A stretch of 64,000 bases of DNA. Source: Acrocarpospora phusangensis. Its GTDB lineage: Bacteria > Actinomycetota > Actinomycetes > Streptosporangiales > Streptosporangiaceae. Shown one piece after another: positions 1 through 64,000 of the stretch (within the stretch, counting starts at the first letter, position 1; every line of letters starts with the position of its first letter). The stretch is taken from NCBI RefSeq assembly GCF_016862995.1, contig NZ_BOOA01000043.1, positions 1 through 64,000 of the forward strand, read 5' to 3'. The position numbers were made by a program, and so were the translations under genes. A model generated the notes under the pieces. The model saw only the letters and a list, made by a program, of their open reading frames with translations. It did not search any database and had not been told where the DNA came from.

Positions 1-156
1 CCGCCACAACCCCACCCGCCCCCACCACCGAATCCACACCCGCGACAACCCCACCGGTTCCCATCAGCGACTCCACATCCGCCACAGCCCCTCCCGTCCC
101 CACCCGAGACTCCGCACCCGCCACAACTCCACCCGTCCTCACCGGCGATTCAGTCG
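1..156 (-). repeat. 39-bp in-frame tandem repeat inside comEC
   Basis: Units begin at 1, 40, 79 and 118, and each starts with CCGCCACAAC or a one- or two-base variant on the plus strand. The period is exactly 39 bp, or 13 residues, read as GGVVAGAESRVGT and variants. The array is in frame and runs off the window edge, so the copy number is unknown. Confidence 0.9.
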
Positions 157-613
157 GCCTTTTGCTCGATCTCCCATTCGGGTCCGTGAATTCAATCCGC
201 ACAATCCGAGCCTCCGCTACTACGCGCACACCGGAACTGCCCGCACCTGGGCGAATTTTCGGATCATCCGAGAGCACGATCTCGGCTCGAACAACCGCGT
301 TCCGATCTGCCAACTCGGCCACCGGCCCTGCCGAAACGCCATACACCTTCATCGCCACGACACCCGCCGCGATCCCCGCACAGCAAAGGCTGCCGACGGC
401 GAAATTCCACCATCGTCTATCTATCCCGGCGCGCGCCCCGAACCAAGCAATCCAACCCCCGGCCGCCAAACAAATGATCCCTACGACGGCCCCCGTCACC
501 GGTGTGCGCCCCAGCAGCACCAACGCGACAACCCACACAGCCACCGCCGGCCCGAGCAACACCAGCGAATGACCAGACTCGACAACCTCAGGCTCAGCCT
601 CGGGCCGCGCCAC
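1..613 (-). CDS. comEC: ComEC/Rec2 family DNA uptake channel, N-terminal part (runs off window start)
   Basis: About 204 codons are visible. I chose the GTG at 613 because it follows a strong AAGGGGG ribosome binding site by about 7 bases. The translation has an N-terminal tail, then three hydrophobic stretches (roughly residues 15-31, 37-53 and 60-80). A soluble segment follows with ADRNAVVRAEIVLSDDP, which resembles the start of the periplasmic OB-fold of ComEC proteins. After about residue 150 the soluble segment is interrupted by a 13-residue repeat array that continues off the window. The family forms the inner-membrane channel for single-stranded DNA uptake. The comEA gene lies upstream on the same strand, as expected, but about 820 bp of repeat-rich DNA separates the two. 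The C-terminal channel and metallo-hydrolase domains are outside the window. Confidence 0.8.
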   Translation of the reverse strand, partial: MARPEAEPEVVESGHSLVLLGPAVAVWVVALVLLGRTPVTGAVVGIICLAAGGWIAWFGARAGIDRRWWNFAVGSLCCAGIAAGVVAMKVYGVSAGPVAELADRNAVVRAEIVLSDDPKIRPGAGSSGVRVVAEARIVRIEFTDPNGRSSKRPTESPVRTGGVVAGAESRVGTGGAVADVESLMGTGGVVAGVDSVVGAGGVVA

Positions 614-902
614 TAGAACGCCCCCTTCATTCCAATCGAAGGAGCCACCGAATGGCTCCACAAGTGAGCGACGTGATCAGGAAGCTCGGCCCCAGCCTGG
701 TGCAGGCGGTCGTCCGAGCCTGGTGCGGGCGAAACGTCGACCTAGAACTGGCGGGACGTCGATCCCAGGAACTCGCGGGACGAGAACGCCGCCGAGATCC
801 TGTCGCGTACCCTTGCTGAGGCAGGGCGATTGGGCGGCCAATGCGAACAGTGGCCAATATGAAGCCGGGCTGATTACCGAAAATCCCTATCCTTGGGAAC
901 CT
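614..902. other. Gene-free stretch upstream of comEC
   Basis: I see no convincing gene here. Short plus-strand open stretches (for example 654-819 and another frame ending near 872) have coding-like composition but no recognisable family, and may be remnants. The comEC ribosome binding site lies at the left end. Confidence 0.4.
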
Positions 903-1011
903 CTAACAGAATGAAGCCGGTCGCTCTTGGCACCGGTGCGGCGAGTGGCGTCACATGCGTTGGCGGCGCAAGATATCGGCGAGCGGCCAGCGCCTCGGGT
1001 CATTCTGTTAG
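903..1011. repeat. MITE-like element with 12-bp terminal inverted repeats
   Basis: CTAACAGAATGA at 903-914 is matched perfectly in inverted orientation by TCATTCTGTTAG at 1000-1011, giving a 109-bp element. Its interior contains GGCACCGGTGCGGCGAG, the core of the dispersed repeat found elsewhere in the window. There is no coding capacity. No flanking target-site duplication is obvious. Confidence 0.6.
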
Positions 1012-1096
1012 GCGCGCTAAGAGCACCCAGCCGAATGATCCATGGTCGCTGGTTCAATCCAGATTCGTCACTTTCACCGTAATCCAGATTTAGCGC
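999..1096 (+). repeat. Intergenic direct repeat, copy 1
   Basis: This begins GTCATTCTGTTAGG and ends ACCGTAATCCAGATTTAGCGC-like. It aligns over its whole length with 1230-1328. A degenerate GCCGGATAACG (1129-1139) follows it, as in the other copies. Confidence 0.75.
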
Positions 1097-1148
1097 TAGT
1101 GCGGGAGACTGGCCCCTTCGTCAAGGATGCCGGATAACGTCCCTTCAC

Positions 1149-1229
1149 ACGGGCGTCTCCCCCATCGTCCGCGTCCCCGGACTCGACGCCGGACTCATCC
1201 AGCGCGTCCTCGAGGAGCGACTACCTCAG
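1149..1229 (+). pseudogene. Possible HpcH/HpaI aldolase fragment
   Basis: Between the two repeat copies the plus strand reads SPIVRVPGLDAGLIQRVLEE. This resembles the conserved P-x-V-R-V-P-x-x-D-x-x-L-I-x-R-V-L motif of HpcH/HpaI aldolases. Only about 27 codons are recognisable and nothing on either side continues the family. A gene fragment trapped between repeats is the likeliest reading, but a chance match cannot be excluded. Confidence 0.3.
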
Positions 1230-1380
1230 GTCATTCTGTTAGGTGCTCTAGGAACACTCAGCCATATGATCCAGGATCGCCAGTTTGATCCAGAGCCGCT
1301 GCTTTCCACCGTAATCCAGATTTGGCGCCGGTGAGGCGGGCGGCGTTGCCTGCGTTAACGGCGCCGGATAACGGCGAGAA
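1230..1380 (+). repeat. Intergenic direct repeat copy 2 with full dispersed-repeat core
   Basis: The first 99 bp repeat 999-1096. The rest holds GGCGCCGGTGAGGCGG and then GCGTTAACGGCGCCGGATAACG. This second core is itself an imperfect palindrome (CGTTA…GGCGCC…TAACG). The copy ends about 50 bp short of the comEA stop codon. Confidence 0.75.
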
Positions 1381-1430
1381 TCTGATGTTTGATCGGCTCC
1401 AACAGGCGCCCCCGAAGCCTACCTGTCGGG

Positions 1431-2594
1431 CTACGGGGAGACTTTGTCTTTGAGTTCGGCGTATTTGCGTTCGCCTATGCCTGATACCTCACGTAATTGT
1501 TCGACGGTTTGGAAGCCGCCGTGGGTGTCGCGGTATTCGATGATGCGTTGAGCGAGGACTTCTCCGACGCCGGGGAGTTGTTCCAGTTGGTCGGGGGTGG
1601 CCGAGTTGAGGCTGAGGATGTTGGTGGCGGTTGGGTCGGAGGGTGAGGCGCCGGGAGGGGATCGGAGGCCGACGATGATTTGCTCGCCGTCTACGAGGCG
1701 GCGGGCCAGGTTCAGGGTGCCGGGCTCGGAGCCCTTCTTCATGCCGCCGGCTGCGGTGATGGCGTCGACGACTCTTGAGCCGGTGGGCAGGGCCAGCACG
1801 CCTGGGTCGCGAACCTTGCCGGTGACGTAGACGGTTACGCGGGATGTGGGCGATGGGGTGATGGGAGTCGTTTCGCCGGCAGGGGTGGGTGGTGTCAGCG
1901 GCTCGGGAACGGGTTGCGATCGCCAGGCGTAGATTCCGGCGACTACGGCGGCCAGCACTCCGACGAATATCAGGAGTCGGGTGCCCGGACGGCCCGGGTC
2001 GAATCGTTCGCCATTGCCCAGCATTTCGCGGAAGCGCCTTCCGAGTGTTTGACTGCTGCTCTCCCACGTATGACCGCCGCTCTCCCGCTCGGCGGCACGG
2101 TGCAGGTGGCCTACATGTGCGCCCCCCGCTGTCACGTCGAGATCGTCGTCCTCGTGCGGCTTCGCTGAAGGGAAGCGGTCATCGTCGTCCCACCTCGCTG
2201 AGGGTGAGCGGTCAGCCTCCACCGGGTTGGAGTAAGTCGATCTCGGGGTGGGTCCGTCGTAGGGCCGAAGCCGATGCGCGGGGTCGAGGTGGCGTGATGG
2301 CTCTCGTGATGGCTCTGGGATGCCAAGTGCTGCCGGAAGGCCGAACGAAGGAGGTGGCCCTGCCGCCAAGGGCGCTAGGTAAGCGGAGGAATGTGGATCG
2401 TGGTGGACGGTTACGGCCGCGGCCACGGGTGCCGGGTTGGATTGGGCGGAGGCAGGACTTGCGGGGTCTTGAGATGTTGTGGGGGGATTGTAGAAAGGCG
2501 TGGTCGGGATCGCGTGGAAGGGGCGGGTAGTCAGCCGGTGAAGGCGGACTTCTATGGCGGCCTGGTCGGCCTTCTGATTCTCCCTGGTTCCCAC
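1431..2594 (-). CDS. comEA: ComEA-type competence DNA receptor (SLBB + helix-hairpin-helix)
   Basis: The protein has 387 residues. Residues 1-185 are a proline- and acid-rich disordered cytoplasmic region, longer than in most ComEA proteins. One transmembrane segment lies at about 206-224 (RLLIFVGVLAAVVAGIYAW). An SLBB domain follows at about 253-310 (VYVTGKVRDPGVLALPTGSR). The C-terminal tandem helix-hairpin-helix DNA-binding domain spans about 327-387 (LNSATPDQLEQLPGVGEVLA and VSGIGERKYAELK). The family binds incoming double-stranded DNA at the outer face of the membrane and passes it to ComEC, whose gene lies downstream on the same strand. The GTG start at 2594 lacks a clear ribosome binding site, so the N-terminus is uncertain. 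Confidence 0.9.
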   Translation of the reverse strand: MGTRENQKADQAAIEVRLHRLTTRPFHAIPTTPFYNPPTTSQDPASPASAQSNPAPVAAAVTVHHDPHSSAYLAPLAAGPPPSFGLPAALGIPEPSREPSRHLDPAHRLRPYDGPTPRSTYSNPVEADRSPSARWDDDDRFPSAKPHEDDDLDVTAGGAHVGHLHRAAERESGGHTWESSSQTLGRRFREMLGNGERFDPGRPGTRLLIFVGVLAAVVAGIYAWRSQPVPEPLTPPTPAGETTPITPSPTSRVTVYVTGKVRDPGVLALPTGSRVVDAITAAGGMKKGSEPGTLNLARRLVDGEQIIVGLRSPPGASPSDPTATNILSLNSATPDQLEQLPGVGEVLAQRIIEYRDTHGGFQTVEQLREVSGIGERKYAELKDKVSP

Positions 2595-2728
2595 GGCTGT
2601 GACATTAGGAGTCTGGGCAGCCGGACGAAGGGGCCGAACGCAGTTCTGTGGATAGAGAAGGGATATCCACAGAACCAGTGATGTTCAACGTGCCCATTGG
2701 AATGGGCCAATCGCCGGTTCCCGCCGGG

Positions 2729-2790
2729 TTCTCGTCGTTATCCGGCGCCGTTAACGCAGGTGACGCGACTCGCCGCACCGGCGCCAAGAG
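2729..2790 (-). repeat. Dispersed intergenic repeat, inverted copy
   Basis: Read on the minus strand this contains CTCTTGGCGCCGGTGCGGCG and then GCGTTAACGGCGCCGGATAA. It is the best-preserved full core in the window. It lies upstream of comEA in otherwise gene-free DNA (2595-2861). Confidence 0.8.
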
Positions 2791-2861
2791 AGCGGCCCGC
2801 TCATTCTTGCGAGGACCCCACTAGCCCTGTCATGACCCATTTTGCTCTGTTAAAAGCATTT

Positions 2862-3119
2862 GCCCGTTCGGAGTCCCTATCATCCGTTCAGAGTTCGTAT
2901 CGTCCGTTCGGAGTCCCTGTGGTCCGTTCGGAGCCCCTGTGGTCCACTTGATGTCCCTGTGGTCCGCTTGAGGTCCCTGTGTACCGTTCAGCGTTCCAGG
3001 GTTCGTTCAGGCCCTGGGGATCGTTCACACCCCGGGGGTCGTTCACGCCCTGAGATTCGTTCACGCCCTGGGGGTCGTTCAAGGTTGCTGGGGTCTGTTC
3101 ACGGTTGTCAGGTGGGTTC
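2862..3119. repeat. Degenerate 18-20 bp tandem repeat downstream of degV
   Basis: The left part has 20-bp units of the type GTCCGTTCGGAGTCCCTGTG (about five). The right part changes to 18-19 bp units of the type GTTCACGCCCTGGGG. On the minus strand one frame reads repeated N-D-P-Q-G-V, but I see no start with a ribosome binding site, so I treat it as non-coding. The array begins within a few bases of the degV stop codon. Confidence 0.75.
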
Positions 3120-3962
3120 AGAGGTTGCCGGAGAGATGGTTACGGAGAGCATGCCTGGGCCGGTGTGGGCGGCTATCGCGGCGCCGGCTTCGGTGATCGT
3201 CAGGTGGTTGAGGTTGGGGATGCGGGCGCTGAGGCGGGTGGCCAGGGAGGTGGCGTGGGTGGGGTTGGACAGGTGCTGGATGGCGACGTTTACGAGGGTT
3301 TCGCCGGCTGCGGAAGTCGCGAGGTCTTCCAGGTGAGATAAGGCACGGGCGGTCGTACGGACCTTTTCGAGGAGGGCGATGGAGCCGTCGGCGAGGTGGA
3401 GGAGCGGCTTGATGGCGAGGGCGGAGCCGAGGAGGGTGGCGGCGGGGCCGATACGGCCGCCCCGGCGGAGGTGCTCGAGGGTGTTGACGTAGAAGAAGAT
3501 CCGGGTCCCCTCGGCGCAGGTACGGGCGGCGGCAGCCACCTCGTCGAGGGAAGCGCCCTGGGCGGCGGCGCGGGCGGCGGCGAGGACGGGGAAGCCGAGC
3601 CCCATGCCGATGGACCGACTGTCGATCACTTCGACGGGGATCCGGGCTTCCTTGGCGGCCAGCCGCGCGGCCTCGTACGTACCCGACATCTCTCCCGAAA
3701 GATGGACCGACACGACTCCGGTAGCCCCACGGGCGGCCGCACCCTCGTACGCGTCCCCGAAACGTTGCGGGGCGGGACGGGACGTTGTGACGGGTGTCCA
3801 CTCCCGCAACGCCGCCGCAACCCCCTCAGCGTCGATCTGAGCGCCGTCGTCGAACTCCCGCCCCCCGATGATCACCTGCAACGGCACAACGGAAATCCCC
3901 CACCGCTCCACCGCGGCAGGCTCCAGATAAGCGGACGAATCCGTGACAACAACAACCGACAT
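3108..3962 (-). CDS. DegV family fatty-acid-binding protein
   Basis: The 284-residue protein opens MSVVVVTDSSAYLEPAAVER, the typical DegV N-terminus in which the T-D-S-S loop helps bind the fatty-acid carboxylate. Residues 83-90 (VSVHLSGE) and 113-118 (DSRSIG) match the other conserved segments of the family. Length is normal (about 280). DegV proteins bind a free fatty acid and in several Gram-positives present it to a fatty acid kinase; no FakA-type gene is visible here. It starts 32 bp after the stop of the imidazolonepropionase gene on the same strand, so the two may be co-transcribed. Confidence 0.9.
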   Translation of the reverse strand: MSVVVVTDSSAYLEPAAVERWGISVVPLQVIIGGREFDDGAQIDAEGVAAALREWTPVTTSRPAPQRFGDAYEGAAARGATGVVSVHLSGEMSGTYEAARLAAKEARIPVEVIDSRSIGMGLGFPVLAAARAAAQGASLDEVAAAARTCAEGTRIFFYVNTLEHLRRGGRIGPAATLLGSALAIKPLLHLADGSIALLEKVRTTARALSHLEDLATSAAGETLVNVAIQHLSNPTHATSLATRLSARIPNLNHLTITEAGAAIAAHTGPGMLSVTISPATSEPT

Positions 3963-3994
3963 GTCGCGAGATTACCCACCAGAAGCCGGACGGC

Positions 3995-5203
3995 TCACTG
4001 AACAGGCGTGCCCCCGCGCCAGACCCGGCGAGGCTTGAGACCGAACGCCCACGCGAACGCGCCCTCGTGGTCGGCGTCCCACTGCACGATGTCCGCCAGC
4101 CGCCCGGGCGCGAGCACACCCCGGTCAGGAGCACCCAGAACCTGGGCTCCGCCGAGAGTCGCGGCCCGGAGCGCGTCGCCCACGCTCATCCCGAACGCGG
4201 CCACCGCCAGGCTGATCACCAGCGACATCGACGTGATCCCGCAGTGCCCCGGGTTGTGGTCGCTGCCGAGCGCGATCGGCACACCTTGCCCGATCAGGCG
4301 GCGCACCGGCGGGAGCGAGCCGCCGGCGAGGGCGGTGCCCGGGCAGACCACGGCGGGCACGCCGTAGCGGGCCATCAGCGCGATGTCCTCGTCGGTGGTG
4401 TGGTGAAGCAGGTCGGCCGAGGCGCAGCCCATCTCGGCGGCCAGCTGCACGGCCCCGCGCTTGCTGTACGCCCCCGCGTGCACCCGCGGCAGCAGGCCGA
4501 CGTTGCGCCCGGAGGCCAGCACCCAGCGCGCCTCGTCGGGGCTGAAGTGGCCGTCGTCGCAGTACACGTCCACGCTGTCGGCCCCGGCCGCGGCGGCGTC
4601 GGCGCACCAGGCGGCGACGGCTTCGACGTAGTCGCGCTGGCGGCCGAAGTACTCCGGCGGCACGACGTGGGCGGCGAGGAAGGTGACGTGCACGCGCGGC
4701 ATCATGGGTTCCTTCTCCAGCTCGCGGAGAAGGCGCACGTCGGCGAGTTCGCCGTCGCGCGTGAGGTGGTAGCCGGTCTTGGCCTCGACCGTGGTGGTGC
4801 CGCTGAGCAGCCATTCGCGCAGCCGCTCGCGGACGCCGTTGCAGAGCGTCCACGGGTCGGTGCCGCGGGTCACGGTGACGGTGGAGCCGATGCCGCCGCC
4901 GGCGGCGGTGATCGCCGACACGGAGGAGCCGCCCGAGCGCATGGCCATCTCGGCGTAGCGGTTGCCCGCGTACACCGGGTGGGTGTGGGCGTCGATCAGG
5001 CCGGGCGTGACGAGCGCGCCGCCGAGGTTCTCCACATGGTCCACGTCGGTGATGTCGTCGACGACGCCGGGCACCGACTGCGGCAGGTCGGCCGCGCGGC
5101 CGACCCAGGCGATGCGGTCGTTGTGGACCAGGATCGACGCGTTGCTGCACACGTCATGGCCGGTCCAGAGGCGGCCGATGTTGGTGAGAAGGCGAACGGT
5201 CAT
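3995..5203 (-). CDS. hutI: Imidazolonepropionase
   Basis: This amidohydrolase is predicted to open the ring of 4-imidazolone-5-propanoate to N-formimino-L-glutamate in histidine breakdown. Metal-site motifs are visible: VTPGLIDAHTHPVYAGNR near the N-terminus, HVTFLAAHVVPPE, VDVYCDDGHF, LPRVHAGAYSKRGA and PIALGSDHNPGHC. I chose the ATG at 5203 (402 residues, the normal length) because it follows a GGTGGTCGG stretch. An in-frame start at 5326 would add 41 unconserved residues. No other hut genes are beside it; degV follows. The Y-A-G-N-R segment and overall order separate it from generic amidohydrolases. Confidence 0.85.
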   Translation of the reverse strand: MTVRLLTNIGRLWTGHDVCSNASILVHNDRIAWVGRAADLPQSVPGVVDDITDVDHVENLGGALVTPGLIDAHTHPVYAGNRYAEMAMRSGGSSVSAITAAGGGIGSTVTVTRGTDPWTLCNGVRERLREWLLSGTTTVEAKTGYHLTRDGELADVRLLRELEKEPMMPRVHVTFLAAHVVPPEYFGRQRDYVEAVAAWCADAAAAGADSVDVYCDDGHFSPDEARWVLASGRNVGLLPRVHAGAYSKRGAVQLAAEMGCASADLLHHTTDEDIALMARYGVPAVVCPGTALAGGSLPPVRRLIGQGVPIALGSDHNPGHCGITSMSLVISLAVAAFGMSVGDALRAATLGGAQVLGAPDRGVLAPGRLADIVQWDADHEGAFAWAFGLKPRRVWRGGTPVQ

Positions 5204-5830
5204 CCGACCACCATCCGTGACGACGCCCGTGAGGACGTCGCGGAAGCCCAGCTCGTGGGCGCCGCGCCCGCTGGGTCCGCTCCGTGTCCGGACGTCATTG
5301 GGGGGTCTCCTGCTCTCATCGCGCACCGGGTTGTGCGATGACCGGATCGCCGTGAGGGTCGCCTCGGCGATTTCAGTTCAGTTACGTTATTTCACAGGTC
5401 GGCTCGCTGTACAGGGTTATTGAGAAGAACGCCGGTTCGCCTCCCTGGCATCCGGTTGACCCGTCCTTCTCCCCCGTCACTTCCGAGTCCGTTATTCCAG
5501 CTCAGACCCGGCAAACGCACCCGCACCCCAGGTGTAACAGCACTCACAGGTGTCATCGTGTGTACCCGCGCAAGATTGTCGCGTAAGGCTTGGCTTATCC
5601 TAGCAACGCCGACCCCCGTGGGCCAGTGTCGTTTTCCTTCCGCTTTAGGGCTGGCCTCCCCAAATTCCCCGATTCGTCACCTTTCCCGCGACGAACGAAA
5701 CCCTGTTTCCATGATCCATTGCGCTCTCTCGCCGCACCGGAATGGGCAGCTCACAGCGGCCACGGTCAGACAGGAGAACAGGGCGGGCGAATCACCGGAT
5801 GGCGCAGTATTTCCAGCCTGGGCGTGAGAT
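5204..5830. other. Gene-free region between hutI and hflX
   Basis: About 630 bp, less GC-rich than its surroundings (for example TTTCAGTTCAGTTACGTTAT near 5380). It should contain the hutI promoter, but I could not single out convincing -35 and -10 elements. Open stretches here lack start signals and family resemblance. Confidence 0.4.
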
Positions 5831-5885
5831 CGCCGCGTCCGTTTCTGGACACGGCGAGGAGCCCGGACCATCAAGCCCGGGCTCC
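5831..5885 (-). terminator. Double-hairpin terminator after hflX
   Basis: Two hairpins sit back to back just beyond the hflX stop. The first encountered has arms at 5877-5885 and 5858-5866 (GGAGCCCGG and its complement, 10-base loop). The second has arms near 5831-5840 and 5847-5856. There is no T-run, which is usual for actinobacterial terminators. Confidence 0.5.
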
Positions 5886-5895
5886 GAAGCGCCCT

Positions 5896-7302
5896 CTAGA
5901 CCGTTTCCACCGGTTTGGCGACCCGGTCCAGCTCGTAGAAGAGGCTGGCCAGCACCCGCGCGTGCAGCACGGTGCCGTCGCCGGTGTGCTCGACGGAGAG
6001 GACCTCCCCCTCCTTGTGCGCCCGCGCGACCAGATCTCCCCGGTCGTACGGCACCAGCATGTGCACCTCGTGGTCGAGATGCGGCAGCTCCCGCTCGATC
6101 AGCGCCAGCAGCTCGGGAATCCCCGACCCCGTACGCGCCGACACCACGATGCTGTGCCGCTCCCGCATGGTCAGCCGCGCCAGCACCACCGGATCGGCGG
6201 CGTCCGCCTTGTTGACCACCACGATCTCCGGAATGTCCCCCGCGCCCGGGATCTCCGAGAAGACCTCCCGTACGGCGGCGAGCTGGGACTCCGGATCGGG
6301 ATGGGAGCCGTCCACGACGTGCAGGATCAGGTCCGCGTCCCCGACCTCCTCCAGCGTCGACCGGAAGGCCTCCACCAGCTGGTGCGGCAGGTGCCGGACG
6401 AATCCCACCGTGTCGGCCAGCGTGAACAGCCGGCCCTCCGGCGTCCGCGCCCGCCGTACGGTCGGGTCAAGGGTCGCGAACAGGGCGTCCTCGACCAGGA
6501 CCCCGGCGCCGGTCAGGCGGTTCAGCAGCGAGGACTTGCCCGCGTTGGTGTAACCGGCGATGGCCACGGCGGGGACCTCGCGCGCCTGGCGGCGGTGACG
6601 CTTGGTCTCGCGGGAGGTCGACATCTCCTTGATCTGCCGGCGCAGTTTGGCCATCCGCTCGCGGATCCGCCGCCGGTCCAGCTCGATCTTCGTCTCACCG
6701 GGGCCGCGGCCGCCGATGCCGACGCCGCCCGCCGCGCGTCCGCCGACCTGGCGGGACAGGTTGCCACCCCAGCCTCGCAGGCGGGGCAGCAGGTACTGCA
6801 GCTGGGCGAGCTCGACCTGGGCCTTGCCCTCCCGGCTCTTGGCGTGCTGGGCGAAGATGTCGAGGATCAGCGCGGTCCGGTCGATGACCTTGACCTTGAC
6901 GACCTCCTCCAGCTGCCGCAGCTGGCCGGGGGTGAGCTCGCCGTCGCAGATCACGGTGTCGGCGCCGGTGGTCGAGACGATGTCGCGGAGTTCGGTGGCC
7001 TTGCCCGACCCGATGTAGGTCGCCGGGTCCGGCTTGTCGCGACGCTGGATGAGGCCCTCCAGGACCTCGGATCCGGCGGTCTCGGCCAGGAGCTTGAGCT
7101 CCTGGAGCGAGTTCTCCGCGTCGAAGACCGTGCCGCTGGTCCACACTCCCACCAGGACGACCCGCTCCAGCCGGAGCTGACGGTATTCGACCTCGGTGAT
7201 GTCGGTGAGCTCTGTCGAGAGACCCGCGACGCGTCTGAGCGCCTGACGCTCCTCAAGTTCGTAGTCGCCGATGTCCTCTGGCTCGTTGCGCATATATGTC
7301 AT
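5896..7302 (-). CDS. hflX: GTPase HflX, ribosome-associated
   Basis: The 468-residue protein has the HflX N-terminal domain (about 45-235), with YIGSGKATEL and the glycine-rich GGRAAGGVGIGGRGPGETK before the coiled coil. The GTPase domain has G1 GYTNAGKSS (250-258), G3 DTVGF (297-301) and G4 NKAD (364-367). The C-terminal domain carries VPYDRGDLVA. HflX binds the large ribosomal subunit and splits stalled or stress-damaged ribosomes. The gene is often found with miaA and dapF; here those genes are 12 kb away. A paired hairpin terminator follows the stop codon. Confidence 0.95.
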   Translation of the reverse strand: MTYMRNEPEDIGDYELEERQALRRVAGLSTELTDITEVEYRQLRLERVVLVGVWTSGTVFDAENSLQELKLLAETAGSEVLEGLIQRRDKPDPATYIGSGKATELRDIVSTTGADTVICDGELTPGQLRQLEEVVKVKVIDRTALILDIFAQHAKSREGKAQVELAQLQYLLPRLRGWGGNLSRQVGGRAAGGVGIGGRGPGETKIELDRRRIRERMAKLRRQIKEMSTSRETKRHRRQAREVPAVAIAGYTNAGKSSLLNRLTGAGVLVEDALFATLDPTVRRARTPEGRLFTLADTVGFVRHLPHQLVEAFRSTLEEVGDADLILHVVDGSHPDPESQLAAVREVFSEIPGAGDIPEIVVVNKADAADPVVLARLTMRERHSIVVSARTGSGIPELLALIERELPHLDHEVHMLVPYDRGDLVARAHKEGEVLSVEHTGDGTVLHARVLASLFYELDRVAKPVETV

Positions 7303-7402
7303 CTCTACTAGACCAACAGTCCGACACCGTGGTGTCTTCCCTTCGATGGTGGCATGACACCCGAAGATCGCGCACCCCGATAATCTCAGCGGAGCCTGGA
7401 CG

Positions 7403-8083
7403 TCACACCAGGACCTTGACGTCGCCGGAACCGGTCTTGATGTGGATCTTCTTGGCGGCGGCCGGGTCCTGCGCGACCTCGACGGTCCGGTTGCCCGAGC
7501 CGGTTTCGAGGGTCACGTTGTACGCGCCGTTGGGGACGTACACGACACCCTCGCCGGAGCCGGTGGAGACCTGGGTCTGGTCGGGGGCGGAGTCGAAGCG
7601 GAGTTCGACGTCGCCGGAGCCGGTGTCGGCGACGGCGGTCCTGCCGCTCAGGTCGCTGGCCTCGATGTCGCCGGAGCCGGTGGAGACGTCGATGGGGCCG
7701 GTCAGGGCGCGCAGGGTGATGGTCCCCGAGCCGGTGTCCACCTTCACATTGAGGCCGCGGGGGACCTCCACCCGGTAGTCGACGGCGCAATCGGAGCAGT
7801 CGTACGCGAGTTCCAAGGTGTTGCCCGAGACCTGGTGGCCGTCGGTGGGCTTGTCGCCCCGGTAGTGGAGGGTCTCGGTGACCTTGATGCCGCTCCGGTC
7901 GGACTCGCTCACGACCACGTCGCCGGAGCCGGTGTCCACGGTGAGCACGGTCACCTTGTCGGTGATGTCGTACTCCTCGACGCTCTGCGCCCGGCCGAAA
8001 CTGAAGTCCATGCCGCAACCGGTGAGAACCAGGGTCGATCCGATGACCGCACCCGCCAGGGTCAGGTTCCGCTTTATTCTCAT
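7403..8083 (-). CDS. DUF4097-type beta-strand repeat lipoprotein
   Basis: I place the start at 8083 (MRIKRNLTLAG), giving 226 residues. A lipoprotein signal peptide ends in the lipobox LTGC. The mature part is a beta-helix-like repeat in which T-G-S-G, usually followed by D, recurs at least seven times at regular spacing (for example VDTGSGDVVV, VSTGSGDIEA, IKTGSGDVKV). This matches the DUF4097 adhesin-like family. A Cys pair (DCSDC) sits in an early loop. Its function is unknown; related proteins are surface-anchored and sometimes lie next to sensor genes, which is not the case here. An upstream ATG at 8119 would put a charged tail before the signal peptide. Confidence 0.75.
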   Translation of the reverse strand: MRIKRNLTLAGAVIGSTLVLTGCGMDFSFGRAQSVEEYDITDKVTVLTVDTGSGDVVVSESDRSGIKVTETLHYRGDKPTDGHQVSGNTLELAYDCSDCAVDYRVEVPRGLNVKVDTGSGTITLRALTGPIDVSTGSGDIEASDLSGRTAVADTGSGDVELRFDSAPDQTQVSTGSGEGVVYVPNGAYNVTLETGSGNRTVEVAQDPAAAKKIHIKTGSGDVKVLV

Positions 8084-8210
8084 GCCCCGATTCTGGGGAT
8101 TTCCCGAGGCCGAGCCCATCCGGGATACCCCCGAGCACTCCCTGAGGCAACCCTCACGTTGACCCCCGAAAACGCATCAAGTAGCGTCGATTCCACGTGA
8201 CAGAAGCATT

Positions 8211-8227
8211 TTTCCGCCTAGTGGAAA
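8211..8227. promoter_or_regulatory. Candidate IclR-family operator overlapping the aceB ribosome binding site
   Basis: TTTCCGCCTAGTGGAAA is an interrupted palindrome (TTTCC…GGAAA) ending inside the GGAAAGGG ribosome binding site of aceB. Its form resembles known IclR-family sites. An IclR regulator gene closes the same operon, so autoregulation is a reasonable inference. Confidence 0.45.
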
Positions 8228-8238
8228 GGGTATGGACC

Positions 8239-9816
8239 ATGGAGATCAACGGCCCGATGCTGCAGCGGTTCGACGAGATCCTCACGCCGGAGGCCCTCGC
8301 CTTCGTGGCCACCCTGCAGCGCGAGTTCGACGACCGCCGCCTGGACCTGCTGGCCGCCCGCGAGGCGCGGCAGGCGGAGCTGTCCGCCGGGGGCACGCTG
8401 GACTTCCTGCCGGAGACCGCCGGGATCCGGGCAGGGGACTGGCGGGTGGCGCCGCCCGCGCCGGGCCTGGCCGACCGCCGCGTGGAGATCACCGGCCCCG
8501 TGGACCAGAAGATGACCATCAACGCGCTGAACTCCGGCGCCAAGGTGTGGCTGGCCGACTTCGAGGACGCCAACTCCCCCACCTGGCCCAACACCGTCAA
8601 CGGCCAGATCAACCTGCGGGACGCGCTCGATCGCACGATCGACTTCACCAGCGGCGGCAAGACGTACGCGCTGAAGGACGACGCGGAGCTGGCCACGATC
8701 GTGGTCCGGCCGCGCGGCTGGCACCTGACCGAGAAGCACGCGACCGTGGACGACCGGCCGGTCGCGGCGGCGCTGTTCGACTTCGGCCTCTACTTCTTCC
8801 ACTGCGCGCAGCGGCAGATCGACAAGGGCCGGGGCCCCTACTTCTACCTGCCGAAGATGGAGTCCCACCTGGAGGCGCGCCTCTGGAACGACGTCTTCGT
8901 CCGCGCCCAGGACCTGCTCGGCATCCCGCAGGGCACGATCCGGGCGACCGTGCTGATCGAGACGTACCCGGCCGCCTTCGAGATGGAGGAGATCCTCTAC
9001 GAGCTGCGCGACCACTCCGCCGGCCTCAACGCGGGCCGCTGGGACTACCTGTTCAGCGTGATCAAGAAGTTCCGCACCCGGGGCCGCGAGTTCCTGCTGC
9101 CGGAGCGGAACGCGGTGACCATGACGGCGCCGTTCATGCGCGCGTACACCGAGCTGCTGGTGCGGACCTGCCACAAGCGCGGCGCGCACGCCATCGGGGG
9201 GATGGCGGCGTTCATCCCGTCCCGCCGGGACCCCGAGGTGAACAAGGTGGCGCTGGAGAAGGTCAGGGCCGACAAGACGCGCGAGTCCGGGGACGGCTTC
9301 GACGGCTCCTGGGTGGCCCACCCCGACCTGGTCCCGATCTGCCAGGAGGTCTTCGACTCGGTGCTGGGCGAGCGGCCGAACCAGCTGGACCGGCTGCGCG
9401 AGGACGTCAGCGTCGGCGCCGCCGACCTGCTGGCGGTCTCCGAGACGCCGGGCGAGATCACCGAGGGCGGCCTGCGCAACAACGTGGACGTGGCGCTGCG
9501 CTACCTGGCGGCCTGGATGGGCGGCAGCGGCGCGGTGGCGATCCACAACCTGATGGAGGACGCGGCGACGGCCGAGATCTCCCGCTCCCAGATCTGGCAG
9601 TGGATCAGGAGCGAGATCAAGCTGGCGGACACGGGCGCGATCGTGACCAAGGAGCTGGTGGAGCAGATCATCACCGAGGAGCTGGCCCAGATCGCCCAGG
9701 ACCCGGGGTATGACGAGAAGCTGTTCGCCCAGGCCACGGCTCTTTTCAAGGAGGTCGCGCTGGACGATGATTTCGCCGAGTTCCTAACCCTCCCCGCATA
9801 TGCCCGTATGCCGTGA
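8239..9816 (+). CDS. aceB: Malate synthase A
   Basis: This enzyme condenses acetyl-CoA with glyoxylate to malate. With the ATG at 8239 the protein has 525 residues, normal for the A-type enzyme. That start follows GGAAAGGG by 8 bases; a GTG at 8197 would add 14 residues. The family signature [15 protein letters not shown] is intact, as are [24 protein letters not shown] and the [20 protein letters not shown] segment that carries the catalytic Asp. It is the first gene of a tightly spaced operon with glcD (19 bp downstream), glcE, glcF and an iclR gene, which supports a role in using glycolate-derived glyoxylate. Confidence 0.97.
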
Positions 9817-9835
9817 CGTGAGCGAAGATGGCGGT

Positions 9836-11269
9836 ATGACGGAGTTGCTCGCGGGGCGGTTGCGGGAGGTGCTGCCGGACGAGGCGGTGATCACCGATCC
9901 GGTCCGGCTGCGCACGTACGAGTGCGACGGCCTCACCTATCACCGGGCGACGCCCGGCGTGGTGGTGCTGCCGGAGACGGCCGAGCAGGTCGCCGCCGTG
10001 GTACGGCTCTGCCAGGAGTTCCGGGTTCCGTTCGTGGCCAGGGGCTCCGGCACGGGCCTGTCCGGCGGCGCGCTCCCCCGGTCGGACGGGGTGCTGATCG
10101 TCACCTCGCGGATGCGGCGCATCCTGTCCGTCGACCTGGCGGCGCGGCGCGCGGTGGTGGAACCGGGGGTGACCAACCTGGCCATCACCGAGGCGGTCCG
10201 CGACGCCGGCTACTACTACGCGCCGGACCCGTCCAGCCAGCAGATCTGCTCGATCGGCGGCAACATCGCGGAGAACTCGGGCGGCGCGCACTGCCTCAAA
10301 TACGGCTTCACGGTCAACCACGTGCTGGCGCTGGAGCTGGTGACCCCGGACGGGGACATCGTCGAGCTCTCCGCCATGGACGCCGGCTACGACCTGCTCG
10401 GCGCGTTCATCGGCTCGGAGGGCACCCTCGGCATCGCCACCAAGATCACGGTACGGCTGTCGCGCGCGCCCGCCGCCGTCACGACCATGCTCGCCGCGTT
10501 CACCACGATCGAGGGCGGCGGGCGCGCCGTGTCGGCGATCATCGGGGCCGGGATCGTGCCAGCCGCCATCGAGATGATGGACGCGCTGGCCATCGAGGCC
10601 GCCGAGGCCGCGGTGCGCTGCGAGTACCCGGCCGGCGCCGGGGCCGTGCTGGTGGTGGAGCTGGACGGCCCGGAGGCCGAGGTGGAGGCGCAGTTCGCCC
10701 TGGTCGACCGGATCTGCCGGGAGGCGGGCGCGTTCGAGATCCGGGTGGCCGCGTCGGCGGAGGAGCGGCAGGCGATCTGGAAGGGCCGCAAGTCGGCGTT
10801 CGCGGCCGTGGGGCGGATCAGCCCGGCGTACATCGTGCAGGACGGGGTCGTGCCGCGGACCGCGCTGCCGGACGTGCTGGCCGGGATCGACCGGCTGCAG
10901 GAGGAGTTCGGGATCCGGGTGGCCAACGTCTTCCACGCGGGGGACGGCAACCTGCATCCGCTGGTCCTGTTCGACGACGCGGTGGAGGGCGAGGGCGAGC
11001 GCGCCGAGCTGGTGAGCGGGCGCATCCTCGACCTGTGCATCGAGCACGGCGGCTCGATCACCGGGGAGCACGGCGTCGGCGTCGACAAGGCCCGATACAT
11101 GCCGAGAATGTTCACGGACGAGGATCTGGACACCATGCAGCTGGTGCGGTGCGCGTTCGACCCGAGATACCTGTCCAATCCGGGCAAGGTGTTCCCCACG
11201 CCCCGGCTGTGCGGCGAGGTCCCCCAGGTGCGCAAGGGACCGCATCCCCACGAGGCGGAGCTGTTCTGA
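9836..11269 (+). CDS. glcD: Glycolate oxidase FAD-binding subunit GlcD
   Basis: The 477-residue protein oxidises glycolate (or D-lactate) to the 2-oxo acid using FAD. The PCMH-type FAD domain is clear in VPFVARGSGTGLSGGALPR (about residues 60-80) and ICSIGGNIAENSGGAHCLKY (about 135-155). The C-terminal substrate domain contains VFHAGDGNLHP and ITGEHGVGVDK, with the metal-binding His residues of this family. I chose the ATG at 9836 because upstream residues are unconserved. Its stop overlaps the glcE start (TGATG), implying translational coupling. D-lactate dehydrogenases share this fold, but the neighbouring malate synthase favours glycolate. Confidence 0.9.
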   Translation: MTELLAGRLREVLPDEAVITDPVRLRTYECDGLTYHRATPGVVVLPETAEQVAAVVRLCQEFRVPFVARGSGTGLSGGALPRSDGVLIVTSRMRRILSVDLAARRAVVEPGVTNLAITEAVRDAGYYYAPDPSSQQICSIGGNIAENSGGAHCLKYGFTVNHVLALELVTPDGDIVELSAMDAGYDLLGAFIGSEGTLGIATKITVRLSRAPAAVTTMLAAFTTIEGGGRAVSAIIGAGIVPAAIEMMDALAIEAAEAAVRCEYPAGAGAVLVVELDGPEAEVEAQFALVDRICREAGAFEIRVAASAEERQAIWKGRKSAFAAVGRISPAYIVQDGVVPRTALPDVLAGIDRLQEEFGIRVANVFHAGDGNLHPLVLFDDAVEGEGERAELVSGRILDLCIEHGGSITGEHGVGVDKARYMPRMFTDEDLDTMQLVRCAFDPRYLSNPGKVFPTPRLCGEVPQVRKGPHPHEAELF

Positions 11270-12558
11270 TGCCGCAGGAGGCGCTGGCCAAGACCGGGGT
11301 GACCGTCCGGGTGGCCGATGCCGGCGACACGGTCGCGGGGGTTCAGGCGAAATGGGTGGCTCTGCCGGAGTCGACGGAGGAGGTCGCCGCGCTGCTCCGG
11401 GTGGCGGCGGAGCACGATCTCGCGGTCACACCGGTCGGCGGGGGCACCAAGCTGGACTGGGGGCCGCCGCCCGAGCGCTGCGACCTGCTCGTCGATCTGT
11501 GCTGCCTCAACGAGGTCCTCGAATACGCCCCCGGTGACCTGGTCGTCCGCGTGCAGACCGGAATCACCCTGGACGCGCTCAACGAGCACCTCGCCGCCGA
11601 GAACCAGGAACTCGCCCTGGAGTCCCCCGTCCCCGGCACCACCGTCGGCGGCCTGCTCGCCACCGCCCTCTCCGGCCCCCGCAGATTCCGGTACGGCACG
11701 CCCCGCGACCTCGTCATCGGCGTCACCGTGGTGCTGGCCGACGGCACCACCGCGCGCTCCGGCGGCAAGGTCGTCAAGAACGTGGCCGGCTACGACCTGG
11801 GCAAACTCTTCGCCGGCTCGTACGGCACGCTGGGTGTCATCACCGAGGCGACCTTCCGCCTGCACCCCCTCCCGCCGGCCCGCCTCTGGGTGACGGCGAC
11901 CTACCCGGAACTCGGGGACGCGCCCGGGGTGGATCTCGGCACCCTGGCCGTGCAGCTGGCCGCCTCGCAGGCCGAACCCGCCGCGGTGGAACTCGACTGG
12001 TCGGCGGATTCGCCGGGATACACGGTGTCCGCCCTGCTGGAAGGCACGGCCGCCCCCACCAAGGCCGAAACAATCCGACAAGTCATGACAAATCCTGAAA
12101 TATCATGGTCTGAGTCGCCTGATGGGGCGGCGCGGGCCGAGGTGTCCGAGAGCCCGCCGGACTGGTGGGGACGGCTCCCCGAAGGCGCGATCCTGCTGGA
12201 GATCCGGGTTCCCCCGAGCAGCGCGGGCGCGGTGGTACGCGAGCTGGCCACCTCCCACCTGACCGGTCACACCCTGCGCGGCTCGGCCGCGAGCGGCGTC
12301 TTCCTCCTGGCTCTGCCGGCCGGAACACCGAAGGCCGGAACACCGGAGGCCGAGACGCCCGCGACGGCCGCGACGGTCATCGAGCGGCTGCGGGAGCGGA
12401 TCGAGGCCCTGGACGGGCGGCTGCTGGCGGTCTCCGGGCCGGTCGGCGCGGCCGACCGGTGGGGCACGATCGGCGCCCTGGATCTGATGCGCCGGGTCAA
12501 GGCCAGATTCGACCCGGATCGCCGGATGTCTCCGGGGCGTTTCGTAGGAGGGATCTGA
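11269..12558 (+). CDS. glcE: Glycolate oxidase FAD-binding subunit GlcE
   Basis: The 429-residue protein is a second FAD-binding PCMH-type subunit. Visible motifs are VTPVGGGTKLDWG (about 55-67), ALESPVPGTTVGGLLATALSGP and KVVKNVAGYDLGKLFAGSYG. The C-terminal part is less conserved and contains a short low-complexity insert (about residues 345-365, T-P-K-A-G-T-P-E-A type). The start ATG overlaps the glcD stop and the stop overlaps the glcF start, so the three subunits are translationally coupled. In the complex, electrons from GlcD pass through GlcE and GlcF to the respiratory chain. Confidence 0.9.
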   Translation: MPQEALAKTGVTVRVADAGDTVAGVQAKWVALPESTEEVAALLRVAAEHDLAVTPVGGGTKLDWGPPPERCDLLVDLCCLNEVLEYAPGDLVVRVQTGITLDALNEHLAAENQELALESPVPGTTVGGLLATALSGPRRFRYGTPRDLVIGVTVVLADGTTARSGGKVVKNVAGYDLGKLFAGSYGTLGVITEATFRLHPLPPARLWVTATYPELGDAPGVDLGTLAVQLAASQAEPAAVELDWSADSPGYTVSALLEGTAAPTKAETIRQVMTNPEISWSESPDGAARAEVSESPPDWWGRLPEGAILLEIRVPPSSAGAVVRELATSHLTGHTLRGSAASGVFLLALPAGTPKAGTPEAETPATAATVIERLRERIEALDGRLLAVSGPVGAADRWGTIGALDLMRRVKARFDPDRRMSPGRFVGGI

Positions 12559-13784
12559 TGGACCCGGAACTGATCAAAGACTGTGTGCACTGCGGGTTCT
12601 GCCTGCCCACCTGTCCCACGTACGTGCTGTGGGGCGAGGAGATGGACTCGCCGCGGGGCCGGATCCACCTGATGCAGCAGCACGTCGAGGGCACCCCGAT
12701 CACCCCCGAGATGGCCGGGCACTTCGACGCCTGCCTGGGCTGCATGGCCTGCGTGACCGCCTGCCCCTCCGGCGTACAGTACGACCGCCTGATCGAGGAG
12801 ACCCGCGCCGAGGTCGAACGCGTCCACGTCCGTACCCCGCACGAGCGGGCCATCCGGGGCATCGTGTTCACCCTCTTCCCGTACCCGCGCCGCCTGCGCC
12901 TCCTCAAGCTCCCGATGCGCCTGGCCGGCCGGCTGCGTCCGTTCCTGGCCCGGGTGAACCCGTCCCTCGGCGCCATGGCCGAACTCGCTCCCCCACCCGC
13001 CCGCCGCGTCCGCCTGCCCGCACGGGTCCACGCGCGCGGCCCCTGGCGGGCCACCGTCGGCCTGCTCACCGGCTGCGTCCAAGGCGAGTTCTTCCCCGGC
13101 GTCAACGCCGCCACCGCCCGCGTCCTGGCCATGGAGGGCTGCGACGTCGTCATCCCCGCGCACCAGGGGTGCTGCGGCGCGCTCTCCCTGCACTCCGGCT
13201 ACGACGCCAGGAAGTTCGCCAAACGCACCATCGCCACCTTCGAACGCGCCGGCGTCGACACGATCGTGGTGAACGCGGCCGGCTGCGGATCCACCATGAA
13301 GGACTACGCCGAGATCCTCGCCGACGAGCCGGAATGGGCGGCCAGGGCCGCCGCGCTCAAGGTCCGCGACCTGGCCGAATACCTGGTCGAGCTGGGCCCG
13401 GTGGCCGAACGGCACCCGCTCGACGTGACCATCGCCTACCACGACGCCTGCCATCTCGCCCACGCCCAGAATGTGCGCGCCCAGCCCCGCGAGCTGCTCA
13501 ACGGCATTCCGGGGCTGAAGCTGCGCGAGATCGCCGAGTCGTCGATCTGCTGCGGCTCGGCCGGGACGTACAACCTGTTCCAGCCGGAGGCCGCGCGGGA
13601 GCTGGGCGACCGCAAGGCGGCGCGGGTCCGCGCCACCGGAGCCGACCTGCTGGTGTCGGCCAACCCCGGCTGCACCATGCAGATCACGGCCTCGATGCGC
13701 CGCGGCGGCGAGGAGCCCATCCCGGTCGCGCACACCGCGCAGGTCCTGGACGCGTCGCTGCGCGGCACGGCGGTTCCCGGATGA
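12558..13784 (+). CDS. glcF: Glycolate oxidase iron-sulfur subunit GlcF
   Basis: The 408-residue protein has two 4Fe-4S ferredoxin motifs near the N-terminus (CVHCGFCLPTCP, then CLGCMACVTACP). Two CCG cysteine-rich domains follow (GCCGALSLHSGYD and ICCGSAGTYNLFQ). This is the standard GlcF architecture and length. It should carry electrons from the flavin subunits to quinone at the membrane. Its start overlaps the glcE stop (TGATG) and its stop overlaps the iclR start (ATGA). Confidence 0.95.
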   Translation: MDPELIKDCVHCGFCLPTCPTYVLWGEEMDSPRGRIHLMQQHVEGTPITPEMAGHFDACLGCMACVTACPSGVQYDRLIEETRAEVERVHVRTPHERAIRGIVFTLFPYPRRLRLLKLPMRLAGRLRPFLARVNPSLGAMAELAPPPARRVRLPARVHARGPWRATVGLLTGCVQGEFFPGVNAATARVLAMEGCDVVIPAHQGCCGALSLHSGYDARKFAKRTIATFERAGVDTIVVNAAGCGSTMKDYAEILADEPEWAARAAALKVRDLAEYLVELGPVAERHPLDVTIAYHDACHLAHAQNVRAQPRELLNGIPGLKLREIAESSICCGSAGTYNLFQPEAARELGDRKAARVRATGADLLVSANPGCTMQITASMRRGGEEPIPVAHTAQVLDASLRGTAVPG

Positions 13785-14530
13785 GCGTGCAGAGCGTCGA
13801 CCGGGCGCTGGACATCCTGGAGGCCCTGGCCGAGCGGGGCGGCGAGGCCGGGCTCTCCGAGATCGCCGCCAGGACCGGCCTGCCGTACGGGACGATCCAC
13901 CGGTTGCTGCAGACGTTACTGGCGCGCGGCTACGTGCGGCAGGAGTCCGACCGGCGGTACGCGCTGGGCGGGTCGCTGGTGCGGACCGGCGGGGTGGCCC
14001 AGCGCATGGTCGGCGGCTGGGCGGAGCCGTACCTGGCCAAGATGGTGGAGCTGTCCGGGGAGACGGCCAACATGGCGGTGCTTGAGGGCGATTTCGTGGT
14101 GTACGTCGCGCAGGTGCCGTCGCCGCGGCGGCTGCGCATGTTCGCCGAGGTGGGCCGGCGGGTGCTGCCGCACAGCACGGCCGTCGGCAAGGTCCTGCTC
14201 GCGGACCGTACGGACGCGGCGGCCGTCTTCGGGCGCACCGGCCTGCCCCGCCGGACCGAGCACACGATCACCAGCGTGGACCGGCTCCTCGCCGAACTGG
14301 AGACCGTCCGCGATCGCGGGTACGCGCTGGATCTCGGCGAGGAGGAGCTGGGCGTGCACTGCCTGGCGGTGCCGGTCTCGGACGGGGACCGGGTCGTGGC
14401 GGGGATGTCGGTGTCGGGGCCCGCCGAGCGCATCAGCGCCCTCGACCGCGACGAGCTGGCCCGGGGGCTGCGGAAGATCGCCGACGACTTCGGCTCGGAG
14501 GCGTTCGGGTCCGGACGGCAGGGCTTCTAG
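13781..14530 (+). CDS. IclR family transcriptional regulator
   Basis: The 249-residue protein opens with a winged helix-turn-helix (MSVQSVDRALDILEALAERG, then GLSEIAARTGLPYGTIHRLL). An IclR effector-binding domain follows (LPHSTAVGKVLLA and YALDLGEEELGVHCLAVPV). The start overlaps the glcF stop, so it is co-transcribed with the glycolate genes and very likely controls them. A palindromic operator candidate lies over the aceB ribosome binding site. The effector may be glyoxylate or a related acid (inference). The stop codon lies inside the first unit of a 16-bp tandem repeat. Confidence 0.9.
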   Translation: MSVQSVDRALDILEALAERGGEAGLSEIAARTGLPYGTIHRLLQTLLARGYVRQESDRRYALGGSLVRTGGVAQRMVGGWAEPYLAKMVELSGETANMAVLEGDFVVYVAQVPSPRRLRMFAEVGRRVLPHSTAVGKVLLADRTDAAAVFGRTGLPRRTEHTITSVDRLLAELETVRDRGYALDLGEEELGVHCLAVPVSDGDRVVAGMSVSGPAERISALDRDELARGLRKIADDFGSEAFGSGRQGF

Positions 14531-14629
14531 AGAGCAGGGCCTCTCGTGGGCAGGGCCTCTCGTGGGCAGGGCCTCTCGTGGGCAGGGCCTCTCGTGGGCA
14601 GGGCTTCTGGGCGGCACGGCTTCCAGAGA
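14518..14629. repeat. 16-bp tandem repeat spanning the iclR stop codon
   Basis: Units begin at 14518, 14534, 14550, 14566, 14582, 14598 and 14614. The central four are perfect GCAGGGCCTCTCGTGG. The first unit carries the TAG stop of the iclR gene. Confidence 0.9.
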
Positions 14630-14650
14630 TCGCGCGGGTAGGCTCGCAGC

Positions 14651-14878
14651 ATGTGCAGAAGCATCAAAACCCTGCGTCCCCCGTTCACCGACGAGGTCAC
14701 CGACGACGACGTCCGGGCGGCGGCCCTCCAGTACGTCCGCAAGATCTCCGGCTTCCGCGCCCCGGCCGCCCACAACGCCGCCGCGTTCGACCAGGCGGTG
14801 GCCGCCATCACCGAGGCCAGTGCCGCGCTCCTGGCCTCCCTGGAGGTCCGCGGCTCCCGGCCCGCGCCCAGCGCCTGA
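14651..14878 (+). CDS. DUF2277 family small protein
   Basis: The 75-residue protein begins MCRSIKTLRPPFTDEVTDDD and contains ALQYVRKISGFRAPAAHN, the invariant segments of the DUF2277 family. Length matches the family. No function is established. The conserved Cys2 and the R-K-I-S-G-F-R segment are intact. The gene sits between two tandem-repeat arrays, and its TGA stop is the first three bases of the 17-bp array downstream. Confidence 0.85.
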   Translation: MCRSIKTLRPPFTDEVTDDDVRAAALQYVRKISGFRAPAAHNAAAFDQAVAAITEASAALLASLEVRGSRPAPSA

Positions 14879-14975
14879 CCGATCAGGCGCACTGACCGAT
14901 CAGGCGCATTGGTCGATCAGGCGCACTGACCGATCAGGCGCATTGGTGCATCAGGCGCATTGGTCGAGCATGGCG
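14876..14975. repeat. 17-bp tandem repeat between convergent genes
   Basis: Units begin at 14876, 14893, 14910, 14927, 14944 and 14961, of the form TGACCGATCAGGCGCAY. The array contains the stop codon of the DUF2277 gene at its left end and the stop codon of the convergent nuclease gene (14951-14953) near its right end. Confidence 0.9.
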
Positions 14976-15709
14976 GCCTTGTCGGGCGCGGTGACGGGAA
15001 GGTCGTATTTCAGGGCGACCTGGGCGAAGCGCACGACGTAGGCGCAGCGGATCTTCCGGGTGGGCGGGAGCCAGGACGCCGGGCCCGAGTCGCCCTTGGA
15101 CGAGTTCATCGAGCCGTCCACCGCGAGCAGGTTGAGCGGATCGTTGCTGATCTGCTTGCGTTTGGCGTCCGTCCACCGTGACGCGCCCATCTGCCAGTCG
15201 TAGGAGAGCGGCATGATGTGGTCGATCTGGATCTCGGACGCGTCCTCCTTCCGCCACTCGACGCTCGTGTCCGTGTACGGATCGAAGATCGTCATCTCCA
15301 CGACCACACAATCCGACCCATCCCGATATTTCAGCTTTTCGCCGTCGCGCTGGAGGATGTCGTTCCGGGTGTCACACCCATTCCTCGCGTACGGAATGTC
15401 GTCGGCGTTGTCCGCCCAGGCGTACCCGAACTCCTCCCGGTCGTAGCCGGTCTTCGGACCGCGGCCCTTCGTGCCGACCTTCTCGATCAGCTCGCGGGCG
15501 GCCTTGCGGTCCTTCTCGGAGGTGATCGGGGCCAGTCCCGGCTCGGTGCCGTCCGGATTGTCCAGGGGATTGGTGCCCGTGGCCTTGTCGTCACCGCGCT
15601 GCGCCTTACGGTCGCCGGGCGGGTCGAGCCCGATCTCCTGACCGTCCAGCGGCGCACAGCCCCCCGCCAGGACAACCGCCATCAACGCCCCGACGATCGC
15701 CTTCCGCAC
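14951..15709 (-). CDS. Secreted HNH-type nuclease (DUF1524/GmrSD C-terminal-like)
   Basis: The 252-residue protein starts with a signal peptide ending VVLAGGC, probably a lipoprotein cleavage site. The nuclease core is IQIDHIMPLSYDWQMGAS, then ISNDPLNLLAVDGSMNSSKG and SWLPPTRKIRCAYVVRF. This matches the D-H-x-x-P, N-D-x-x-N-L and N-x-x-K-G-D pattern of the DUF1524 HNH family, which is common among secreted actinobacterial nucleases. It probably degrades extracellular DNA (inference). Two Cys residues (in GCDTR and DCVVV) may form a disulfide. The extreme C-terminus and stop lie within a tandem repeat. Confidence 0.8.
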   Translation of the reverse strand: MRKAIVGALMAVVLAGGCAPLDGQEIGLDPPGDRKAQRGDDKATGTNPLDNPDGTEPGLAPITSEKDRKAARELIEKVGTKGRGPKTGYDREEFGYAWADNADDIPYARNGCDTRNDILQRDGEKLKYRDGSDCVVVEMTIFDPYTDTSVEWRKEDASEIQIDHIMPLSYDWQMGASRWTDAKRKQISNDPLNLLAVDGSMNSSKGDSGPASWLPPTRKIRCAYVVRFAQVALKYDLPVTAPDKAAMLDQCA

Positions 15710-15829
15710 CGCTACCCCTTAGGTCAAGAAATCACCAACCTAGGTATAGCAAATGCCCATAAATACGGAGATTATGGCTCGGTTTGGTCAAACGGTGGGA
15801 ATGGGACAAGTCCCTCCCGTGAGTGATCG

Positions 15830-16591
15830 TCAGGTGATGAGGATGCCGCCGTCGACCGGGAGGACGGCGCCCGTCACGTAGCCCCCGGCGTCCGAGGCGA
15901 GGAAGATCGCGGCGGCCACCAGTTCGTCGGCGTCCCCCGGACGGCCCATCGGGACCCGCTGCGCGAGCATGCGCTCCAGATAGCCCTCCGGATACTCGTC
16001 GGTCATCTCGGAGGCGAAGAAGCCCGGCTCCAGGCAGTTCACCCGGATCCCGCGCCGGGCCGTCCACTGCTGGGCGAGGTCCCGCGTCAGACCGGTGATC
16101 GCCGCCTTGGAGGCGCTGTACGCGGCCTGCGGGAGCCCGGCCGTCGTCTCCCCCAGGATGCTGCCGATGTTGACGATCGACGACCCGGGGCGCATCACCC
16201 GGGCGCACGCCTGCGCCATCCAGTAGCTGCCGTGCAGGTTGACGTCGACCACCCGCCGGAACTCCTCGGGCGTCTCCTTCAGCGCGGGCACGGCCGTACC
16301 GACGCCGGCGTTGTTGATCAGGATGTCCAGCCGGCCGAACTCCTCGATGGCCGCGTCGGCCAGCGCCTGGCAGTCCGCCGGAACGCTCACGTCGGTCGCC
16401 ACGGCGAGACAGCGGCGGCCGAGTCCCTCGACCATGCGCCGCGTCTCCGCCAGCCGGTCCACCCGGCGCGCCCCGACCACCACATCGGCGCCCGCCTCCG
16501 CGAAACCGCGCGCGAAGGCGACGCCCAGACCGGAGGAACCTCCGGTGACCACCACGACCCTGCCGTCCAGCCGGAACCGCTCAAGAATCAC
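15830..16591 (-). CDS. Short-chain dehydrogenase/reductase
   Basis: The 253-residue protein is a classical SDR. The Rossmann motif is TGGSSGLG (16-23). The NNAG motif, the catalytic Ser in IVNIGSILGET, Y-x-x-x-K in AAYSASKAAITGL and a C-terminal VDGG are all present. The cofactor loop contains GARR, suggesting NADP(H) preference. Substrate is unknown. It starts 76 bp after the end of the TPR-like gene on the same strand. Confidence 0.9.
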   Translation of the reverse strand: MILERFRLDGRVVVVTGGSSGLGVAFARGFAEAGADVVVGARRVDRLAETRRMVEGLGRRCLAVATDVSVPADCQALADAAIEEFGRLDILINNAGVGTAVPALKETPEEFRRVVDVNLHGSYWMAQACARVMRPGSSIVNIGSILGETTAGLPQAAYSASKAAITGLTRDLAQQWTARRGIRVNCLEPGFFASEMTDEYPEGYLERMLAQRVPMGRPGDADELVAAAIFLASDAGGYVTGAVLPVDGGILIT

Positions 16592-16667
16592 GCGGACACC
16601 ATACCGAACGTCGTTCTAGCCGGTGTGGGCGATCCTGGCGGGGATCGCCCACTTCTGCGGTCTCGGC

Positions 16668-18953
16668 CTAGAGGCCGTACTCCTTGATGATGTGCTCGTG
16701 GCGTTCGGCCTCGACGCCGACCTCACGGGACAGGTCCAGCCAGGCCAGCGGGTGCACCCACTGCTCGGTCGCGTCGTCCAGCACCGCGTCCAGCTCGGCC
16801 GGGCTCACCGACGGCGGGATCGCGATCCAGCCGAACACGCCGGGCAGCGCGTCGCCGGTCCCGGGGTGGGTCACCTTGTAGTTGTCGTCGCTGTAGACCC
16901 ACATGGGCCACCCGCGCTCGGCCAGCAGCTCGTTGAACTCCGTCCACTCGTGCTCGCTGGGAGCCGCGCCGTCGAAGAACCAGCTGGTGAAACCGCCGGG
17001 ACGCAGGATGGACACCCCGGCGAACGGGATGACGAAGTTCTCCCGCTCCTGCTCGGTGTCGGGAATCGGCTCCAGCGGGCGCGGGTCCACCACGACGATG
17101 TCCCCGGCGTTGTACTCCATGCCGCGCGGCTGCGGGATGGCCAGGCGCGCGGTGGCCGGGCCGGTCCGCACGGCCAGCACCTCCCGCTGGCTGCCGTCGG
17201 GCGCGGGCAGGATGGCCCGGATGAGGTGCCACTCCTCCTCGATCGGCCCTTCCGACGACTGCAGCGGCATGCCCAGCTTGGCCGCGCCCTCGCGCACGGT
17301 CGCCCAGTCCTCGGTGGCGGTGGCCAGCACGATGACGCGCCAGATGTCCTCTTCCTCGCCCTCGGCGCCCTCCGCCAGGACCGGCTTGAGGATCTCCGCC
17401 GCGGCCGCGTTGTCGCCCAGGTGCTGGACGGCGCCCGACCACAGGCGGCGGCCCTCCAGACCGGCGCCGCCCTGGACCGCCAGCTCGGCCTCGGCCGCGG
17501 TCTCCTCCCAGCGCTCCCTGGCCCGGTAGAGGCGGGCCAGCGCCAGGTGGGAGGCGGGCGGGCCGAGCCGGGAGGCCAGTTCGAGCACCCGGTCGTCCTG
17601 CTCGGCCTCGATCAGCAGGCCGGTCAGGTAGGAGATGTCCTCCTCGTCGGCGTCCGCCGGATCGGCGTTCTCGACGATCATCTTCCAGTAGATCTCGGCC
17701 CCGACCGGCGCGTACCCCAGGAAGCCCAGGGTCGTGGTGTGCCGGCGGGTGACCTCCAGGTCGGTGCCGGACTGCGGCCAGAGCCAGCCCACCCAGCGCT
17801 CCGGGTCGGCCGTGCGCCCGTCGGCCGCGTCGAAGTAGGAGACCAGCTCTTCCTGCGGTCCCGGCGGCGTCACGGGCGGCGCCGCGTCCGCCGCGGCACG
17901 CAGCTCGGCGATCCGCTCCGCCAGCCCCTCGGTGGAGGCCAGCTGCGGCAGCACGGCCTCGGCCAGCTCGGCCAGCTCGCGCGCCTGCCAGGCACCCTGC
18001 CGGGCGATCGCCAGATGGCCGGCGGTCAGCGCCAGCTCCACCTGGGCCCGGTGGCCGCCCATCGTCTCGAAGTAGCTCATCCACTGCCGCATGATGCGGC
18101 CCAGCTGCCAGCTGTTGGCGATCGAGGCGCCCGCCGACAGCGTCCTGACGACCTGGGACCACTCCACCCACTCGCGCGGGTGCTCGCCGACCACGTCGAG
18201 GTCGGGCAGTGACTCCACGGCGTGCTCGATCCGGCCCAGCTCGGCCAGGATGCCGGCGTGCAGCAGGCCCTCCCGGCGCGCCTTGGCGACCGGGTCGTCG
18301 GGCTTGAAGCCGTTCGCGGCGTGCAGCGCGGCCAGCGCGTCCTCACCCCGGCCGGCCGCCAGCAGCGCCCGCGCGGACGCCGCGGCCAGCTCCCAGGAGG
18401 CCTCCTTGCCCGCGCCGCGCAGCCGCTCCACGGCCGCCTCCGCGTAGGTGACGGCCTCGCCCGGCTTGCCGTCGTCGAGCAGCGCCGCCACATACTGGGT
18501 GACGAGCCCGGAGAAGGCGAGCGAGTCGGGGCCGACCGTGTCGAGCGCGCGGCCCAGGACGGCCAGCCGCTCGTTCGCGTAACCTGGCCCGTCCGTGTTG
18601 GCCAGCGTGATGGCCAGCGCCTCCGCGGCGGCCGAGGCGGCCGGGCAGTCCCGGACGTCGGCCCGCTGGGCGAACTCGGCCAGCTCCCGGGCGTCGTCGA
18701 GCGCGACCGCGCCGTTGGCCCGGTCCCCCACCCGGCCGATCACATGCCAGTACCGTGCGAAGAGCTCAAGCCAGGGCTGTTCGAGCTCCTCCGCCTGCTG
18801 CGCGACGGCCGGTGCCACGACGTCGAGCTGGCCGTACCGCCCCTCCAGCGCCTGGGCGGGCACGTCGCCCAGCGCCATCGCCAGGCCGGCGTTTCCGGCT
18901 TCGTGCAGTTGCCGCTGGGTGCCACCGACCCATGACCAGATGTCCACGTCCAT
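16668..18953 (-). CDS. Large TPR-like protein of unknown function
   Basis: The 761-residue protein is acidic, soluble and predicted mostly helical. Residues 1-560 are rich in paired Ala/Leu helices resembling tetratricopeptide repeats (for example AALHAANGFKPDDPVAKARR and LALARLYRARERWEETAAEA). The last 200 residues look like a separate alpha/beta domain with several Trp residues (GGFTSWFFDGAAPSEHEWTE). There is no signal peptide or membrane segment. I do not recognise a named family. It is isolated between the SDR gene and dapF, with a 158-bp gap on the dapF side. Confidence 0.75.
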   Translation of the reverse strand: MDVDIWSWVGGTQRQLHEAGNAGLAMALGDVPAQALEGRYGQLDVVAPAVAQQAEELEQPWLELFARYWHVIGRVGDRANGAVALDDARELAEFAQRADVRDCPAASAAAEALAITLANTDGPGYANERLAVLGRALDTVGPDSLAFSGLVTQYVAALLDDGKPGEAVTYAEAAVERLRGAGKEASWELAAASARALLAAGRGEDALAALHAANGFKPDDPVAKARREGLLHAGILAELGRIEHAVESLPDLDVVGEHPREWVEWSQVVRTLSAGASIANSWQLGRIMRQWMSYFETMGGHRAQVELALTAGHLAIARQGAWQARELAELAEAVLPQLASTEGLAERIAELRAAADAAPPVTPPGPQEELVSYFDAADGRTADPERWVGWLWPQSGTDLEVTRRHTTTLGFLGYAPVGAEIYWKMIVENADPADADEEDISYLTGLLIEAEQDDRVLELASRLGPPASHLALARLYRARERWEETAAEAELAVQGGAGLEGRRLWSGAVQHLGDNAAAAEILKPVLAEGAEGEEEDIWRVIVLATATEDWATVREGAAKLGMPLQSSEGPIEEEWHLIRAILPAPDGSQREVLAVRTGPATARLAIPQPRGMEYNAGDIVVVDPRPLEPIPDTEQERENFVIPFAGVSILRPGGFTSWFFDGAAPSEHEWTEFNELLAERGWPMWVYSDDNYKVTHPGTGDALPGVFGWIAIPPSVSPAELDAVLDDATEQWVHPLAWLDLSREVGVEAERHEHIIKEYGL

Positions 18954-19111
18954 GGGCAGTCAGTCTGCCAGGTCAGCGACCATGCCCCAAACGCGCGCAC
19001 CACCGCGTCGGACTCAGGAGCCACAAGAGATGGATACGCCCCCAATTGCCGTATTTCTCGAGGTTTTTAGGTCTAAGACCCGTGTTGAATCCTCGATTCG
19101 GCGCGGTATGT

Positions 19112-19927
19112 CTAGATCTCCGTGTCGTGGTACTCGCCGGAGGCGACCAGGGTGGCCGGACCGGTGAGGTAGCTCGTGTCGGCGTCGAGGGTGATCTTGA
19201 GGGTGCCGCCGAGCACGCGGACCTTCCAGACGCCCGTCGTCTCGCCCGCCGCGTGCGCCGCCGCGACGGCGGTGGCCACCGCGCCGGTGCCGCAGGAGCG
19301 GGTCTCGCCGGAGCCGCGCTCGTAGACGCGCATGGAGACCGCGTGGTCGCCGACCGGGTTGATGAGCTCGACGTTCACGCCGTCCGGGTAGACCGCGCGG
19401 TCGAAGCGCGGCTGGGCGGCCAGGTCGAGTTCGGTGACCGGGTCGTCGATGACGCAGGCCAGGTGCGGGTTGCCCACGTTGACGTTGAGGCCGCGGTACT
19501 CGCGGCCGTTCACCCAGGCGCGGCTCTCGCCGTACACCTTCGGGCGGCCCATGTCCACGGTGACGTCGCCGGTGATGTCGAGGCGCACCCGCTTCACGCC
19601 GTCCCGGGTCGCGACGCTGAACTCGCCGGGGGAGGCGAGCCCCGCGTCCACGAGGTAGCGGGCGAACACGCGGATGCCGTTGCCGCACATCTCGGCCAGG
19701 CTGCCGTCGGCGTTGCGGTAGTCCATGAACCACTCGGCCCGGGCGGCCTGCTCGTCGGCCTCCGGCGCGAACTTCGAGGGCACCACGCGCAGCACGCCGT
19801 CCCCGCCGATCCCGGCGCGCCGGTCGCACAGCCGCGCGACCGCGGCCGCGGACAGGTCCAGCCGCCCTTCCAGATCAGGCAGGATGACGAAGTCGTTCTC
19901 CGTCCCATGGCCCTTCACAAACCGCAT
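19112..19927 (-). CDS. dapF: Diaminopimelate epimerase
   Basis: The 271-residue enzyme converts LL- to meso-diaminopimelate for lysine and peptidoglycan synthesis. The N-terminus KGHGTENDFVILPD is diagnostic. The two catalytic Cys residues are in AEMCGNGIRVFARY and ETRSCGTGAVATAVAA, and NVGNPHLA is present. Its start overlaps the miaA stop by 13 bp, so the two are translationally coupled, an arrangement common in actinomycetes. Confidence 0.97.
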   Translation of the reverse strand: MRFVKGHGTENDFVILPDLEGRLDLSAAAVARLCDRRAGIGGDGVLRVVPSKFAPEADEQAARAEWFMDYRNADGSLAEMCGNGIRVFARYLVDAGLASPGEFSVATRDGVKRVRLDITGDVTVDMGRPKVYGESRAWVNGREYRGLNVNVGNPHLACVIDDPVTELDLAAQPRFDRAVYPDGVNVELINPVGDHAVSMRVYERGSGETRSCGTGAVATAVAAAHAAGETTGVWKVRVLGGTLKITLDADTSYLTGPATLVASGEYHDTEI

Positions 19928-20826
19928 GTGACCAGCCTAGCGGCCCGCTCGACAAGATCCGATGCGTCGTACGGCAGCCAGCGCACCCGCGGATCGCGGC
20001 GGAACCAGGACTCCTGCCGGCGCGCGAACCTCCGGGTCGCCCGGACCGTCTCGGCCCGCGCCTCCTCCTCCGACCAGGAGCCGTCGAGGAACCGCAGCAC
20101 CTGCGCGTACCCGAGCGCCCGGCTGGCCGTCAGCCCGCCCGCGAGCCCTTCCTCCCGGAGCGTACGGACTTCGTCCACGAACCCGGCCGCCCACATGAGG
20201 TCGACGCGCAGTTCGATGCGCTCGTCGAGTTCGGGGCGGGGGACCTCCAGGCCGATCTGCACGCTCGGGTAGACCGAGTCGTAGGAGGGCATGGTGGCCG
20301 AGAACGGGCGGCCGGAGAACTCGATGACCTCCAGGGCGCGGACGATGCGGCGGCCGTTGGTGGGCAGGATCGCGGCTGCCGCGACCGGGTCGGCCTCGGT
20401 CAGGCGGGCGTACAGGGGGGCCGGGCCCGATTCGGCCAGTTCGCGTTCGAGGCGGGCGCGGATGCCGGGGTCGGTGCCGGGGAACTCCAGGTCGTCGAGG
20501 GCGGCCCTGACGTACAGGCCGGAGCCGCCGACCAGGATCGGGACCACGTCCCTGATCCGCAGGTCCTCGATCAGGGGGCGCACCAGCTCCTGGTACTCGG
20601 CGACGCTTGCCGTGTAGGTAATGTCCCAGATGTCCAGCAAATGGTGCGATACACCTTTTCGTTCGGGGATGGTCAGCTTGGCCGTACCGATGTCCATTCC
20701 TCGGTAAAGCTGCATCGAGTCGGCGTTGATGGCCTCGCCGCCGAACCGCAGCGCCAACTCCACGGCCAGATCGGACTTTCCGGCCGCCGTGGGCCCCACG
20801 ACGGCGATCACTGGTAGTTGCCCCAC
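19915..20826 (-). CDS. miaA: tRNA dimethylallyltransferase
   Basis: The 303-residue enzyme adds a dimethylallyl group to A37 of tRNAs reading UNN codons. The P-loop is VVGPTAAGKSDLAVELA (9-25). DSMQLYRGMDIGTAK, HHLLDI and LVGGSGLYVRA are the conserved family segments. miaB, which further modifies the same base, is elsewhere in the window. The gene is followed by overlapping dapF. Confidence 0.97.
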   Translation of the reverse strand: MGQLPVIAVVGPTAAGKSDLAVELALRFGGEAINADSMQLYRGMDIGTAKLTIPERKGVSHHLLDIWDITYTASVAEYQELVRPLIEDLRIRDVVPILVGGSGLYVRAALDDLEFPGTDPGIRARLERELAESGPAPLYARLTEADPVAAAAILPTNGRRIVRALEVIEFSGRPFSATMPSYDSVYPSVQIGLEVPRPELDERIELRVDLMWAAGFVDEVRTLREEGLAGGLTASRALGYAQVLRFLDGSWSEEEARAETVRATRRFARRQESWFRRDPRVRWLPYDASDLVERAARLVTCGL

Positions 20827-20903
20827 TCGGTAAGTGTCCCAAGCTCCCGGGTAACAATTAGTCGTACGGTGCCACTTCGCGCCGCGGAACGGGGGATTCC
20901 ACG

Positions 20904-21098
20904 ATGTCGATCTTCGACAAGGCCAGGGCGAAACTCGGCGCTCACGCCGGAAAGGTCAAGGACGCGGCCAACAAGGGCGTCGACCACGCGGCCAAGATCG
21001 CCAAAGAGAAGACCGGCGGCAAGTACGACAAGCACGTCGATGCCGCCGCCAAGAAGGCCAAGGAGGCCACAGACAAGATCGACGGCAAGTCCGGCTGA
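20904..21098 (+). CDS. MT0933-like small basic protein
   Basis: The 64-residue, Lys- and Ala-rich helical protein begins MSIFDKARAKLGAHAGKVKD and ends KATDKIDGKSG-like. This matches the MT0933 'antitoxin' family by its G-G-K-Y-D and D-K-I-D-G segments. The start follows GGGGGATTCCACG, a good ribosome binding site. No toxin-like partner lies beside it, so the antitoxin label is only a family name. A related longer gene follows after 37 bp. Confidence 0.7.
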   Translation: MSIFDKARAKLGAHAGKVKDAANKGVDHAAKIAKEKTGGKYDKHVDAAAKKAKEATDKIDGKSG

Positions 21099-21135
21099 TC
21101 GCGCCCTGGCGGCGCCAATCACAAACGGGGGACAA

Positions 21136-21522
21136 ATGTCGTTCTTTCACAAGGTACGGGAGATGTTCGGCGGCGCCGGGAACAAGCTGCAGAGCACCCG
21201 TGCCCAGCCGAAGAGCAGCGGCGGGAACGCCATGGGCACGGCCAAGGACATGGGCCGCGACATGGGACAGAACGCCAGGAGCACGACACCGGGCGCCAAG
21301 GGTCAGATGCGTCAGGGCGCGGACGGCGCCGAAGACACCCGGTCCGCGCAGGGCAGGTCCAACGGCATGCGCGACAAGATCGAGGACAAGGTCATGGACG
21401 GCATCGACAGCGCCGCCGCCGGAGCCGACCGCGCCACCGGCGGCAAATACCGCGACCAGATCAACAGAACCGCCGACGCCGCCCGCCGCGCCGCCGACAA
21501 GATCGACGGCGAACCCGGCTGA
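21136..21522 (+). CDS. MT0933-like protein with N-terminal extension
   Basis: The 128-residue protein starts at an ATG 5 bases after GGGGGAC. Its C-terminal 45 residues (ATGGKYRDQINRTADAARRA, ending KIDGEPG) are a second copy of the module in the gene upstream. The N-terminal 80 residues are a Gly-, Gln- and Met-rich low-complexity region (MGTAKDMGRDMGQNARSTTP). The pair probably arose by duplication and forms one operon. Function is unknown. Confidence 0.65.
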   Translation: MSFFHKVREMFGGAGNKLQSTRAQPKSSGGNAMGTAKDMGRDMGQNARSTTPGAKGQMRQGADGAEDTRSAQGRSNGMRDKIEDKVMDGIDSAAAGADRATGGKYRDQINRTADAARRAADKIDGEPG

Positions 21523-21712
21523 CCCACCCGCCCAACCCCCACCAAACCCAGGAGCCGCCCTCCAACCAGGGCGGCTCCCAGCACAGGCGAACACGAAGAA
21601 CCGACTCGCCGAACAGCGTCAAGCCGAGCGGTTCAGCCGGAGCAGTTCAGGCGCTGGCTCACAGAGCAATGTGAAGGATCGGCCCTCAAGTCCCTGATCG
21701 AACGACCGCCAC

Positions 21713-21776
21713 CTCTTGGCGCCGGTGCGGCGAGAGGCCGCGACCTACGTGAACGGCGCCGGAGAACGGCGAGGAC
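21713..21776 (+). repeat. Dispersed intergenic repeat copy
   Basis: This contains CTCTTGGCGCCGGTGCGGCG and, 20 bp on, GTGAACGGCGCCGGAGAACG. It is the same element as at 2729-2790 in opposite orientation, with a few changes in the second core. It lies between the MT0933-like gene and the convergent ogt gene. Confidence 0.8.
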
Positions 21777-21806
21777 CCGGCCATTCGGCTCGTTGAGTCG
21801 GTGTCC

Positions 21807-22322
21807 TCAGAACAGGGCCAACGGCAGGTGGCCCTCGTGGGTCAGCAGCCACCGCTTCGATTCCACGCCGTCACCCCCGCTGAAGCCACCGAGCCCATCA
21901 CCGGCCACGACACGATGACAGGGCACGATCACCGGAATCGGATTGCTTCCCATGATCGATCCGATGGCTCTCGCGGGAACTCCCGTCTCCGCGGCCAGAT
22001 CCCCATACGTGACCACTTTGCCGAACGGCACCGACTCGTACAGCAGCCCGAGCACCCGCCGCCGGCTCCCCGACATCAGCCGCCAGTCGACCTCGACGCC
22101 GAACTCTCGCAGGTCCCCCGCGAAGTAGGCCGCCAACTCCGCCCGCACCTCGCTTACCCGGCGCTCGTCCTCGACGACCGGCATCCCCACCCGTGCGGCG
22201 ATCCGCTCCCGATTGCGCTCCGAGTCCCGGAAGTGAACCGCCACCACCCCGACCGGGGTGACCGCGGCGAGCACCTCCCCGACCTCGGTGGGGACGCTCC
22301 CGAAAGCAACCGTCTCAGCCAT
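21807..22322 (-). CDS. ogt: Methylated-DNA–protein-cysteine methyltransferase
   Basis: The 171-residue protein transfers alkyl groups from O6-alkylguanine to its own Cys. The active site is VIVPCHRVVAGDGLGGFSGG, and the DNA-binding segment is VPFGKVVTYGDLAAETG with GVPARAIGSIMGSNPIP. I chose the ATG at 22322 because it follows GGGGGC. The open frame extends further upstream through a terminator hairpin, which cannot be coding. Length is normal for an Ogt protein. Confidence 0.9.
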   Translation of the reverse strand: MAETVAFGSVPTEVGEVLAAVTPVGVVAVHFRDSERNRERIAARVGMPVVEDERRVSEVRAELAAYFAGDLREFGVEVDWRLMSGSRRRVLGLLYESVPFGKVVTYGDLAAETGVPARAIGSIMGSNPIPVIVPCHRVVAGDGLGGFSGGDGVESKRWLLTHEGHLPLALF

Positions 22323-22391
22323 GCCCCCATTGTCCGCCGCGCCACCGACAGTTTCGCGCGAACCCGGGACCCGTCGCCCGTACGGACACAG

Positions 22392-22428
22392 AGAAAGGCC
22401 CGTGCGGAATACCGCGCCGCACGGGCCC
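22392..22428 (-). terminator. Rho-independent-type terminator
   Basis: On the minus strand, GGCCCGTGCGG (22427-22417) pairs perfectly with 22407-22397 around a 9-base loop and is followed by TTTCTC. It would end transcripts from the 22590-23099 gene before ogt. Confidence 0.75.
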
Positions 22429-22589
22429 ATCTGAAGCGTGGGCTTCCCCAAAGCTTCGCCCACGAAACCTGCTCAGATCACGACACGCATCGACCCTGCG
22501 TCAGGCATGGTCATCGACGCGTCCGATCCCGTGTGAAGCCTGGACGGTAATGGCCTTTCCCGACCGGGTGTCACACGAGTGGAGCGCGA

Positions 22590-23099
22590 TCAGTAGCCGC
22601 CGACCGGGCCTCCCGGGTCGACCGCGCCGGCGCCGGAGCCCCGGTCGATCTCGTCGATGTTGTCGTTGGGCGCGGTGGTCGGCCTCGGCTTGGTGGTCGC
22701 GGGCGTCCTGGGCGTCGCCGCGGCCGGCTTGTCGTTCTTGGTGTTCGAGCTCTGGGCGGGGGTGTCGTCCTGGCCGCCCTGAGCCGTGTCGTTCTGGCCG
22801 CCCTCGGCCTGGTCCGCGCCCGAATCGCCGGAGTCGCCGGATTCGGCGGACTCGTCGGGGGCGGACTCGTCCGGGGCCGCGTCGGGGTCGTCGGCGAGTG
22901 GGGCCTCGCCGCTCTCGGGGGTGGTGGGGCCCGGAGCCGGTTGGGTGACGGGGGTGTCGTTGCCGGCCACGGCGTAGACGACGCCGCCCCCTGCCAGGGC
23001 GGCGGTCACGATCGCGGCGCCGATCAGGATGGCGCGGGGATTGCCGCGTGAGCGCGACCGCGCGGGCCGGCTTCGTTCGGTTGGCGGGTATCCGTCCAT
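22590..23099 (-). CDS. Membrane-anchored acidic disordered protein
   Basis: The 169-residue protein has a basic N-terminus (residues 1-21, many Arg and Ser) and one hydrophobic segment (AILIGAAIVTAALAGGGVVY, about 23-42). The remainder is a low-complexity exported tail rich in Asp, Glu, Ser, Thr and Pro with repeats such as DESAPDESAESGDSGDSG. The start follows GGGAG. No family is recognised; it resembles many actinobacterial surface proteins of unknown role. A strong terminator follows. Confidence 0.65.
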   Translation of the reverse strand: MDGYPPTERSRPARSRSRGNPRAILIGAAIVTAALAGGGVVYAVAGNDTPVTQPAPGPTTPESGEAPLADDPDAAPDESAPDESAESGDSGDSGADQAEGGQNDTAQGGQDDTPAQSSNTKNDKPAAATPRTPATTKPRPTTAPNDNIDEIDRGSGAGAVDPGGPVGGY

Positions 23100-23369
23100 G
23101 GGGGTACTCCCTGCGGGTGGGCTGCTGCTCGGAACCTCAACGGCTTCCGAAGGGTCCCGCCAGACTAGCCAAGAATGCGAAAGAGATGCACATAAATGGC
23201 CTCAACGGCATCTACCGGGGCAAACCCACACAAGCCTGGCGTGTGATCACCGCCACCGAGCCCCGCCTCACCAAGATCTGGGCGAGCCCTCCGCTTCCCA
23301 GCCTCCCGTACGAACCCACGCGAGTCTTGACGAATCATCAGATTCCCCGGCAACCCCCAGGAAAGCGGC
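23100..23369. other. Spacer upstream of the disordered protein gene
   Basis: This AT-richer 270-bp spacer should hold the promoter of the 22590-23099 gene. A minus-strand TAGTCT (23167-23162) is a possible -10 element, without a clear -35. Confidence 0.3.
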
Positions 23370-24287
23370 TCAGCGAGACCCGAAGTTCTGGGTCCACCAC
23401 GGGCCTCCCGAGCCCAGGCGTATGCCGATGCCGATGGCTTTGAGGTCGCAGTTCACGATGTTCGCCCGATGTCCCGGACTGTTGAGCCACGCCTCGACGA
23501 CCTCGCCGGGGGTGCGCTGCCCGCGGGCGATGTTCTCCGCGGCGGGGTACGCGTAACCGGCCGCCCTGATCCGATCCCACGGCGTACGCCCATCGAGAGA
23601 ATCGTGGCTGAAGTAGTTACGCGCGGCCATGTCGGCGGAATGCGCCCTGGCGGCTTTCCGCAACCGCTCGTCCGTACGCAACGGACGGCACCCTTCCCGC
23701 TGCCGCGCCGAATTCGTCAACCGGACCGCCTCGTTCTCCAACGCCCGCACAGCCGCATCGGTACGGCTCCGCGCCTGCCCCGGAGATGTCGTCACCCGCT
23801 TCGAAACCCCACCTCCGCCAAGAGGCCCGGACTTGTCCTCGGACCCCACCGCATCGGCGACCGCCCCACCCGAAGACCCCCGTGCTTTACCACCGGAATC
23901 CCGCTTCCCCGCGCCGGACTCACCCCGTTCAGGAACCGCAACGGACTCCCCCGATCCGGGCGTCTCCGACTTACCGGACCCGGAGACGCCGGACCCAGGA
24001 ACACCCGACTCAAAAACACCCGACTCAGGCACACCGGATGATTTGCCCGGCTTGCCCGTCGCATACCTGCCAGATTCAGGCCCGCCGGACGGCCCACGCG
24101 CGCCTGACCCCCCGCCCGAATCGCCCCATTCCGCCTTCGGCACCACATAAGAATCGACCGGCACCGGCGATTCCACACTCAGATCTCCAGCCAGCCGCCC
24201 ACGATCCGCCCCACAAGCAGCCACCGCACCCACGACTACGACAAGACCCACTGCCAAACAAGCAGTACGTCGCCCAAATTGGGGCAT
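23370..24287 (-). CDS. CAP (SCP/PR1) domain secreted protein
   Basis: The 305-residue protein has a lipoprotein-like signal peptide (LVVVVGAVAACGA). Residues 55-165 are a Gly/Ser/Pro-rich linker with a short repeat (SGVPESGVFESGVPGSGVSG). The C-terminal CAP domain (about 178-305) has HSADMAARNYFSHDSLDGRT, AAENIARG, VVEAWLNSPGHRANIVN and GGPWWTQNFG, so the two conserved His and two Glu residues of the family are present. Such extracellular proteins are common in spore-forming Gram-positives; their activity is not established. The ATG follows AGGAGGG. It is divergent from the next gene. Confidence 0.85.
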   Translation of the reverse strand: MPQFGRRTACLAVGLVVVVGAVAACGADRGRLAGDLSVESPVPVDSYVVPKAEWGDSGGGSGARGPSGGPESGRYATGKPGKSSGVPESGVFESGVPGSGVSGSGKSETPGSGESVAVPERGESGAGKRDSGGKARGSSGGAVADAVGSEDKSGPLGGGGVSKRVTTSPGQARSRTDAAVRALENEAVRLTNSARQREGCRPLRTDERLRKAARAHSADMAARNYFSHDSLDGRTPWDRIRAAGYAYPAAENIARGQRTPGEVVEAWLNSPGHRANIVNCDLKAIGIGIRLGSGGPWWTQNFGSR

Positions 24288-24401
24288 CCGGGAACCCTCC
24301 TGCCGACGTGTTGGGAAAATCCACGCCGCCCGCGCGAATGAGCGACCACACTAGCCCCAATAACGAATTCGCCGCGCAGGAATCACGAAAGAATCACGAC
24401 A

Positions 24402-24977
24402 TTGCCGGACTTCTCCCCACCGCGTGTCAATTGGCCCCGCACTCTCCTGGCTACGGCAGGCGCCACCACCGTCATCGCCACCGCCGGTTTCGGGATCTGG
24501 CTGGCCGTCACCGTCAACGACACCGCCACCCCCCTACTCCCCCGCGAAATCCCCACCGCCACCCATCCCCCACACCAGAACGCCCTCCCCCACTCAGGCG
24601 GCCCAGTCCCTCTGGACGACCCCACACCCCCGCCACCGGCACTCCCGAGCCCACCCCCCGCAATCCCCGAAATCCTCATCAACCTCGGCGCCCTCGCAGG
24701 CGGAACGCTGGGATCCCACCCCCTCCCCAGCCCTCAATCCCCCGCACTCCCCGAAATCCACCCACCCACCCTCAAACCCCCACCACTCCCAAGAACCAAG
24801 ATCAGCATCCCCGCGGACCCGATATCACCCCCGACTCCCCGCCCAGCAAAACCAAGATCAACCAAGCCCACCCCGGCCAGAAAATTCCCCGACCCCTGCG
24901 CCACTTTTCACGACATCCGCCGCACCTACTGCTACGAGGTCCTCGAATCCATCACCGGCAAACGTGCCCGGCAATGA
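24402..24977 (+). CDS. Proline-rich single-pass membrane protein
   Basis: The 191-residue protein has a short N-terminus, one hydrophobic segment (LLATAGATTVIATAGFGIWL, about 15-36) and a long Pro-rich exported region. It ends in a small Cys-containing tail (PDPCATFHDIRRTYCYEVLE) that may be disulfide-bonded. Its TTG start is weakly supported. No family is recognised. The gene is divergent from the CAP-domain gene and the two may share a promoter region (24288-24401). Confidence 0.5.
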   Translation: MPDFSPPRVNWPRTLLATAGATTVIATAGFGIWLAVTVNDTATPLLPREIPTATHPPHQNALPHSGGPVPLDDPTPPPPALPSPPPAIPEILINLGALAGGTLGSHPLPSPQSPALPEIHPPTLKPPPLPRTKISIPADPISPPTPRPAKPRSTKPTPARKFPDPCATFHDIRRTYCYEVLESITGKRARQ

Positions 24978-25113
24978 GTCTTGGGCCGCTCAGATGTGGC
25001 CCTGGCCATCGGCGCCGATGACCAGCCCGAACCGGTCTCCAACCGGAACATGCCGATCTCTTCCGCCGATATACAGTTGAGGCACTCTGCTGGATTCGCC
25101 GACGGAGAAGCGG

Positions 25114-25743
25114 ATGCTGCGCACGCCCAGCCTTGGAGAATTAGTCTCCAGCGAACCCAACTGGATCGTCGTCACCATAATCGGAGCCATTCTCGGCGCG
25201 ACCATAAACTGGTGGTGGCTGCTGGCCAAATACATCGCCACCCGAACGTCACGGCATCCGCTCGAAGGCGAATGGCACGAATGCCATTACACGATCCGCA
25301 AGGGCCAAGAGCAGCTGATGCGCGGAATGGTCATAATCAAGCGTGGCCTGAAACATAATCTGGTGGTCCGTGTCCACGACGAGTCCCGGATCACGAACGG
25401 GCCTCGCCACGGGCTCGAATACCGAGGGCACGCGGCGATTGAGCGCGGACTGGTGCTCCACGCCAAGTGCGAGAGCCATCCCCACTCTCTCACCATGCGA
25501 TTCATGGAGTACCTGCCCCTGAATCCGGACCCCCTGGTCGGGCTGTGGTTCTCCGTGGACTTCGACTACGCTCCGGCCTCGGGTCCGACCGTCCTGACGC
25601 GCAGACGCCTGTCCGACGAGGAGGCGAAGGCGCTCCTCTACACCCATAGCGCCACCACCAAGAGAACGGTCCGGCTGAGAATCCAGGGCCATTCGCGCAT
25701 CAAGCAGACAGGCAATACGACCGCACCTGACGTCCACCGATGA
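25114..25743 (+). CDS. Membrane-anchored beta-rich protein (possible S-2TM-beta/Cap15-like)
   Basis: The 209-residue protein has a hydrophobic segment at about 17-40 (IVVTIIGAILGATINWWWLL). A beta-rich domain then begins HPLEGEWHECHYTIRKGQEQ and continues with alternating strands (GMVIIKRGLKHNLVVRVHDE, YRGHAAIERGLVLHAKCE, LVGLWFSVDFDYAP). An N-terminal membrane anchor plus a barrel beginning L-x-G-x-W resembles beta-barrel membrane effectors associated with CD-NTase systems. No nucleotidyltransferase gene is nearby, so the link is only structural guesswork. The ATG follows GGAGAAG. Base composition is less GC-rich than the neighbours, suggesting transfer. It is convergent with miaB. Confidence 0.55.
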   Translation: MLRTPSLGELVSSEPNWIVVTIIGAILGATINWWWLLAKYIATRTSRHPLEGEWHECHYTIRKGQEQLMRGMVIIKRGLKHNLVVRVHDESRITNGPRHGLEYRGHAAIERGLVLHAKCESHPHSLTMRFMEYLPLNPDPLVGLWFSVDFDYAPASGPTVLTRRRLSDEEAKALLYTHSATTKRTVRLRIQGHSRIKQTGNTTAPDVHR

Positions 25744-25778
25744 ACACGGCCCGGCGCGCCGCCCCGGTAAGCCGCGCG

Positions 25779-27257
25779 CTACGAGCAGGCGAGAGGTTCC
25801 GGAGTCGCCGGGGGGCGGCCGATCGTGGGCATGCCGAGGCTGACCGCTGACGGAGCCGAGGGCTGGGACTGGCGGGCCTGCCAGGCGTCGCCCGCGCGGG
25901 TCGCGCGCACGGAGAGGACCTTGTCCGCGACCAGGTGGTGCGGAGCCGCGTAGGTCACCTCGACGGTGACCATGTCGCCGGGGCGGGCGTCGGCGGGGGC
26001 CAGGTGCACGAGCCGGTTGTCGGGCGCGCGCCCGGAGAGCCGGTGGGTCGCGCCGTCCTTGCGGCCCTCGCCTTCGGCGATGAGCACTTCGAGGACCTTC
26101 CCGACCTGCTGCTTGTTCTCCGCCCAGGCGATCTCCTCCTGGAGGGCCACCAGCCGCTCGTACCGCTCCTGGACGACCGCCTTGGGCACCTGGTCGGGCA
26201 TGGTGGCGGCAGGCGTACCGGGGCGGATCGAGTACTGGAAGGTGAAGGCGTTCGCGAAGCGGGCGGCGCGGACCACGTCGAGGGTGCCCTGGAAGTCCTC
26301 CTCGGTCTCGCCGGGGAAGCCGACGATGATGTCGGTGGAGATGGCCGCGTCCGGCATGGCGGCGCGCACGCGCTCGATGATGCCGAGGTAACGCTCGGCC
26401 CGGTACGAGCGGCGCATCGCCTTCAGCACCCGGTCGGACCCGGACTGCAGCGGCATGTGCAGCTGGTGCATGACGTTGGGCGTCTCGGCCATGGCCGCGA
26501 TGACGTCGTCGGTGAAGGCGGCCGGGTGGGGCGAGGTGAAGCGCACGCGTTCGAGGCCGTCCACCGTGCCGCAGGAGCGCAGCAGCTTGCCGAAGGCGAG
26601 GCGGTCGCCGAACTCGACGCCGTAGGTGTTGACGTTCTGCCCGAGCAGGGTGATCTCCAGGACGCCCTGGTCGACCAGGGTCCGGACCTCGCTGAGGATG
26701 TCGCCGGGGCGGCGGTCCTTCTCCTTGCCCCGCAGCGCGGGCACGATGCAGAACGTGCAGGTGTTGTTGCACCCGACCGAGATGGCCACCCACGCCGCGT
26801 ACGCGGACTCGCGCTTGGTCGGCAGCGTGGAGGGAAACGTCTCCAGGGATTCCTTGATCTCTACCTGGGCCTCTTCGGCGATGCGCGCCCGCTCCAGCAG
26901 CACCGGCAGCGAGCCGATGTTGTGGGTGCCGAACACGACGTCCACCCACGGCGCCCGGCGGACGATCTCGCCCTGGTCCTTCTGCGCCAGGCAGCCGCCG
27001 ACCGCGATCTGCATGCCGGGGTCGCTGAGCTTGCGCGGCCGCAGGTGCCCCAGATTGCCGTAGAGCCGGTTGTCGGCGTTCTCGCGCACCGCACAGGTGT
27101 TGAACACGACGACGTCGGCGGGCTGCCCTTCGGGGGCGCGCACGTATCCCGCGTCCTCCAGCAGCCCGGACAGGCGCTCGGAGTCGTGGACGTTCATCTG
27201 GCACCCGTAGGTCCGTACCTCGTACGTCCGGGCGCTCTCCTGAGTCGTGGCAGTCAT
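25779..27257 (-). CDS. miaB: tRNA-2-methylthio-N6-dimethylallyladenosine synthase MiaB
   Basis: The radical-SAM methylthiotransferase acts on A37 after MiaA. With the ATG at 27257 it has 492 residues. The N-terminal UPF0004 domain has the three cluster Cys residues ([39 protein letters not shown]). The radical-SAM motif is CNNTCTFC within [29 protein letters not shown] and MHMPLQSGS-like segments follow, and a TRAM domain is at the C-terminus. A longer frame begins at 27359, but its first 34 residues are unconserved. Confidence 0.96.
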
Positions 27258-27372
27258 CTCAACCCACAAGCGTAAGCGCTCCCGGGACCGCACAACGCCC
27301 GGGACACTGTCCCATGTACTCGGGCAAATACCTCGACACCCTGTGACCTGGACATGCATTCCGGGAGGTCAG

Positions 27373-28321
27373 GTGCGATTCGCGGCCTGGGCCGTCTGCG
27401 TGGCGACCCTGCTGCTCGCCGCCGCGGCCGCCGTCCTGGGCCACCGGAACGGCGTCGGCCCGATCCAGCAGAGCCACCTCGTCTACGTGGCCGCGAGCGC
27501 CGTCATCGGCGGACTGATCAACGTGCGCCGCCCGGGGAACGTGATCGGCCTGCTCGTGGCCACCACCGGCCTCTCCTTCGCGCTGCTGGACGCCTGCGCC
27601 CAGGTCGCCCTCGCCGTCCCGCACGCCACGGCCTTCGCCTGGCCGCAGACCTGGCTCTGGATCCCGGCCAACCTCGCCGTCGCCGCGATCCCCTCTACTT
27701 CCCGTCCGGACGACTCCCGTCGCCCGGCTGGCGCGCGGTCATGGTCTTCCACGCCGCCGACGACCTGCCCCTCTCCGTCGCCGCCGGACTGGTCGCCGTG
27801 GTCTTCGCCCCGCTGCGCGCCCGCGTCCAGCGCGCGGTCAATCTCATGTACGGCAGGCGCGACGACCCCTACGCCGCCCTCGACCTCCTCGGCCGCCGCC
27901 TCGAAGAAGCCGCCGACCCCGGCACGGTCCTGGCCACCGCCGCCGATTCCGTGGCCGAAGCCCTCAAACTCCCGTACGCGGCGATCGAACTCGACGACGA
28001 CCCCGTGGACGACCCCGTGCCCGCCGGCCGTCTCGCGATCCCGCTGGTCTACCAGAACGAGCAGGTCGGCAGGCTCGTCCTCGCCCCCCGCCCGGGCGAA
28101 CGCGACCTCGGCGAGAAGGACCGCCGCGTCCTGGCCGACCTGGCCCGGCGCATGGGCATCGCGGTCCACGCCGTACGGCTGGCGGATGATCTGCGGAGGT
28201 CGCGGAGCGGCTGGGGCTGACCCACAAGACGGTGCGCAACCACGTCTCGAACATCTTCGCCAAGCTCCAGGTCGGGGATCGGGTGAGCGCGGTCAGCCGC
28301 GCGCGGGAAGCGGGGTTCTGA
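27373..28321 (+). pseudogene. Decayed sensor histidine kinase joined to a LuxR-type response regulator tail
   Basis: A GTG at 27373 with a strong GGGAGGT site begins a multi-pass membrane region (FAAWAVCVATLLLAAAAAVL and more). At about 27695 the reading frame must shift to continue as LYFPSGRLPSPGWRAVM, a motif normal for actinobacterial two-component sensors. The following transmembrane helices are missing. The text resumes with LRARVQRAVNLMYGRRDDPY and a GAF-like domain, then stops at ADDLRRSR, just where the dimerisation helix should begin. In another frame it continues EVAERLGLTHKTVRNHVSNI and ends REAGF, a LuxR helix-turn-helix that belongs to a response regulator. At least two deletions and two frame changes are needed, so this is a fused remnant. 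Confidence 0.8.
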
Positions 28322-28921
28322 GGGTGCGCAACGCCGCCCAGCCGTACGCGACGAGCTGGCAGAGGGCGCCGGTGGACTGCGCGGCGGGAGGCTGTTCGGC
28401 GGTGAGGAACGGGATCGCGATCCCGACGGTCACCAGGACGGGGAGCCACCAGGGCGCCACCCGGGTCGCGGCCAGCGAGACCGTGAGGATGAGCGCCCCG
28501 GCGTGGGAGAGGAAGGCGGGCAGCAGGATGCCGTACACGAAACCGGGCAGGTCCGACGCGGCGGCGGTGGCGGCCACCGCCTGATCGGCGGGCAGGTTCC
28601 TGGCGAGCGCCAGGTCGTAGAAGTCGGTCATGAACAGGCTCACCGCGCTGGCCGAGCCGACCATGCCCACGGCCGCGCCCAGGTTGGCCGTCCGGGGCGC
28701 GCGCTCCCGCAGCAGCCCGGCCAGGGCCAGCATGCCCGGGATCATCGCGATCGTGGCCCAGTGGAAGAGCACCGCGCTGACCTGGACCTTCGTCTGGTTG
28801 GCCAGGTAGAGCGCCGGATGTGGTCGGTCCCCGGCGGCGAGGTGAGGAACGCCAGGAAGAGCAGGACGGGCCAAGCCACCAGAGATCCGGCGGCGACGGT
28901 ACGGCGGAACGAATCGGTCAT
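28293..28921 (-). pseudogene. Frameshifted multi-pass membrane protein
   Basis: An ATG at 28921 begins MTDSFRRTVAAGSLVAWPVL and a first membrane helix up to SPPGTDH. The downstream part (ALYLANQTKVQVSAVLFHWA and three or four further helices, to residue PLPARG) is in another frame, so a one-base change lies near 28830. The remaining protein would be about 205 residues with five helices. A sequencing error in a GC-rich run is possible. Its 3' end overlaps the end of the convergent LuxR remnant by about 28 bp. Confidence 0.65.
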
Positions 28922-29053
28922 ACGGCCAGCCAATCCGGCGCGTGTCCCGGCCCGCATGGGCCACCGACCAGGACGATTCCGGGATAAGACGTGATGGGAT
29001 CGGTACCGGTCGGTTAGTGACTTGGTAATTAGACCCCTTTACTTTGGTTGACC

Positions 29054-29809
<756 letters not shown>

Positions 29810-29903
29810 ATCTCCGCTAGATCCCACTGAATCGCACTTGATCGCACCGTTTTGTCCGCGAGCCGAGACCCGGCTCAGCGAATTGGAAGAAGAGGTGGCA
29901 GTT

Positions 29904-30710
29904 ATGCGAGTCCGCCGAATCGGGGCCGTCCTCATGGCCGCCGCGGCATTGGCCACGAGCCTTGCCGCCTGCAGTGGCGACGACAAGTTTGTGATCGGCG
30001 TCAAGTTCGACCAGCCCGGCCTCGGTTTGAAGCAGACCGACGGCTCGGTGAAGGGCTTCGACGTCGACGTGGCCAAGTACATCGCGAAGGAACTGGGCTA
30101 CACCGACGACCAGATCGAGTTCAAGGAGACCGTTTCCGCGAACCGGGAGCCGTTCATCCAGCAGGGCCAGGTCGACATCGTGGTGGCCACCTACTCGATC
30201 ACCGACGCCCGGAAAGAGGTCATCTCCTTCGCCGGGCCGTACCTGATCACCGGGCAGGACATCCTCACCCGGGCCGGGGACACCGCGATCGCCAACGTCG
30301 ACTCGCTGGCCACCAAGAAGGTCTGCGGCGCGCAGGGCTCCTCCTCGCCCGCGCGGCTGGTGGAGAAGTTCGGCGAGCCGTGGAAGGGCCAGTACCTGAC
30401 CGAGCAGCAGGGCTACGGCGCCTGCCTGCCGCTCCTCGACCAGAGCCAGGTGGACGCCATCTCCACCGACGCCACCATCCTGGCCGGCTTCGCCGCCCAG
30501 CAGCCCGGCAAGTTCCGCCTCGTCGGCCAGCCCTTCTCCGAGGAGAAGTACGGCATCGGCCTGAAGAAGGACGACAAGGAAACCCGCGACAAGATCAACA
30601 ACGCCATCGACAAGATGTTCAAAGACGGCTCCTGGAAGAAGTACGTCGACGCCAACTTCGGCGAGTTCGGCCAGTTCTTCGCCTCGCCCCCGGCGCTGGA
30701 GCGGTACTGA
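29904..30710 (+). CDS. gluB: Amino-acid ABC transporter substrate-binding lipoprotein (GluB type)
   Basis: The 268-residue protein has a lipoprotein signal ending LAAC. The family-3 solute-binding fold follows: GVKFDQPGLGLKQTDGSVKG, FDVDVAKYIAKELGY and VSANREPFIQQGQVDIVVAT, then SITDARKEVISFAGPY. The Arg residues in the last two segments are where related proteins hold the amino-acid carboxylate. Glutamate is the likely ligand by similarity and operon layout. The ATG follows AGAGGTGG. Confidence 0.92.
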   Translation: MRVRRIGAVLMAAAALATSLAACSGDDKFVIGVKFDQPGLGLKQTDGSVKGFDVDVAKYIAKELGYTDDQIEFKETVSANREPFIQQGQVDIVVATYSITDARKEVISFAGPYLITGQDILTRAGDTAIANVDSLATKKVCGAQGSSSPARLVEKFGEPWKGQYLTEQQGYGACLPLLDQSQVDAISTDATILAGFAAQQPGKFRLVGQPFSEEKYGIGLKKDDKETRDKINNAIDKMFKDGSWKKYVDANFGEFGQFFASPPALERY

Positions 30711-30740
30711 TCGATCGCCGGTCGCGGAGGTAGGTAGGCG

Positions 30741-31409
30741 GTGTCCGCCCTCATCGAAGAGTTGCCGGTCATCCTGGGCGCGTTCTGGCTGACCGTACGG
30801 CTCACGCTGGCCACCGCCGTGGCCGCCCTGGTGCTCGGCACGGTGCTGGCCGCGATGCGGGTGAGCCCGCTGGGTGTGCTGCGCAACGTGGCCGGCGCGT
30901 ACGTCAACGCGCTGCGGAACACGCCGCTCACGCTGGTGATCGTGTTCTGCGGGCTGGGGCTCGGCCTGGTCCTGGACGTCTCGTTCTCCGAGAGCCTGTC
31001 CGTCAACTATCTCTGGCTGTCCATCATCGGCCTGTCGCTGTACACGGCGGCCTTCGTCTGCGAGGCCATCCGATCGGGGATCAACACGGTCCCGATCGGG
31101 CAGGCGGAGGCCGCCCGTGCGCTCGGGCTGACCTTCACCCAGAACCTGCGGCACATCGTGCTCCCGCAGGCCTTCCGCGCGGTGATCGCGCCGCTGGGCA
31201 GCGTGCTGATCGCGCTGATCAAGAACACCACCATCGCCGCCGCGATCGGCGTCGCGGAGGCCTCGCTCACCATGAAATCCCTGTTCGAACGGCATCAGGA
31301 GGCGGTGGTCCCGATCTTCCTCGGGTTCGCGCTCGGCTTCCTGGTGCTCACCCTGCCGGTCGGGCTGCTGTTCGGCTGGCTGGCCAAGCGGCTGGCGGTG
31401 GCCCGATGA
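30741..31409 (+). CDS. gluC: Amino-acid ABC transporter permease (GluC type)
   Basis: The 222-residue permease has a GTG start and about five membrane helices (for example LTLATAVAALVLGTVLAAMR and FLGFALGFLVLTLPVGLLFG). The coupling-loop EAARALGLTFTQNLRHIVLP is the conserved E-A-A-x-x-x-G motif that contacts the ATPase. It begins 30 bp after gluB, and its stop overlaps the gluD start (ATGA). Confidence 0.92.
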   Translation: MSALIEELPVILGAFWLTVRLTLATAVAALVLGTVLAAMRVSPLGVLRNVAGAYVNALRNTPLTLVIVFCGLGLGLVLDVSFSESLSVNYLWLSIIGLSLYTAAFVCEAIRSGINTVPIGQAEAARALGLTFTQNLRHIVLPQAFRAVIAPLGSVLIALIKNTTIAAAIGVAEASLTMKSLFERHQEAVVPIFLGFALGFLVLTLPVGLLFGWLAKRLAVAR

Positions 31410-32281
31410 GCCAGACGAGAGCGAGTGTGCTCTACGACGCGCCGGGCCCCCGCGGGCGGCGGCGCAACCTGCTGCTGACCGTGCTGTTCGCCGTGGCGCT
31501 AATCGTGCTGGCCTACCTCGGCTACCGGAAGTTCGCCGAGAAGGGCCAGTTCGACGCGGCGCTGTGGGAGCCGTTCCTCCAGGCCGACGTCTGGATCAAT
31601 TTGATCCTGCCCGGCCTGTGGAACACGCTCAGCGCGGCCGCGACGGCGGCGCTGATCGCGGTGCCGTTCGGGTTCGTCTTCGGCATGGCCCGGCTGTCCG
31701 AGCACCGCTGGATCCGCATCCCGGCCGGCGCGGTGGTCGAGTTCTTCCGGGCCATCCCGCTCCTCATCATGATCTTCTTCGCCCAGTACGGCGGCAGCGC
31801 CGTCTTCGGCCTCACCGTCACCTCCTTCAGCGCCGTGGTGTTCGGCCTGGTCATGTACAACGGCTCGGTGCTGGCCGAGATCGTCAGGGCGGGCATCTCG
31901 TCGCTGCCGCGCGGGCAGACCGAGGCCGCGCTCGCCGTCGGCCTGCGCAAGGGCCAGGCGATGCGGCTCATCCTGCTCCCGCAGGCGGTCACCGCGATGA
32001 TGCCGGCCATCGTCAGCCAGCTCGTGGTGCTACTCAAGGACACCGCGCTCGGCTTCATCGTCGCGTACGAGGACCTGCTGAACGCCGGGGCGCGCATCCT
32101 GCCCGCCAACTTCCGCAACCTGATCCCCGCGGTGATCGTGATGGCGGTCATCTACATCCTGATCAACGTGGGGGTCGGCCTGGTGGCGACGTGGCTGGAG
32201 AAGCGCAGCCGGCGCAGCCGCAAGAGCACCGCGGCGCCGGTCGCGCCGCCCGATTCCGTGACGGCTCCGGCGACGCTGTAG
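31406..32281 (+). CDS. gluD: Amino-acid ABC transporter permease (GluD type)
   Basis: The 291-residue permease is longer than GluC because of an N-terminal helix and an extracellular loop. The coupling motif is TEAALAVGLRKGQAMRLILL. Helices such as NTLSAAATAALIAVPFGFVF and NLIPAVIVMAVIYILINVGV are clear. The basic C-terminal tail (EKRSRRSRKS) is cytoplasmic. It completes the importer with gluA-C. Confidence 0.92.
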   Translation: MSQTRASVLYDAPGPRGRRRNLLLTVLFAVALIVLAYLGYRKFAEKGQFDAALWEPFLQADVWINLILPGLWNTLSAAATAALIAVPFGFVFGMARLSEHRWIRIPAGAVVEFFRAIPLLIMIFFAQYGGSAVFGLTVTSFSAVVFGLVMYNGSVLAEIVRAGISSLPRGQTEAALAVGLRKGQAMRLILLPQAVTAMMPAIVSQLVVLLKDTALGFIVAYEDLLNAGARILPANFRNLIPAVIVMAVIYILINVGVGLVATWLEKRSRRSRKSTAAPVAPPDSVTAPATL

Positions 32282-32371
32282 CCACCGGCTGGAGATCGGC
32301 AGGGCGTCGGCAGGACAAGGTTTGACGTGTCATTGCGGCACATAGGGCGCGCCTGATCTGATGCTGATCCA

Positions 32372-33091
32372 GTGTGGCGCGTGGTGTTGCTGGGTATGGC
32401 GGCTGTCCTTCTCACCGGATGCGGTGGCGGGAGCCTCGTGATCGGGGTGCGCGCGGGGCAGCCGGGACTGGTGGACAAACTGCCCGGCGGCGGCTGGGCC
32501 GGGTTCGACATCGCCGTGGCGCACTACGTGGCGCGCGAACTCGGCTACCGGGATGACCAGATCCGGTACACCTTCGACCCCGAGGAGGCCGACCTCACGC
32601 TGGGCGCGGTCGGCGGGCGCTACGCCGGGCCGTACCTGGTGACCACCAAGGACCTGCTGGTGCGGGCGCAGGACGTCGGCACCCTCCGGCGGCTCAGGTC
32701 GGCGCACGTCTGCGGGACCAGGGCCGACCTCGCGCCGCTGATCAAACGCTTCGGCGAGGCGTGGCAGAACGTCTTCGTGGCCGAGGCCAACGTGCCCGCC
32801 GCCTGCGGCCCGCTCCTCGCCGACCGGAGCATCGACGCGATCATCGCCGACGCCCCCGTTCTGGCCGGCCTGGCCGCCCAGCATCCCGGCCGCTTCCGGT
32901 TACTCGGCCGCGATCTCTCCGAGGTCCGGTACGGCATCCGCGTCGCGCCCAACGCGGTCGGGCTGCGGGACGACGTCGAGGACGCGCTGCGGCAGATGTA
33001 CGAGGACGGGTCATGGCATCGGGCGCTGATCGACTACCTGGGGCTGCTGGCCACCCGGTACCTGTCGCCGCCCGTCCTGGAAAAGGGATAA
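32372..33091 (+). CDS. Shortened GluB paralogue, probable lipoprotein
   Basis: The 239-residue protein is clearly related to the GluB two genes upstream: RAGQPGLVDKLPGGGWAGFD and HYVARELGYRDDQIRYTF align with the same GluB segments. A lipobox LTGC is present. The stretch that in GluB carries VSANREPFIQQGQVDIVVAT and SITDAR is cut to FDPEEADLTLGAVGGRYAGP, so the usual carboxylate-binding Arg region is missing. It may bind a different ligand, modulate the importer, or be on the way to loss. The GTG start has a weak ribosome binding site. Confidence 0.75.
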   Translation: MWRVVLLGMAAVLLTGCGGGSLVIGVRAGQPGLVDKLPGGGWAGFDIAVAHYVARELGYRDDQIRYTFDPEEADLTLGAVGGRYAGPYLVTTKDLLVRAQDVGTLRRLRSAHVCGTRADLAPLIKRFGEAWQNVFVAEANVPAACGPLLADRSIDAIIADAPVLAGLAAQHPGRFRLLGRDLSEVRYGIRVAPNAVGLRDDVEDALRQMYEDGSWHRALIDYLGLLATRYLSPPVLEKG

Positions 33092-33131
33092 CCGGCCACA
33101 CTCGGGCCCGCTTATCCGGCAGGATGCCGTC

Positions 33132-34961
33132 ATGCCCCCCGAGCGAACGCCGATCTCCACCAGCGACGTGGCCAGGTCAGGGCTGCGCCTCGGCTACCCC
33201 ACCGTGCTCGGCGACGAGGTCTGGTGGGAGGAGGACCGGCCGGCCGAGGCGGGCCGCCGCACCATCGTGCACCGCGCCGCCGGCGGCGCCCGCCGCGAAC
33301 TCCTCGGCGCGCCCTGGGACGCCCGGTCCCGCGTGCACGAGTACGGCGGGCGCTCCTACGTGGTCGTCCCCGGCGCGGGCGTGGCTTTCGTCAACAACGC
33401 CGACCAGCGCCTCTACCTGACCCACGGCGGCACCCCCCGGCCCCTCACGGCCGCCTCCTCGTACCGGTACGGCGACCTGCTGTGGGGCGGCGGGGCCATC
33501 TGGTGCGTCCGCGAACACCACGACGGGGACGACGGGAAGGTCCACCGCGCGCTCGTCTCGGTGACCCTGGACGGCGAAGTCCGCGAAGTGGTCTCCGGCA
33601 GCGACTTCTACGCCTCCCCGGCGCTGTCCCCGGACGGGGAGCATCTCGCCTACATCTGCTGGAACCACCCGCGGCTGCCGTGGACGGGGACGGAACTGCG
33701 GATCACCCGGCTGGAGGACGGCAGCTCGTGGACCGTCAAGGGCGGCATGAGCGAGTCCGTGCTCGCGCCGCAGTGGCGGGACAACCGGAACCTCTACCTC
33801 GTCTCCGACTGGTCCGGCTGGTGGAACCTCTACCAGATCGGGATCTTCGGGACGTCCTCGCAGGCGTTGTATCCGGCCGAGGAGGAGTTCGCCTGGCCGT
33901 TGTGGGAGCTCGGCGGGGCGCCGTACCTCGTGCTCGGGGACGGCAGGCTGGCGGTCCTGCACGGGCAGGGCGACCTGCGCCTGGGCGTGCTCGACCCGGA
34001 GACCGGGACGCTCACCGACCTCGACGTGCCCTACACCGGATGGCGTCCCGCCCTCAGCGCCGACGGCACCACCCTGGCGGGCATCGCGTACGGATCCGAC
34101 ATTCCCCGCTCGGTGGTACGGGTCGACACCGTGACCGGGCGGGTCGAAGGGCTCCGCCGCGACATCGCCGAACTTCCGGACGTCGCGTACCTGCCCGAAC
34201 CGCACGCCGTGGAGATATCTGGAAGCTTCGGGCGTCGGGTGCACGCCTACCGGTACGCGCCCTACGCAGCGGAGGGGCCCGCGCCGTACGTGGTGTTCCT
34301 GCACGGAGGTCCGACCGGTCACGCGACGACCGAACTGAGCCTGGAAAAGGCGTTCTTCACCACCCGGGGCATCGGCGTCCTCGACGTGAACTACGGCGGA
34401 TCGACCGGGTACGGGCGGGCCTACCGGGAGCGGCTGCGCGGGCAGTGGGGCGTCGTCGACGTCGAGGACACGGTGGCCGCCGCCCAATGGCTGGCCGCCG
34501 AAGGCTACGCCGATCCGGCCCGCATCGCCGTACGCGGGGCCAGCGCCGGCGGCTGGACCGTCATGGCCGCCTGCGCCTCCTCCACCGTCTTCCGCGGCGG
34601 CGTCTCCATCGCCGGCATCAGCGCCCTCGCCCCCCTCGCCGCCGCCACCCACGACTTCGAATCCCGCTACGTCGAATGGCTCGTCGGCCCCGAATCCCTC
34701 TACCCCTCCCGCGAACCCCTCTCCCGCGCGGGCGAAGTCTCCTGCCCCATGCTCCTCATGCAGGGCCTGGCCGACCCCGTCGTCCCCCCATCCCAATCCG
34801 AAGCCTTCGCCACCGCCCTCACCGACCGCGGCATCCCCTGCACGTACCTCTCCTTCGAGGGCGAAAGCCACGGCTTCCGCCGCCTGGAAACGAAAACGGC
34901 GGCCCTCGCCGCGGAACTAGCCTTCTACGAACAACTCTTCCGCCCCGATCCCAGCGACTGA
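33132..34961 (+). CDS. S9 family prolyl oligopeptidase-like serine peptidase
   Basis: The 609-residue cytoplasmic peptidase has an N-terminal beta-propeller (about 20-350) and a C-terminal alpha/beta hydrolase. The nucleophile is the Ser in VRGASAGGWTVMAA (G-x-S-x-G), the acid is in GLADPVVPPSQSE and the His in FEGESHGFRRLE. VVFLHGGPTGH forms the oxyanion region and VNYGGSTGYGR is typical of the dipeptidyl- and acylaminoacyl-peptidase branch. It is convergent with rny, with a fragment of the dispersed repeat between them. Confidence 0.92.
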   Translation: MPPERTPISTSDVARSGLRLGYPTVLGDEVWWEEDRPAEAGRRTIVHRAAGGARRELLGAPWDARSRVHEYGGRSYVVVPGAGVAFVNNADQRLYLTHGGTPRPLTAASSYRYGDLLWGGGAIWCVREHHDGDDGKVHRALVSVTLDGEVREVVSGSDFYASPALSPDGEHLAYICWNHPRLPWTGTELRITRLEDGSSWTVKGGMSESVLAPQWRDNRNLYLVSDWSGWWNLYQIGIFGTSSQALYPAEEEFAWPLWELGGAPYLVLGDGRLAVLHGQGDLRLGVLDPETGTLTDLDVPYTGWRPALSADGTTLAGIAYGSDIPRSVVRVDTVTGRVEGLRRDIAELPDVAYLPEPHAVEISGSFGRRVHAYRYAPYAAEGPAPYVVFLHGGPTGHATTELSLEKAFFTTRGIGVLDVNYGGSTGYGRAYRERLRGQWGVVDVEDTVAAAQWLAAEGYADPARIAVRGASAGGWTVMAACASSTVFRGGVSIAGISALAPLAAATHDFESRYVEWLVGPESLYPSREPLSRAGEVSCPMLLMQGLADPVVPPSQSEAFATALTDRGIPCTYLSFEGESHGFRRLETKTAALAAELAFYEQLFRPDPSD

Positions 34962-34972
34962 CGGCCGCTCCT

Positions 34973-34998
34973 GACGCCGGTGCGGCGAGAACCTGGCG
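34973..34998 (+). repeat. Truncated dispersed-repeat copy
   Basis: GACGCCGGTGCGGCGAGAAC matches the first core of the dispersed repeat; the second core is absent. It lies in the 51-bp gap between convergent genes. Confidence 0.6.
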
Positions 34999-35012
34999 TC
35001 TGATGAGCGCGT

Positions 35013-36641
35013 TCAGCGGGCGAATTCGGTGGCGCGGGACTCGCGGACGACCGTGATGCGGATCTGGCCCGGGTAGGTGAGTTCCTCTTCGACCTGCTTC
35101 GCGACGTCGCGTGCGATCACCTGGGCCTGGATGTCGTCCACGTTGTCCGGACGCACCATGACCCGGATCTCCCGGCCGGCCTGCATGGCGAACACCTTGT
35201 CGACGCCCTCGTAGGACTGGGCGATCTCCTCCAGGCGCTCCAGCCGCTTGACGTACGCCTCCAGGGATTCACGGCGGGCCCCGGGACGACTGCCGCTGAT
35301 CGCGTCGGCGGCCTGGGTCAGGACGGCCTCGACGGTGCGGACCTCGACCTCGTTGTGGTGGGCCTCGATGGCGTGGACCACGTCCTCGTGCTCGCCGTAC
35401 CGACGGGCGATCTCGGCGCCGATGAGGGCGTGGCTGCCCTCCACCTCGTGCGTGAGCGCCTTGCCGATGTCGTGCAGCAGGGCACAGCGCTTGACGAGAT
35501 CCCGATCCAGCCGCAGCTCCGACGCCATGATCCCGGCGATGTGCGCGGACTCGATCAGATGCTTCAGCACGTTCTGCCCATACGAGGTGCGATAACGCAG
35601 CTGCCCGAGCAAGGTGACCAGTTCCGGGTGCATGTCGGTGATGCCGAGTTCGACCAGCGCATCCTCACCCGCGCGTACACAAAGATCTTGAACTTCGGCC
35701 TTGCTGCGCTCGTAAGCCTCCTCGATGCGCTGCGGGTGAATACGGCCGTCGAGCACCAGCTTCTCCAGGGTCAACCGTGCGGTCTCCCTGCGGACGGGAT
35801 CGAAACACGACAACAACACCGCCTCCGGCGTGTCATCGATGATCAGATTGACCCCGGTGGTCGACTCGAACGCCCGGATGTTCCGCCCCTCACGCCCGAT
35901 TATCCGCCCCTTCATCTCATCACCGGGCAGATGCAGCACACTCACCACAGACTCAGCCGTCTGCTCCGTCGCCACCCGCTGAACCGCCAGCGTCACGATC
36001 TTGCAGGCTCGCTTCTCGCCTTCCTTCCGGGCATCACTCTCGATCTCCCGGACGATCAGCGCCGCCTCCCGCTTGGCCTGGTTCTCGATCTCCTTGACCA
36101 GCTCGTTCTTGGCCTGCTCCGCCGTCAGCCCGGCGACCCGCTCCAGGATCTGCCGCCGCTTCTCCGCAACCTGATCAAGCTCAACCCGCCGATCGGCCAG
36201 CTCGGTCTCGGTCTCCGCCAGCTTCCTGGCCCGCTCGGCCTGCCGGCGCGCCTCCTCGTCGAGCCGCTGCTCCCGCTCCCCCAGGCGGTTCTCCCGCCGC
36301 TCCAGATCGGCGCGCAGCTCCTTCAGCTCGTTCTTGAGGATCCGCGACTCCTCCTCGACCTCCCGCCGCATCAACGCCGCGTTCTCCACCAGCGCCTCAG
36401 ACTTGCGGACGATCTCCCCGGCGTCGCCCTCGGCCTTCACCCGGATCTCGTCGGCGTCCCGCCGCGCCTGCTCCAGCTCCTTCTCCGTCAGCTCCGCCTT
36501 GAGCTGAGCGATCTGCTCGGCGGTCGGCCCGGTCTCCTTGGGAGCGGTACGGCGCAGCAACATGACCAGGAGGGCGGCAATCGCTACGAACGCCGCCAGC
36601 AGCACCGCCACTGCCAGCACGATCACGATCGTCATATCCAT
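35013..36641 (-). CDS. rny: Ribonuclease Y
   Basis: The 542-residue endoribonuclease starts at an ATG with a TAGGAGGGG sequence upstream. It has an N-terminal membrane anchor (IVIVLAVAVLLAAFVAIAAL), a long coiled coil (about 45-200), a KH domain (MKGRIIGREGRNIRAFESTT) and an HD domain with metal-binding LLHDIGKALTHEVEGSHALI. It initiates mRNA decay at the membrane in many Gram-positives. An in-frame start 48 bp upstream is possible. A G-rich (minus-strand) region and a candidate promoter lie upstream. Confidence 0.95.
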   Translation of the reverse strand: MDMTIVIVLAVAVLLAAFVAIAALLVMLLRRTAPKETGPTAEQIAQLKAELTEKELEQARRDADEIRVKAEGDAGEIVRKSEALVENAALMRREVEEESRILKNELKELRADLERRENRLGEREQRLDEEARRQAERARKLAETETELADRRVELDQVAEKRRQILERVAGLTAEQAKNELVKEIENQAKREAALIVREIESDARKEGEKRACKIVTLAVQRVATEQTAESVVSVLHLPGDEMKGRIIGREGRNIRAFESTTGVNLIIDDTPEAVLLSCFDPVRRETARLTLEKLVLDGRIHPQRIEEAYERSKAEVQDLCVRAGEDALVELGITDMHPELVTLLGQLRYRTSYGQNVLKHLIESAHIAGIMASELRLDRDLVKRCALLHDIGKALTHEVEGSHALIGAEIARRYGEHEDVVHAIEAHHNEVEVRTVEAVLTQAADAISGSRPGARRESLEAYVKRLERLEEIAQSYEGVDKVFAMQAGREIRVMVRPDNVDDIQAQVIARDVAKQVEEELTYPGQIRITVVRESRATEFAR

Positions 36642-36844
36642 TGCGCGCCCACCCCTCCTAGCGTCAGCCGGTAAAGGGGTCACAAGCACAGCACGGCAAC
36701 GCCTGGTGGCGTAACACTGGCGTCACCAGGGCAGATATCGCACCCAAGAGCGGTCAGGGTCCGTATTTCACCGTTATGGCAATCCGCGCTGCGCGGAGTA
36801 ACTCCTCACTGCGGTCGAGATTAAGCGTCAGAGAGGTAACGAGC

Positions 36845-36864
36845 AAGCAAAGACGCTCTGTCAA
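36845..36864 (-). promoter_or_regulatory. Candidate rny promoter
   Basis: On the minus strand a consensus TTGACA (36864-36859) is followed about 19 bases later by TTACCT, a poor -10. It lies about 200 bp upstream of the rny start. The -35 is convincing; the rest is tentative. Confidence 0.3.
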
Positions 36865-36889
36865 GCGACTTTTCCTCGATCATCTCCAC

Positions 36890-37045
36890 AACCTGCAACC
36901 CCTGGAGCCCCAGCCCCTAACCCACAGCCCTCCCCCGAAAACCCCAACCCCTAACACCACATACACCTCACCCCAAACCTCCCCCAACCACCCCACTTCC
37001 AACCCTCCACCCCATCAACACCACACCACCCTCCATCACCCGATT
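36890..37045 (-). other. Strand-asymmetric G-rich tract with G-quadruplex motif
   Basis: From about 36950 to 37045 the plus strand has no G at all, so a minus-strand transcript is C-free and G-rich. At 36951-36928 (minus) runs of 4, 4, 5 and 3 G are separated by 2, 5 and 1 bases, fitting the canonical G-quadruplex rule. More G-runs of 3-5 follow on both sides. The tract lies between recX and rny, both transcribed leftward. I see no gene in 36642-37141. Confidence 0.6.
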
Positions 37046-37141
37046 AGGACACCTCGCCGACACTCAGTGACCGTCCGTAGCCGACCGAGGCAATCGTCGT
37101 AAGTCCCGGGTGGGATCAGTCGTCGCAAAGTTCCGGGTGGA

Positions 37142-38467
37142 TCAATCGTCGTAAGCCTCGGGTGGGATCAGATCGTCAGTCTGAGGCGGGATGAAGTCGT
37201 CCTCGTCACTGTCGGGGTAAGCAAGGCTTTCCTGTTCGAGGGCTTCTCGGACGACGCGGAAGGCCAGAGCCGGCGAGTACCCCTTGCGCGCGAGCATGCC
37301 GACCAACCTGCGCGTCCTCGCCTGAGGCTCCGCGTTCCTCGTCCCAGGAAGCTTGCGCGCCACCAAACGCCGAGCGGTCTCAACCTCCTCGTCCGGATCG
37401 AGTTGCTCCACGGCGTCCTTGACCGTGTCCTCAGACACCCCACGATGACGCAACTCCTGAGCCAACGCCCGCCGGGCCAGACCCCGCCCCGCATGCCGCG
37501 AACTCACCCAGGCGGCGGCGAACGCCTCATCATCGATCAGGCCCACCTCCGAGAACCTCTCCAGCACGGCCTCGGCCACATCATCGGGAATCTCCCGCTT
37601 ACGCAACGCCTCCGCCAACTGCGCCCGAGTCCGAGGCGCCATCGTCAACAGCCGCAAACAAACCGCCCGAGCCCTAGCCTCAGGCCCATCCCCCTGCCCA
37701 TCTCTCCCCGAACCACGACCACCCTCACGCCCACCCGCCCCCGAGTCACGCCCACGACCACCCCTGCCCTCATCCCATCCCGAGCCCTGCGCATGACTGT
37801 CGCCGTGCCCATCCCGTCCCGAGCCCCGCGCATGACTGTCGCCGTACTCATCCCGTCCCGAGCCGTGCACATGACTGTCCCCGTACTCATCCCGTCCCGA
37901 GCCGTGCACATGACTGTCCCCGTGCTCATCCCATCCCGAGGCATGCGCACGGTCATCACCGAGCCCGTCAGATCCCAGGCCAAGACCTTCCCGATCCCCG
38001 CCCGATCCCGAGCCGCGAGCGCCCCCGCGCCCACCCCATCCCGAAGCACGCGCGCCACCATCCCCACGCCTGTTCATTCCCGAGGAACGCGCGCGGCGAC
38101 CGCTGCGCTCCTGACGGCTCTCTTCGCCACTCCCGAAACGCGCACGCCCGGAACGCCTGCGCCCTTCAGCCTGACCTCTCTCGCGCGACCCGTCCCCTTC
38201 GCCGGGTTCCGGGGCCCAGCCAGGACCGGAAGACCAGTCGGCGTCAGAAAACAAACCGCTCGGAGACGACCGATCGTTCGGCTTGGCAAGCTCGGAGAAC
38301 CAGTCGTCCGCGCTGTCCTCGGACTTGGCGCCCTGTCCGCCCTCATCTCCTGCGGACTGTCTGGATCGGCGACCGGAGCGCCCTCTGGCGCGCGGAACCT
38401 GTCGGCCGGATCCGTCGGCGTCTTCCCAGGCGTGGCCTCCGGCGTGAGTCTCCCCATCTGAATCCAT
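37142..38467 (-). CDS. recX: RecX regulatory protein with long disordered N-terminus
   Basis: The 441-residue protein has a normal RecX core only in its last 180 residues (ARAVCLRLLTMAPRTRAQLA, VGLIDDEAFAAAWVSSRHAG, RGLARRALAQELRHRGVSED). These form the three tandem three-helix repeats that bind the RecA filament. Residues 1-260 are disordered and charged, rich in Gly, Ser, Arg and Asp, and contain a 13-residue tandem repeat. Actinobacterial RecX proteins are usually much shorter. recA lies upstream on the same strand, separated by a HIT-family gene. Confidence 0.88.
   Translation of the reverse strand: MDSDGETHAGGHAWEDADGSGRQVPRARGRSGRRSRQSAGDEGGQGAKSEDSADDWFSELAKPNDRSSPSGLFSDADWSSGPGWAPEPGEGDGSRERGQAEGRRRSGRARFGSGEESRQERSGRRARSSGMNRRGDGGARASGWGGRGGARGSGSGGDREGLGLGSDGLGDDRAHASGWDEHGDSHVHGSGRDEYGDSHVHGSGRDEYGDSHARGSGRDGHGDSHAQGSGWDEGRGGRGRDSGAGGREGGRGSGRDGQGDGPEARARAVCLRLLTMAPRTRAQLAEALRKREIPDDVAEAVLERFSEVGLIDDEAFAAAWVSSRHAGRGLARRALAQELRHRGVSEDTVKDAVEQLDPDEEVETARRLVARKLPGTRNAEPQARTRRLVGMLARKGYSPALAFRVVREALEQESLAYPDSDEDDFIPPQTDDLIPPEAYDD
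37772..37966 (-). repeat. 39-bp in-frame tandem repeat inside recX
   Basis: Units begin at 37772, 37811, 37850, 37889 and 37928 on the plus strand. Each encodes a 13-residue unit of the form HGSGRDEYGDSHV. The two middle units are almost identical in DNA, which indicates recent duplication. Confidence 0.92.
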
Positions 38468-38530
38468 AGTCCTGACCTACCGTTCCTCGAACCAAAGCAC
38501 CTGGAGCGCGTCCCTCAACCAGCGGAACCG

Positions 38531-39136
38531 TCACTCGGCCAGAGCGGTCCGGAGCCGTCTGGCCAGGTTGGTCGCGTCGTTGATCGTCCACGGGATGACA
38601 CCGTTCTCGGTCATCAACGCGTGATACTGCTGCTGCTCATAAGGGATATCCGGCGGCAAGGCCGCGATATGCCAGTGAAGATGCGAATTGCCCTGCTGAC
38701 TGCCCAGCGATAACAGGTAGGTGCGCTCGGACGAAACAACCTGCTCCACGGCAAGCGCGACCCGACGAACAACCGACATCAACTGGAGATAGGCGTCCTC
38801 ATCCAGATCACGCACCACGTGCTCGATATGCGCCTTGGGGGCGACCAAGACCTTGCCGGGCATCGTCGGATGCCGATCCAAGAAGGCGATATGCCGCGCA
38901 TCCTCATACACGACCTGCTCAAGGTCATAACCAGGCTGATCATCGACGACGGCACACACGAAGCAGGTCCCAAGCTGAGCACGCCGAACATACGCATCAA
39001 GATCGAACGCTACGTTCCGCAGAGGTGCGGACCCACCGGGCCCCGACGGCCAGCCACCGAATTCAACCGGGGCCGCACCCTGTCCGCCCAGCTCGGACAC
39101 ACCCGACTCCGTGTTCTGAGGATCGGTCGTATCCAT
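38531..39136 (-). CDS. HIT family nucleotide-binding protein
   Basis: The 201-residue protein carries the histidine triad in GNSHLHWHIAALPPDIPYEQ (H-x-H-x-H). An upstream strand segment GKVLVAPKAHIEHVVRDLDE is typical of HIT hydrolases and transferases. A CFVC pair near residue 60 may be structural. The ATG at 39136 follows GGAGAG. Lying between recA and recX is unusual and may reflect insertion rather than function. Substrate is unknown, probably a nucleoside phosphate derivative. Confidence 0.85.
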   Translation of the reverse strand: MDTTDPQNTESGVSELGGQGAAPVEFGGWPSGPGGSAPLRNVAFDLDAYVRRAQLGTCFVCAVVDDQPGYDLEQVVYEDARHIAFLDRHPTMPGKVLVAPKAHIEHVVRDLDEDAYLQLMSVVRRVALAVEQVVSSERTYLLSLGSQQGNSHLHWHIAALPPDIPYEQQQYHALMTENGVIPWTINDATNLARRLRTALAE

Positions 39137-39424
39137 GAGCACTCTCCGGACCAGCTTTAGCCAATATCAATTTCAGCGTTCGAACGGGATCGACAGAACG
39201 ACCACCATCCTCGCAAGATCCCCCGTCGACCCAAGCCGAACGCATGCCCCCAAGCACAGGATTCCCGAATCCAACACCCGAGCGACGACATCCGCAACAC
39301 CGTAACCACAACGCAGGCCCAACAGAGACTGCGTTTGAAACCCTCAACCCCACTCCGGCGTTCGCCCGCCCGGCACCCGACGAAGCGCCGATAAAGCAAC
39401 GACTGGCGCGCCCACCGCCCACCT

Positions 39425-39798
39425 CGGCATGCACCTGCACGAACCACACGTGCTGGCGGTCGCCCAGCACGTGTGGGCAGCAGGACCGCGCCACGCGGTC
39501 GGCGGGAACCAGCCGAAGGGAGAGTTCCCCTCCCGGTCCATCCGGCCGCAGCTGGACAGACCGCACAACGAGGCCCGACGCCTCGGCGTGCACCTGCACG
39601 AACCCACACGTGCTGGTGGTCGCCCGGCACGACGGGCAGTGGGACCGCGCCGCACGGTCGGCGGGAACCAGTTGGACCGAAGGGAGAGCCCTCCATCCGG
39701 TCCGGAAGGTTGGTGGGAACCTGCCGGACCGGATGGGAGGGTCCCCTCCGGCCCAGGAGGTCGGTGGGGACCAGCGGAGCCGGAGGGGGAGGGAGGGT
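39425..39798. repeat. Nested repeats between recA and the HIT gene
   Basis: A block of about 110 bp beginning at 39425 (CGGCATGCACCTGCACGAAC) recurs at 39584 (period 159 bp) with a few changes. Within and after it, a degenerate module of about 50 bp of the form GTCGGYGGGAACCAG…GGAGRG recurs four times up to the recA stop. No credible gene covers 39143-39798. Confidence 0.75.
39691..39739 (-). terminator. Long hairpin downstream of recA
   Basis: CCATCCGGTCCGG (39693-39705) pairs perfectly with 39724-39736 around an 18-base loop, and pairing continues a few bases further with one bulge. It lies about 60 bp beyond the recA stop. It could terminate recA transcripts or protect their 3' end. Confidence 0.5.
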
Positions 39799-41985
39799 CT
39801 AGACGTCGCCGGGCTTGGGGGTGGCCGACTTGGTGCGGCCGGTGGCGGCGGTCGCGGGAGCAGGAGCGGGGGCAGCGGCGGCCGGGGGCGCGTCGATGCG
39901 GGGTCCGACCCCGAGCTTCTCCTTGATCTTCTTCTCGATCTCGTTGGCGATGTCGGGGTTGTTCTTGAGGAAGTTGCGGGCGTTCTCCTTGCCCTGACCC
40001 AGCTGGTCCCCCTCGTACGTGTACCAGGCGCCCGCCTTGCGCACGAAGCCGTGCTCGACACCCATGTCGATCAGGCCGCCCTCGCGGGAGATGCCGAAGC
40101 CGTACAGAATGTCGAAGTCGGCCACGCGGAAGGGCGGGGCCATCTTGTTCTTGACGATCTTCACTCGCGTGCGGTTGCCGACCGGCTCGGTGCCGTCCTT
40201 CAGGGTCTCGATCCGGCGCACGTCAAGGCGCACCGAGGCGTAGAACTTCAGCGCCTTACCGCCCGTCGTGGTCTCGGGGCTGTTGTGCACCATGACTCCG
40301 TCGACGAAGTAGTTGTGCGTACCTTCGACCTCAAGGTCGAACTTCTTCATCGAACGCGTCCTGGGCTTGATGTGCACATCGAGGATCGCGGCCGGAACCA
40401 GCCGGTTCTCGGGCTCGGCGAACTGCGGCTCGGCCGCGAAACGGTCCTGGAAGCGGGGCAGCAGCTTGTGAGCCATCGACGGGTGTACGTAGGGGGCGAC
40501 CAACTCCTGGAACTTCGCCGACGACTCGGTGCTGAACTGCAGTACCGCGATCTGGCGTGTGCCCGCGTGCCGGAGCTTGACGTCGAGCCCGTGAGTGTCG
40601 CGCAGGTAGTCCACCAGCCGATCCCGCGATCCCTCGCTCATGGCCTCGACACAGATCTCGATCCGCCCGGAACCGCCTTCAGTGCGCGTCTGGAGGCCCT
40701 TGGAGCGAACCGTGAACCCGCCATCGTCCATGTACCAGACAGCGAGGGCGAGCGGGCTGAGCGCCTTGAGGAAATCCCACGTCAGGTGCTTCTTGCCATC
40801 ACCGAAGTAGACCACCTGGCGAAGCTCGTCTAGTTCGGGCAGCGGTGTGAAGTCGGCGAACACCGCACCCTTGGCGTTAGTGCTCCTGGAATGGCCGATG
40901 TTGCCCAGCAAGGCGCATTTCCAGCCGAGATACGCCTCCTGCTCGGCCCCATGGCCCATCCGGAAGCGAACGCCGGACCGCCCCCGGCGGTTGGGCGAAA
41001 GATTGCCGTCGCCCATGACCGAACCGAGGATCACCTGCCACTGCGAGTCGCTGAGCCGATGGGTTTCCGAGATCATGACACGGTCACCGGCGATGAGCTC
41101 ACCGGCTTCGGCCCAGCCGCCGGGGGTGCGGACCAGGTGGTTCTCCGTGGCCGCGAACTGCGCCTTGCCATTACCACCCGACTTGGCGACGGTGAACTGC
41201 AGGAAACGCTCCGCGTTGCCGTTGTCGAACCAGTTCGCGATGCGGCGCGGCACCACCCGGTCGGTCTCCGGATCGTAGGAGAGGACTTCGACGTCCAGTC
41301 GCTGGTTGACGATCTTGCCGATCTTCTCCTGGGTACCGTCGGCAAGCGTCACCCGAGTGCCATACGAGAAGCAGCCGAACATCACGCCGATCTTCTCGCG
41401 GAGCTGGTTGATGAAGATCGCGGTGGTGCCGGTGTTGTTGAGGGCGCCGGCGACCTTGCGCAGGGCCTGGGACATCAGGCGGGCCTGGAGGCCGACGTGG
41501 CTGTCGCCCATCTCGCCCTCGATTTCGGCCTTGGGGACCAGGGCGGCCACCGAGTCGATGACGATGATGTCCACCGCGCCGGAGCGGATCAGCATGTCGG
41601 CGATCTCCAGCGCCTGCTCGCCGGTGTCCGGCTGGGAGACCAGCAGCGCGTCCACGTCGACGCCGAGCTTCTTGGCGTATTCGGGGTCGAGCGCGTGCTC
41701 CGCGTCGATGAAGGCGGCGATGCCGCCCTGGCGCTGGGCGTTGGCCACCGCGTGCAGCGCGACCGTGGTCTTACCGGAGGATTCCGGGCCGTAGACCTCG
41801 ACGATCCGGCCGCGGGGGAAGCCGCCGATGCCGAGCGCGACGTCAAGCGCGATCGCTCCGGTCGGGATCACTTCGATGGGGGCACGGGCATCATCGCCGA
41901 GGCGCATGACGGAACCCTTGCCGAACTGTCGCTCGATCTGGGCGAGGGCGGTCTCAAGGGCCTTCTCGCGGTCGTTGATTGCCAT
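39799..41985 (-). CDS. recA: RecA recombinase precursor with in-frame intein
   Basis: The 728-residue precursor becomes a 364-residue RecA after splicing. Extein motifs include Walker [10 protein letters not shown] (about 66-74), Walker [11 protein letters not shown], loop L1 [20 protein letters not shown] and [14 protein letters not shown]. Loop L2 resumes as [20 protein letters not shown]. The acidic RecA tail is replaced by an Ala/Pro-rich end ([18 protein letters not shown]). I chose the ATG at 41985 (after AGGGGGC) because it gives the invariant N-terminus of RecA. A LexA box lies 121 bp upstream. Confidence 0.97.
40282..41373 (-). mobile_element. RecA intein with LAGLIDADG homing endonuclease
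   Basis: The insertion is exactly 364 codons, from Cys205 to Asn568 of the precursor. It starts [13 protein letters not shown] (block A), has [12 protein letters not shown] (block B with the conserved T-x-x-H) and ends [15 protein letters not shown] then MVHN, followed by Ser+1. Two LAGLIDADG-type motifs are present, [12 protein letters not shown] and [11 protein letters not shown], each with an acidic residue, so the endonuclease may be active. The site (after G204, before S-P-E-T-T-T) is, as I recall, that of the M. leprae RecA intein rather than the M. tuberculosis one. Confidence 0.95.
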
Positions 41986-42105
41986 TGGGGTGCCCCCTGT
42001 GAGGGTCGTGGTTTTCTCGGTCACCGGAAAGCTACGGGGTGCCGCCGACATTTTCCGGAGCCTCACAGTAGAGGCGACGTACCAAGGCGGCAGGTCAAAT
42101 ATAGC

Positions 42106-42119
42106 CGAACGACTGTTCG
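42106..42119. promoter_or_regulatory. LexA (SOS) box upstream of recA
   Basis: CGAACGACTGTTCG fits the actinobacterial and Bacillus-type LexA consensus CGAACN4GTTCG exactly. It lies about 120 bp upstream of the recA ATG, so recA is very probably DNA-damage induced. Confidence 0.9.
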
Positions 42120-42312
42120 ATCTCACCCGGAACCGGTGGATACTTTCCCCCGAGGGCCGCGTACGCACCCGGGAACGCCGCTCGCCACCCCAACCTCAGA
42201 GTCACATTCCCGGGCATTCTCTCCGAGCTGTTGCCACGTCACTGACCTGCAGCGATCCTTGAAGAAACGGGCCGTTCGCGCGGCCGAGGACTGCGAACCC
42301 CTAGGTGGCGAC

Positions 42313-42585
42313 GTGGCGAGCACTAGCGCGTACGCCCGGCAACGCCGTACCCATCTGGAGGCGCTGGCCGAGCAGTTACCGGAGCGCGGGCTCGTGAGCC
42401 GCATGCTCGGGGGCGACGATCCCGTCCTGTGGGTCTGGCATCCGCACACGGGCAGGCAGACGATCGTCTTCGCCACGCCCGCGAAGGACGGCTGGCTCTT
42501 CCTCTGGTCGCCGGACGGGCAGGAGAGCGCGGAGGACCTCGACCTCACCGCGGACTCGGTCAAGAAACTCCTGGCCGAATCCTGA
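42313..42585 (+). CDS. Small conserved actinobacterial protein of unknown function
   Basis: The 90-residue protein starts at a GTG after AGGTGG. It reads SAYARQRRTHLEALAEQLPE, then PVLWVWHPHTGRQTIVFATP and GWLFLWSPDG. This looks like a small beta-sheet domain with conserved Trp residues, probably nucleotide or DNA related only by location. It is divergent from recA and convergent with the DUF3046 gene. I do not recognise a named family. Confidence 0.6.
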   Translation: MASTSAYARQRRTHLEALAEQLPERGLVSRMLGGDDPVLWVWHPHTGRQTIVFATPAKDGWLFLWSPDGQESAEDLDLTADSVKKLLAES

Positions 42586-42608
42586 ACCAGGCGGGGCCAG
42601 GGCGGGGC

Positions 42609-42803
42609 TCAGCGCAGGCGCGTGTCCACGTCGACGGTCTGGCACACGGCTCGCCAGACCTGCTTGGCGCCCACGCCGTCGGCCAGGGCCTGCTCCACCG
42701 TACGGCTGCCCAGGTCGGCGATGACGTAGTCACGGGCCCACGACTCCGCGTACCCCTCGCCGAAGTGGGTGTTCATCCGATCCCAGAATTCAGTGAGGCG
42801 CAT
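42609..42803 (-). CDS. DUF3046 family protein
   Basis: The 64-residue protein MRLTEFWDRMNTHFGEGYAE … VWRAVCQTVDVD matches DUF3046, a small family usually encoded beside recA and recX in actinomycetes. The ATG at 42803 gives the conserved N-terminus. Function is unknown. Its conserved position next to recA suggests a link to recombination or simply gene-order inertia. Confidence 0.85.
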   Translation of the reverse strand: MRLTEFWDRMNTHFGEGYAESWARDYVIADLGSRTVEQALADGVGAKQVWRAVCQTVDVDTRLR

Positions 42804-42899
42804 GGGTTCAAGTATGGCCGGGACTGGGATAGGAAGAATCCACGACGGAACGGGCGTGACCCGGGGGACGCGCCGAAGCGCAAGCACTGGGAGGCCCCC

Positions 42900-43076
42900 A
42901 TGCCCAAGCTCACCCCTGCGGTACGTCACGCGCGCAAGGCCAGGAAGAAGCTCCTGCGTCACCAGCTTCGCCAGGCCGTACTCGCGCAGAAGGCCGAACG
43001 CGCCGAGCGGCATGCCGCCATCGCTCCGGTCCCCCGCGAGGGCGTCCCCAGAACCCGCCGGGCCTCGCGTCGCTGA
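42900..43076 (+). CDS. Small Arg/Lys-rich protein
   Basis: The 58-residue protein begins MPKLTPAVRHARKARKKLLR and is very basic throughout, with about a third of residues Arg, Lys or His. The ATG follows GGGAGG by 5-6 bases, the best evidence that it is translated. It could bind nucleic acid. No family is recognised. Confidence 0.5.
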   Translation: MPKLTPAVRHARKARKKLLRHQLRQAVLAQKAERAERHAAIAPVPREGVPRTRRASRR

Positions 43077-43097
43077 GGTTTATCCCGGTCCGTCCGG

Positions 43098-43586
43098 TCA
43101 GAGGACGCGGGAGCCGTACATTTCGCCGAGCGGGTCGGCGAGGAGTTCCAGGCGGGCGCCGTCGGGATCGCAGAAGTAGATCGAAGCACCGCTTTCCAGC
43201 ACATGCGGTACGCCTGCCGCTTCCAGCTTGCCCCGGAGCCGTTCCCAGCTGACGGGATCGACGGAGATCGCGATGTGGTGCAGCCCGCCGAGCACTTCCT
43301 GGTACGGCCCGAGGTCCAGGCCGGGGAAGTCGAAGAAGGCGAGCAGGTTGCCGTTCCCGATGTCGAAGAAGAAGTGGTTGGAGCCCTTGTAGTCCCGGTT
43401 CTCGAAGATCTCGGTCAGCGGGAACTCCAGGAGGCCCTGGTAGAATTCGATGGTACGTTCGACGTTGGAGGAGAGCAGGGCGAAGTGGTGGAGGCCCCGG
43501 GCGCTGCTCGGCGGTCGCCGCTCTTTGAGGTAGCGGTCGCGGATTTCTTCACGCGTTGACTCGATGGCCGCGTAGTCAATGTCCAT
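43098..43586 (-). CDS. VOC (glyoxalase/bleomycin resistance) superfamily protein
   Basis: The 162-residue protein has the paired beta-alpha-beta-beta-beta modules of vicinal-oxygen-chelate proteins. GLHHFALLSSNVERTIEFYQ opens the first, with a metal His. GLHHIAISVDPVSWERLRGK opens the second, and IYFCDPDGARLELLADP carries the usual C-terminal Glu. It is probably a metal-dependent dioxygenase or lyase on an unknown substrate. It stands alone. Confidence 0.85.
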   Translation of the reverse strand: MDIDYAAIESTREEIRDRYLKERRPPSSARGLHHFALLSSNVERTIEFYQGLLEFPLTEIFENRDYKGSNHFFFDIGNGNLLAFFDFPGLDLGPYQEVLGGLHHIAISVDPVSWERLRGKLEAAGVPHVLESGASIYFCDPDGARLELLADPLGEMYGSRVL

Positions 43587-43824
43587 AGTTCAGGTGATTG
43601 TCCCCCAAAAGGGGCGATCAATCCGTCACGACAGCCACAATCTCCTCCTTACGCGGAGTCTGTGCCCGCTCCTGTGATCGCACGTCGCAAGCCGTGCCGG
43701 GAGGAGGGTGAATCGGCGATGCGTTGATATATGGGCACGGATCGGTGCCGCAGGATTCTGTCGGTGCGGGGATGCATGATGGGTGGCAGACCGAGACCGG
43801 CATCGTGGCGGGTTAGGGGGAACG
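43587..43824. other. Divergent intergenic region before lhr
   Basis: This 238-bp region separates the VOC gene and lhr. Beyond the AGGGGGA ribosome binding site of lhr, I see no clear promoter element or gene. Confidence 0.3.
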
Positions 43825-46800
43825 ATGAGCGGTGGCGCGTTGGCGCGCTTCGACCCGGTGACCAGGGAATGGTTCACCGGAGCGTTCGCTGTGCCCACCG
43901 CCGCTCAGGAGGGCGCCTGGACCTCGATCGCGCGTGGTGACAACACCCTGGTCGTGGCTCCCACCGGCTCCGGTAAGACCCTGGCGGCCTTTCTCTGGTC
44001 CCTCGATCGGCTCGCCGCCGAACAGATGTCCCCCGTGGCTCTGGACACGCCCCCCAAGAAGGACGCGTCCAAGCGTGGGGGCAAGCCCAAACGGCTCTGC
44101 CGGGTTCTCTATGTGTCGCCGCTGAAAGCGCTGGCGGTCGACGTCGAACGGAACCTGCGGGCGCCGCTGACCGGTATCAAGCAGACGGCCCGACGACTCG
44201 GGCTGCCGGTGCCGGATATATCCGTCGCGATCCGGTCCGGGGACACCTCGGCCGAGGACCGGCGTCGTTTCGCCGCGAACCCGGCCGACATTCTGATCAC
44301 CACTCCGGAGTCGCTGTTCCTGATCCTGACCTCGCAGGCCCGGGAAGCCCTGCGAGGCGTCGACACGGTGATCATCGACGAGGTGCACGCGGTGGCGCCG
44401 ACCAAGCGGGGCGCCCACCTGGCGCTCAGCCTGGAGCGTCTCGACGCCCTGCTCCCCCGGCCCGCGCAGCGGATCGGCCTCTCGGCGACGGTCCGCCCGG
44501 TCAGCGAGGTGGCCGCCTTCCTCGGCGGCTCCCGTCCCGCCACGATCGTGCAGCCGCCCTCCGACAAGGTCATCGACATCGATGTGATCGTCCCCGTCGA
44601 AGACATGACCGAAGTCTCCGGCATGCCCCCGGAGGGCCACGGCGAACCTCCGCAGCGCAGTATCTGGCCCCACGTCGAAGAGCACCTCCTCGACCTCATC
44701 GAGTCCCACCACTCCACGATCATCTTCGCCAACTCCCGCCGCCTCTCCGAACGCCTCTGCACCCGCCTCAACGAACTCGCCTGGCAACGCCGGACCGCCC
44801 CTGCCTCCCTGACCGCAGAAGCGGACGATCCAGACTTGGCGGGCTCTTGGAACATCGCCGATGGCTCGAACACGACACGGAGTTCGGCGGCAGGAGGCGA
44901 GACCGGTGGTCGACGGGCGGCTGAGGGCCTGGAAGCGTCTGATGACCCAGACGTGCCCGGCGGCTTCGGTGGCGAGAGCGCGGCAGACGGTGAGGCCGGG
45001 CAGGAGCCGGTGCATTGGTCGACGGGGTTCGCGGAGTTGCTGGGACGTGGGCGGGAGGAAGCAGGGCGGCCGAAAGGAGCCAGCGGGGAACCTGAGGGGT
45101 CTTCGGAGATGCCGTCGAACCCTCCAGAGGGTTCGACGGCACAGTCGCGGTCATCAGAGGGCTCGGGGGCGCAACCGCAGTCGTCCGAGGGCTCGGGGAT
45201 GCTGTCGGATTCTTCGGGAAGACCGGCGGGGTCCTCGCGGACGCCGGCGGAGATGATGGCGATGGCGGGGGCGTCCAAGGGGGCCGTGCCCGAGGTGGTG
45301 CGGGCGCACCATGGGTCGGTCTCCAAGGAGGAGCGGTCGCAGATCGAGGAGGCGCTGAAGTCCGGGCGTCTCCCGGCGGTGGTGGCGACGTCGAGCCTTG
45401 AGCTGGGGATCGACATGGGGGCCGTCGATCTGGTGGCCTGTGTGGCCGCGCCGCCGAGTGTGGCCAGCGGCCTGCAGCGGATCGGCCGGGCCGGTCACCA
45501 GGTGGGAGCCGTGTCGCGCGGGGTGATCTTCCCGAAGTATCGGGGGGATCTGGTGCAGACGGCGGTGGTGGCCGAGCGTATGAAGAGCGGCCAGATCGAG
45601 GAGATGCGGTATCCGCGCAATCCACTCGACGTGCTGGCCCAGCAGATCGTGGCGATGACCGCCGTGGACGAGTGGACCGTCGACGAGCTCGAAGAGCTGG
45701 TGAAACGCGCCGCGCCCTACGCGACCCTGCCGCGGTCGGCGCTGGAGGCGACGCTGGACATGCTGGCCGGCCGCTACCCGAGCGAGGAGTTCGCCGAGCT
45801 GCGACCCCGGCTCGTGTGGGACCGGGTGACGGGCACCCTCCAGGCCCGTCCGGGAGCGCAGCGCCTGGCGGTCACCAACGGAGGGACGATCCCCGACCGC
45901 GGGCTCTTCGGCGTGTTCCTCGTCGGCGAGAAGTCCAGCCGGGTCGGCGAACTCGACGAGGAGATGGTGTACGAGTCCCGCGCGGGCGACGTCTTCGTCC
46001 TGGGCGCGACCTCCTGGCGGATCGAGGAGATCACGGCCGATCGCGTGCTGGTCTCGCCCGCCCCCGGGCAGCCGGGGAAGCTGCCGTTCTGGCATGGCGA
46101 CGCGCTCGGCCGCCCCGCGGAACTGGGCCGCGCGATCGGCGCCTTCGTCCGGGAGCTGTCGGCGGGCGGCACACCTGCCGACGAGCGCGTACGGGCTGCC
46201 GGGCTGGACGCGTTCGCCAGCGCGAACCTGCTGGCGTATCTGAAGGAGCAGCGGGACGCCACCGGCTACGTGCCCGACGATCGCACCCTGCTGGTCGAAC
46301 GGTTCCACGACGAGCTGGGCGACTGGCGGGTGGTGATCCACTCGCCGTACGGAGCGCGGGTGCACGCGCCATGGGCACTTGCCTTGGGCCGGCGGCTGCG
46401 CGAGCGGTACGGGATGGACGTGCAGGCCGTGCACTCCGACGACGGCATCGTCCTGCGGGTGCCGGACACGCTCGACGACGCGCCCTCCGACCTGGCCGCG
46501 TTCGACGCGGACGAGATCGAGCAGATCGTGGTGGAGGAACTGGGCGGGTCCGCGTTGTTCGCGTCCCGGTTCCGGGAGTGCGCCGGGCGGGCGCTGCTGC
46601 TGCCGCGCCGCATGCCGGGCAAACGGAGCCCGCTGTGGCAGCAGCGGCAGCGGGCGGCGCAACTGCTCGGCGCGGCCAGTAAGTATGCGAGTTTCCCGGT
46701 CGTACTGGAGACCATGCGCGAATGCCTGCAGGACGTGTTCGACGTCCCCGGGCTGGTTCAACTGATGCGCGACATCGCCGCGCGCCGGGTCAGAGTGGTC

Positions 46801-49254
46801 GAGGTCGAGACCGGCCAGGCATCCCCGTTCGCCGCGTCGCTGCTCTTCAACTACGTCGGCGCGTTCATGTACGAAGGGGACGCGCCACTAGCCGAACGAC
46901 GTGCGCAGGCTTTGGCGCTGGACACGTCGTTGCTCGCCGAACTGCTCGGCCAGGCGGATCTGCGCGAGCTGCTCGACCCCGACGTGATCGCGGAGGCTGA
47001 GCGCGAGCTGGCGCGGCTGGATCGCCCGCTCCGGGACGTGGAGGATCTCGCCGACCTGCTCCGCTCGCACGGTCCGCTGCTGACCGAGGACGTGTCGATC
47101 CGGGAAGGCGACCCGGCCTGGCTGGTCGATCTGGAACGGACTCGCCGGGCGATCCGCGTCCGGGTGGCAGGCCAGGAACAGTGGGCGGCGATCGAGGACG
47201 CCTGGCGACTCAGGGACGCCCTGGGCGCGCCGCTTCCTGTCGGTGTGCCACTGGAGTTCCTGGATCCGCCCGACACATCCGTCCGTGGGGAACGATCGTC
47301 AGGGCCCGACCCCATAGGCGATCTCGTCGCCCGGCACGCCTGCACCCGCGGTCCCTTCGACGCCGGTACGGCCGCCGCCCGCTTCGGCGTCGGCATCGCC
47401 GTGATCAACGACGCCCTCCGCCGGCTGGCCGCGTCAGGACGGGTGGTGACCGGCGAGTTCCGCCCCGGCGGACGCGGCGAGGAATGGTGCGACTCCGGCG
47501 TACTCCGCCTCCTCCGGCGCCGATCGCTGGCCCGCCTCCGCAAGGAGGTGGAGCCGGTCCCGCCCGAGGTCCTGGCGGCGTTCCTGCCGCAATGGCATGG
47601 GATCAGTGCCCAACTGTTCGACGCCTCGGATGGCCGGGACGCCGGTCGGGGCTCAGCACCCCCATATGGGCCGGAAGGCCGTGGAGCCCTTCCAGGCCGA
47701 AGCCCCGCGGATGTCTATGGGTCAGAAGATCGAAGCGGCCGGGGACTCGCGGATGCGTACGGGCCGGGAAGTCAAGGCAGTCGGGGGCCCACGGACACGT
47801 ACGGGCCGGGCAGTCGAGGTGGCCGAGGTCCGGCGGATGCGTACGGGCCGGGAAGTCAAGGCAGTCGGGGGCCCACGGACACGTATGGGCCGGGGAGTCG
47901 AGGCGGCCGAGGGCCGGCGGATGCGTACGGGCAGGAGGGGCGGGGGCTCTTCCAGGGGGGCCGGGGGTCGATGCAGGCGATGGACGCCCTGGTTCACGCC
48001 ATCGAGCGGCTGCAAGGGGCGGCGGTTCCGGGTTCGGCGCTGGAGACGCTGGTGTTGCCGGGGCGGGTTCCGGGTTATTCGCCTGCGCTGCTGGATGAGC
48101 TGACGGCGTCGGGTGAGGTGATCTGGGCCGGGCAGGGGTCGTTGCCCGGCGGGGACGGGTGGGTCTCGCTGTATTTCGCGGACACCGCGCCGTTGCTGCT
48201 GCCGGAGCCTGCGGAGATCAGCATGACGCCGCTGCATGACCTCGTGCTGGACGTGCTCGGGGGCGGTGGGGCGCTGTTCTTCCGCGATCTGTCCAATCGG
48301 GTGACGTCTGGCCTGGGAACGGTGCCGGATGACCAGACGCTGGCGGCGGCGTTGTGGGACCTGGTCTGGTCGGGACGGGTGACCGGGGACACGCTCGCGC
48401 CGCTGCGGGCGACGTTGGGGACGGGGAGGCCCGCGCATCGGCCGGCGACCACGCGGCGACGGCGGGCGGTGCTGCCGACGCGTACGGGGCCGCCGACGGT
48501 CGGCGGGCGGTGGTGGTTGTTGCCGGAACCCGCCCGGGACGGGACCCAGCGGGCGCATGCCCAGGCCGAAGTGCTGCTGGAACGTCACGGTGTGCTGACC
48601 AGGGGCGGGGTCACCTCCGAACGGCTACCGGGCGGGTTCTCCGCCGTGTATCAGGTGCTCCGGGCGTTCGAGGAGAGCGGCCGATGCCGACGCGGCTACT
48701 TCGTCGAAGGTCTGGGCGGGGCGCAGTTCGCCAGCCCGGGCGCGGTCGATCGAATGCGGTCCATGGCTCCGTCGGGTCCGCCCGAAGCCGAGGCCGTGAA
48801 TGCGGGTGCGGGTCTGTCGCGTGGGGCGTCGCCGCTTGACGCGTTGTGGCAGGCCGGCGTTCAGGCACACGGCTCTGGGCGAGCGCCCCGGCGGACGGTG
48901 GTGCTGGCTGCCGCTGATCCGGCCAATCCTTACGGAGCGGCGCTGCCTTGGCCGGATCGGGCGGAGGATGTCACGCATCGTCCCGGGCGCAAGGCGGGGG
49001 CGCTGGTGGTCATGGTGGATGGGCGGCTTGTCCTTTATGTGGAGCGTGGGGGCAAGACGTTGCTCTCGTTCGGGGCCGAGGAGGATCTCCGTCCTGCGGT
49101 GACCGCGCTGGCAACCGCCGTACGGGAAGGGGCGTTGGGCAAGCTGACCGTGGAACGCGCGGACGGCACGGCCATCACGTCATCGCCGCTGGCCGCCGCC
49201 CTGGAAGCGGCAGGGTTCCATCCCACGCCTCGAGGGTTGCGCATCCGCGGATAA
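43825..49254 (+). CDS. lhr: Lhr-type ATP-dependent DNA helicase, unusually long
   Basis: The 1,809-residue superfamily 2 helicase exceeds the roughly 1,500 residues usual for actinobacterial Lhr. Motif I is VVAPTGSGKTLAAF (near residue 45), motif II VIIDEVHAV, motif III IGLSATVRPV and motif VI LQRIGRAGHQ; the Lhr winged-helix and beta-barrel core follows. Two disordered insertions explain the extra length. The first lies between IIFANSRRLSERLCTRLNEL and VVRAHHGSVSKEERSQIEEA (about 180 residues, with P-E-G-S-S repeats). The second is in the C-terminal region and carries a 14-residue tandem repeat. Lhr is a 3'-to-5' helicase in DNA repair. The ATG follows AGGGGGA. Confidence 0.92.
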   Translation: MSGGALARFDPVTREWFTGAFAVPTAAQEGAWTSIARGDNTLVVAPTGSGKTLAAFLWSLDRLAAEQMSPVALDTPPKKDASKRGGKPKRLCRVLYVSPLKALAVDVERNLRAPLTGIKQTARRLGLPVPDISVAIRSGDTSAEDRRRFAANPADILITTPESLFLILTSQAREALRGVDTVIIDEVHAVAPTKRGAHLALSLERLDALLPRPAQRIGLSATVRPVSEVAAFLGGSRPATIVQPPSDKVIDIDVIVPVEDMTEVSGMPPEGHGEPPQRSIWPHVEEHLLDLIESHHSTIIFANSRRLSERLCTRLNELAWQRRTAPASLTAEADDPDLAGSWNIADGSNTTRSSAAGGETGGRRAAEGLEASDDPDVPGGFGGESAADGEAGQEPVHWSTGFAELLGRGREEAGRPKGASGEPEGSSEMPSNPPEGSTAQSRSSEGSGAQPQSSEGSGMLSDSSGRPAGSSRTPAEMMAMAGASKGAVPEVVRAHHGSVSKEERSQIEEALKSGRLPAVVATSSLELGIDMGAVDLVACVAAPPSVASGLQRIGRAGHQVGAVSRGVIFPKYRGDLVQTAVVAERMKSGQIEEMRYPRNPLDVLAQQIVAMTAVDEWTVDELEELVKRAAPYATLPRSALEATLDMLAGRYPSEEFAELRPRLVWDRVTGTLQARPGAQRLAVTNGGTIPDRGLFGVFLVGEKSSRVGELDEEMVYESRAGDVFVLGATSWRIEEITADRVLVSPAPGQPGKLPFWHGDALGRPAELGRAIGAFVRELSAGGTPADERVRAAGLDAFASANLLAYLKEQRDATGYVPDDRTLLVERFHDELGDWRVVIHSPYGARVHAPWALALGRRLRERYGMDVQAVHSDDGIVLRVPDTLDDAPSDLAAFDADEIEQIVVEELGGSALFASRFRECAGRALLLPRRMPGKRSPLWQQRQRAAQLLGAASKYASFPVVLETMRECLQDVFDVPGLVQLMRDIAARRVRVVEVETGQASPFAASLLFNYVGAFMYEGDAPLAERRAQALALDTSLLAELLGQADLRELLDPDVIAEAERELARLDRPLRDVEDLADLLRSHGPLLTEDVSIREGDPAWLVDLERTRRAIRVRVAGQEQWAAIEDAWRLRDALGAPLPVGVPLEFLDPPDTSVRGERSSGPDPIGDLVARHACTRGPFDAGTAAARFGVGIAVINDALRRLAASGRVVTGEFRPGGRGEEWCDSGVLRLLRRRSLARLRKEVEPVPPEVLAAFLPQWHGISAQLFDASDGRDAGRGSAPPYGPEGRGALPGRSPADVYGSEDRSGRGLADAYGPGSQGSRGPTDTYGPGSRGGRGPADAYGPGSQGSRGPTDTYGPGSRGGRGPADAYGQEGRGLFQGGRGSMQAMDALVHAIERLQGAAVPGSALETLVLPGRVPGYSPALLDELTASGEVIWAGQGSLPGGDGWVSLYFADTAPLLLPEPAEISMTPLHDLVLDVLGGGGALFFRDLSNRVTSGLGTVPDDQTLAAALWDLVWSGRVTGDTLAPLRATLGTGRPAHRPATTRRRRAVLPTRTGPPTVGGRWWLLPEPARDGTQRAHAQAEVLLERHGVLTRGGVTSERLPGGFSAVYQVLRAFEESGRCRRGYFVEGLGGAQFASPGAVDRMRSMAPSGPPEAEAVNAGAGLSRGASPLDALWQAGVQAHGSGRAPRRTVVLAAADPANPYGAALPWPDRAEDVTHRPGRKAGALVVMVDGRLVLYVERGGKTLLSFGAEEDLRPAVTALATAVREGALGKLTVERADGTAITSSPLAAALEAAGFHPTPRGLRIRG
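47766..47933 (+). repeat. 42-bp in-frame tandem repeat inside lhr
   Basis: Four units begin at 47766, 47808, 47850 and 47892. They alternate between two versions (GSQGSRGPTDTYGP and GSRGGRGPADAYGP), so there is an 84-bp higher-order repeat whose two copies are nearly identical in DNA. Degenerate units extend upstream to about 47640. Confidence 0.92.
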
Positions 49255-49322
49255 GCGACTGGACCTCTCTCGCCAGAAGCTCTCGCACAGATCACGGCGA
49301 GAAACGGCGGCCTCGGGTGCTC

Positions 49323-50255
49323 TTATGCCGGTATGCGGGCGCGTAGGGCCGTGGTGAACCAGGTCAGAGAGGGTGCCAGGGTTTCTGGGGGTGGCCAGTT
49401 GTTGATCACTGCGAGGAGCTGGAGGTAGCGCTCTCTGCGGGGGTCGTTGGCGGTTTCCAGGGTGGTTAGGAGGAGGCGTTGGAGGTTCTGGTCGTCGGGT
49501 TGGTTGTAGATGTGGGCGTATTGGGATGTCACTGCGGCGACGATCGGGTCGGCTTCGGGTGATGTCGGGGCGATGCCGGTAGTCAAAGCTGGGGTGACCT
49601 GGTCGCGGACGATGGCGGCGGCGTGGCGGCGGAGGCGTGTGCTGTCGCCCTGGGCGCGTTCGGCCGTGTGGTGTTCCGCGAGGCGGCGCATGGTGGCGCG
49701 AAAATCGGCGTCCTGGGACAGTTCGGCCAGTTCCAGCCATGCCTCGACCTGCTCGGGTTCGGGGTTGTCGGGGAGTTCGGGGGTCAGCGAGTGCCTGATC
49801 CCCGCGAGTTCGTCGTTCAGGCCGTCGAAGGCGGTGTCGAGGAAGTCGCCGATCAGGCGTCGGCGTTCGTCCTCGGAGAGTTTGGCCAGTTTGTGCATGA
49901 GATCCGTCTCCTCGGGGGTGGAGCCGCGCTTGGCCACCGCTGTCAGCACCGCGCGCCGCAAGCGCAGCGTCCGGATCTGCGCCTCAAGTGCCTCCGCGTG
50001 CGCCGCGGCGACCTCGGGAAGCGAGATCTCCCGGTTCACGACCTTCCGGATCGTGGGAAGGTCCAGCCCCAGGTCGCGCAGTGTTCGTACGAGATCCAGG
50101 CGGGCGACGGCGTCGATGTCGTAGCGGCGGTAGCCGGCGGGACTGCGGTCGGTCGGCGGCACGATGCCCTCGTCGGAGTAGAACCGGATGGCCTTGACCG
50201 TCAGCCCGGTCCGCCGGGCCAGATCACCGATCGAGTAGAGCGTGTCGCCGTCCAT
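49323..50255 (-). CDS. MerR family regulator with large C-terminal domain
   Basis: The 310-residue protein starts with a MerR winged helix (YSIGDLARRTGLTVKAIRFY, then DEGIVPPTDRSPAGYRRYD). A dimerisation helix with VRTLRDLGLDLPTIRKVVNR follows. The remaining 180 residues are helical (FLDTAFDGLNDELAGIRHSL and beyond) and resemble drug-binding effector domains. No metal-binding Cys pattern is seen, so a small organic ligand is more likely. A MerR-style promoter palindrome lies directly upstream, indicating autoregulation. Confidence 0.88.
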   Translation of the reverse strand: MDGDTLYSIGDLARRTGLTVKAIRFYSDEGIVPPTDRSPAGYRRYDIDAVARLDLVRTLRDLGLDLPTIRKVVNREISLPEVAAAHAEALEAQIRTLRLRRAVLTAVAKRGSTPEETDLMHKLAKLSEDERRRLIGDFLDTAFDGLNDELAGIRHSLTPELPDNPEPEQVEAWLELAELSQDADFRATMRRLAEHHTAERAQGDSTRLRRHAAAIVRDQVTPALTTGIAPTSPEADPIVAAVTSQYAHIYNQPDDQNLQRLLLTTLETANDPRRERYLQLLAVINNWPPPETLAPSLTWFTTALRARIPA

Positions 50256-50261
50256 GCCCCC

Positions 50262-50292
50262 ACCTTCGCGTCTCCCCTTACCGGAGACTCAA
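50262..50292 (-). promoter_or_regulatory. MerR-type promoter and operator
   Basis: On the minus strand TTGAGT (-35) and GAAGGT (-10-like) are 19 bp apart. The spacer holds the dyad GTCTCC-N7-GGAGAC. A 19-bp spacer with an inner dyad is the hallmark of MerR-controlled promoters. The ATG lies 6 bases past the -10, so the transcript could be leaderless. Confidence 0.5.
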
Positions 50293-50355
50293 GCCCGCGC
50301 CCCATTGTGCGCACCGCAGTCGACGCCCATGCTCCGCCCGAGAGCGCCACTTAGA

Positions 50356-50473
50356 ACGCCGCGCCGGTGCGGTGAGCAGCTCCACCTGCGTTAACGGCGT
50401 CGGATAACGGCGAGAGGCGGTTGTCTTGGATCATTCTGTTGGGTGCTTTAGACCAGAATGACCCGAGGCGCCG
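50356..50473 (+). repeat. Dispersed intergenic repeat with terminal hairpin
   Basis: This contains GCGCCGGTGCGGTGAG, GCGTTAACGGCGTCGGATAA and then TCATTCTG (50431-50438), which pairs with CAGAATGA (50454-50461). The last part matches the GTCATTCTGTTAGGTGCTCTA motif of the copies near comEA. Confidence 0.8.
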
Positions 50474-50492
50474 GAGCACCGGTCTAGCGGGT

Positions 50493-51425
50493 TCATACGG
50501 GAAAGGTGACGCCGGTCAGTTCCTCCGAGGCGGACCACAGGCGGCGCTGGGCGGCCAGGTCGTGGGAGCGCGCGCTCGATTTCACCACCTTCGGGTAACC
50601 CCGGCTCTCGGCGAGCCCGTGCGGGCCGTAGTACTGGCCGCCCTGGACGGCGGGATCCGTCGCGGCGCGCAGCGTGGGCAGCGCCCCCATCTCGGCCGGT
50701 TGGATCAGCAGCGGCCGGACCACGGCGAACGCCGCCCGGAAGAGCGGGGACTGGCGTGACACCGACGCCCTGGACCCGCCGGTGTCGGACCCTCCGGGAT
50801 GTGCGGCGACGGCCATGGTCCCATTCCTGCCGGAAAGCCTGCGCTGGAGTTCGTAGGTGAACATCAGGTTGGCCAGTTTGGACCGTCCGTACGCGGCGGT
50901 GCGGTTGTAGTCGCCGCGGGACCAGTCGAGGTCGTGGAAGTCGAGGTCACCGCTCTGCCGGTGAGCCGCGCTGCTGACGGTGACCACGCGGGAGCCGGGA
51001 ACGTCCGCCATCAGGTCGAGCAGCAGCCCGGTGAAGGCGAAATGTCCCAGGTGGTTGGTGCCGAACTGCAGCTCGAATCCGTCCTCGGTGAGCTGGCGCG
51101 GGACGTACATCACACCGGCGTTGTTGATCAGTAGATCGATCCGGCTGTGGGCGGCGCGTAGTTCGCCGGCCGCGGCCCGGATCGAGGTGAGCGAGGCGAG
51201 GTCGAGGCGTTGCACCCTGACGTCCGCACCGGGGACGTCGGCGGTGATCCGGTCCGCGGCCTGTTTGCCTCTGTCTGCGTCCCGTATGGCCAGCACCACC
51301 GACGCCCCGCGCGCGGCGAGCACCTTGGCGGTCTCGAACCCGACTCCGGTGTTGGCGCCGGTGATCACGGCGACTCTGCCCTTCTGGCCGGGTACGTCGG
51401 CGGCGCTCCAGCGTGATCGGGTCAT
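50493..51425 (-). CDS. Short-chain dehydrogenase (retinol-dehydrogenase-like)
   Basis: The 310-residue SDR has the cofactor motif TGANTGVGFETAKVLAARGA, NNAG, the catalytic Ser in VVTVSSAAH and Y-x-x-x-K in AAYGRSKLANLMFTYELQRR. Its length and the G-T-N-H-L-G-H-F segment are typical of the RDH/WWOX-like group. The ATG follows GGAGGA. It is divergent from a TetR gene with a 43-bp palindrome between them, so it is very probably the TetR target. Confidence 0.9.
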   Translation of the reverse strand: MTRSRWSAADVPGQKGRVAVITGANTGVGFETAKVLAARGASVVLAIRDADRGKQAADRITADVPGADVRVQRLDLASLTSIRAAAGELRAAHSRIDLLINNAGVMYVPRQLTEDGFELQFGTNHLGHFAFTGLLLDLMADVPGSRVVTVSSAAHRQSGDLDFHDLDWSRGDYNRTAAYGRSKLANLMFTYELQRRLSGRNGTMAVAAHPGGSDTGGSRASVSRQSPLFRAAFAVVRPLLIQPAEMGALPTLRAATDPAVQGGQYYGPHGLAESRGYPKVVKSSARSHDLAAQRRLWSASEELTGVTFPV

Positions 51426-51444
51426 GGCTCCTCCAGATAGAATC

Positions 51445-51487
51445 GGGGCGTGCGTTCCGGTTAGTACCATAACGGAACGCTCGCCCC
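51445..51487. promoter_or_regulatory. TetR operator palindrome
   Basis: Left arm GGGGCGTGCGTTCCGGTTA (51445-51463) and right arm TAACGGAACGCTCGCCCC (51470-51487) are inverted copies, differing at one base and one insertion, with a 6-base centre. It lies between the divergent SDR and tetR starts. Confidence 0.75.
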
Positions 51488-51506
51488 GTTTAGTCCAGGA
51501 GGCCCG

Positions 51507-52082
51507 TTGACCGACAGACCCCGGCCGCTGCGCGCCGACGCCGCCCGCAACCGGGCACGCGTCCTGCAGGTCGCCTACGAGACCTTCGCCGCGGAGGGCG
51601 CCGCGGTCCCCATCGACGAGATCGCCCGCCGGGCGGGCGTCGGCGCCGGCACCGTGTACCGGCACTTTCCGACCAAGGAGTCCCTGTTCCAGGCGATCGT
51701 GGCCGACCGCCTGCACCAGGTCGTCGAGCGGGCCCGCGCCCTGGCCGCCGCCGACCCCGGCGAAGGGCTGTACGCGTTCCTGTTCCTGCTGGCCGAGCAG
51801 GGCGCGACCGATCTGGGGCTGACGGAGGCGTTCGCCGGGACCGGGTTCGACCTGACGGAGGCGCTTCCCGAGGCCGAGCGGGAGTTCATGGGCACCGTGG
51901 CCGAGATCCTCGCCCAGGCCCAGCAGGCGGGGACCGTACGCCCGGATGTGGACGCGGCCGACATCAAGACCCTGATGGTCGGCCTGCAGGCGATGCATCG
52001 CTTCCGGGGGGACAGCGAGCACATGCGCCGCGTCTATCCGCTGATCCGAGCCGCTCTGGCGGTGCAGAAAGCCGAGGGGTAG
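51507..52082 (+). CDS. TetR family regulator
   Basis: The 191-residue protein has a TetR helix-turn-helix (ADAARNRARVLQVAYETFAA, then IDEIARRAGVGAGTVYRHFP) and a divergent ligand-binding domain. It starts at TTG after CAGGAGG. The large palindrome upstream is the likely operator, with the divergent SDR as target. The ligand is unknown. Confidence 0.9.
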   Translation: MTDRPRPLRADAARNRARVLQVAYETFAAEGAAVPIDEIARRAGVGAGTVYRHFPTKESLFQAIVADRLHQVVERARALAAADPGEGLYAFLFLLAEQGATDLGLTEAFAGTGFDLTEALPEAEREFMGTVAEILAQAQQAGTVRPDVDAADIKTLMVGLQAMHRFRGDSEHMRRVYPLIRAALAVQKAEG

Positions 52083-52083
52083 A

Positions 52084-52223
52084 TCAGGCCCGTACGAGAC
52101 CGTCGAGCAGGGTCTCGACCGCCTTCGCCTGGATTTCGGGGCTGCCCGTGGTCAGGGTCATGCGGACGAACACGGCGATGTCCTGAACGGTGATGCCGGG
52201 ACGCGGCCGGCCGGCGCCTCGGG
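52084..52223 (-). pseudogene. C-terminal remnant of a TetR regulator
   Basis: Directly after the E2 stop codon, one frame reads PGITVQDIAVFVRMTLTTGS and then IQAKAVETLLDGLVRA before a TGA. This is the typical end of a TetR ligand domain. No start codon or DNA-binding domain is present, so only the 3' end survives. It may be what is left of a regulator of the adjacent biosynthetic operon. Confidence 0.55.
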
Positions 52224-53591
52224 TCAGTCTGGTAGGCGCTCCAATTCGGCGATGGTGTTCTTGAGGGCGCGGAGAAAGAGAGCGGCTTCGCGGCCGTTGA
52301 TCAGGCGGTGGTCGTAGGCGAGGCCAATGTTGGCGACCTTCTTGGTGGTCAGGGTTCCGTCGTTCAGGGTGAGGACGGGCTGAGGAGTTGTGATGGCGAG
52401 GGCGCAGGCGTGGCCGGGAAAGATGAACGGGATCGCCAGGGAGACGTCCGCGTCGTGGTGGAGGGTGACGGCGATGTTGGCGTCGGCGAGGTCGGATTCG
52501 CGGAAGTCACCGGTCGTCGAAGCCAGGCGGTATTCCATCAGCCGGGTGGCGACGTCCTTGAGCGAACGAGACGCCGCATCGTGAATCACCGGCACGTAGA
52601 GACCTTCGCCGGTGTCGACCGTGACCCCGACATTCGGACTTCTGGCCAGTCGCGCTGTTCTGTCGTCCGTGAGCGTGGCGAAGAACATCGGAAACTCGTC
52701 ATGAAGCCGGGCCACCGCCAGAACGAACAGCTCCGCCAACCCGACAGGACGACGAACCTCCCGGGTCATCCGGGCCGCGACCTCAAGCGTGCCGTCCATA
52801 TCCATCGCCATCACGGTGTACGCCGCCGGAATAGTCGCATGCGACACCTGTACGGCTCTCGCCACCGCCCGCTGCACCCTCGGCAGCTCATACGTGGCTG
52901 CGGACGCTCTCTCCACCAGACGTTCGACGTCAGCACGTCTGATCACACTCAGCCCCAGCGAGTTCACCCGCTCGGCGGGAATCCCCAGTTCATCAAGGAG
53001 CGCCTGCGCCGGAGCAGTGATCAGCGGCGAGCGCCCGCCCGCAGCGACAGGCGAGGCAACTCCGCCGCGAGCGTTCGGGCCAGTCACAGCGGCCGCAGCA
53101 TCTCCAGTCGCGGCGTAACGAGTGGAGGAACCCGAAGCAGCAGTTTGCGCAGAGTCAGGCGGCCGAGGCTCAGCAGGAGTTGTGGTGTTCAAGGCGGCGG
53201 GTGTTCCGGAAGAAGTCGTGCCTGGGGGCCGGCCATGGGCGTCCGCCTTGCTCAGGGAGTTCGTCGCCCCGGGCGGTTCGTAAGACGTCGGAACATGCGC
53301 CAGCGGTTCATTCGAAGCCCGCTCGGCGTCCAAGGGAATGGAAAGCTCGGGCGGTTCGGGTGATGTGGTGAGGTGGGCCAGTCGTTGGCCTGGGGCGCAG
53401 TCGGCGTTGAGGGGGATGGACTGCCAGAGGTAGCCGTCGGATTCCGCGGCTATCTCCTCGGCGGCTTTGGAGGTTTCGATTACCGCGATCGGGTCGCCGG
53501 ACTTCACGGGGGTACCGTTTTCGACGATCCACTCGACCAGGATGTAGGTCGCGTCGTTGTTGTTGAGTTTGGGGACTCTGAGTTCAATCAT
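52224..53591 (-). CDS. 2-oxo acid dehydrogenase E2 acyltransferase
   Basis: The 455-residue protein has an N-terminal lipoyl domain with the lipoylated Lys in VIETSKAAEEIAAESDGYLW. A disordered linker contains a 26-residue duplication (SIPLNADCAPGQRLAH and SIPLDAERASNEPLAH). The peripheral subunit-binding domain (ITAPAQALLDELGIPAERVN) and the catalytic domain follow. The active site reads YDHRLINGREAAL, where the usual D-H-R-x-x-D-G has Asn in place of Asp. It starts at an ATG overlapping the E1beta stop region. Placed in an NRPS operon, it probably supplies an acyl group to the assembly line rather than to central metabolism (inference). Confidence 0.88.
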   Translation of the reverse strand: MIELRVPKLNNNDATYILVEWIVENGTPVKSGDPIAVIETSKAAEEIAAESDGYLWQSIPLNADCAPGQRLAHLTTSPEPPELSIPLDAERASNEPLAHVPTSYEPPGATNSLSKADAHGRPPGTTSSGTPAALNTTTPAEPRPPDSAQTAASGSSTRYAATGDAAAAVTGPNARGGVASPVAAGGRSPLITAPAQALLDELGIPAERVNSLGLSVIRRADVERLVERASAATYELPRVQRAVARAVQVSHATIPAAYTVMAMDMDGTLEVAARMTREVRRPVGLAELFVLAVARLHDEFPMFFATLTDDRTARLARSPNVGVTVDTGEGLYVPVIHDAASRSLKDVATRLMEYRLASTTGDFRESDLADANIAVTLHHDADVSLAIPFIFPGHACALAITTPQPVLTLNDGTLTTKKVANIGLAYDHRLINGREAALFLRALKNTIAELERLPD

Positions 53592-54693
53592 GGAGGGCCT
53601 CCAGGATGGCGGCGTAGATGGTGGACTCCTGGAGGAGAACTCGTTGTTCCAGGTGGGCGGCGGTGGGGATGACACTGTCGGCGGAATGCACCAGGGCGAC
53701 CGGGCGGGAAAGGTTCTTCCACATGTGCTGGTGGATTCGGTGCGCTACCTCGGCTCCCCATGTCCCGCCGGCGGTGCTCTCCTCGGCGATGACGATGGCT
53801 TTCGCGTTCCGGAGCGTGGACAACAGGGGTTCGACGTCGAACGGGTAGAGGCGAGAGGGAACGAGCAGACAGCAGGTCACCTCACGCTCGACGAACATGC
53901 GCCGCATCGCCGCCAGAGCCCGATCCGCGACCCCGCCAGGCGCGATGATCACACAGTCGGACTCGGCGGGATCGTCGATAAAGACCCGAACGACTTCGTC
54001 ACGAACGACCCCAACGTCACGGAAGCCTCGAACGCCGTAACCGTCAGATTTGTCACACTCGCCACCGCCCACGTTTTCATCGCCAGAAATGGCGTCACCG
54101 CTCGACAGGCCGTCGCCACCGGACAAGGCGTCGCGGCTGAACAGGGGATCGAGGTCGTGCATGCGGCGCGTGTACAGCACCTTGTCCTCGAAGAAGACGC
54201 ACGGCTGCGCGGAGGCGAGCATCGACGCCAGGACCGTGCGGTTGTCGTGCAGCGCCGACATCTCGTACACCGCAAGGCCGGGTACGCCGATGAAGTGCTT
54301 CTGGAGGCTCTGGCTGTGGGTGGGGCCGTAGCCGCGTCCGCCGCCGGTGGGACAGCGGACGATGAGGCGCATCGGCACGCGGGAGCCGTACATGGAGACG
54401 GATTTGGCGGCGAAGTTGGTGATCTGGTCGAAGGCGAGGGCGACGAAATCGCTGAACATGATCTCGACGATGGCGGTGTCGCCGCAGAGGGCGAGTCCGG
54501 CGGCGAGGCCGGACAGGCCGGATTCGCTGATGGGGGTGCCGAGGACGCGGTCGGGGAACCTCGTGGACAGGCCGCGGGTGACCTTGAAGGCGCCGCCGTA
54601 GGGGTCGAGGACGTCTTCGCCGATCACGTACGCCTTCGGGTCGCGTTCGAGCAGGTCGCCCAGGGCGGCGTTGAGGTTCTCCCCTACCCGCAC
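53584..54693 (-). CDS. 2-oxo acid dehydrogenase E1 beta subunit
   Basis: The roughly 369-residue protein begins VRVGENLNAALGDLLERDPK and has YVIGEDVLDPYGGAFKVTRG, GTPISESGLSGLAAGLALCG and VRCPTGGGRGYGPTHSQS, the TPP-binding and dimer segments of E1beta. A low-complexity insert (GGDGLSSGDAISGDENVGGG) lies in the middle, making it longer than usual. The C-terminal domain has IAPGGVADRALAAMRR and VIAEESTAGGTWGAEVAHRI. The GTG at 54693 overlaps the E1alpha end by 10 bp; another GTG lies three codons upstream. Confidence 0.85.
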   Translation of the reverse strand: MRVGENLNAALGDLLERDPKAYVIGEDVLDPYGGAFKVTRGLSTRFPDRVLGTPISESGLSGLAAGLALCGDTAIVEIMFSDFVALAFDQITNFAAKSVSMYGSRVPMRLIVRCPTGGGRGYGPTHSQSLQKHFIGVPGLAVYEMSALHDNRTVLASMLASAQPCVFFEDKVLYTRRMHDLDPLFSRDALSGGDGLSSGDAISGDENVGGGECDKSDGYGVRGFRDVGVVRDEVVRVFIDDPAESDCVIIAPGGVADRALAAMRRMFVEREVTCCLLVPSRLYPFDVEPLLSTLRNAKAIVIAEESTAGGTWGAEVAHRIHQHMWKNLSRPVALVHSADSVIPTAAHLEQRVLLQESTIYAAILEALHD

Positions 54694-55601
54694 GGGGACC
54701 ACCGGGAGAGCGGACGGGCGGCGACATCGCGGACGATTCCCGCGACTCGGGCGCGGGCTGCCTCGTCGGCGGTGGCGAAGACGAGCGGGTCGGGCTCGGC
54801 GGTGCGGTACCAGTCGGGCAGGGCGCGGACCTGGTCGGGCGGGCGGGTGTCGTCGCCCTTGCTGTGCGGGCCGAGGCGGTGGGTGACGAATTCGACCACG
54901 AGGGGGTGCGAGTCGGTGCGTACCGACTGGAGGAGGGGGGTGAGGTCGGCGCGGATGTCGGTGAGGTCGAGGGAGGTGACGCCGTGGTGGCGGATGCCGA
55001 AGCCGTGGGCGCGGTCGCGGATCGTGCCGGCGAGCTGGCGGGTGGTCGGGGTGGATTGGGCGATCCCGTTGTTCTCGACGATCACCAGGAGGGGAAGCCG
55101 CCACAGCGCGGCCATGTTGAGCGCCTCGTAGACCGAACCTTCGCCCCACGTGCCGTCGCCGATGTAGACGCAGGCCAGCGCGCCGGAGCCGCGTAAGTGC
55201 AGGGCCGCGCCCGCCGCGACGGGAAGGCTCTCTCCCTGTACGCCGGTGGAAAGATACCGATCGCGAAGAATGTGCTGGCTGCCCCCGACACCCGCGCAGA
55301 CGGCGCCCTCCCGGCCCATGATCTCGGCGAGGAGCCCTTCCGGATCCTCATATCGGGCGAGATAGTGCCCGTGGCCGCGATGGTTGCTGAACACGTAGTC
55401 GTCGGCCTGGAGCAGCGGCGCGAGAGCGACGGGCACGTACTCCTGGCCGAGGCAGGTGTGCGTGGTCCCGTTCAGCTCGCCGCGCGCGAACAGGTCGAGC
55501 AGGGCCAGCTCGAAATGCCGGATCAGCAGGAGCAGATCCAGGTCATGCCGGGCGATACCCGCTTTCGGCGTCGAATCAGTGCACAGGTCGGTAGCCGTCA
55601 T
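54684..55601 (-). CDS. 2-oxo acid dehydrogenase E1 alpha subunit
   Basis: The 305-residue protein has the E1alpha features THTCLGQEYVPVALAPLL, FSNHRGHGHYLARYEDPEGL, STGVQGESLPVAAGAALHLR and the TPP motif GDGTWGEGSVYEALNMAALW ending in V-E-N-N. It should decarboxylate a 2-oxo acid, or cleave a ketose as in related antibiotic pathways, and pass the two-electron acyl unit to lipoate on E2. The phosphorylation loops of mitochondrial enzymes are absent, as expected. It begins 57 bp after the condensation–carrier gene. Confidence 0.88.
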   Translation of the reverse strand: MTATDLCTDSTPKAGIARHDLDLLLLIRHFELALLDLFARGELNGTTHTCLGQEYVPVALAPLLQADDYVFSNHRGHGHYLARYEDPEGLLAEIMGREGAVCAGVGGSQHILRDRYLSTGVQGESLPVAAGAALHLRGSGALACVYIGDGTWGEGSVYEALNMAALWRLPLLVIVENNGIAQSTPTTRQLAGTIRDRAHGFGIRHHGVTSLDLTDIRADLTPLLQSVRTDSHPLVVEFVTHRLGPHSKGDDTRPPDQVRALPDWYRTAEPDPLVFATADEAARARVAGIVRDVAARPLSRWSPCG

Positions 55602-55658
55602 GAACCGCCGGCCTCCATTCCTAGATCGACCTCGATCGTCGCCAGCCGGAAGGCACGG

Positions 55659-57155
55659 TCACGTCGTGCTGACCGCTGGTTCGGAGTCGCGGACGGCGGT
55701 GACGACGCCGGCGATGGTCGGGGTGTCGAAGAAGACGTCGAGGGACACCTCGATGCCGAGGCGTTTGCGCATGCGGGCGATGATCTGGGTGATCGTCAGG
55801 GAGTGCCCGCCCAGGTCGAACAGGTCCTCGTCGTCGCCGATCTCGTCGATGCCGAGCACTTCCTGCCAGATCTCGCGGATGGCGTCGGCGAGGTCGGGCG
55901 TGGCGTCGTTTTCACTCCGGAGGTCAAGAGACACAGAGCTATCCGGATTTTTCATGATGGTGAGAAGGTCCTCCGCTATTCGAGCGACTTCCGGGATCTC
56001 GTCGGGCGAGCCGGAATCTGAGCCGTATTGCATGGTCACGAAGAGGCCGTCCGGGGTGTCGACGGCCTGGAAGTGCAGCAGGCTGCGGACTGCGTGATTG
56101 AAGACCGCCCAGTCCACGCGGGTCCGCAGACCGGCGAAGCCGGGTTCCTCCCGCCGTTTCCGGTAACTCACCGATACGGGAGCGAGCGCCGTTCGCGGCC
56201 GAAGTCCCCGTACGGCACGGGCGACGGGCACCGCGCGGAACCGATAGATCTCCCGCAACTCCCCCCGAAGCCAGCGCGCCAGATCGACGACGGACATGTC
56301 CGGAGACGGCCGCGAAGCCACGGGAAGCTCGTTGACGAACAACCCGATGTTGTCCCGTACCGCTTGAGTACGCGTGGACACATCCACCGCGCACACCGGC
56401 TCCACGTTCCCGTACGAGTACAGCAACGCCTGCACACAAGCCAGAAACAACTCGAATCGCGAAATATCCGAAATGTCGGGTAGTTCGGCGCGGAACGTGT
56501 ACGCCCGGCCGAAGGCCGCTCCACGCCTCGGCGCGCCCGTCCCGACCTCGGGCAGCCCAGAACGCTGCTCGGGAAGTCCCCGGACGATCACGTCCCCCGG
56601 CTCGCGCCACCGCGACCGCCAGAATTCCCGCGCCGCGCCCAGCTCGTCACCCACCCGAACCCGCTCATCGGCCGCGAACCCCGCGTACGGCATCGTCAGC
56701 CGCGGCAACGTCCGCCCGTCATAGAAGGCCGCCAGATCCCGGACGAACACATCCTTCGACTCTCCGTCGAACACCAGATGGTGGGCCACGAAGACCAGGA
56801 CGTGCCGCTCCGGCGCGAGCCGTACGAGGGTGAAGCGCGCCAGCGGCCCTCGCTCCACATCGAACGGACGAAGCGTCTCCTCCAGCACAAGAGCATCCAG
56901 ATCATCAGATGTCGTGACACGGATCTCCGGATGCGTGCCCCACACCTCCACCGGCAGGCCGTCGTCGTCCTCGACGATCGCGCTGGACAGCACCGGATGC
57001 CGCCGGATCACCGCCTGACACGCCTGAATGAGCGCACACGCGTCCAGCGCCCCATCCATCCTGATCAGGACGGGCATGTGATACGCCGACCCCGCCCGCC
57101 CCATCCGCTCGGTGATCCACATCCCCACCTGCGCGAATGACGCCTCCGCACTCAT
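55659..57155 (-). CDS. Free-standing NRPS condensation–carrier didomain protein
   Basis: The 498-residue protein is a condensation domain (about 1-405) followed by a peptidyl carrier domain (about 415-490). The catalytic motif is VAHHLVFDGESKD (H-H-x-x-x-D-G intact) and the phosphopantetheine site is the Ser in LFDLGGHSLTITQI. It has no adenylation domain, so its carrier must be loaded in trans, plausibly by the AMP-forming ligase encoded just upstream, whose stop overlaps this start (ATGA). The carrier could also receive an acyl group from the E1/E2 proteins downstream. Confidence 0.9.
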   Translation of the reverse strand: MSAEASFAQVGMWITERMGRAGSAYHMPVLIRMDGALDACALIQACQAVIRRHPVLSSAIVEDDDGLPVEVWGTHPEIRVTTSDDLDALVLEETLRPFDVERGPLARFTLVRLAPERHVLVFVAHHLVFDGESKDVFVRDLAAFYDGRTLPRLTMPYAGFAADERVRVGDELGAAREFWRSRWREPGDVIVRGLPEQRSGLPEVGTGAPRRGAAFGRAYTFRAELPDISDISRFELFLACVQALLYSYGNVEPVCAVDVSTRTQAVRDNIGLFVNELPVASRPSPDMSVVDLARWLRGELREIYRFRAVPVARAVRGLRPRTALAPVSVSYRKRREEPGFAGLRTRVDWAVFNHAVRSLLHFQAVDTPDGLFVTMQYGSDSGSPDEIPEVARIAEDLLTIMKNPDSSVSLDLRSENDATPDLADAIREIWQEVLGIDEIGDDEDLFDLGGHSLTITQIIARMRKRLGIEVSLDVFFDTPTIAGVVTAVRDSEPAVSTT

Positions 57156-58549
57156 GCCAGCGCCCGCAGCGCACGTTTGTCCACTTTGCCGCCCCGGTTG
57201 CGCGGCAGCGCCTCCACCGTCAGCAGCCGCGCGGGAATCTCGTGCCCGGCCAGGCGCTCCCCCAGGAAGGCCCGCATCTCCTCCGGCGCGACCGAGTCCC
57301 GCACCACCAGCGCCGCCACCACGGACGTGCCCAGAACGGCATGCGGCACCCCGAAAGCGGCGGCCTCCTTCACCAGCGGATGCGCGTGCAGCGCCTCCTC
57401 GATCTTCAAAGTCGAGATCTTGTACGCCCCCGACTTGACCACGTCGCTCTCCCGGTCGACCAGGTAGAGGTATCCCTCCTCGTCGAGGTAGCCGAGATCC
57501 CCCATGCGTACCCATCCGTCCCGGAACACCGGGGACGCGGGGTCGCCGAGGTACGCGCGGGGCGCGGCCGGGGACCGCATCCACACCTCGCCGGTCTCGC
57601 CCGCCGGGACCGGTGCGCCGTCCGCCGAGGTGACCCGCACGCCTCCCCCGGCGGCCGGCCGCCCCACCGAACCGGGCCGCTCCGGATCGAACAGCATGAT
57701 CGTCTGAGCGGGCGCCGCTTCGGTGGAGGTGTAGTAGTTCGTGATCATCGCCTTCGGGAACAGCCCGGTGAGCTCGGACGCGACCGCCGACGGCAGTGGT
57801 GCGGCGGCCGATCCGAGCAGCAGCACGCTCTCCATCGGCTCGACCCCGGCATTGATCAGCTCGATCGCCATCGCCGGAACCAGGAACACCGACCCCGCCC
57901 GATATTTCCGGATCAATCCGGCGAAGCGTCCGGGCGTGAAGCGGGGGGACGTCACCACGGCGGGATGGGCCGACAGGGCGTTGACCAGCATCATCTGGCC
58001 CGCGTTGGTTCCGATCGGGAAGGCGTGGACGAGGTGTTTGGAGTGGCGGAACGGCTGGTGGCGGGGCTCGGGCCGTACTCCGTAGGCGAGGTTGGCGTGG
58101 GTGGCGGTGACGCCTTTGGCGGTGCCGGTCGTGCCCGAGGTGTAGAGGATCTGGGCGGGATCGCCAGGCCGAGAGATCACCGGCGGAGGGGTCGTGTCCG
58201 TACCGGACGCCCATTCTTCGCCGGGGCGCAGGATGGCCGCCATCGAGCAGTGCACGGCCAGTTGTCCGACCTCTGCGTCCGGGAGGCGGTCCGACAGCGG
58301 CACCGCGACCGCCCCGGCGCGGAGCACGCCCATGAAGGCCACCGCGTAGTCGATCCACCCCGAGGCGGGAAATATCAGCCCGATCCGGTCGGCGGGCGCG
58401 ATCCCCTGGCCGACCAGCTTGTTCGCGACCGCGTTCGCCCTCGCGTCCCAGTCCCGGTACGCCAGCTCTCCGACGCCGTCCACGATCATGGCGACGCCGT
58501 CGGGATCGGCGGCGGCCCGTGCCGCCAGCAGCTCCGGAAGCGTCATCAA
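57152..58549 (-). CDS. AMP-forming acyl/aryl ligase (ANL superfamily)
   Basis: The 465-residue adenylating enzyme has the P-loop-like ILYTSGTTGTAKGVTATHAN, the ITNYYTSTEAAPAQTIMLF segment in the place of Y-G-x-T-E, RMGDLGYLDEEGYLYLVDRE and the catalytic C-terminal Lys in LPRNRGGKVDKRAL. It is shorter than most NRPS adenylation domains and has no carrier. It probably activates a carboxylic or amino acid for the carrier protein encoded next in the operon. The true substrate cannot be read from the sequence with confidence. It is the first gene of the minus-strand operon. Confidence 0.88.
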   Translation of the reverse strand: MMTLPELLAARAAADPDGVAMIVDGVGELAYRDWDARANAVANKLVGQGIAPADRIGLIFPASGWIDYAVAFMGVLRAGAVAVPLSDRLPDAEVGQLAVHCSMAAILRPGEEWASGTDTTPPPVISRPGDPAQILYTSGTTGTAKGVTATHANLAYGVRPEPRHQPFRHSKHLVHAFPIGTNAGQMMLVNALSAHPAVVTSPRFTPGRFAGLIRKYRAGSVFLVPAMAIELINAGVEPMESVLLLGSAAAPLPSAVASELTGLFPKAMITNYYTSTEAAPAQTIMLFDPERPGSVGRPAAGGGVRVTSADGAPVPAGETGEVWMRSPAAPRAYLGDPASPVFRDGWVRMGDLGYLDEEGYLYLVDRESDVVKSGAYKISTLKIEEALHAHPLVKEAAAFGVPHAVLGTSVVAALVVRDSVAPEEMRAFLGERLAGHEIPARLLTVEALPRNRGGKVDKRALRALA

Positions 58550-58610
58550 AGGATCCTTAATGATCGGATGAATGTCTTCAAACCCACGTAGAGGATGTTC
58601 CCCTGAACAC

Positions 58611-58639
58611 CCTTATTGAAAACAATCTTTCCAGTTAGC
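58611..58639 (+). promoter_or_regulatory. 29-bp direct repeat, copy 1, in divergent promoter region
   Basis: This begins CCTTATTG and contains AATCTTTCCAGTTA. It matches 58763-58791 at 25 of 29 positions. It is closer to the ligase gene start. It may be the binding site of a cluster-specific regulator or a duplicated promoter. Confidence 0.6.
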
Positions 58640-58762
58640 GACGCGGCCAGTGTTGCATGTGGCATATGTCAGCCACAAGGGGGACGGCTCGCGGCAAGCC
58701 CTACCAGCAAAGGGATTGTTGGGGTTGTGGCGGACGCGGTGCCGTGCCAGACTGACGCCGTA

Positions 58763-58791
58763 CCTAATTGCAAAGAATCTTTCCAGTTAAC
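58763..58791 (+). promoter_or_regulatory. 29-bp direct repeat, copy 2
   Basis: This begins CCTAATTG and contains AATCTTTCCAGTTA. It lies 152 bp from copy 1 in the same orientation and about 60 bp before the NRPS start. The region is AT-rich for this genome. Confidence 0.6.
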
Positions 58792-58852
58792 CGGCCGAGC
58801 TCCACGCGGCTCGGGCCCTTCGTGCTGCATTCGTCCGATCAATGAAGGAAAG

Positions 58853-61800
58853 ATGTTTGCCGTCACGGCGTCCGGCCAGATCCCGCTCTCGCTTGGCCAG
58901 GAGCGTCTCTGGTTCCTGCACGAGCTGACCCCCGACGACGCCTCCTACAACATCTGCGTGACCGAGCGCCTGCTCGGCCCTCTCGACACGGACGCCCTGG
59001 AACGCGCGCTGCGCGCGGTGGTCCTGCGGCACGACATCCTGCGTACGCGTTATCCGGCGGTGGACGGGCGGCCCTTCCAGGTCGTCGGCGAGACCGTGCC
59101 CGCGCTCGAACGGCTGAGCGCCCCGACGCCGGAGCACGCGCGGGCGATGGTGGGCGAGCTCACCAACCTGCCCTTCGACCTCGCGACCGGACCGGTTCTG
59201 CGGGCCGCGCTCATCGCGGCCGGGCCGGAGGAGCACGTCCTGGTCATCGTCCTGCACCACATCGCCGGGGACGGCTGGTCGCTGGGGCTGCTCTTCGAGG
59301 AGATCTCCACGCTCTACGCGGGTGGCGAGCTTCCCGTGCTTCCTCTTCAGTACGCCGAGCACGCCAGGCGGCGGCAGGATCAGCCGGCCGACACGTCGTA
59401 CTGGCGGGAGCGGCTGGCGGGGGCGGCGACGCTCGATCTTCCGGCGGATCGGCCGCGCCCGAGGGTCCGTACCTCGAAGGGGGACTGTGTCGCGCGGCGG
59501 CTTCCCGCGGAGCTGGTCGCGGAGGCCGGCCTGCTCGCGAGGCGCGAACGGGTGACGCTGTTCATGCTGCTGCTGGCCGCCTTCCAGACGCAGCTGTCGC
59601 GCTACACGGGCGCGGAGGACTTCTGCGTCGGTACGCCCGTCTCGGCACGCGACAACGAGGACGTCGAGAAGCTCATCGGCTTCTTCCTCAACACGGTCGT
59701 GCTCCGGGCCGATCTCGCCGGTGATCCGTCCTTCCGCGACCTGCTCAGAAGAACCCGGCGCACCGCGATCGACGCGTTCGTGCACGCCGACACCCCGTTC
59801 GACCAGCTGGTCACCGAACTCGGCGTCGCCCGCGACCTCAGCCGCACCCCGGTCTTCCAGACCCAGTTCAGCTTCCGGAACGAGCGCAACGCCGGGCTCG
59901 CCCTCCCCGGGATCACGGCCGAGCCCTACGATCCCGGCTTCCACCAGGCGAAGTTCGACCTCTCGCTGGAGATCAGCCCGAGCGGCGAGGCGTTCTTCGT
60001 CTACAGCGCCGACCTGTTCGACCGCGAGACCGTCGAACGATTCGCCGCCAACTTCGAAACCCTGCTGCGATCGATCGTCGCCGACCCCGACCGGCCCGTC
60101 TCCGAACTCGACCTGCTCACCCAGGACGAAACCGACCTCCTGCTCACGTGGAGTCGACCGGCGTCGCCTCCGCCCCCCGTCCCGGCGCGAACCCTGGCCG
60201 AACTCGTCGAAACGACCGCCCGCCGCGTCCCGAAGACCACCGCCATCCGGTACGGCGACGCCTCCCTCACCTACGCTGACCTGAACACACGCGCGGACGC
60301 CCTGGCCGCACGGTTGCGCGCCCTCGGGGTCGGACCGGACGTGCGGGTGGCGATCTGCCAGGAGCAGTCGGTCGAGATCGCGGTGTCCATCGTCGCCGTC
60401 ATGAAAGCGGGCGGCGCCTACGTCCCGCTCGACCCGGACCAACCGGAAGAGCGCCGCGCGTACATGCTGGCGGACTCGGGCGCCCTGGTCGTGATCACGG
60501 ATTCCGGCCCGGCTCCGCTGAGCCCCGCCATTGAAACGCGGCCGGGTAATGCCGCTCAAGGCGACCCCGACCGGTCCGGAGAAGTCACGCCCCGCCGATC
60601 CGCGCACGGAGCTGGTCCCCGCGACGGCGAGGAGACCAGGCTGAACAGACCCGGAAAGTCCAACCCGCCAGCCGATCCCGGCGACGCCGAGGAGACGTTC
60701 CCCGGCGAACCGGTAAGCGGAGAGGCGACGGCGGACAGCCTCGCGTATGTGATCTACACGTCGGGGTCGACCGGGAGGCCGAAAGGGGTCGCTGTTCAGC
60801 ATCGGCAGGTGCTGAACTATCTGGCCGACGTGCGGGAGCGGTTCGACGTCGGGGAGGGCGCGAGTTTCGCGCTGTTGCAGTCGCTCGCGTTCGACTTCGG
60901 CATGACGGTGTTCTACCTGTCGCTGATGACCGGCGGGACGCTGCGGCTGCTGCCGTCGAAGATCTCCGGGGCTGAGCTGGCCGGGCACATGGGCGGGATC
61001 GACTACCTGAAGATGACGCCGTCTCACCTGGCGGCGCTCGCCGCCGACGCGGACGTGCGGAGCCTGCTGCCGCGGCGGCTGCTGATCCTCGGCGGCGAGG
61101 GGTCGAGCTGGGAGTGGACGCGGACGCTGGCCGGGTACGGGCAGGTGGTCAACCATTACGGGCCGACCGAGGCCACGGTGGGCGTCGCCACGTACCGGGT
61201 CTCGGCGGAGGTGGAGCCGGCGGGGCCGATCACGCCGATCGGGCGGCCGTTGGGGCACGCGGAGCTGTTCGTGCTGGACCGGCTCGGGAAGCCGGTGCCG
61301 GTCGGGGTGGCGGGTGAGCTGTGCATCGGGGGCGATCGGCTGGCGCGGGGATATCTCGGGCGTCCGGACCTGACCGCCGAGAAGTTCGTCGAATCCCCGT
61401 ACGGGCGGATTTATCGCACAGGGGACCTCGCTCGATGGCTGCCCACCGGAGATCTGGAGTTTCTCGGGCGTCGCGATCTTCAGGTGAAGATTCGCGGGTA
61501 CCGGGTGGAGCTCGGGGAGATCGACGAGCATCTGCGCCATCTTCCGGCCATCGCCCATGGCGTCGTGGACGCACGCGACGGCGAGCTGGTCGCCTACCTG
61601 GTCGCGGCTCCCGACGTGCAGCGCCCGAGCGTGGGTGAGTTGCGCCGGGAGCTGGCGGGCAGGCTGCCGGAGTACATGGTCCCGACCCGCTATGTCTGGC
61701 TTGCCGACCTTCCGCTGAAGGGCCACGGCAAGGTGGACCGCGCCGCGCTTCCTGCGCCCGAGGACACGCGGCCCGACCAGGACGTGCCGTTCGAGCCGCC

Positions 61801-64000
61801 CGCCGACGCGATCGAGGAGATCGTCGCGGCGGCCTGGTGCGAGGCGCTGGGGCTCCGGCGGGTGGGCGTGCTGGACGACTTCTTCGACCTGGGCGGGCAT
61901 TCGCTCCTCGCGGCGAGGATCATCGCCCGGCTCCGCCGGGAGCTGCCCGAGGGCAGCAGTCCGGTGGGATTGATGGACCTGTTCCAGCATCCGACGGTCC
62001 GCGAACTGGCCGGCGTGGCCAGAGCGGCCACGGTCGTGCGAGGGTTGCTGTACCGGCTGACGAAACCGGGCGCAAGGGGACCGGTCGCGCAGGGACCGGA
62101 CGGCCGGTCGGGCACGCGGAACTTGGTGTGTGTGCCGTACGGGGGCGGCAGTGCCGTGGTGTATCAGCCGCTGGCCGACGCGTTGCCGGAGGGGTGGGGG
62201 CTGTATTCGGTAGCCGTACCCGGGCATGATCTTGGGCTGGCCGAGGAGCCGCAGCCGCTGGCGGAGGTGGCCGCGCGCTGCGCCGACGAGATCATCGCGA
62301 CCGTCCAGGGACGGCTCACCCTGTACGGCCACTGCGGCGTCGGCGGCGCGCTCACCATCGAGATCGCCCGCCGGCTGGAGGCTCAAGGCCGGGCGATCGA
62401 CGCCATCTACCTGGGCGGGATCTTCCCGTTCGCGCGCCCGACCAAGGGGTTGATGGGCCGCTGGGCCAAGCTCGCCCGTCTCGAACGCCTGCGCAGCGAC
62501 CGAGGGCAGATCAACTGGCTGACCGCCCTCGGCGCCGACCTCTCCGGCCTCGACGACGAGCAGAAGACGTTCGTCATCCGCAACATGCGCCACGACGCCC
62601 GCGCGGCCGAGGACTACTTCACCGCCCTCATGGACTCCGGCACGGCCAAGCTCTCCGCCCCGATCACCTCCGTCGTCGGCGAGTACGACCCCGCCACCGA
62701 CTACTACGAGGAGCGCTACCGCGAATGGGAGTTCATCACCGATGACACCCACCTCGCCGTCCTCGACGAAGGCGGCCACTATTTCCTGAAATATCGCCCC
62801 GAAGAACTGGCCGCGATCGTCACCCGGCCGGTACCGGGAGTGACTGCTGGCGGCGAGGAGAACGGCCGGGACCCGCTCGGCACAGCTGGCCACTCGGCGA
62901 GCGGCGACAGCGTGGCCGTCGGCATTCCGGACAATGTCTCAGCGGCACAAGCGGTCAGCCCCGAAGAGAGCGTCGGCCCGGCATCTGGCGGCGGCGACAC
63001 GGCCGCGCTGCCGAAGACGGCCGGAAACCCGGCGAGCCGGAGGACGCGCGGCGGCCCGGAGCCGACCGTGCGCCGCTTCCTCGCCGTCGCCTCGGGCCAG
63101 ATGATCTGCCTGGTCGGGTCCACCCTGACCGAGTTCGCGCTTCCTCTCTGGGTCTACCTCCAGAACCGGTCGATGACCCAGCTGGCCATCCTGCAAGTCC
63201 TCGCCGTCATCCCCGGCATCCTCGTCGCCCCCCTCGCCGGCGCCCTCGTCGACCGCTCCAGCCGCCGCACCGTCATGATCGCCGGAAACGCGGCCGCGCT
63301 CGCCGTCCAGGCCGCCACCGCCGTGCTCATCTGGACCGCCGCCTTCCAGGTCTGGCACCTGTACGTCCTGCTCCCCTGCCTCTCCGTCGCCCTCACCTGC
63401 CAGCGCCTGGCCTTCACCTCGGCCGTGCCGCAGCTGGTGCCCAAGCGCTACCTCGGCCATGCGAACGGCGTCGCCCAGATGACCCTCGGCGTCGCCCAGT
63501 TCATCGCGCCCCTGGCCGCGGTCGGCCTGCTGTCGACGGTGGGCCTGAAGGGCATCCTCATCCTGGACGTGGCCGGCCACCTCGCCACGCTGGCCGTGCT
63601 CGCCGTGGTCGCCTTCCCCGCCACGATGGCGCATCGCCGCAGGGAGCCGGTGCTGCGCGAGATCGCCGAAGGGTTCCGCCTGTCGATCGGCGACCGCGCG
63701 TTCCGCGCCATGGTGGTCTTCTTCGCGCTGCTCTCGCTCGGCCTGTCCCCGGTCTTCCTGATGTACTCCCCGCTCGTGCTCTCCTTCGGCACGCTCGCCG
63801 ACGCGGGCGCGATCGCCCTGACGGCGGGGGCGGGCGCGGTGGCGGGCGGCCTGACCATGGGCCTGTGGGGCGGCCCGGCCCGGCGCCGCATGCGCGGCAT
63901 GCTGCTGGCCACGCTGCTCATCGCCGCCTCCTGCCTGGTGGTCGGCGCGAGCGAGGCGCTGCCGCTGATCGGGCTCGGCGCGTTCGGCGTCTCCTTCGGG
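58853..64000 (+). CDS. NRPS C–A–T–TE fused to an MFS transporter (runs off window end)
   Basis: At least 1,716 codons are open without a stop. Condensation domain about 1-430 (H-H-x-x-x-D-G in VLHHIAGDGWSLGLL, His135). Adenylation domain about 455-965 (YVIYTSGSTGRPKG, YRTGDLARW, catalytic Lys in GHGKVDRAAL); its specificity residues read D-F-T-K-I-G-H-V-G-K, close to the aspartate code. Carrier domain about 980-1050, with Ser1017 in LGGHSLLAARI. Thioesterase about 1085-1325, with GHCGVGG (Cys1161 in the nucleophile place), VVGEYDP and LDEGGHYFL. After an 80-residue Gly/Pro/Ser linker the frame continues as a major facilitator transporter (from about 1403), with LTEFALPLWVYLQNR, AGALVDRSSRRTVM and several membrane helices. 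I verified the frame across each junction. The ATG follows GAAGGAAAG. Confidence 0.92.
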   Translation, partial: MFAVTASGQIPLSLGQERLWFLHELTPDDASYNICVTERLLGPLDTDALERALRAVVLRHDILRTRYPAVDGRPFQVVGETVPALERLSAPTPEHARAMVGELTNLPFDLATGPVLRAALIAAGPEEHVLVIVLHHIAGDGWSLGLLFEEISTLYAGGELPVLPLQYAEHARRRQDQPADTSYWRERLAGAATLDLPADRPRPRVRTSKGDCVARRLPAELVAEAGLLARRERVTLFMLLLAAFQTQLSRYTGAEDFCVGTPVSARDNEDVEKLIGFFLNTVVLRADLAGDPSFRDLLRRTRRTAIDAFVHADTPFDQLVTELGVARDLSRTPVFQTQFSFRNERNAGLALPGITAEPYDPGFHQAKFDLSLEISPSGEAFFVYSADLFDRETVERFAANFETLLRSIVADPDRPVSELDLLTQDETDLLLTWSRPASPPPPVPARTLAELVETTARRVPKTTAIRYGDASLTYADLNTRADALAARLRALGVGPDVRVAICQEQSVEIAVSIVAVMKAGGAYVPLDPDQPEERRAYMLADSGALVVITDSGPAPLSPAIETRPGNAAQGDPDRSGEVTPRRSAHGAGPRDGEETRLNRPGKSNPPADPGDAEETFPGEPVSGEATADSLAYVIYTSGSTGRPKGVAVQHRQVLNYLADVRERFDVGEGASFALLQSLAFDFGMTVFYLSLMTGGTLRLLPSKISGAELAGHMGGIDYLKMTPSHLAALAADADVRSLLPRRLLILGGEGSSWEWTRTLAGYGQVVNHYGPTEATVGVATYRVSAEVEPAGPITPIGRPLGHAELFVLDRLGKPVPVGVAGELCIGGDRLARGYLGRPDLTAEKFVESPYGRIYRTGDLARWLPTGDLEFLGRRDLQVKIRGYRVELGEIDEHLRHLPAIAHGVVDARDGELVAYLVAAPDVQRPSVGELRRELAGRLPEYMVPTRYVWLADLPLKGHGKVDRAALPAPEDTRPDQDVPFEPPADAIEEIVAAAWCEALGLRRVGVLDDFFDLGGHSLLAARIIARLRRELPEGSSPVGLMDLFQHPTVRELAGVARAATVVRGLLYRLTKPGARGPVAQGPDGRSGTRNLVCVPYGGGSAVVYQPLADALPEGWGLYSVAVPGHDLGLAEEPQPLAEVAARCADEIIATVQGRLTLYGHCGVGGALTIEIARRLEAQGRAIDAIYLGGIFPFARPTKGLMGRWAKLARLERLRSDRGQINWLTALGADLSGLDDEQKTFVIRNMRHDARAAEDYFTALMDSGTAKLSAPITSVVGEYDPATDYYEERYREWEFITDDTHLAVLDEGGHYFLKYRPEELAAIVTRPVPGVTAGGEENGRDPLGTAGHSASGDSVAVGIPDNVSAAQAVSPEESVGPASGGGDTAALPKTAGNPASRRTRGGPEPTVRRFLAVASGQMICLVGSTLTEFALPLWVYLQNRSMTQLAILQVLAVIPGILVAPLAGALVDRSSRRTVMIAGNAAALAVQAATAVLIWTAAFQVWHLYVLLPCLSVALTCQRLAFTSAVPQLVPKRYLGHANGVAQMTLGVAQFIAPLAAVGLLSTVGLKGILILDVAGHLATLAVLAVVAFPATMAHRRREPVLREIAEGFRLSIGDRAFRAMVVFFALLSLGLSPVFLMYSPLVLSFGTLADAGAIALTAGAGAVAGGLTMGLWGGPARRRMRGMLLATLLIAASCLVVGASEALPLIGLGAFGVSFG

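Follow-up and report, generated by a model that had tools for sequence, protein, structure and literature searches.

A nonribosomal peptide synthetase termination module joined in one frame to a cysteine-type thioesterase and a predicted MFS exporter recurs among actinomycetes

Can peptide synthesis, release and export be combined in a single polypeptide? The question is raised by a gene at the end of the 64,000-base stretch analysed here (the window), the leading part of an 80,947-bp contig (G000:C43) in the 9.1 Mb genome of Acrocarpospora phusangensis. An open frame runs from 58616 to 64000 without a stop within the window; from the ATG at 58853 it closes at 64343-64345, past the window end, and encodes a product of 1,830 aa. 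Its parts are as follows.

58853..64000, extending to contig position 64345, plus strand: C-A-T-TE-MFS fusion gene (frame and Pfam)
58874..60145, plus strand: Condensation (C) domain (PF00668, 323 bits; HHxxxDG present as LHHIAGDG, motif by eye)
60209..61732, plus strand: adenylation (A) domain including its C-terminal subdomain (PF00501, 257 bits; code DFTKIGHVG(K))
61823..62014, plus strand: carrier (T) domain with GGHSL (PF00550, 50 bits)
62120..62818, plus strand: thioesterase (TE), assigned to the ObiF1/SulM type (PF00975, 66 bits; phmmer; residue alignment)
62819..63103, plus strand: low-complexity linker from the TE to the first transmembrane segment
63104..64000, plus strand: MFS exporter domain (12 predicted helices, the last ~2.5 of them beyond the window, ending at 64216)

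Condensation, AMP-binding, PP-binding, Thioesterase and MFS_1 (75 bits) follow each other in this order and all score above their Pfam cut-offs, while AMP-binding_C scores slightly below its own. The four domains of an NRPS termination module (C-A-T-TE) are thus all present and ordered, with HHIAGDG, GGHSL and YGHC recognized by eye. Third-position GC is 0.87-0.96 across the domains and 0.81 in the TE-MFS linker, indicating that coding phase is maintained across the linker. Stretches that are repeat-rich or of low complexity occur as linker expansions in several long proteins of the window, namely at 47730-47932 (84-base repeats in a gene that by eye is helicase-like), at about 60510-60735 (an insert inside the A domain, by eye) and at 62819-63067 (between TE and MFS, by eye).

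By hydropathy analysis, the MFS part contains 12 segments; two further, weak segments fall within the soluble C and A domains and are regarded as normal core elements. The predicted helices number 12, with the N- and C-termini inside, as DHA3 exporters require, and we take the part to be of the DHA3 type. Its loops alternate in a strong positive-inside pattern (27 K+R on one side vs. 3 on the other), so both pump termini are predicted to be cytosolic, on the same side that the synthetase must occupy. In a crude hydropathy count over 88 fusions (80 named loci, six from the own genome and two plasmid loci, all described below), 8-12 segments were found in each. An AlphaFold model of the relative L077, built with 46 alignment rows (mean pLDDT 77, pTM 0.64), shows an alpha/beta hydrolase joined by a disordered linker to ~12 long helices in a bundle, and the helical part matched MFS transporters in Foldseek. 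The phmmer search of solved structures with the MFS part returned none at E<=0.001, and the model TIGR00900 ('H+ antiporter protein') matched at 1.4e-49 with 169 bits vs. a cut-off of 320. Within four genes of the fusion, no other gene with at least five membrane segments was seen in 66 of the 80 named loci by a crude scan in which some loci stop at contig edges, which agrees with export through the fused pump.

Together, these results bear out the initial annotation, which had read one C-A-T-TE-MFS chain with codon phase kept through the linker: the frame is free of stops and, once extended past 64000, holds 12 predicted helices, within the 10-14 anticipated in the same frame. The reading of the MFS part as a drug-exporter type also stood, as both MFS_1 and MFS_3 exceed their Pfam cut-offs, and the suggested anchoring of the assembly line at the membrane fits the positive-inside topology prediction.

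Whether the architecture is shared by relatives was assayed at several taxonomic depths. With a TE-MFS alignment of five own-genome copies as query, all five genomes of the genus were positive and yielded 28 fusions (6, 6, 5, 6 and 5), the own genome having six; for 2 of the 28, the TE and the MFS came as separate rows within one frame. Outside fusions, TE matches reached at most 59 bits, vs. 386 and 437 bits for the two fusion TEs scored apart; two stand-alone MFS proteins scored 278 and 276 bits, ahead of the next at 114, and no split TE/MFS pair was seen in these five genomes. The six own-genome fusions are on contigs C12, C34, C43, C58, C69 and C125, in differing gene settings, the C12 paralogue having no adjoining NRPS gene in the stretch taken.

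Further, 393 stretches in GTDB genomes encode a relative. The TE motif and the MFS part stand in one stop-free frame in 80/80 of the named loci, which are the best 80 of the 393 and, as best matches to a fused query, are biased towards fusions, several genomes giving more than one; for L147 the TE segment, absent from the BLAST report, was found in a second analysis. The nearest named relatives, from three Acrocarpospora species, are 80-83% identical over TE-MFS. Most named loci belong to Streptosporangiaceae genera, and others to Streptomyces, Embleya, Peterkaempfera, Micromonospora, Catellatospora, Actinoplanes and Pseudonocardia. In the plasmid collection, the two loci examined, from Streptomyces clavuligerus and Embleya and chosen out of five records that cover at least 80%, both carry the fusion.

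Less biased checks were provided by the five genus genomes and by a TE-only search of 61 genomes of the order, with at most 45 candidates scored per genome. The latter gave 65 matches in 19 genomes, which fall into three score bands. The top band holds 58 TEs (338-431 bits), all in frames of at least 1,679 aa, as judged by frame length; the middle band holds six (201-226 bits; frames of 1,850-3,373 aa), and the four loci fetched from it were all fused to an MFS 34-37% identical to that of the window. The single TE of the low band (125 bits; frame of 1,369 aa), L171, and the TEs of L172 and L173 from the wider phylum have no fused MFS. In a search of 297 genomes of the order, 127, from 28 of 62 genera, matched at E<=1e-60, with three candidates scored per genome and some matches possibly partial. 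Across the phylum, 396 genomes scanned with two candidates scored per genome gave the fusion at E<=1e-100 in the own genome only, and a stand-alone MFS in two others; the TE-only search of 246 phylum genomes (11 scored per genome) gave two unfused TEs besides the own six. These two scans speak against a phylum-wide feature, though named loci outside the order, in Streptomyces, Embleya, Micromonospora, Catellatospora, Actinoplanes and Pseudonocardia, do have the fusion. The 28 genus fusions and the 80/80 named loci (best of 393) indicate that the architecture, sought in relatives as the initial annotation had advised, is recurrent and more than chance, forming a class; the finding that homologues are fused removes the possibility, raised there, that TE and MFS are always separate genes elsewhere. 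An assembly or frameshift artefact is ruled out by the six in-genome copies and the 80 named loci, which come from many assemblies.

The catalytic residues of the thioesterase were placed by alignment with ObiF1.

62333..62335, plus strand: TE nucleophile Cys (equivalent of ObiF1 Cys1146)
62687..62689, plus strand: TE catalytic Asp at position II (equivalent of ObiF1 Asp1254)
62777..62779, plus strand: TE catalytic His (equivalent of ObiF1 His1284)

When solved structures were searched by phmmer for relatives of the L077 TE, which shares 88% identity with the window TE, the nearest were ObiF1 (9.4e-28), the thioesterase 6vap (2.5e-16) and SulM (1e-13); among the fold matches of the L077 TE model, ObiF1 ranked first and SulM eighth, with no other TE among the 50 matches listed. 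When the 88 fused TEs were aligned with ObiF1 and SulM, the nucleophile was Cys in 85 and Ser in three (L093, L095 and L112), and the catalytic His and the Asp at position II were each present in 88/88. Position I is Gly in 65 and Ala in 23, never Asp, and the equivalent of Arg1190 is found in 67. A Tyr/Arg/Trp stretch after beta7, [YH]xxR[YF]xxW, a pattern defined in this analysis and at the sequence level only, occurs in 87/88 as well as in ObiF1 and SulM, and is absent from 8/8 other unfused TEs (6vap, L001, L003, L171-L173, L178 and L179). In the L077 model a helix lies at this stretch (residues 199-208), its start being of low confidence. The four fusions of a second clade (clade B) have the Cys and the Asp at position II in 4/4, the stretch in 3/4 and the Arg in 0/4.

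These features compare closely with ObiF1, the obafluorin NRPS (C-A-PCP-TE-MLP; PDB 6n8e), which likewise has a terminal C-A-T-TE module, a Cys-His-Asp triad whose Asp occupies position II while position I holds Gly, and an extra domain C-terminal to the TE, and whose TE is the closest solved one by sequence and fold (~30% identity in the Foldseek match). ObiF1 differs in that its extra domain is a small MbtH-like protein and its A domain loads a beta-hydroxy amino acid. Excerpts of the ObiF1 paper describe a Cys nucleophile, a catalytic Asp at position II in the loop that follows beta7 and a Gly where that Asp usually stands, and report that loss of the Arg lowered activity about tenfold and that the Cys-to-Ser mutant gave hydrolysed acid only (PMC6668435). 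The TE of SulM, the sulfazecin monobactam NRPS (PDB 8w2c), has in common with the fusions the Cys nucleophile, the Asp at position II and the Tyr/Arg/Trp stretch; according to excerpts of its description, the ObiF1 and SulM structures share a composite helix after beta7 (PMC11298585). ObiF1 closes the beta-lactone of obafluorin and SulM the beta-lactam of sulfazecin. By these alignments and the model, the window TE is of the ObiF1/SulM cysteine type, and an ordinary serine thioesterase is ruled out.

In the TE tree, the fused clades A and B group together (93/90, below the tree tool's threshold for firm support) near ObiF1, SulM, L171-L173 and type II TEs, the order among these being without firm support, and the branches leading to SulM and ObiF1 are long. 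Type II TEs also carry the triad with Asp at position II (6vap, O_L001). L171, from genome G017 of the same family, has an unfused TE 38% identical to the window TE with a GHC nucleophile, and differs in having no MFS in frame and no Tyr/Arg/Trp stretch; at L171 36-5199 the Cys-TE NRPS is followed, 2 bases on, by two genes that by eye encode AzlC/AzlD-like amino acid exporters. At L173 5337-11459, an unfused Ser TE relative stands with SbnB- and SbnA-like genes (by eye), which we take to produce diaminopropionate, on which SulM closes its beta-lactam.

A SulM-like monobactam synthase was considered and rejected. SulM closes its beta-lactam on diaminopropionate after sulfonation and has Gln-Cys-Asn, vs. 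His-Cys-Gly in the fusion, whose A domain has an Asp-like code and not one for diaminopropionate; no sulfotransferase match was found among the 10 neighbouring proteins scanned.

The residue loaded by the last A domain was read from the aligned codes. DFTKxGHxG(K), which we take to be Asp-like, occurs in 66/88 fusions including that of the window (DFTKIGHVG(K)), and DVWHxSLxD(K), by the same assumption Ser-like, in 17/88; the remaining five codes are DTEDIGT[IV]I (3), DLWNMSMIW (1) and DLPKVAEVG (1). Five of the own-genome paralogues are Asp-type, and that on C69 has DLPKVAEVG. The three DTEDIGT[IV]I codes belong to exactly the three loci with a Ser nucleophile, L093, L095 and L112. Since the same loci are odd in both respects, nucleophile and residue shift together, which hints, at the sequence level, at a release chemistry matched to the loaded residue. 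In the Ser-type group, an N-acyl-serine beta-lactone would result if the side-chain hydroxyl attacked. Asp lacks the beta-hydroxyl that a beta-lactone needs, and no hydroxylase was recognized among the scanned cassette genes. Beta-lactone formation by the window's Asp-like module is doubtful, and for the Asp majority an anhydride or hydrolysis is a possible alternative.

Upstream, on the opposite strand, the fusion adjoins a gene cassette in which each assignment is backed by Pfam and synteny.

57152..58546, minus strand: acyl-CoA ligase-like adenylating enzyme (PF00501, 189 bits)
55659..57128, minus strand: separate C-T protein (PF00668, 138 bits; PF00550, 73 bits)
54684..55601, minus strand: 2-oxoacid dehydrogenase E1 alpha (PF00676, 139 bits)
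53584..54702, minus strand: 2-oxoacid dehydrogenase E1 beta (PF02779, 85 bits)
52224..53675, minus strand: E2 acyltransferase with a lipoyl-like N-terminus by eye (PF00198, 118 bits on 52224-52865)

Downstream come a carrier protein, a lone C protein and, past the window at G000:C43 65824-67695, a protein whose PF20254 domain (242 bits) resembles the N,N-dimethylformamidase beta subunit; this protein ends the cassette and has relatives in 16 of the 80 named loci. E1 alpha, the ligase, the carrier and the lone C are retained beside the fusion in 10 of the 15 nearest named loci (L077-L091), from Acrocarpospora, Microtetraspora, Herbidospora and one Nonomuraea; L090 keeps the ligase and the C-T only, while in L079, L087, L088 and L091 neither the cassette nor other NRPS genes stand in the stretch, and beyond these 15 the cassette parts are reshuffled. 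Neighbouring genes were called by a simple script within at most 10 kb on each side, so edges and absences are approximate. Across the 80 named loci, with an identity floor applied, E1 alpha adjoins 29/59 Asp-type vs. 1/17 Ser-type fusions. E1 alpha, E1 beta and E2 are present at 52224-55601 and in the orthologous loci, where no E3 was recognized. Perhaps the dehydrogenase genes supply an acyl starter. Detoxin and rimosamide clusters contain a PKS part; none was recognized here, and a link to them was rejected.

The likely origin of the fusion was suggested by stand-alone relatives. In Trichormus variabilis 0441 and Nostoc sp. MS1 plasmids, MFS proteins 30-35% identical to that of the fusion are encoded directly downstream of NRPS genes, 14 and 32 bp behind them, and these NRPS genes end in a TE-like tail (by eye); the arrangement differs in having two genes, and a Ser TE (GWSMGG) on another TE branch. 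In the window, the head of the MFS part carries a start-like codon.

63068..63070, plus strand: start-like codon GTG, preceded by a GGAG stretch

A start-type codon stands at this place in 70/88 fusions (ATG in 64, GTG in 6), as is expected if an adjoining exporter gene was joined on; the codon is probably, to judge from the sequence, the fossil start of a once separate exporter gene. Fused clade A forms one group in both the TE and the MFS trees (98/98 and 100/100). Clades A and B together reach 51/77 in the MFS tree, again below the tool's threshold for firm support, and the trees are compatible with a single fusion event. Distance correlations were highest for C-MFS (0.89), followed by C-TE (0.80), A-TE (0.78), TE-MFS (0.69), C-A (0.68) and A-MFS (0.57). 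The C-MFS value indicates that the two chain ends are co-inherited. TE distances track A more than MFS, which fits a residue-tuned release step, and the TE-MFS value, being lower than A-TE and C-TE, speaks against a specially tight TE-MFS pair.

We propose that the protein is a termination module that doubles as the exporter of its product, which would be released by the TE and then taken up by the chain's own 12-helix pump, a reading whose chances we put slightly above even. In the C-A-T part an Asp-like residue would be coupled to the acyl or peptidyl group arriving from upstream, and the carrier would hand the chain to the ObiF1/SulM-type Cys thioesterase; the TE would release a small acyl-peptide, possibly cyclised and reactive, which the MFS domain of the same chain, its N-terminus cytosolic, would carry out. 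The substrate of the pump is presumably the module's own product, and its direct hand-over, as suggested by the initial annotation, is an inference. By analogy with obafluorin and sulfazecin, release would proceed by attack of a nucleophile in the bound chain and not by plain hydrolysis, and tethering may prevent a reactive product from building up in the cell. A stronger version, in which these are widespread actinomycete synthase-transporters whose Cys TE, of the strained-ring type, makes a reactive, self-toxic product released vectorially into the pump of the same chain and thereby kept from ever building up as an electrophile in the cytosol, is in our judgement unlikely.

The coupling of release and export might be looser than proposed. 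The fusion could merely fix equal amounts and a membrane location, the product diffusing freely with no direct hand-over, which is possible, if less than probable. Linkers are poorly conserved and run from about 13 to 213 aa across the fusions (~213 aa in the C12 paralogue, L014), which argues against a fixed docking geometry; the cyanobacterial relatives are a separate adjoining gene, and TE distances track A and C more than MFS. However, no split pair was seen in the five genus genomes, and the 58 closest TEs among the candidates scored in the 61 order genomes are all in frames of at least 1,679 aa. The one frame could also give two proteins, through linker proteolysis or through internal initiation at the start-like codon, in keeping with the start-type codon in 70/88 and the GGAG upstream of the window's GTG. 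Yet an SD-like stretch precedes only 9 of those 70 codons, which makes a functional start unlikely, the start codon is lost in near orthologues (ATT in L077 and L086, GTA in L083), and a fossil start accounts for the codon equally well; we consider two proteins quite improbable.

Concerning the product itself, the TE could be a plain hydrolase or of an editing type, so that a linear, non-reactive acyl-peptide acid ending in Asp is exported. This somewhat unlikely reading draws on the Asp-II triad being common to type II TEs, which branch near, on Asp being without a beta-hydroxyl, and on the lack of a hydroxylase among the scanned cassette genes, whereas the Cys nucleophile in 85/88, the [YH]xxR[YF]xxW stretch shared with ObiF1 and SulM but found in 0/8 other unfused TEs, and the purely hydrolytic outcome reported for the ObiF1 Cys-to-Ser mutant (PMC6668435) argue against it. 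Finally, what the module makes might not be cargo of the MFS part at all, if this part serves self-resistance, is a general drug pump or has degenerated. The C34 paralogue does match the Mef(B) macrolide pump model (1.1e-25, far under the cut-off), but the MFS part is conserved and co-inherited with the C domain, and the two stand-alone relatives in the plasmid collection are NRPS neighbours; this reading is very improbable.

Annotation databases probably contain the architecture already, as NCBI annotation uses product names like 'non-ribosomal peptide synthetase/MFS transporter'. Each part is known, while for the joined machine full-text searches of open-licence PMC papers directed at this architecture gave no description of an NRPS-MFS fusion, and no product was found. 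Excerpts of PMC3924187 do not describe such a fusion, those of PMC11298585 make no mention of a fused transporter for SulM, and the term 'mfs' was counted zero times in PMC11298585 and in PMC6668435.

The architecture is more important than the initial annotation saw, because it recurs in many actinomycetes and because its TE belongs to a type associated with strained rings. If the proposal is true, natural-product biosynthesis, release and export would physically be one machine, and the hand-over of a substrate to a transporter would become directly testable by comparing fused with split forms. The link between A code and nucleophile offers a handle for genome mining, and, judging by the TE type, many actinomycete genomes may encode small acyl-peptides that act covalently.
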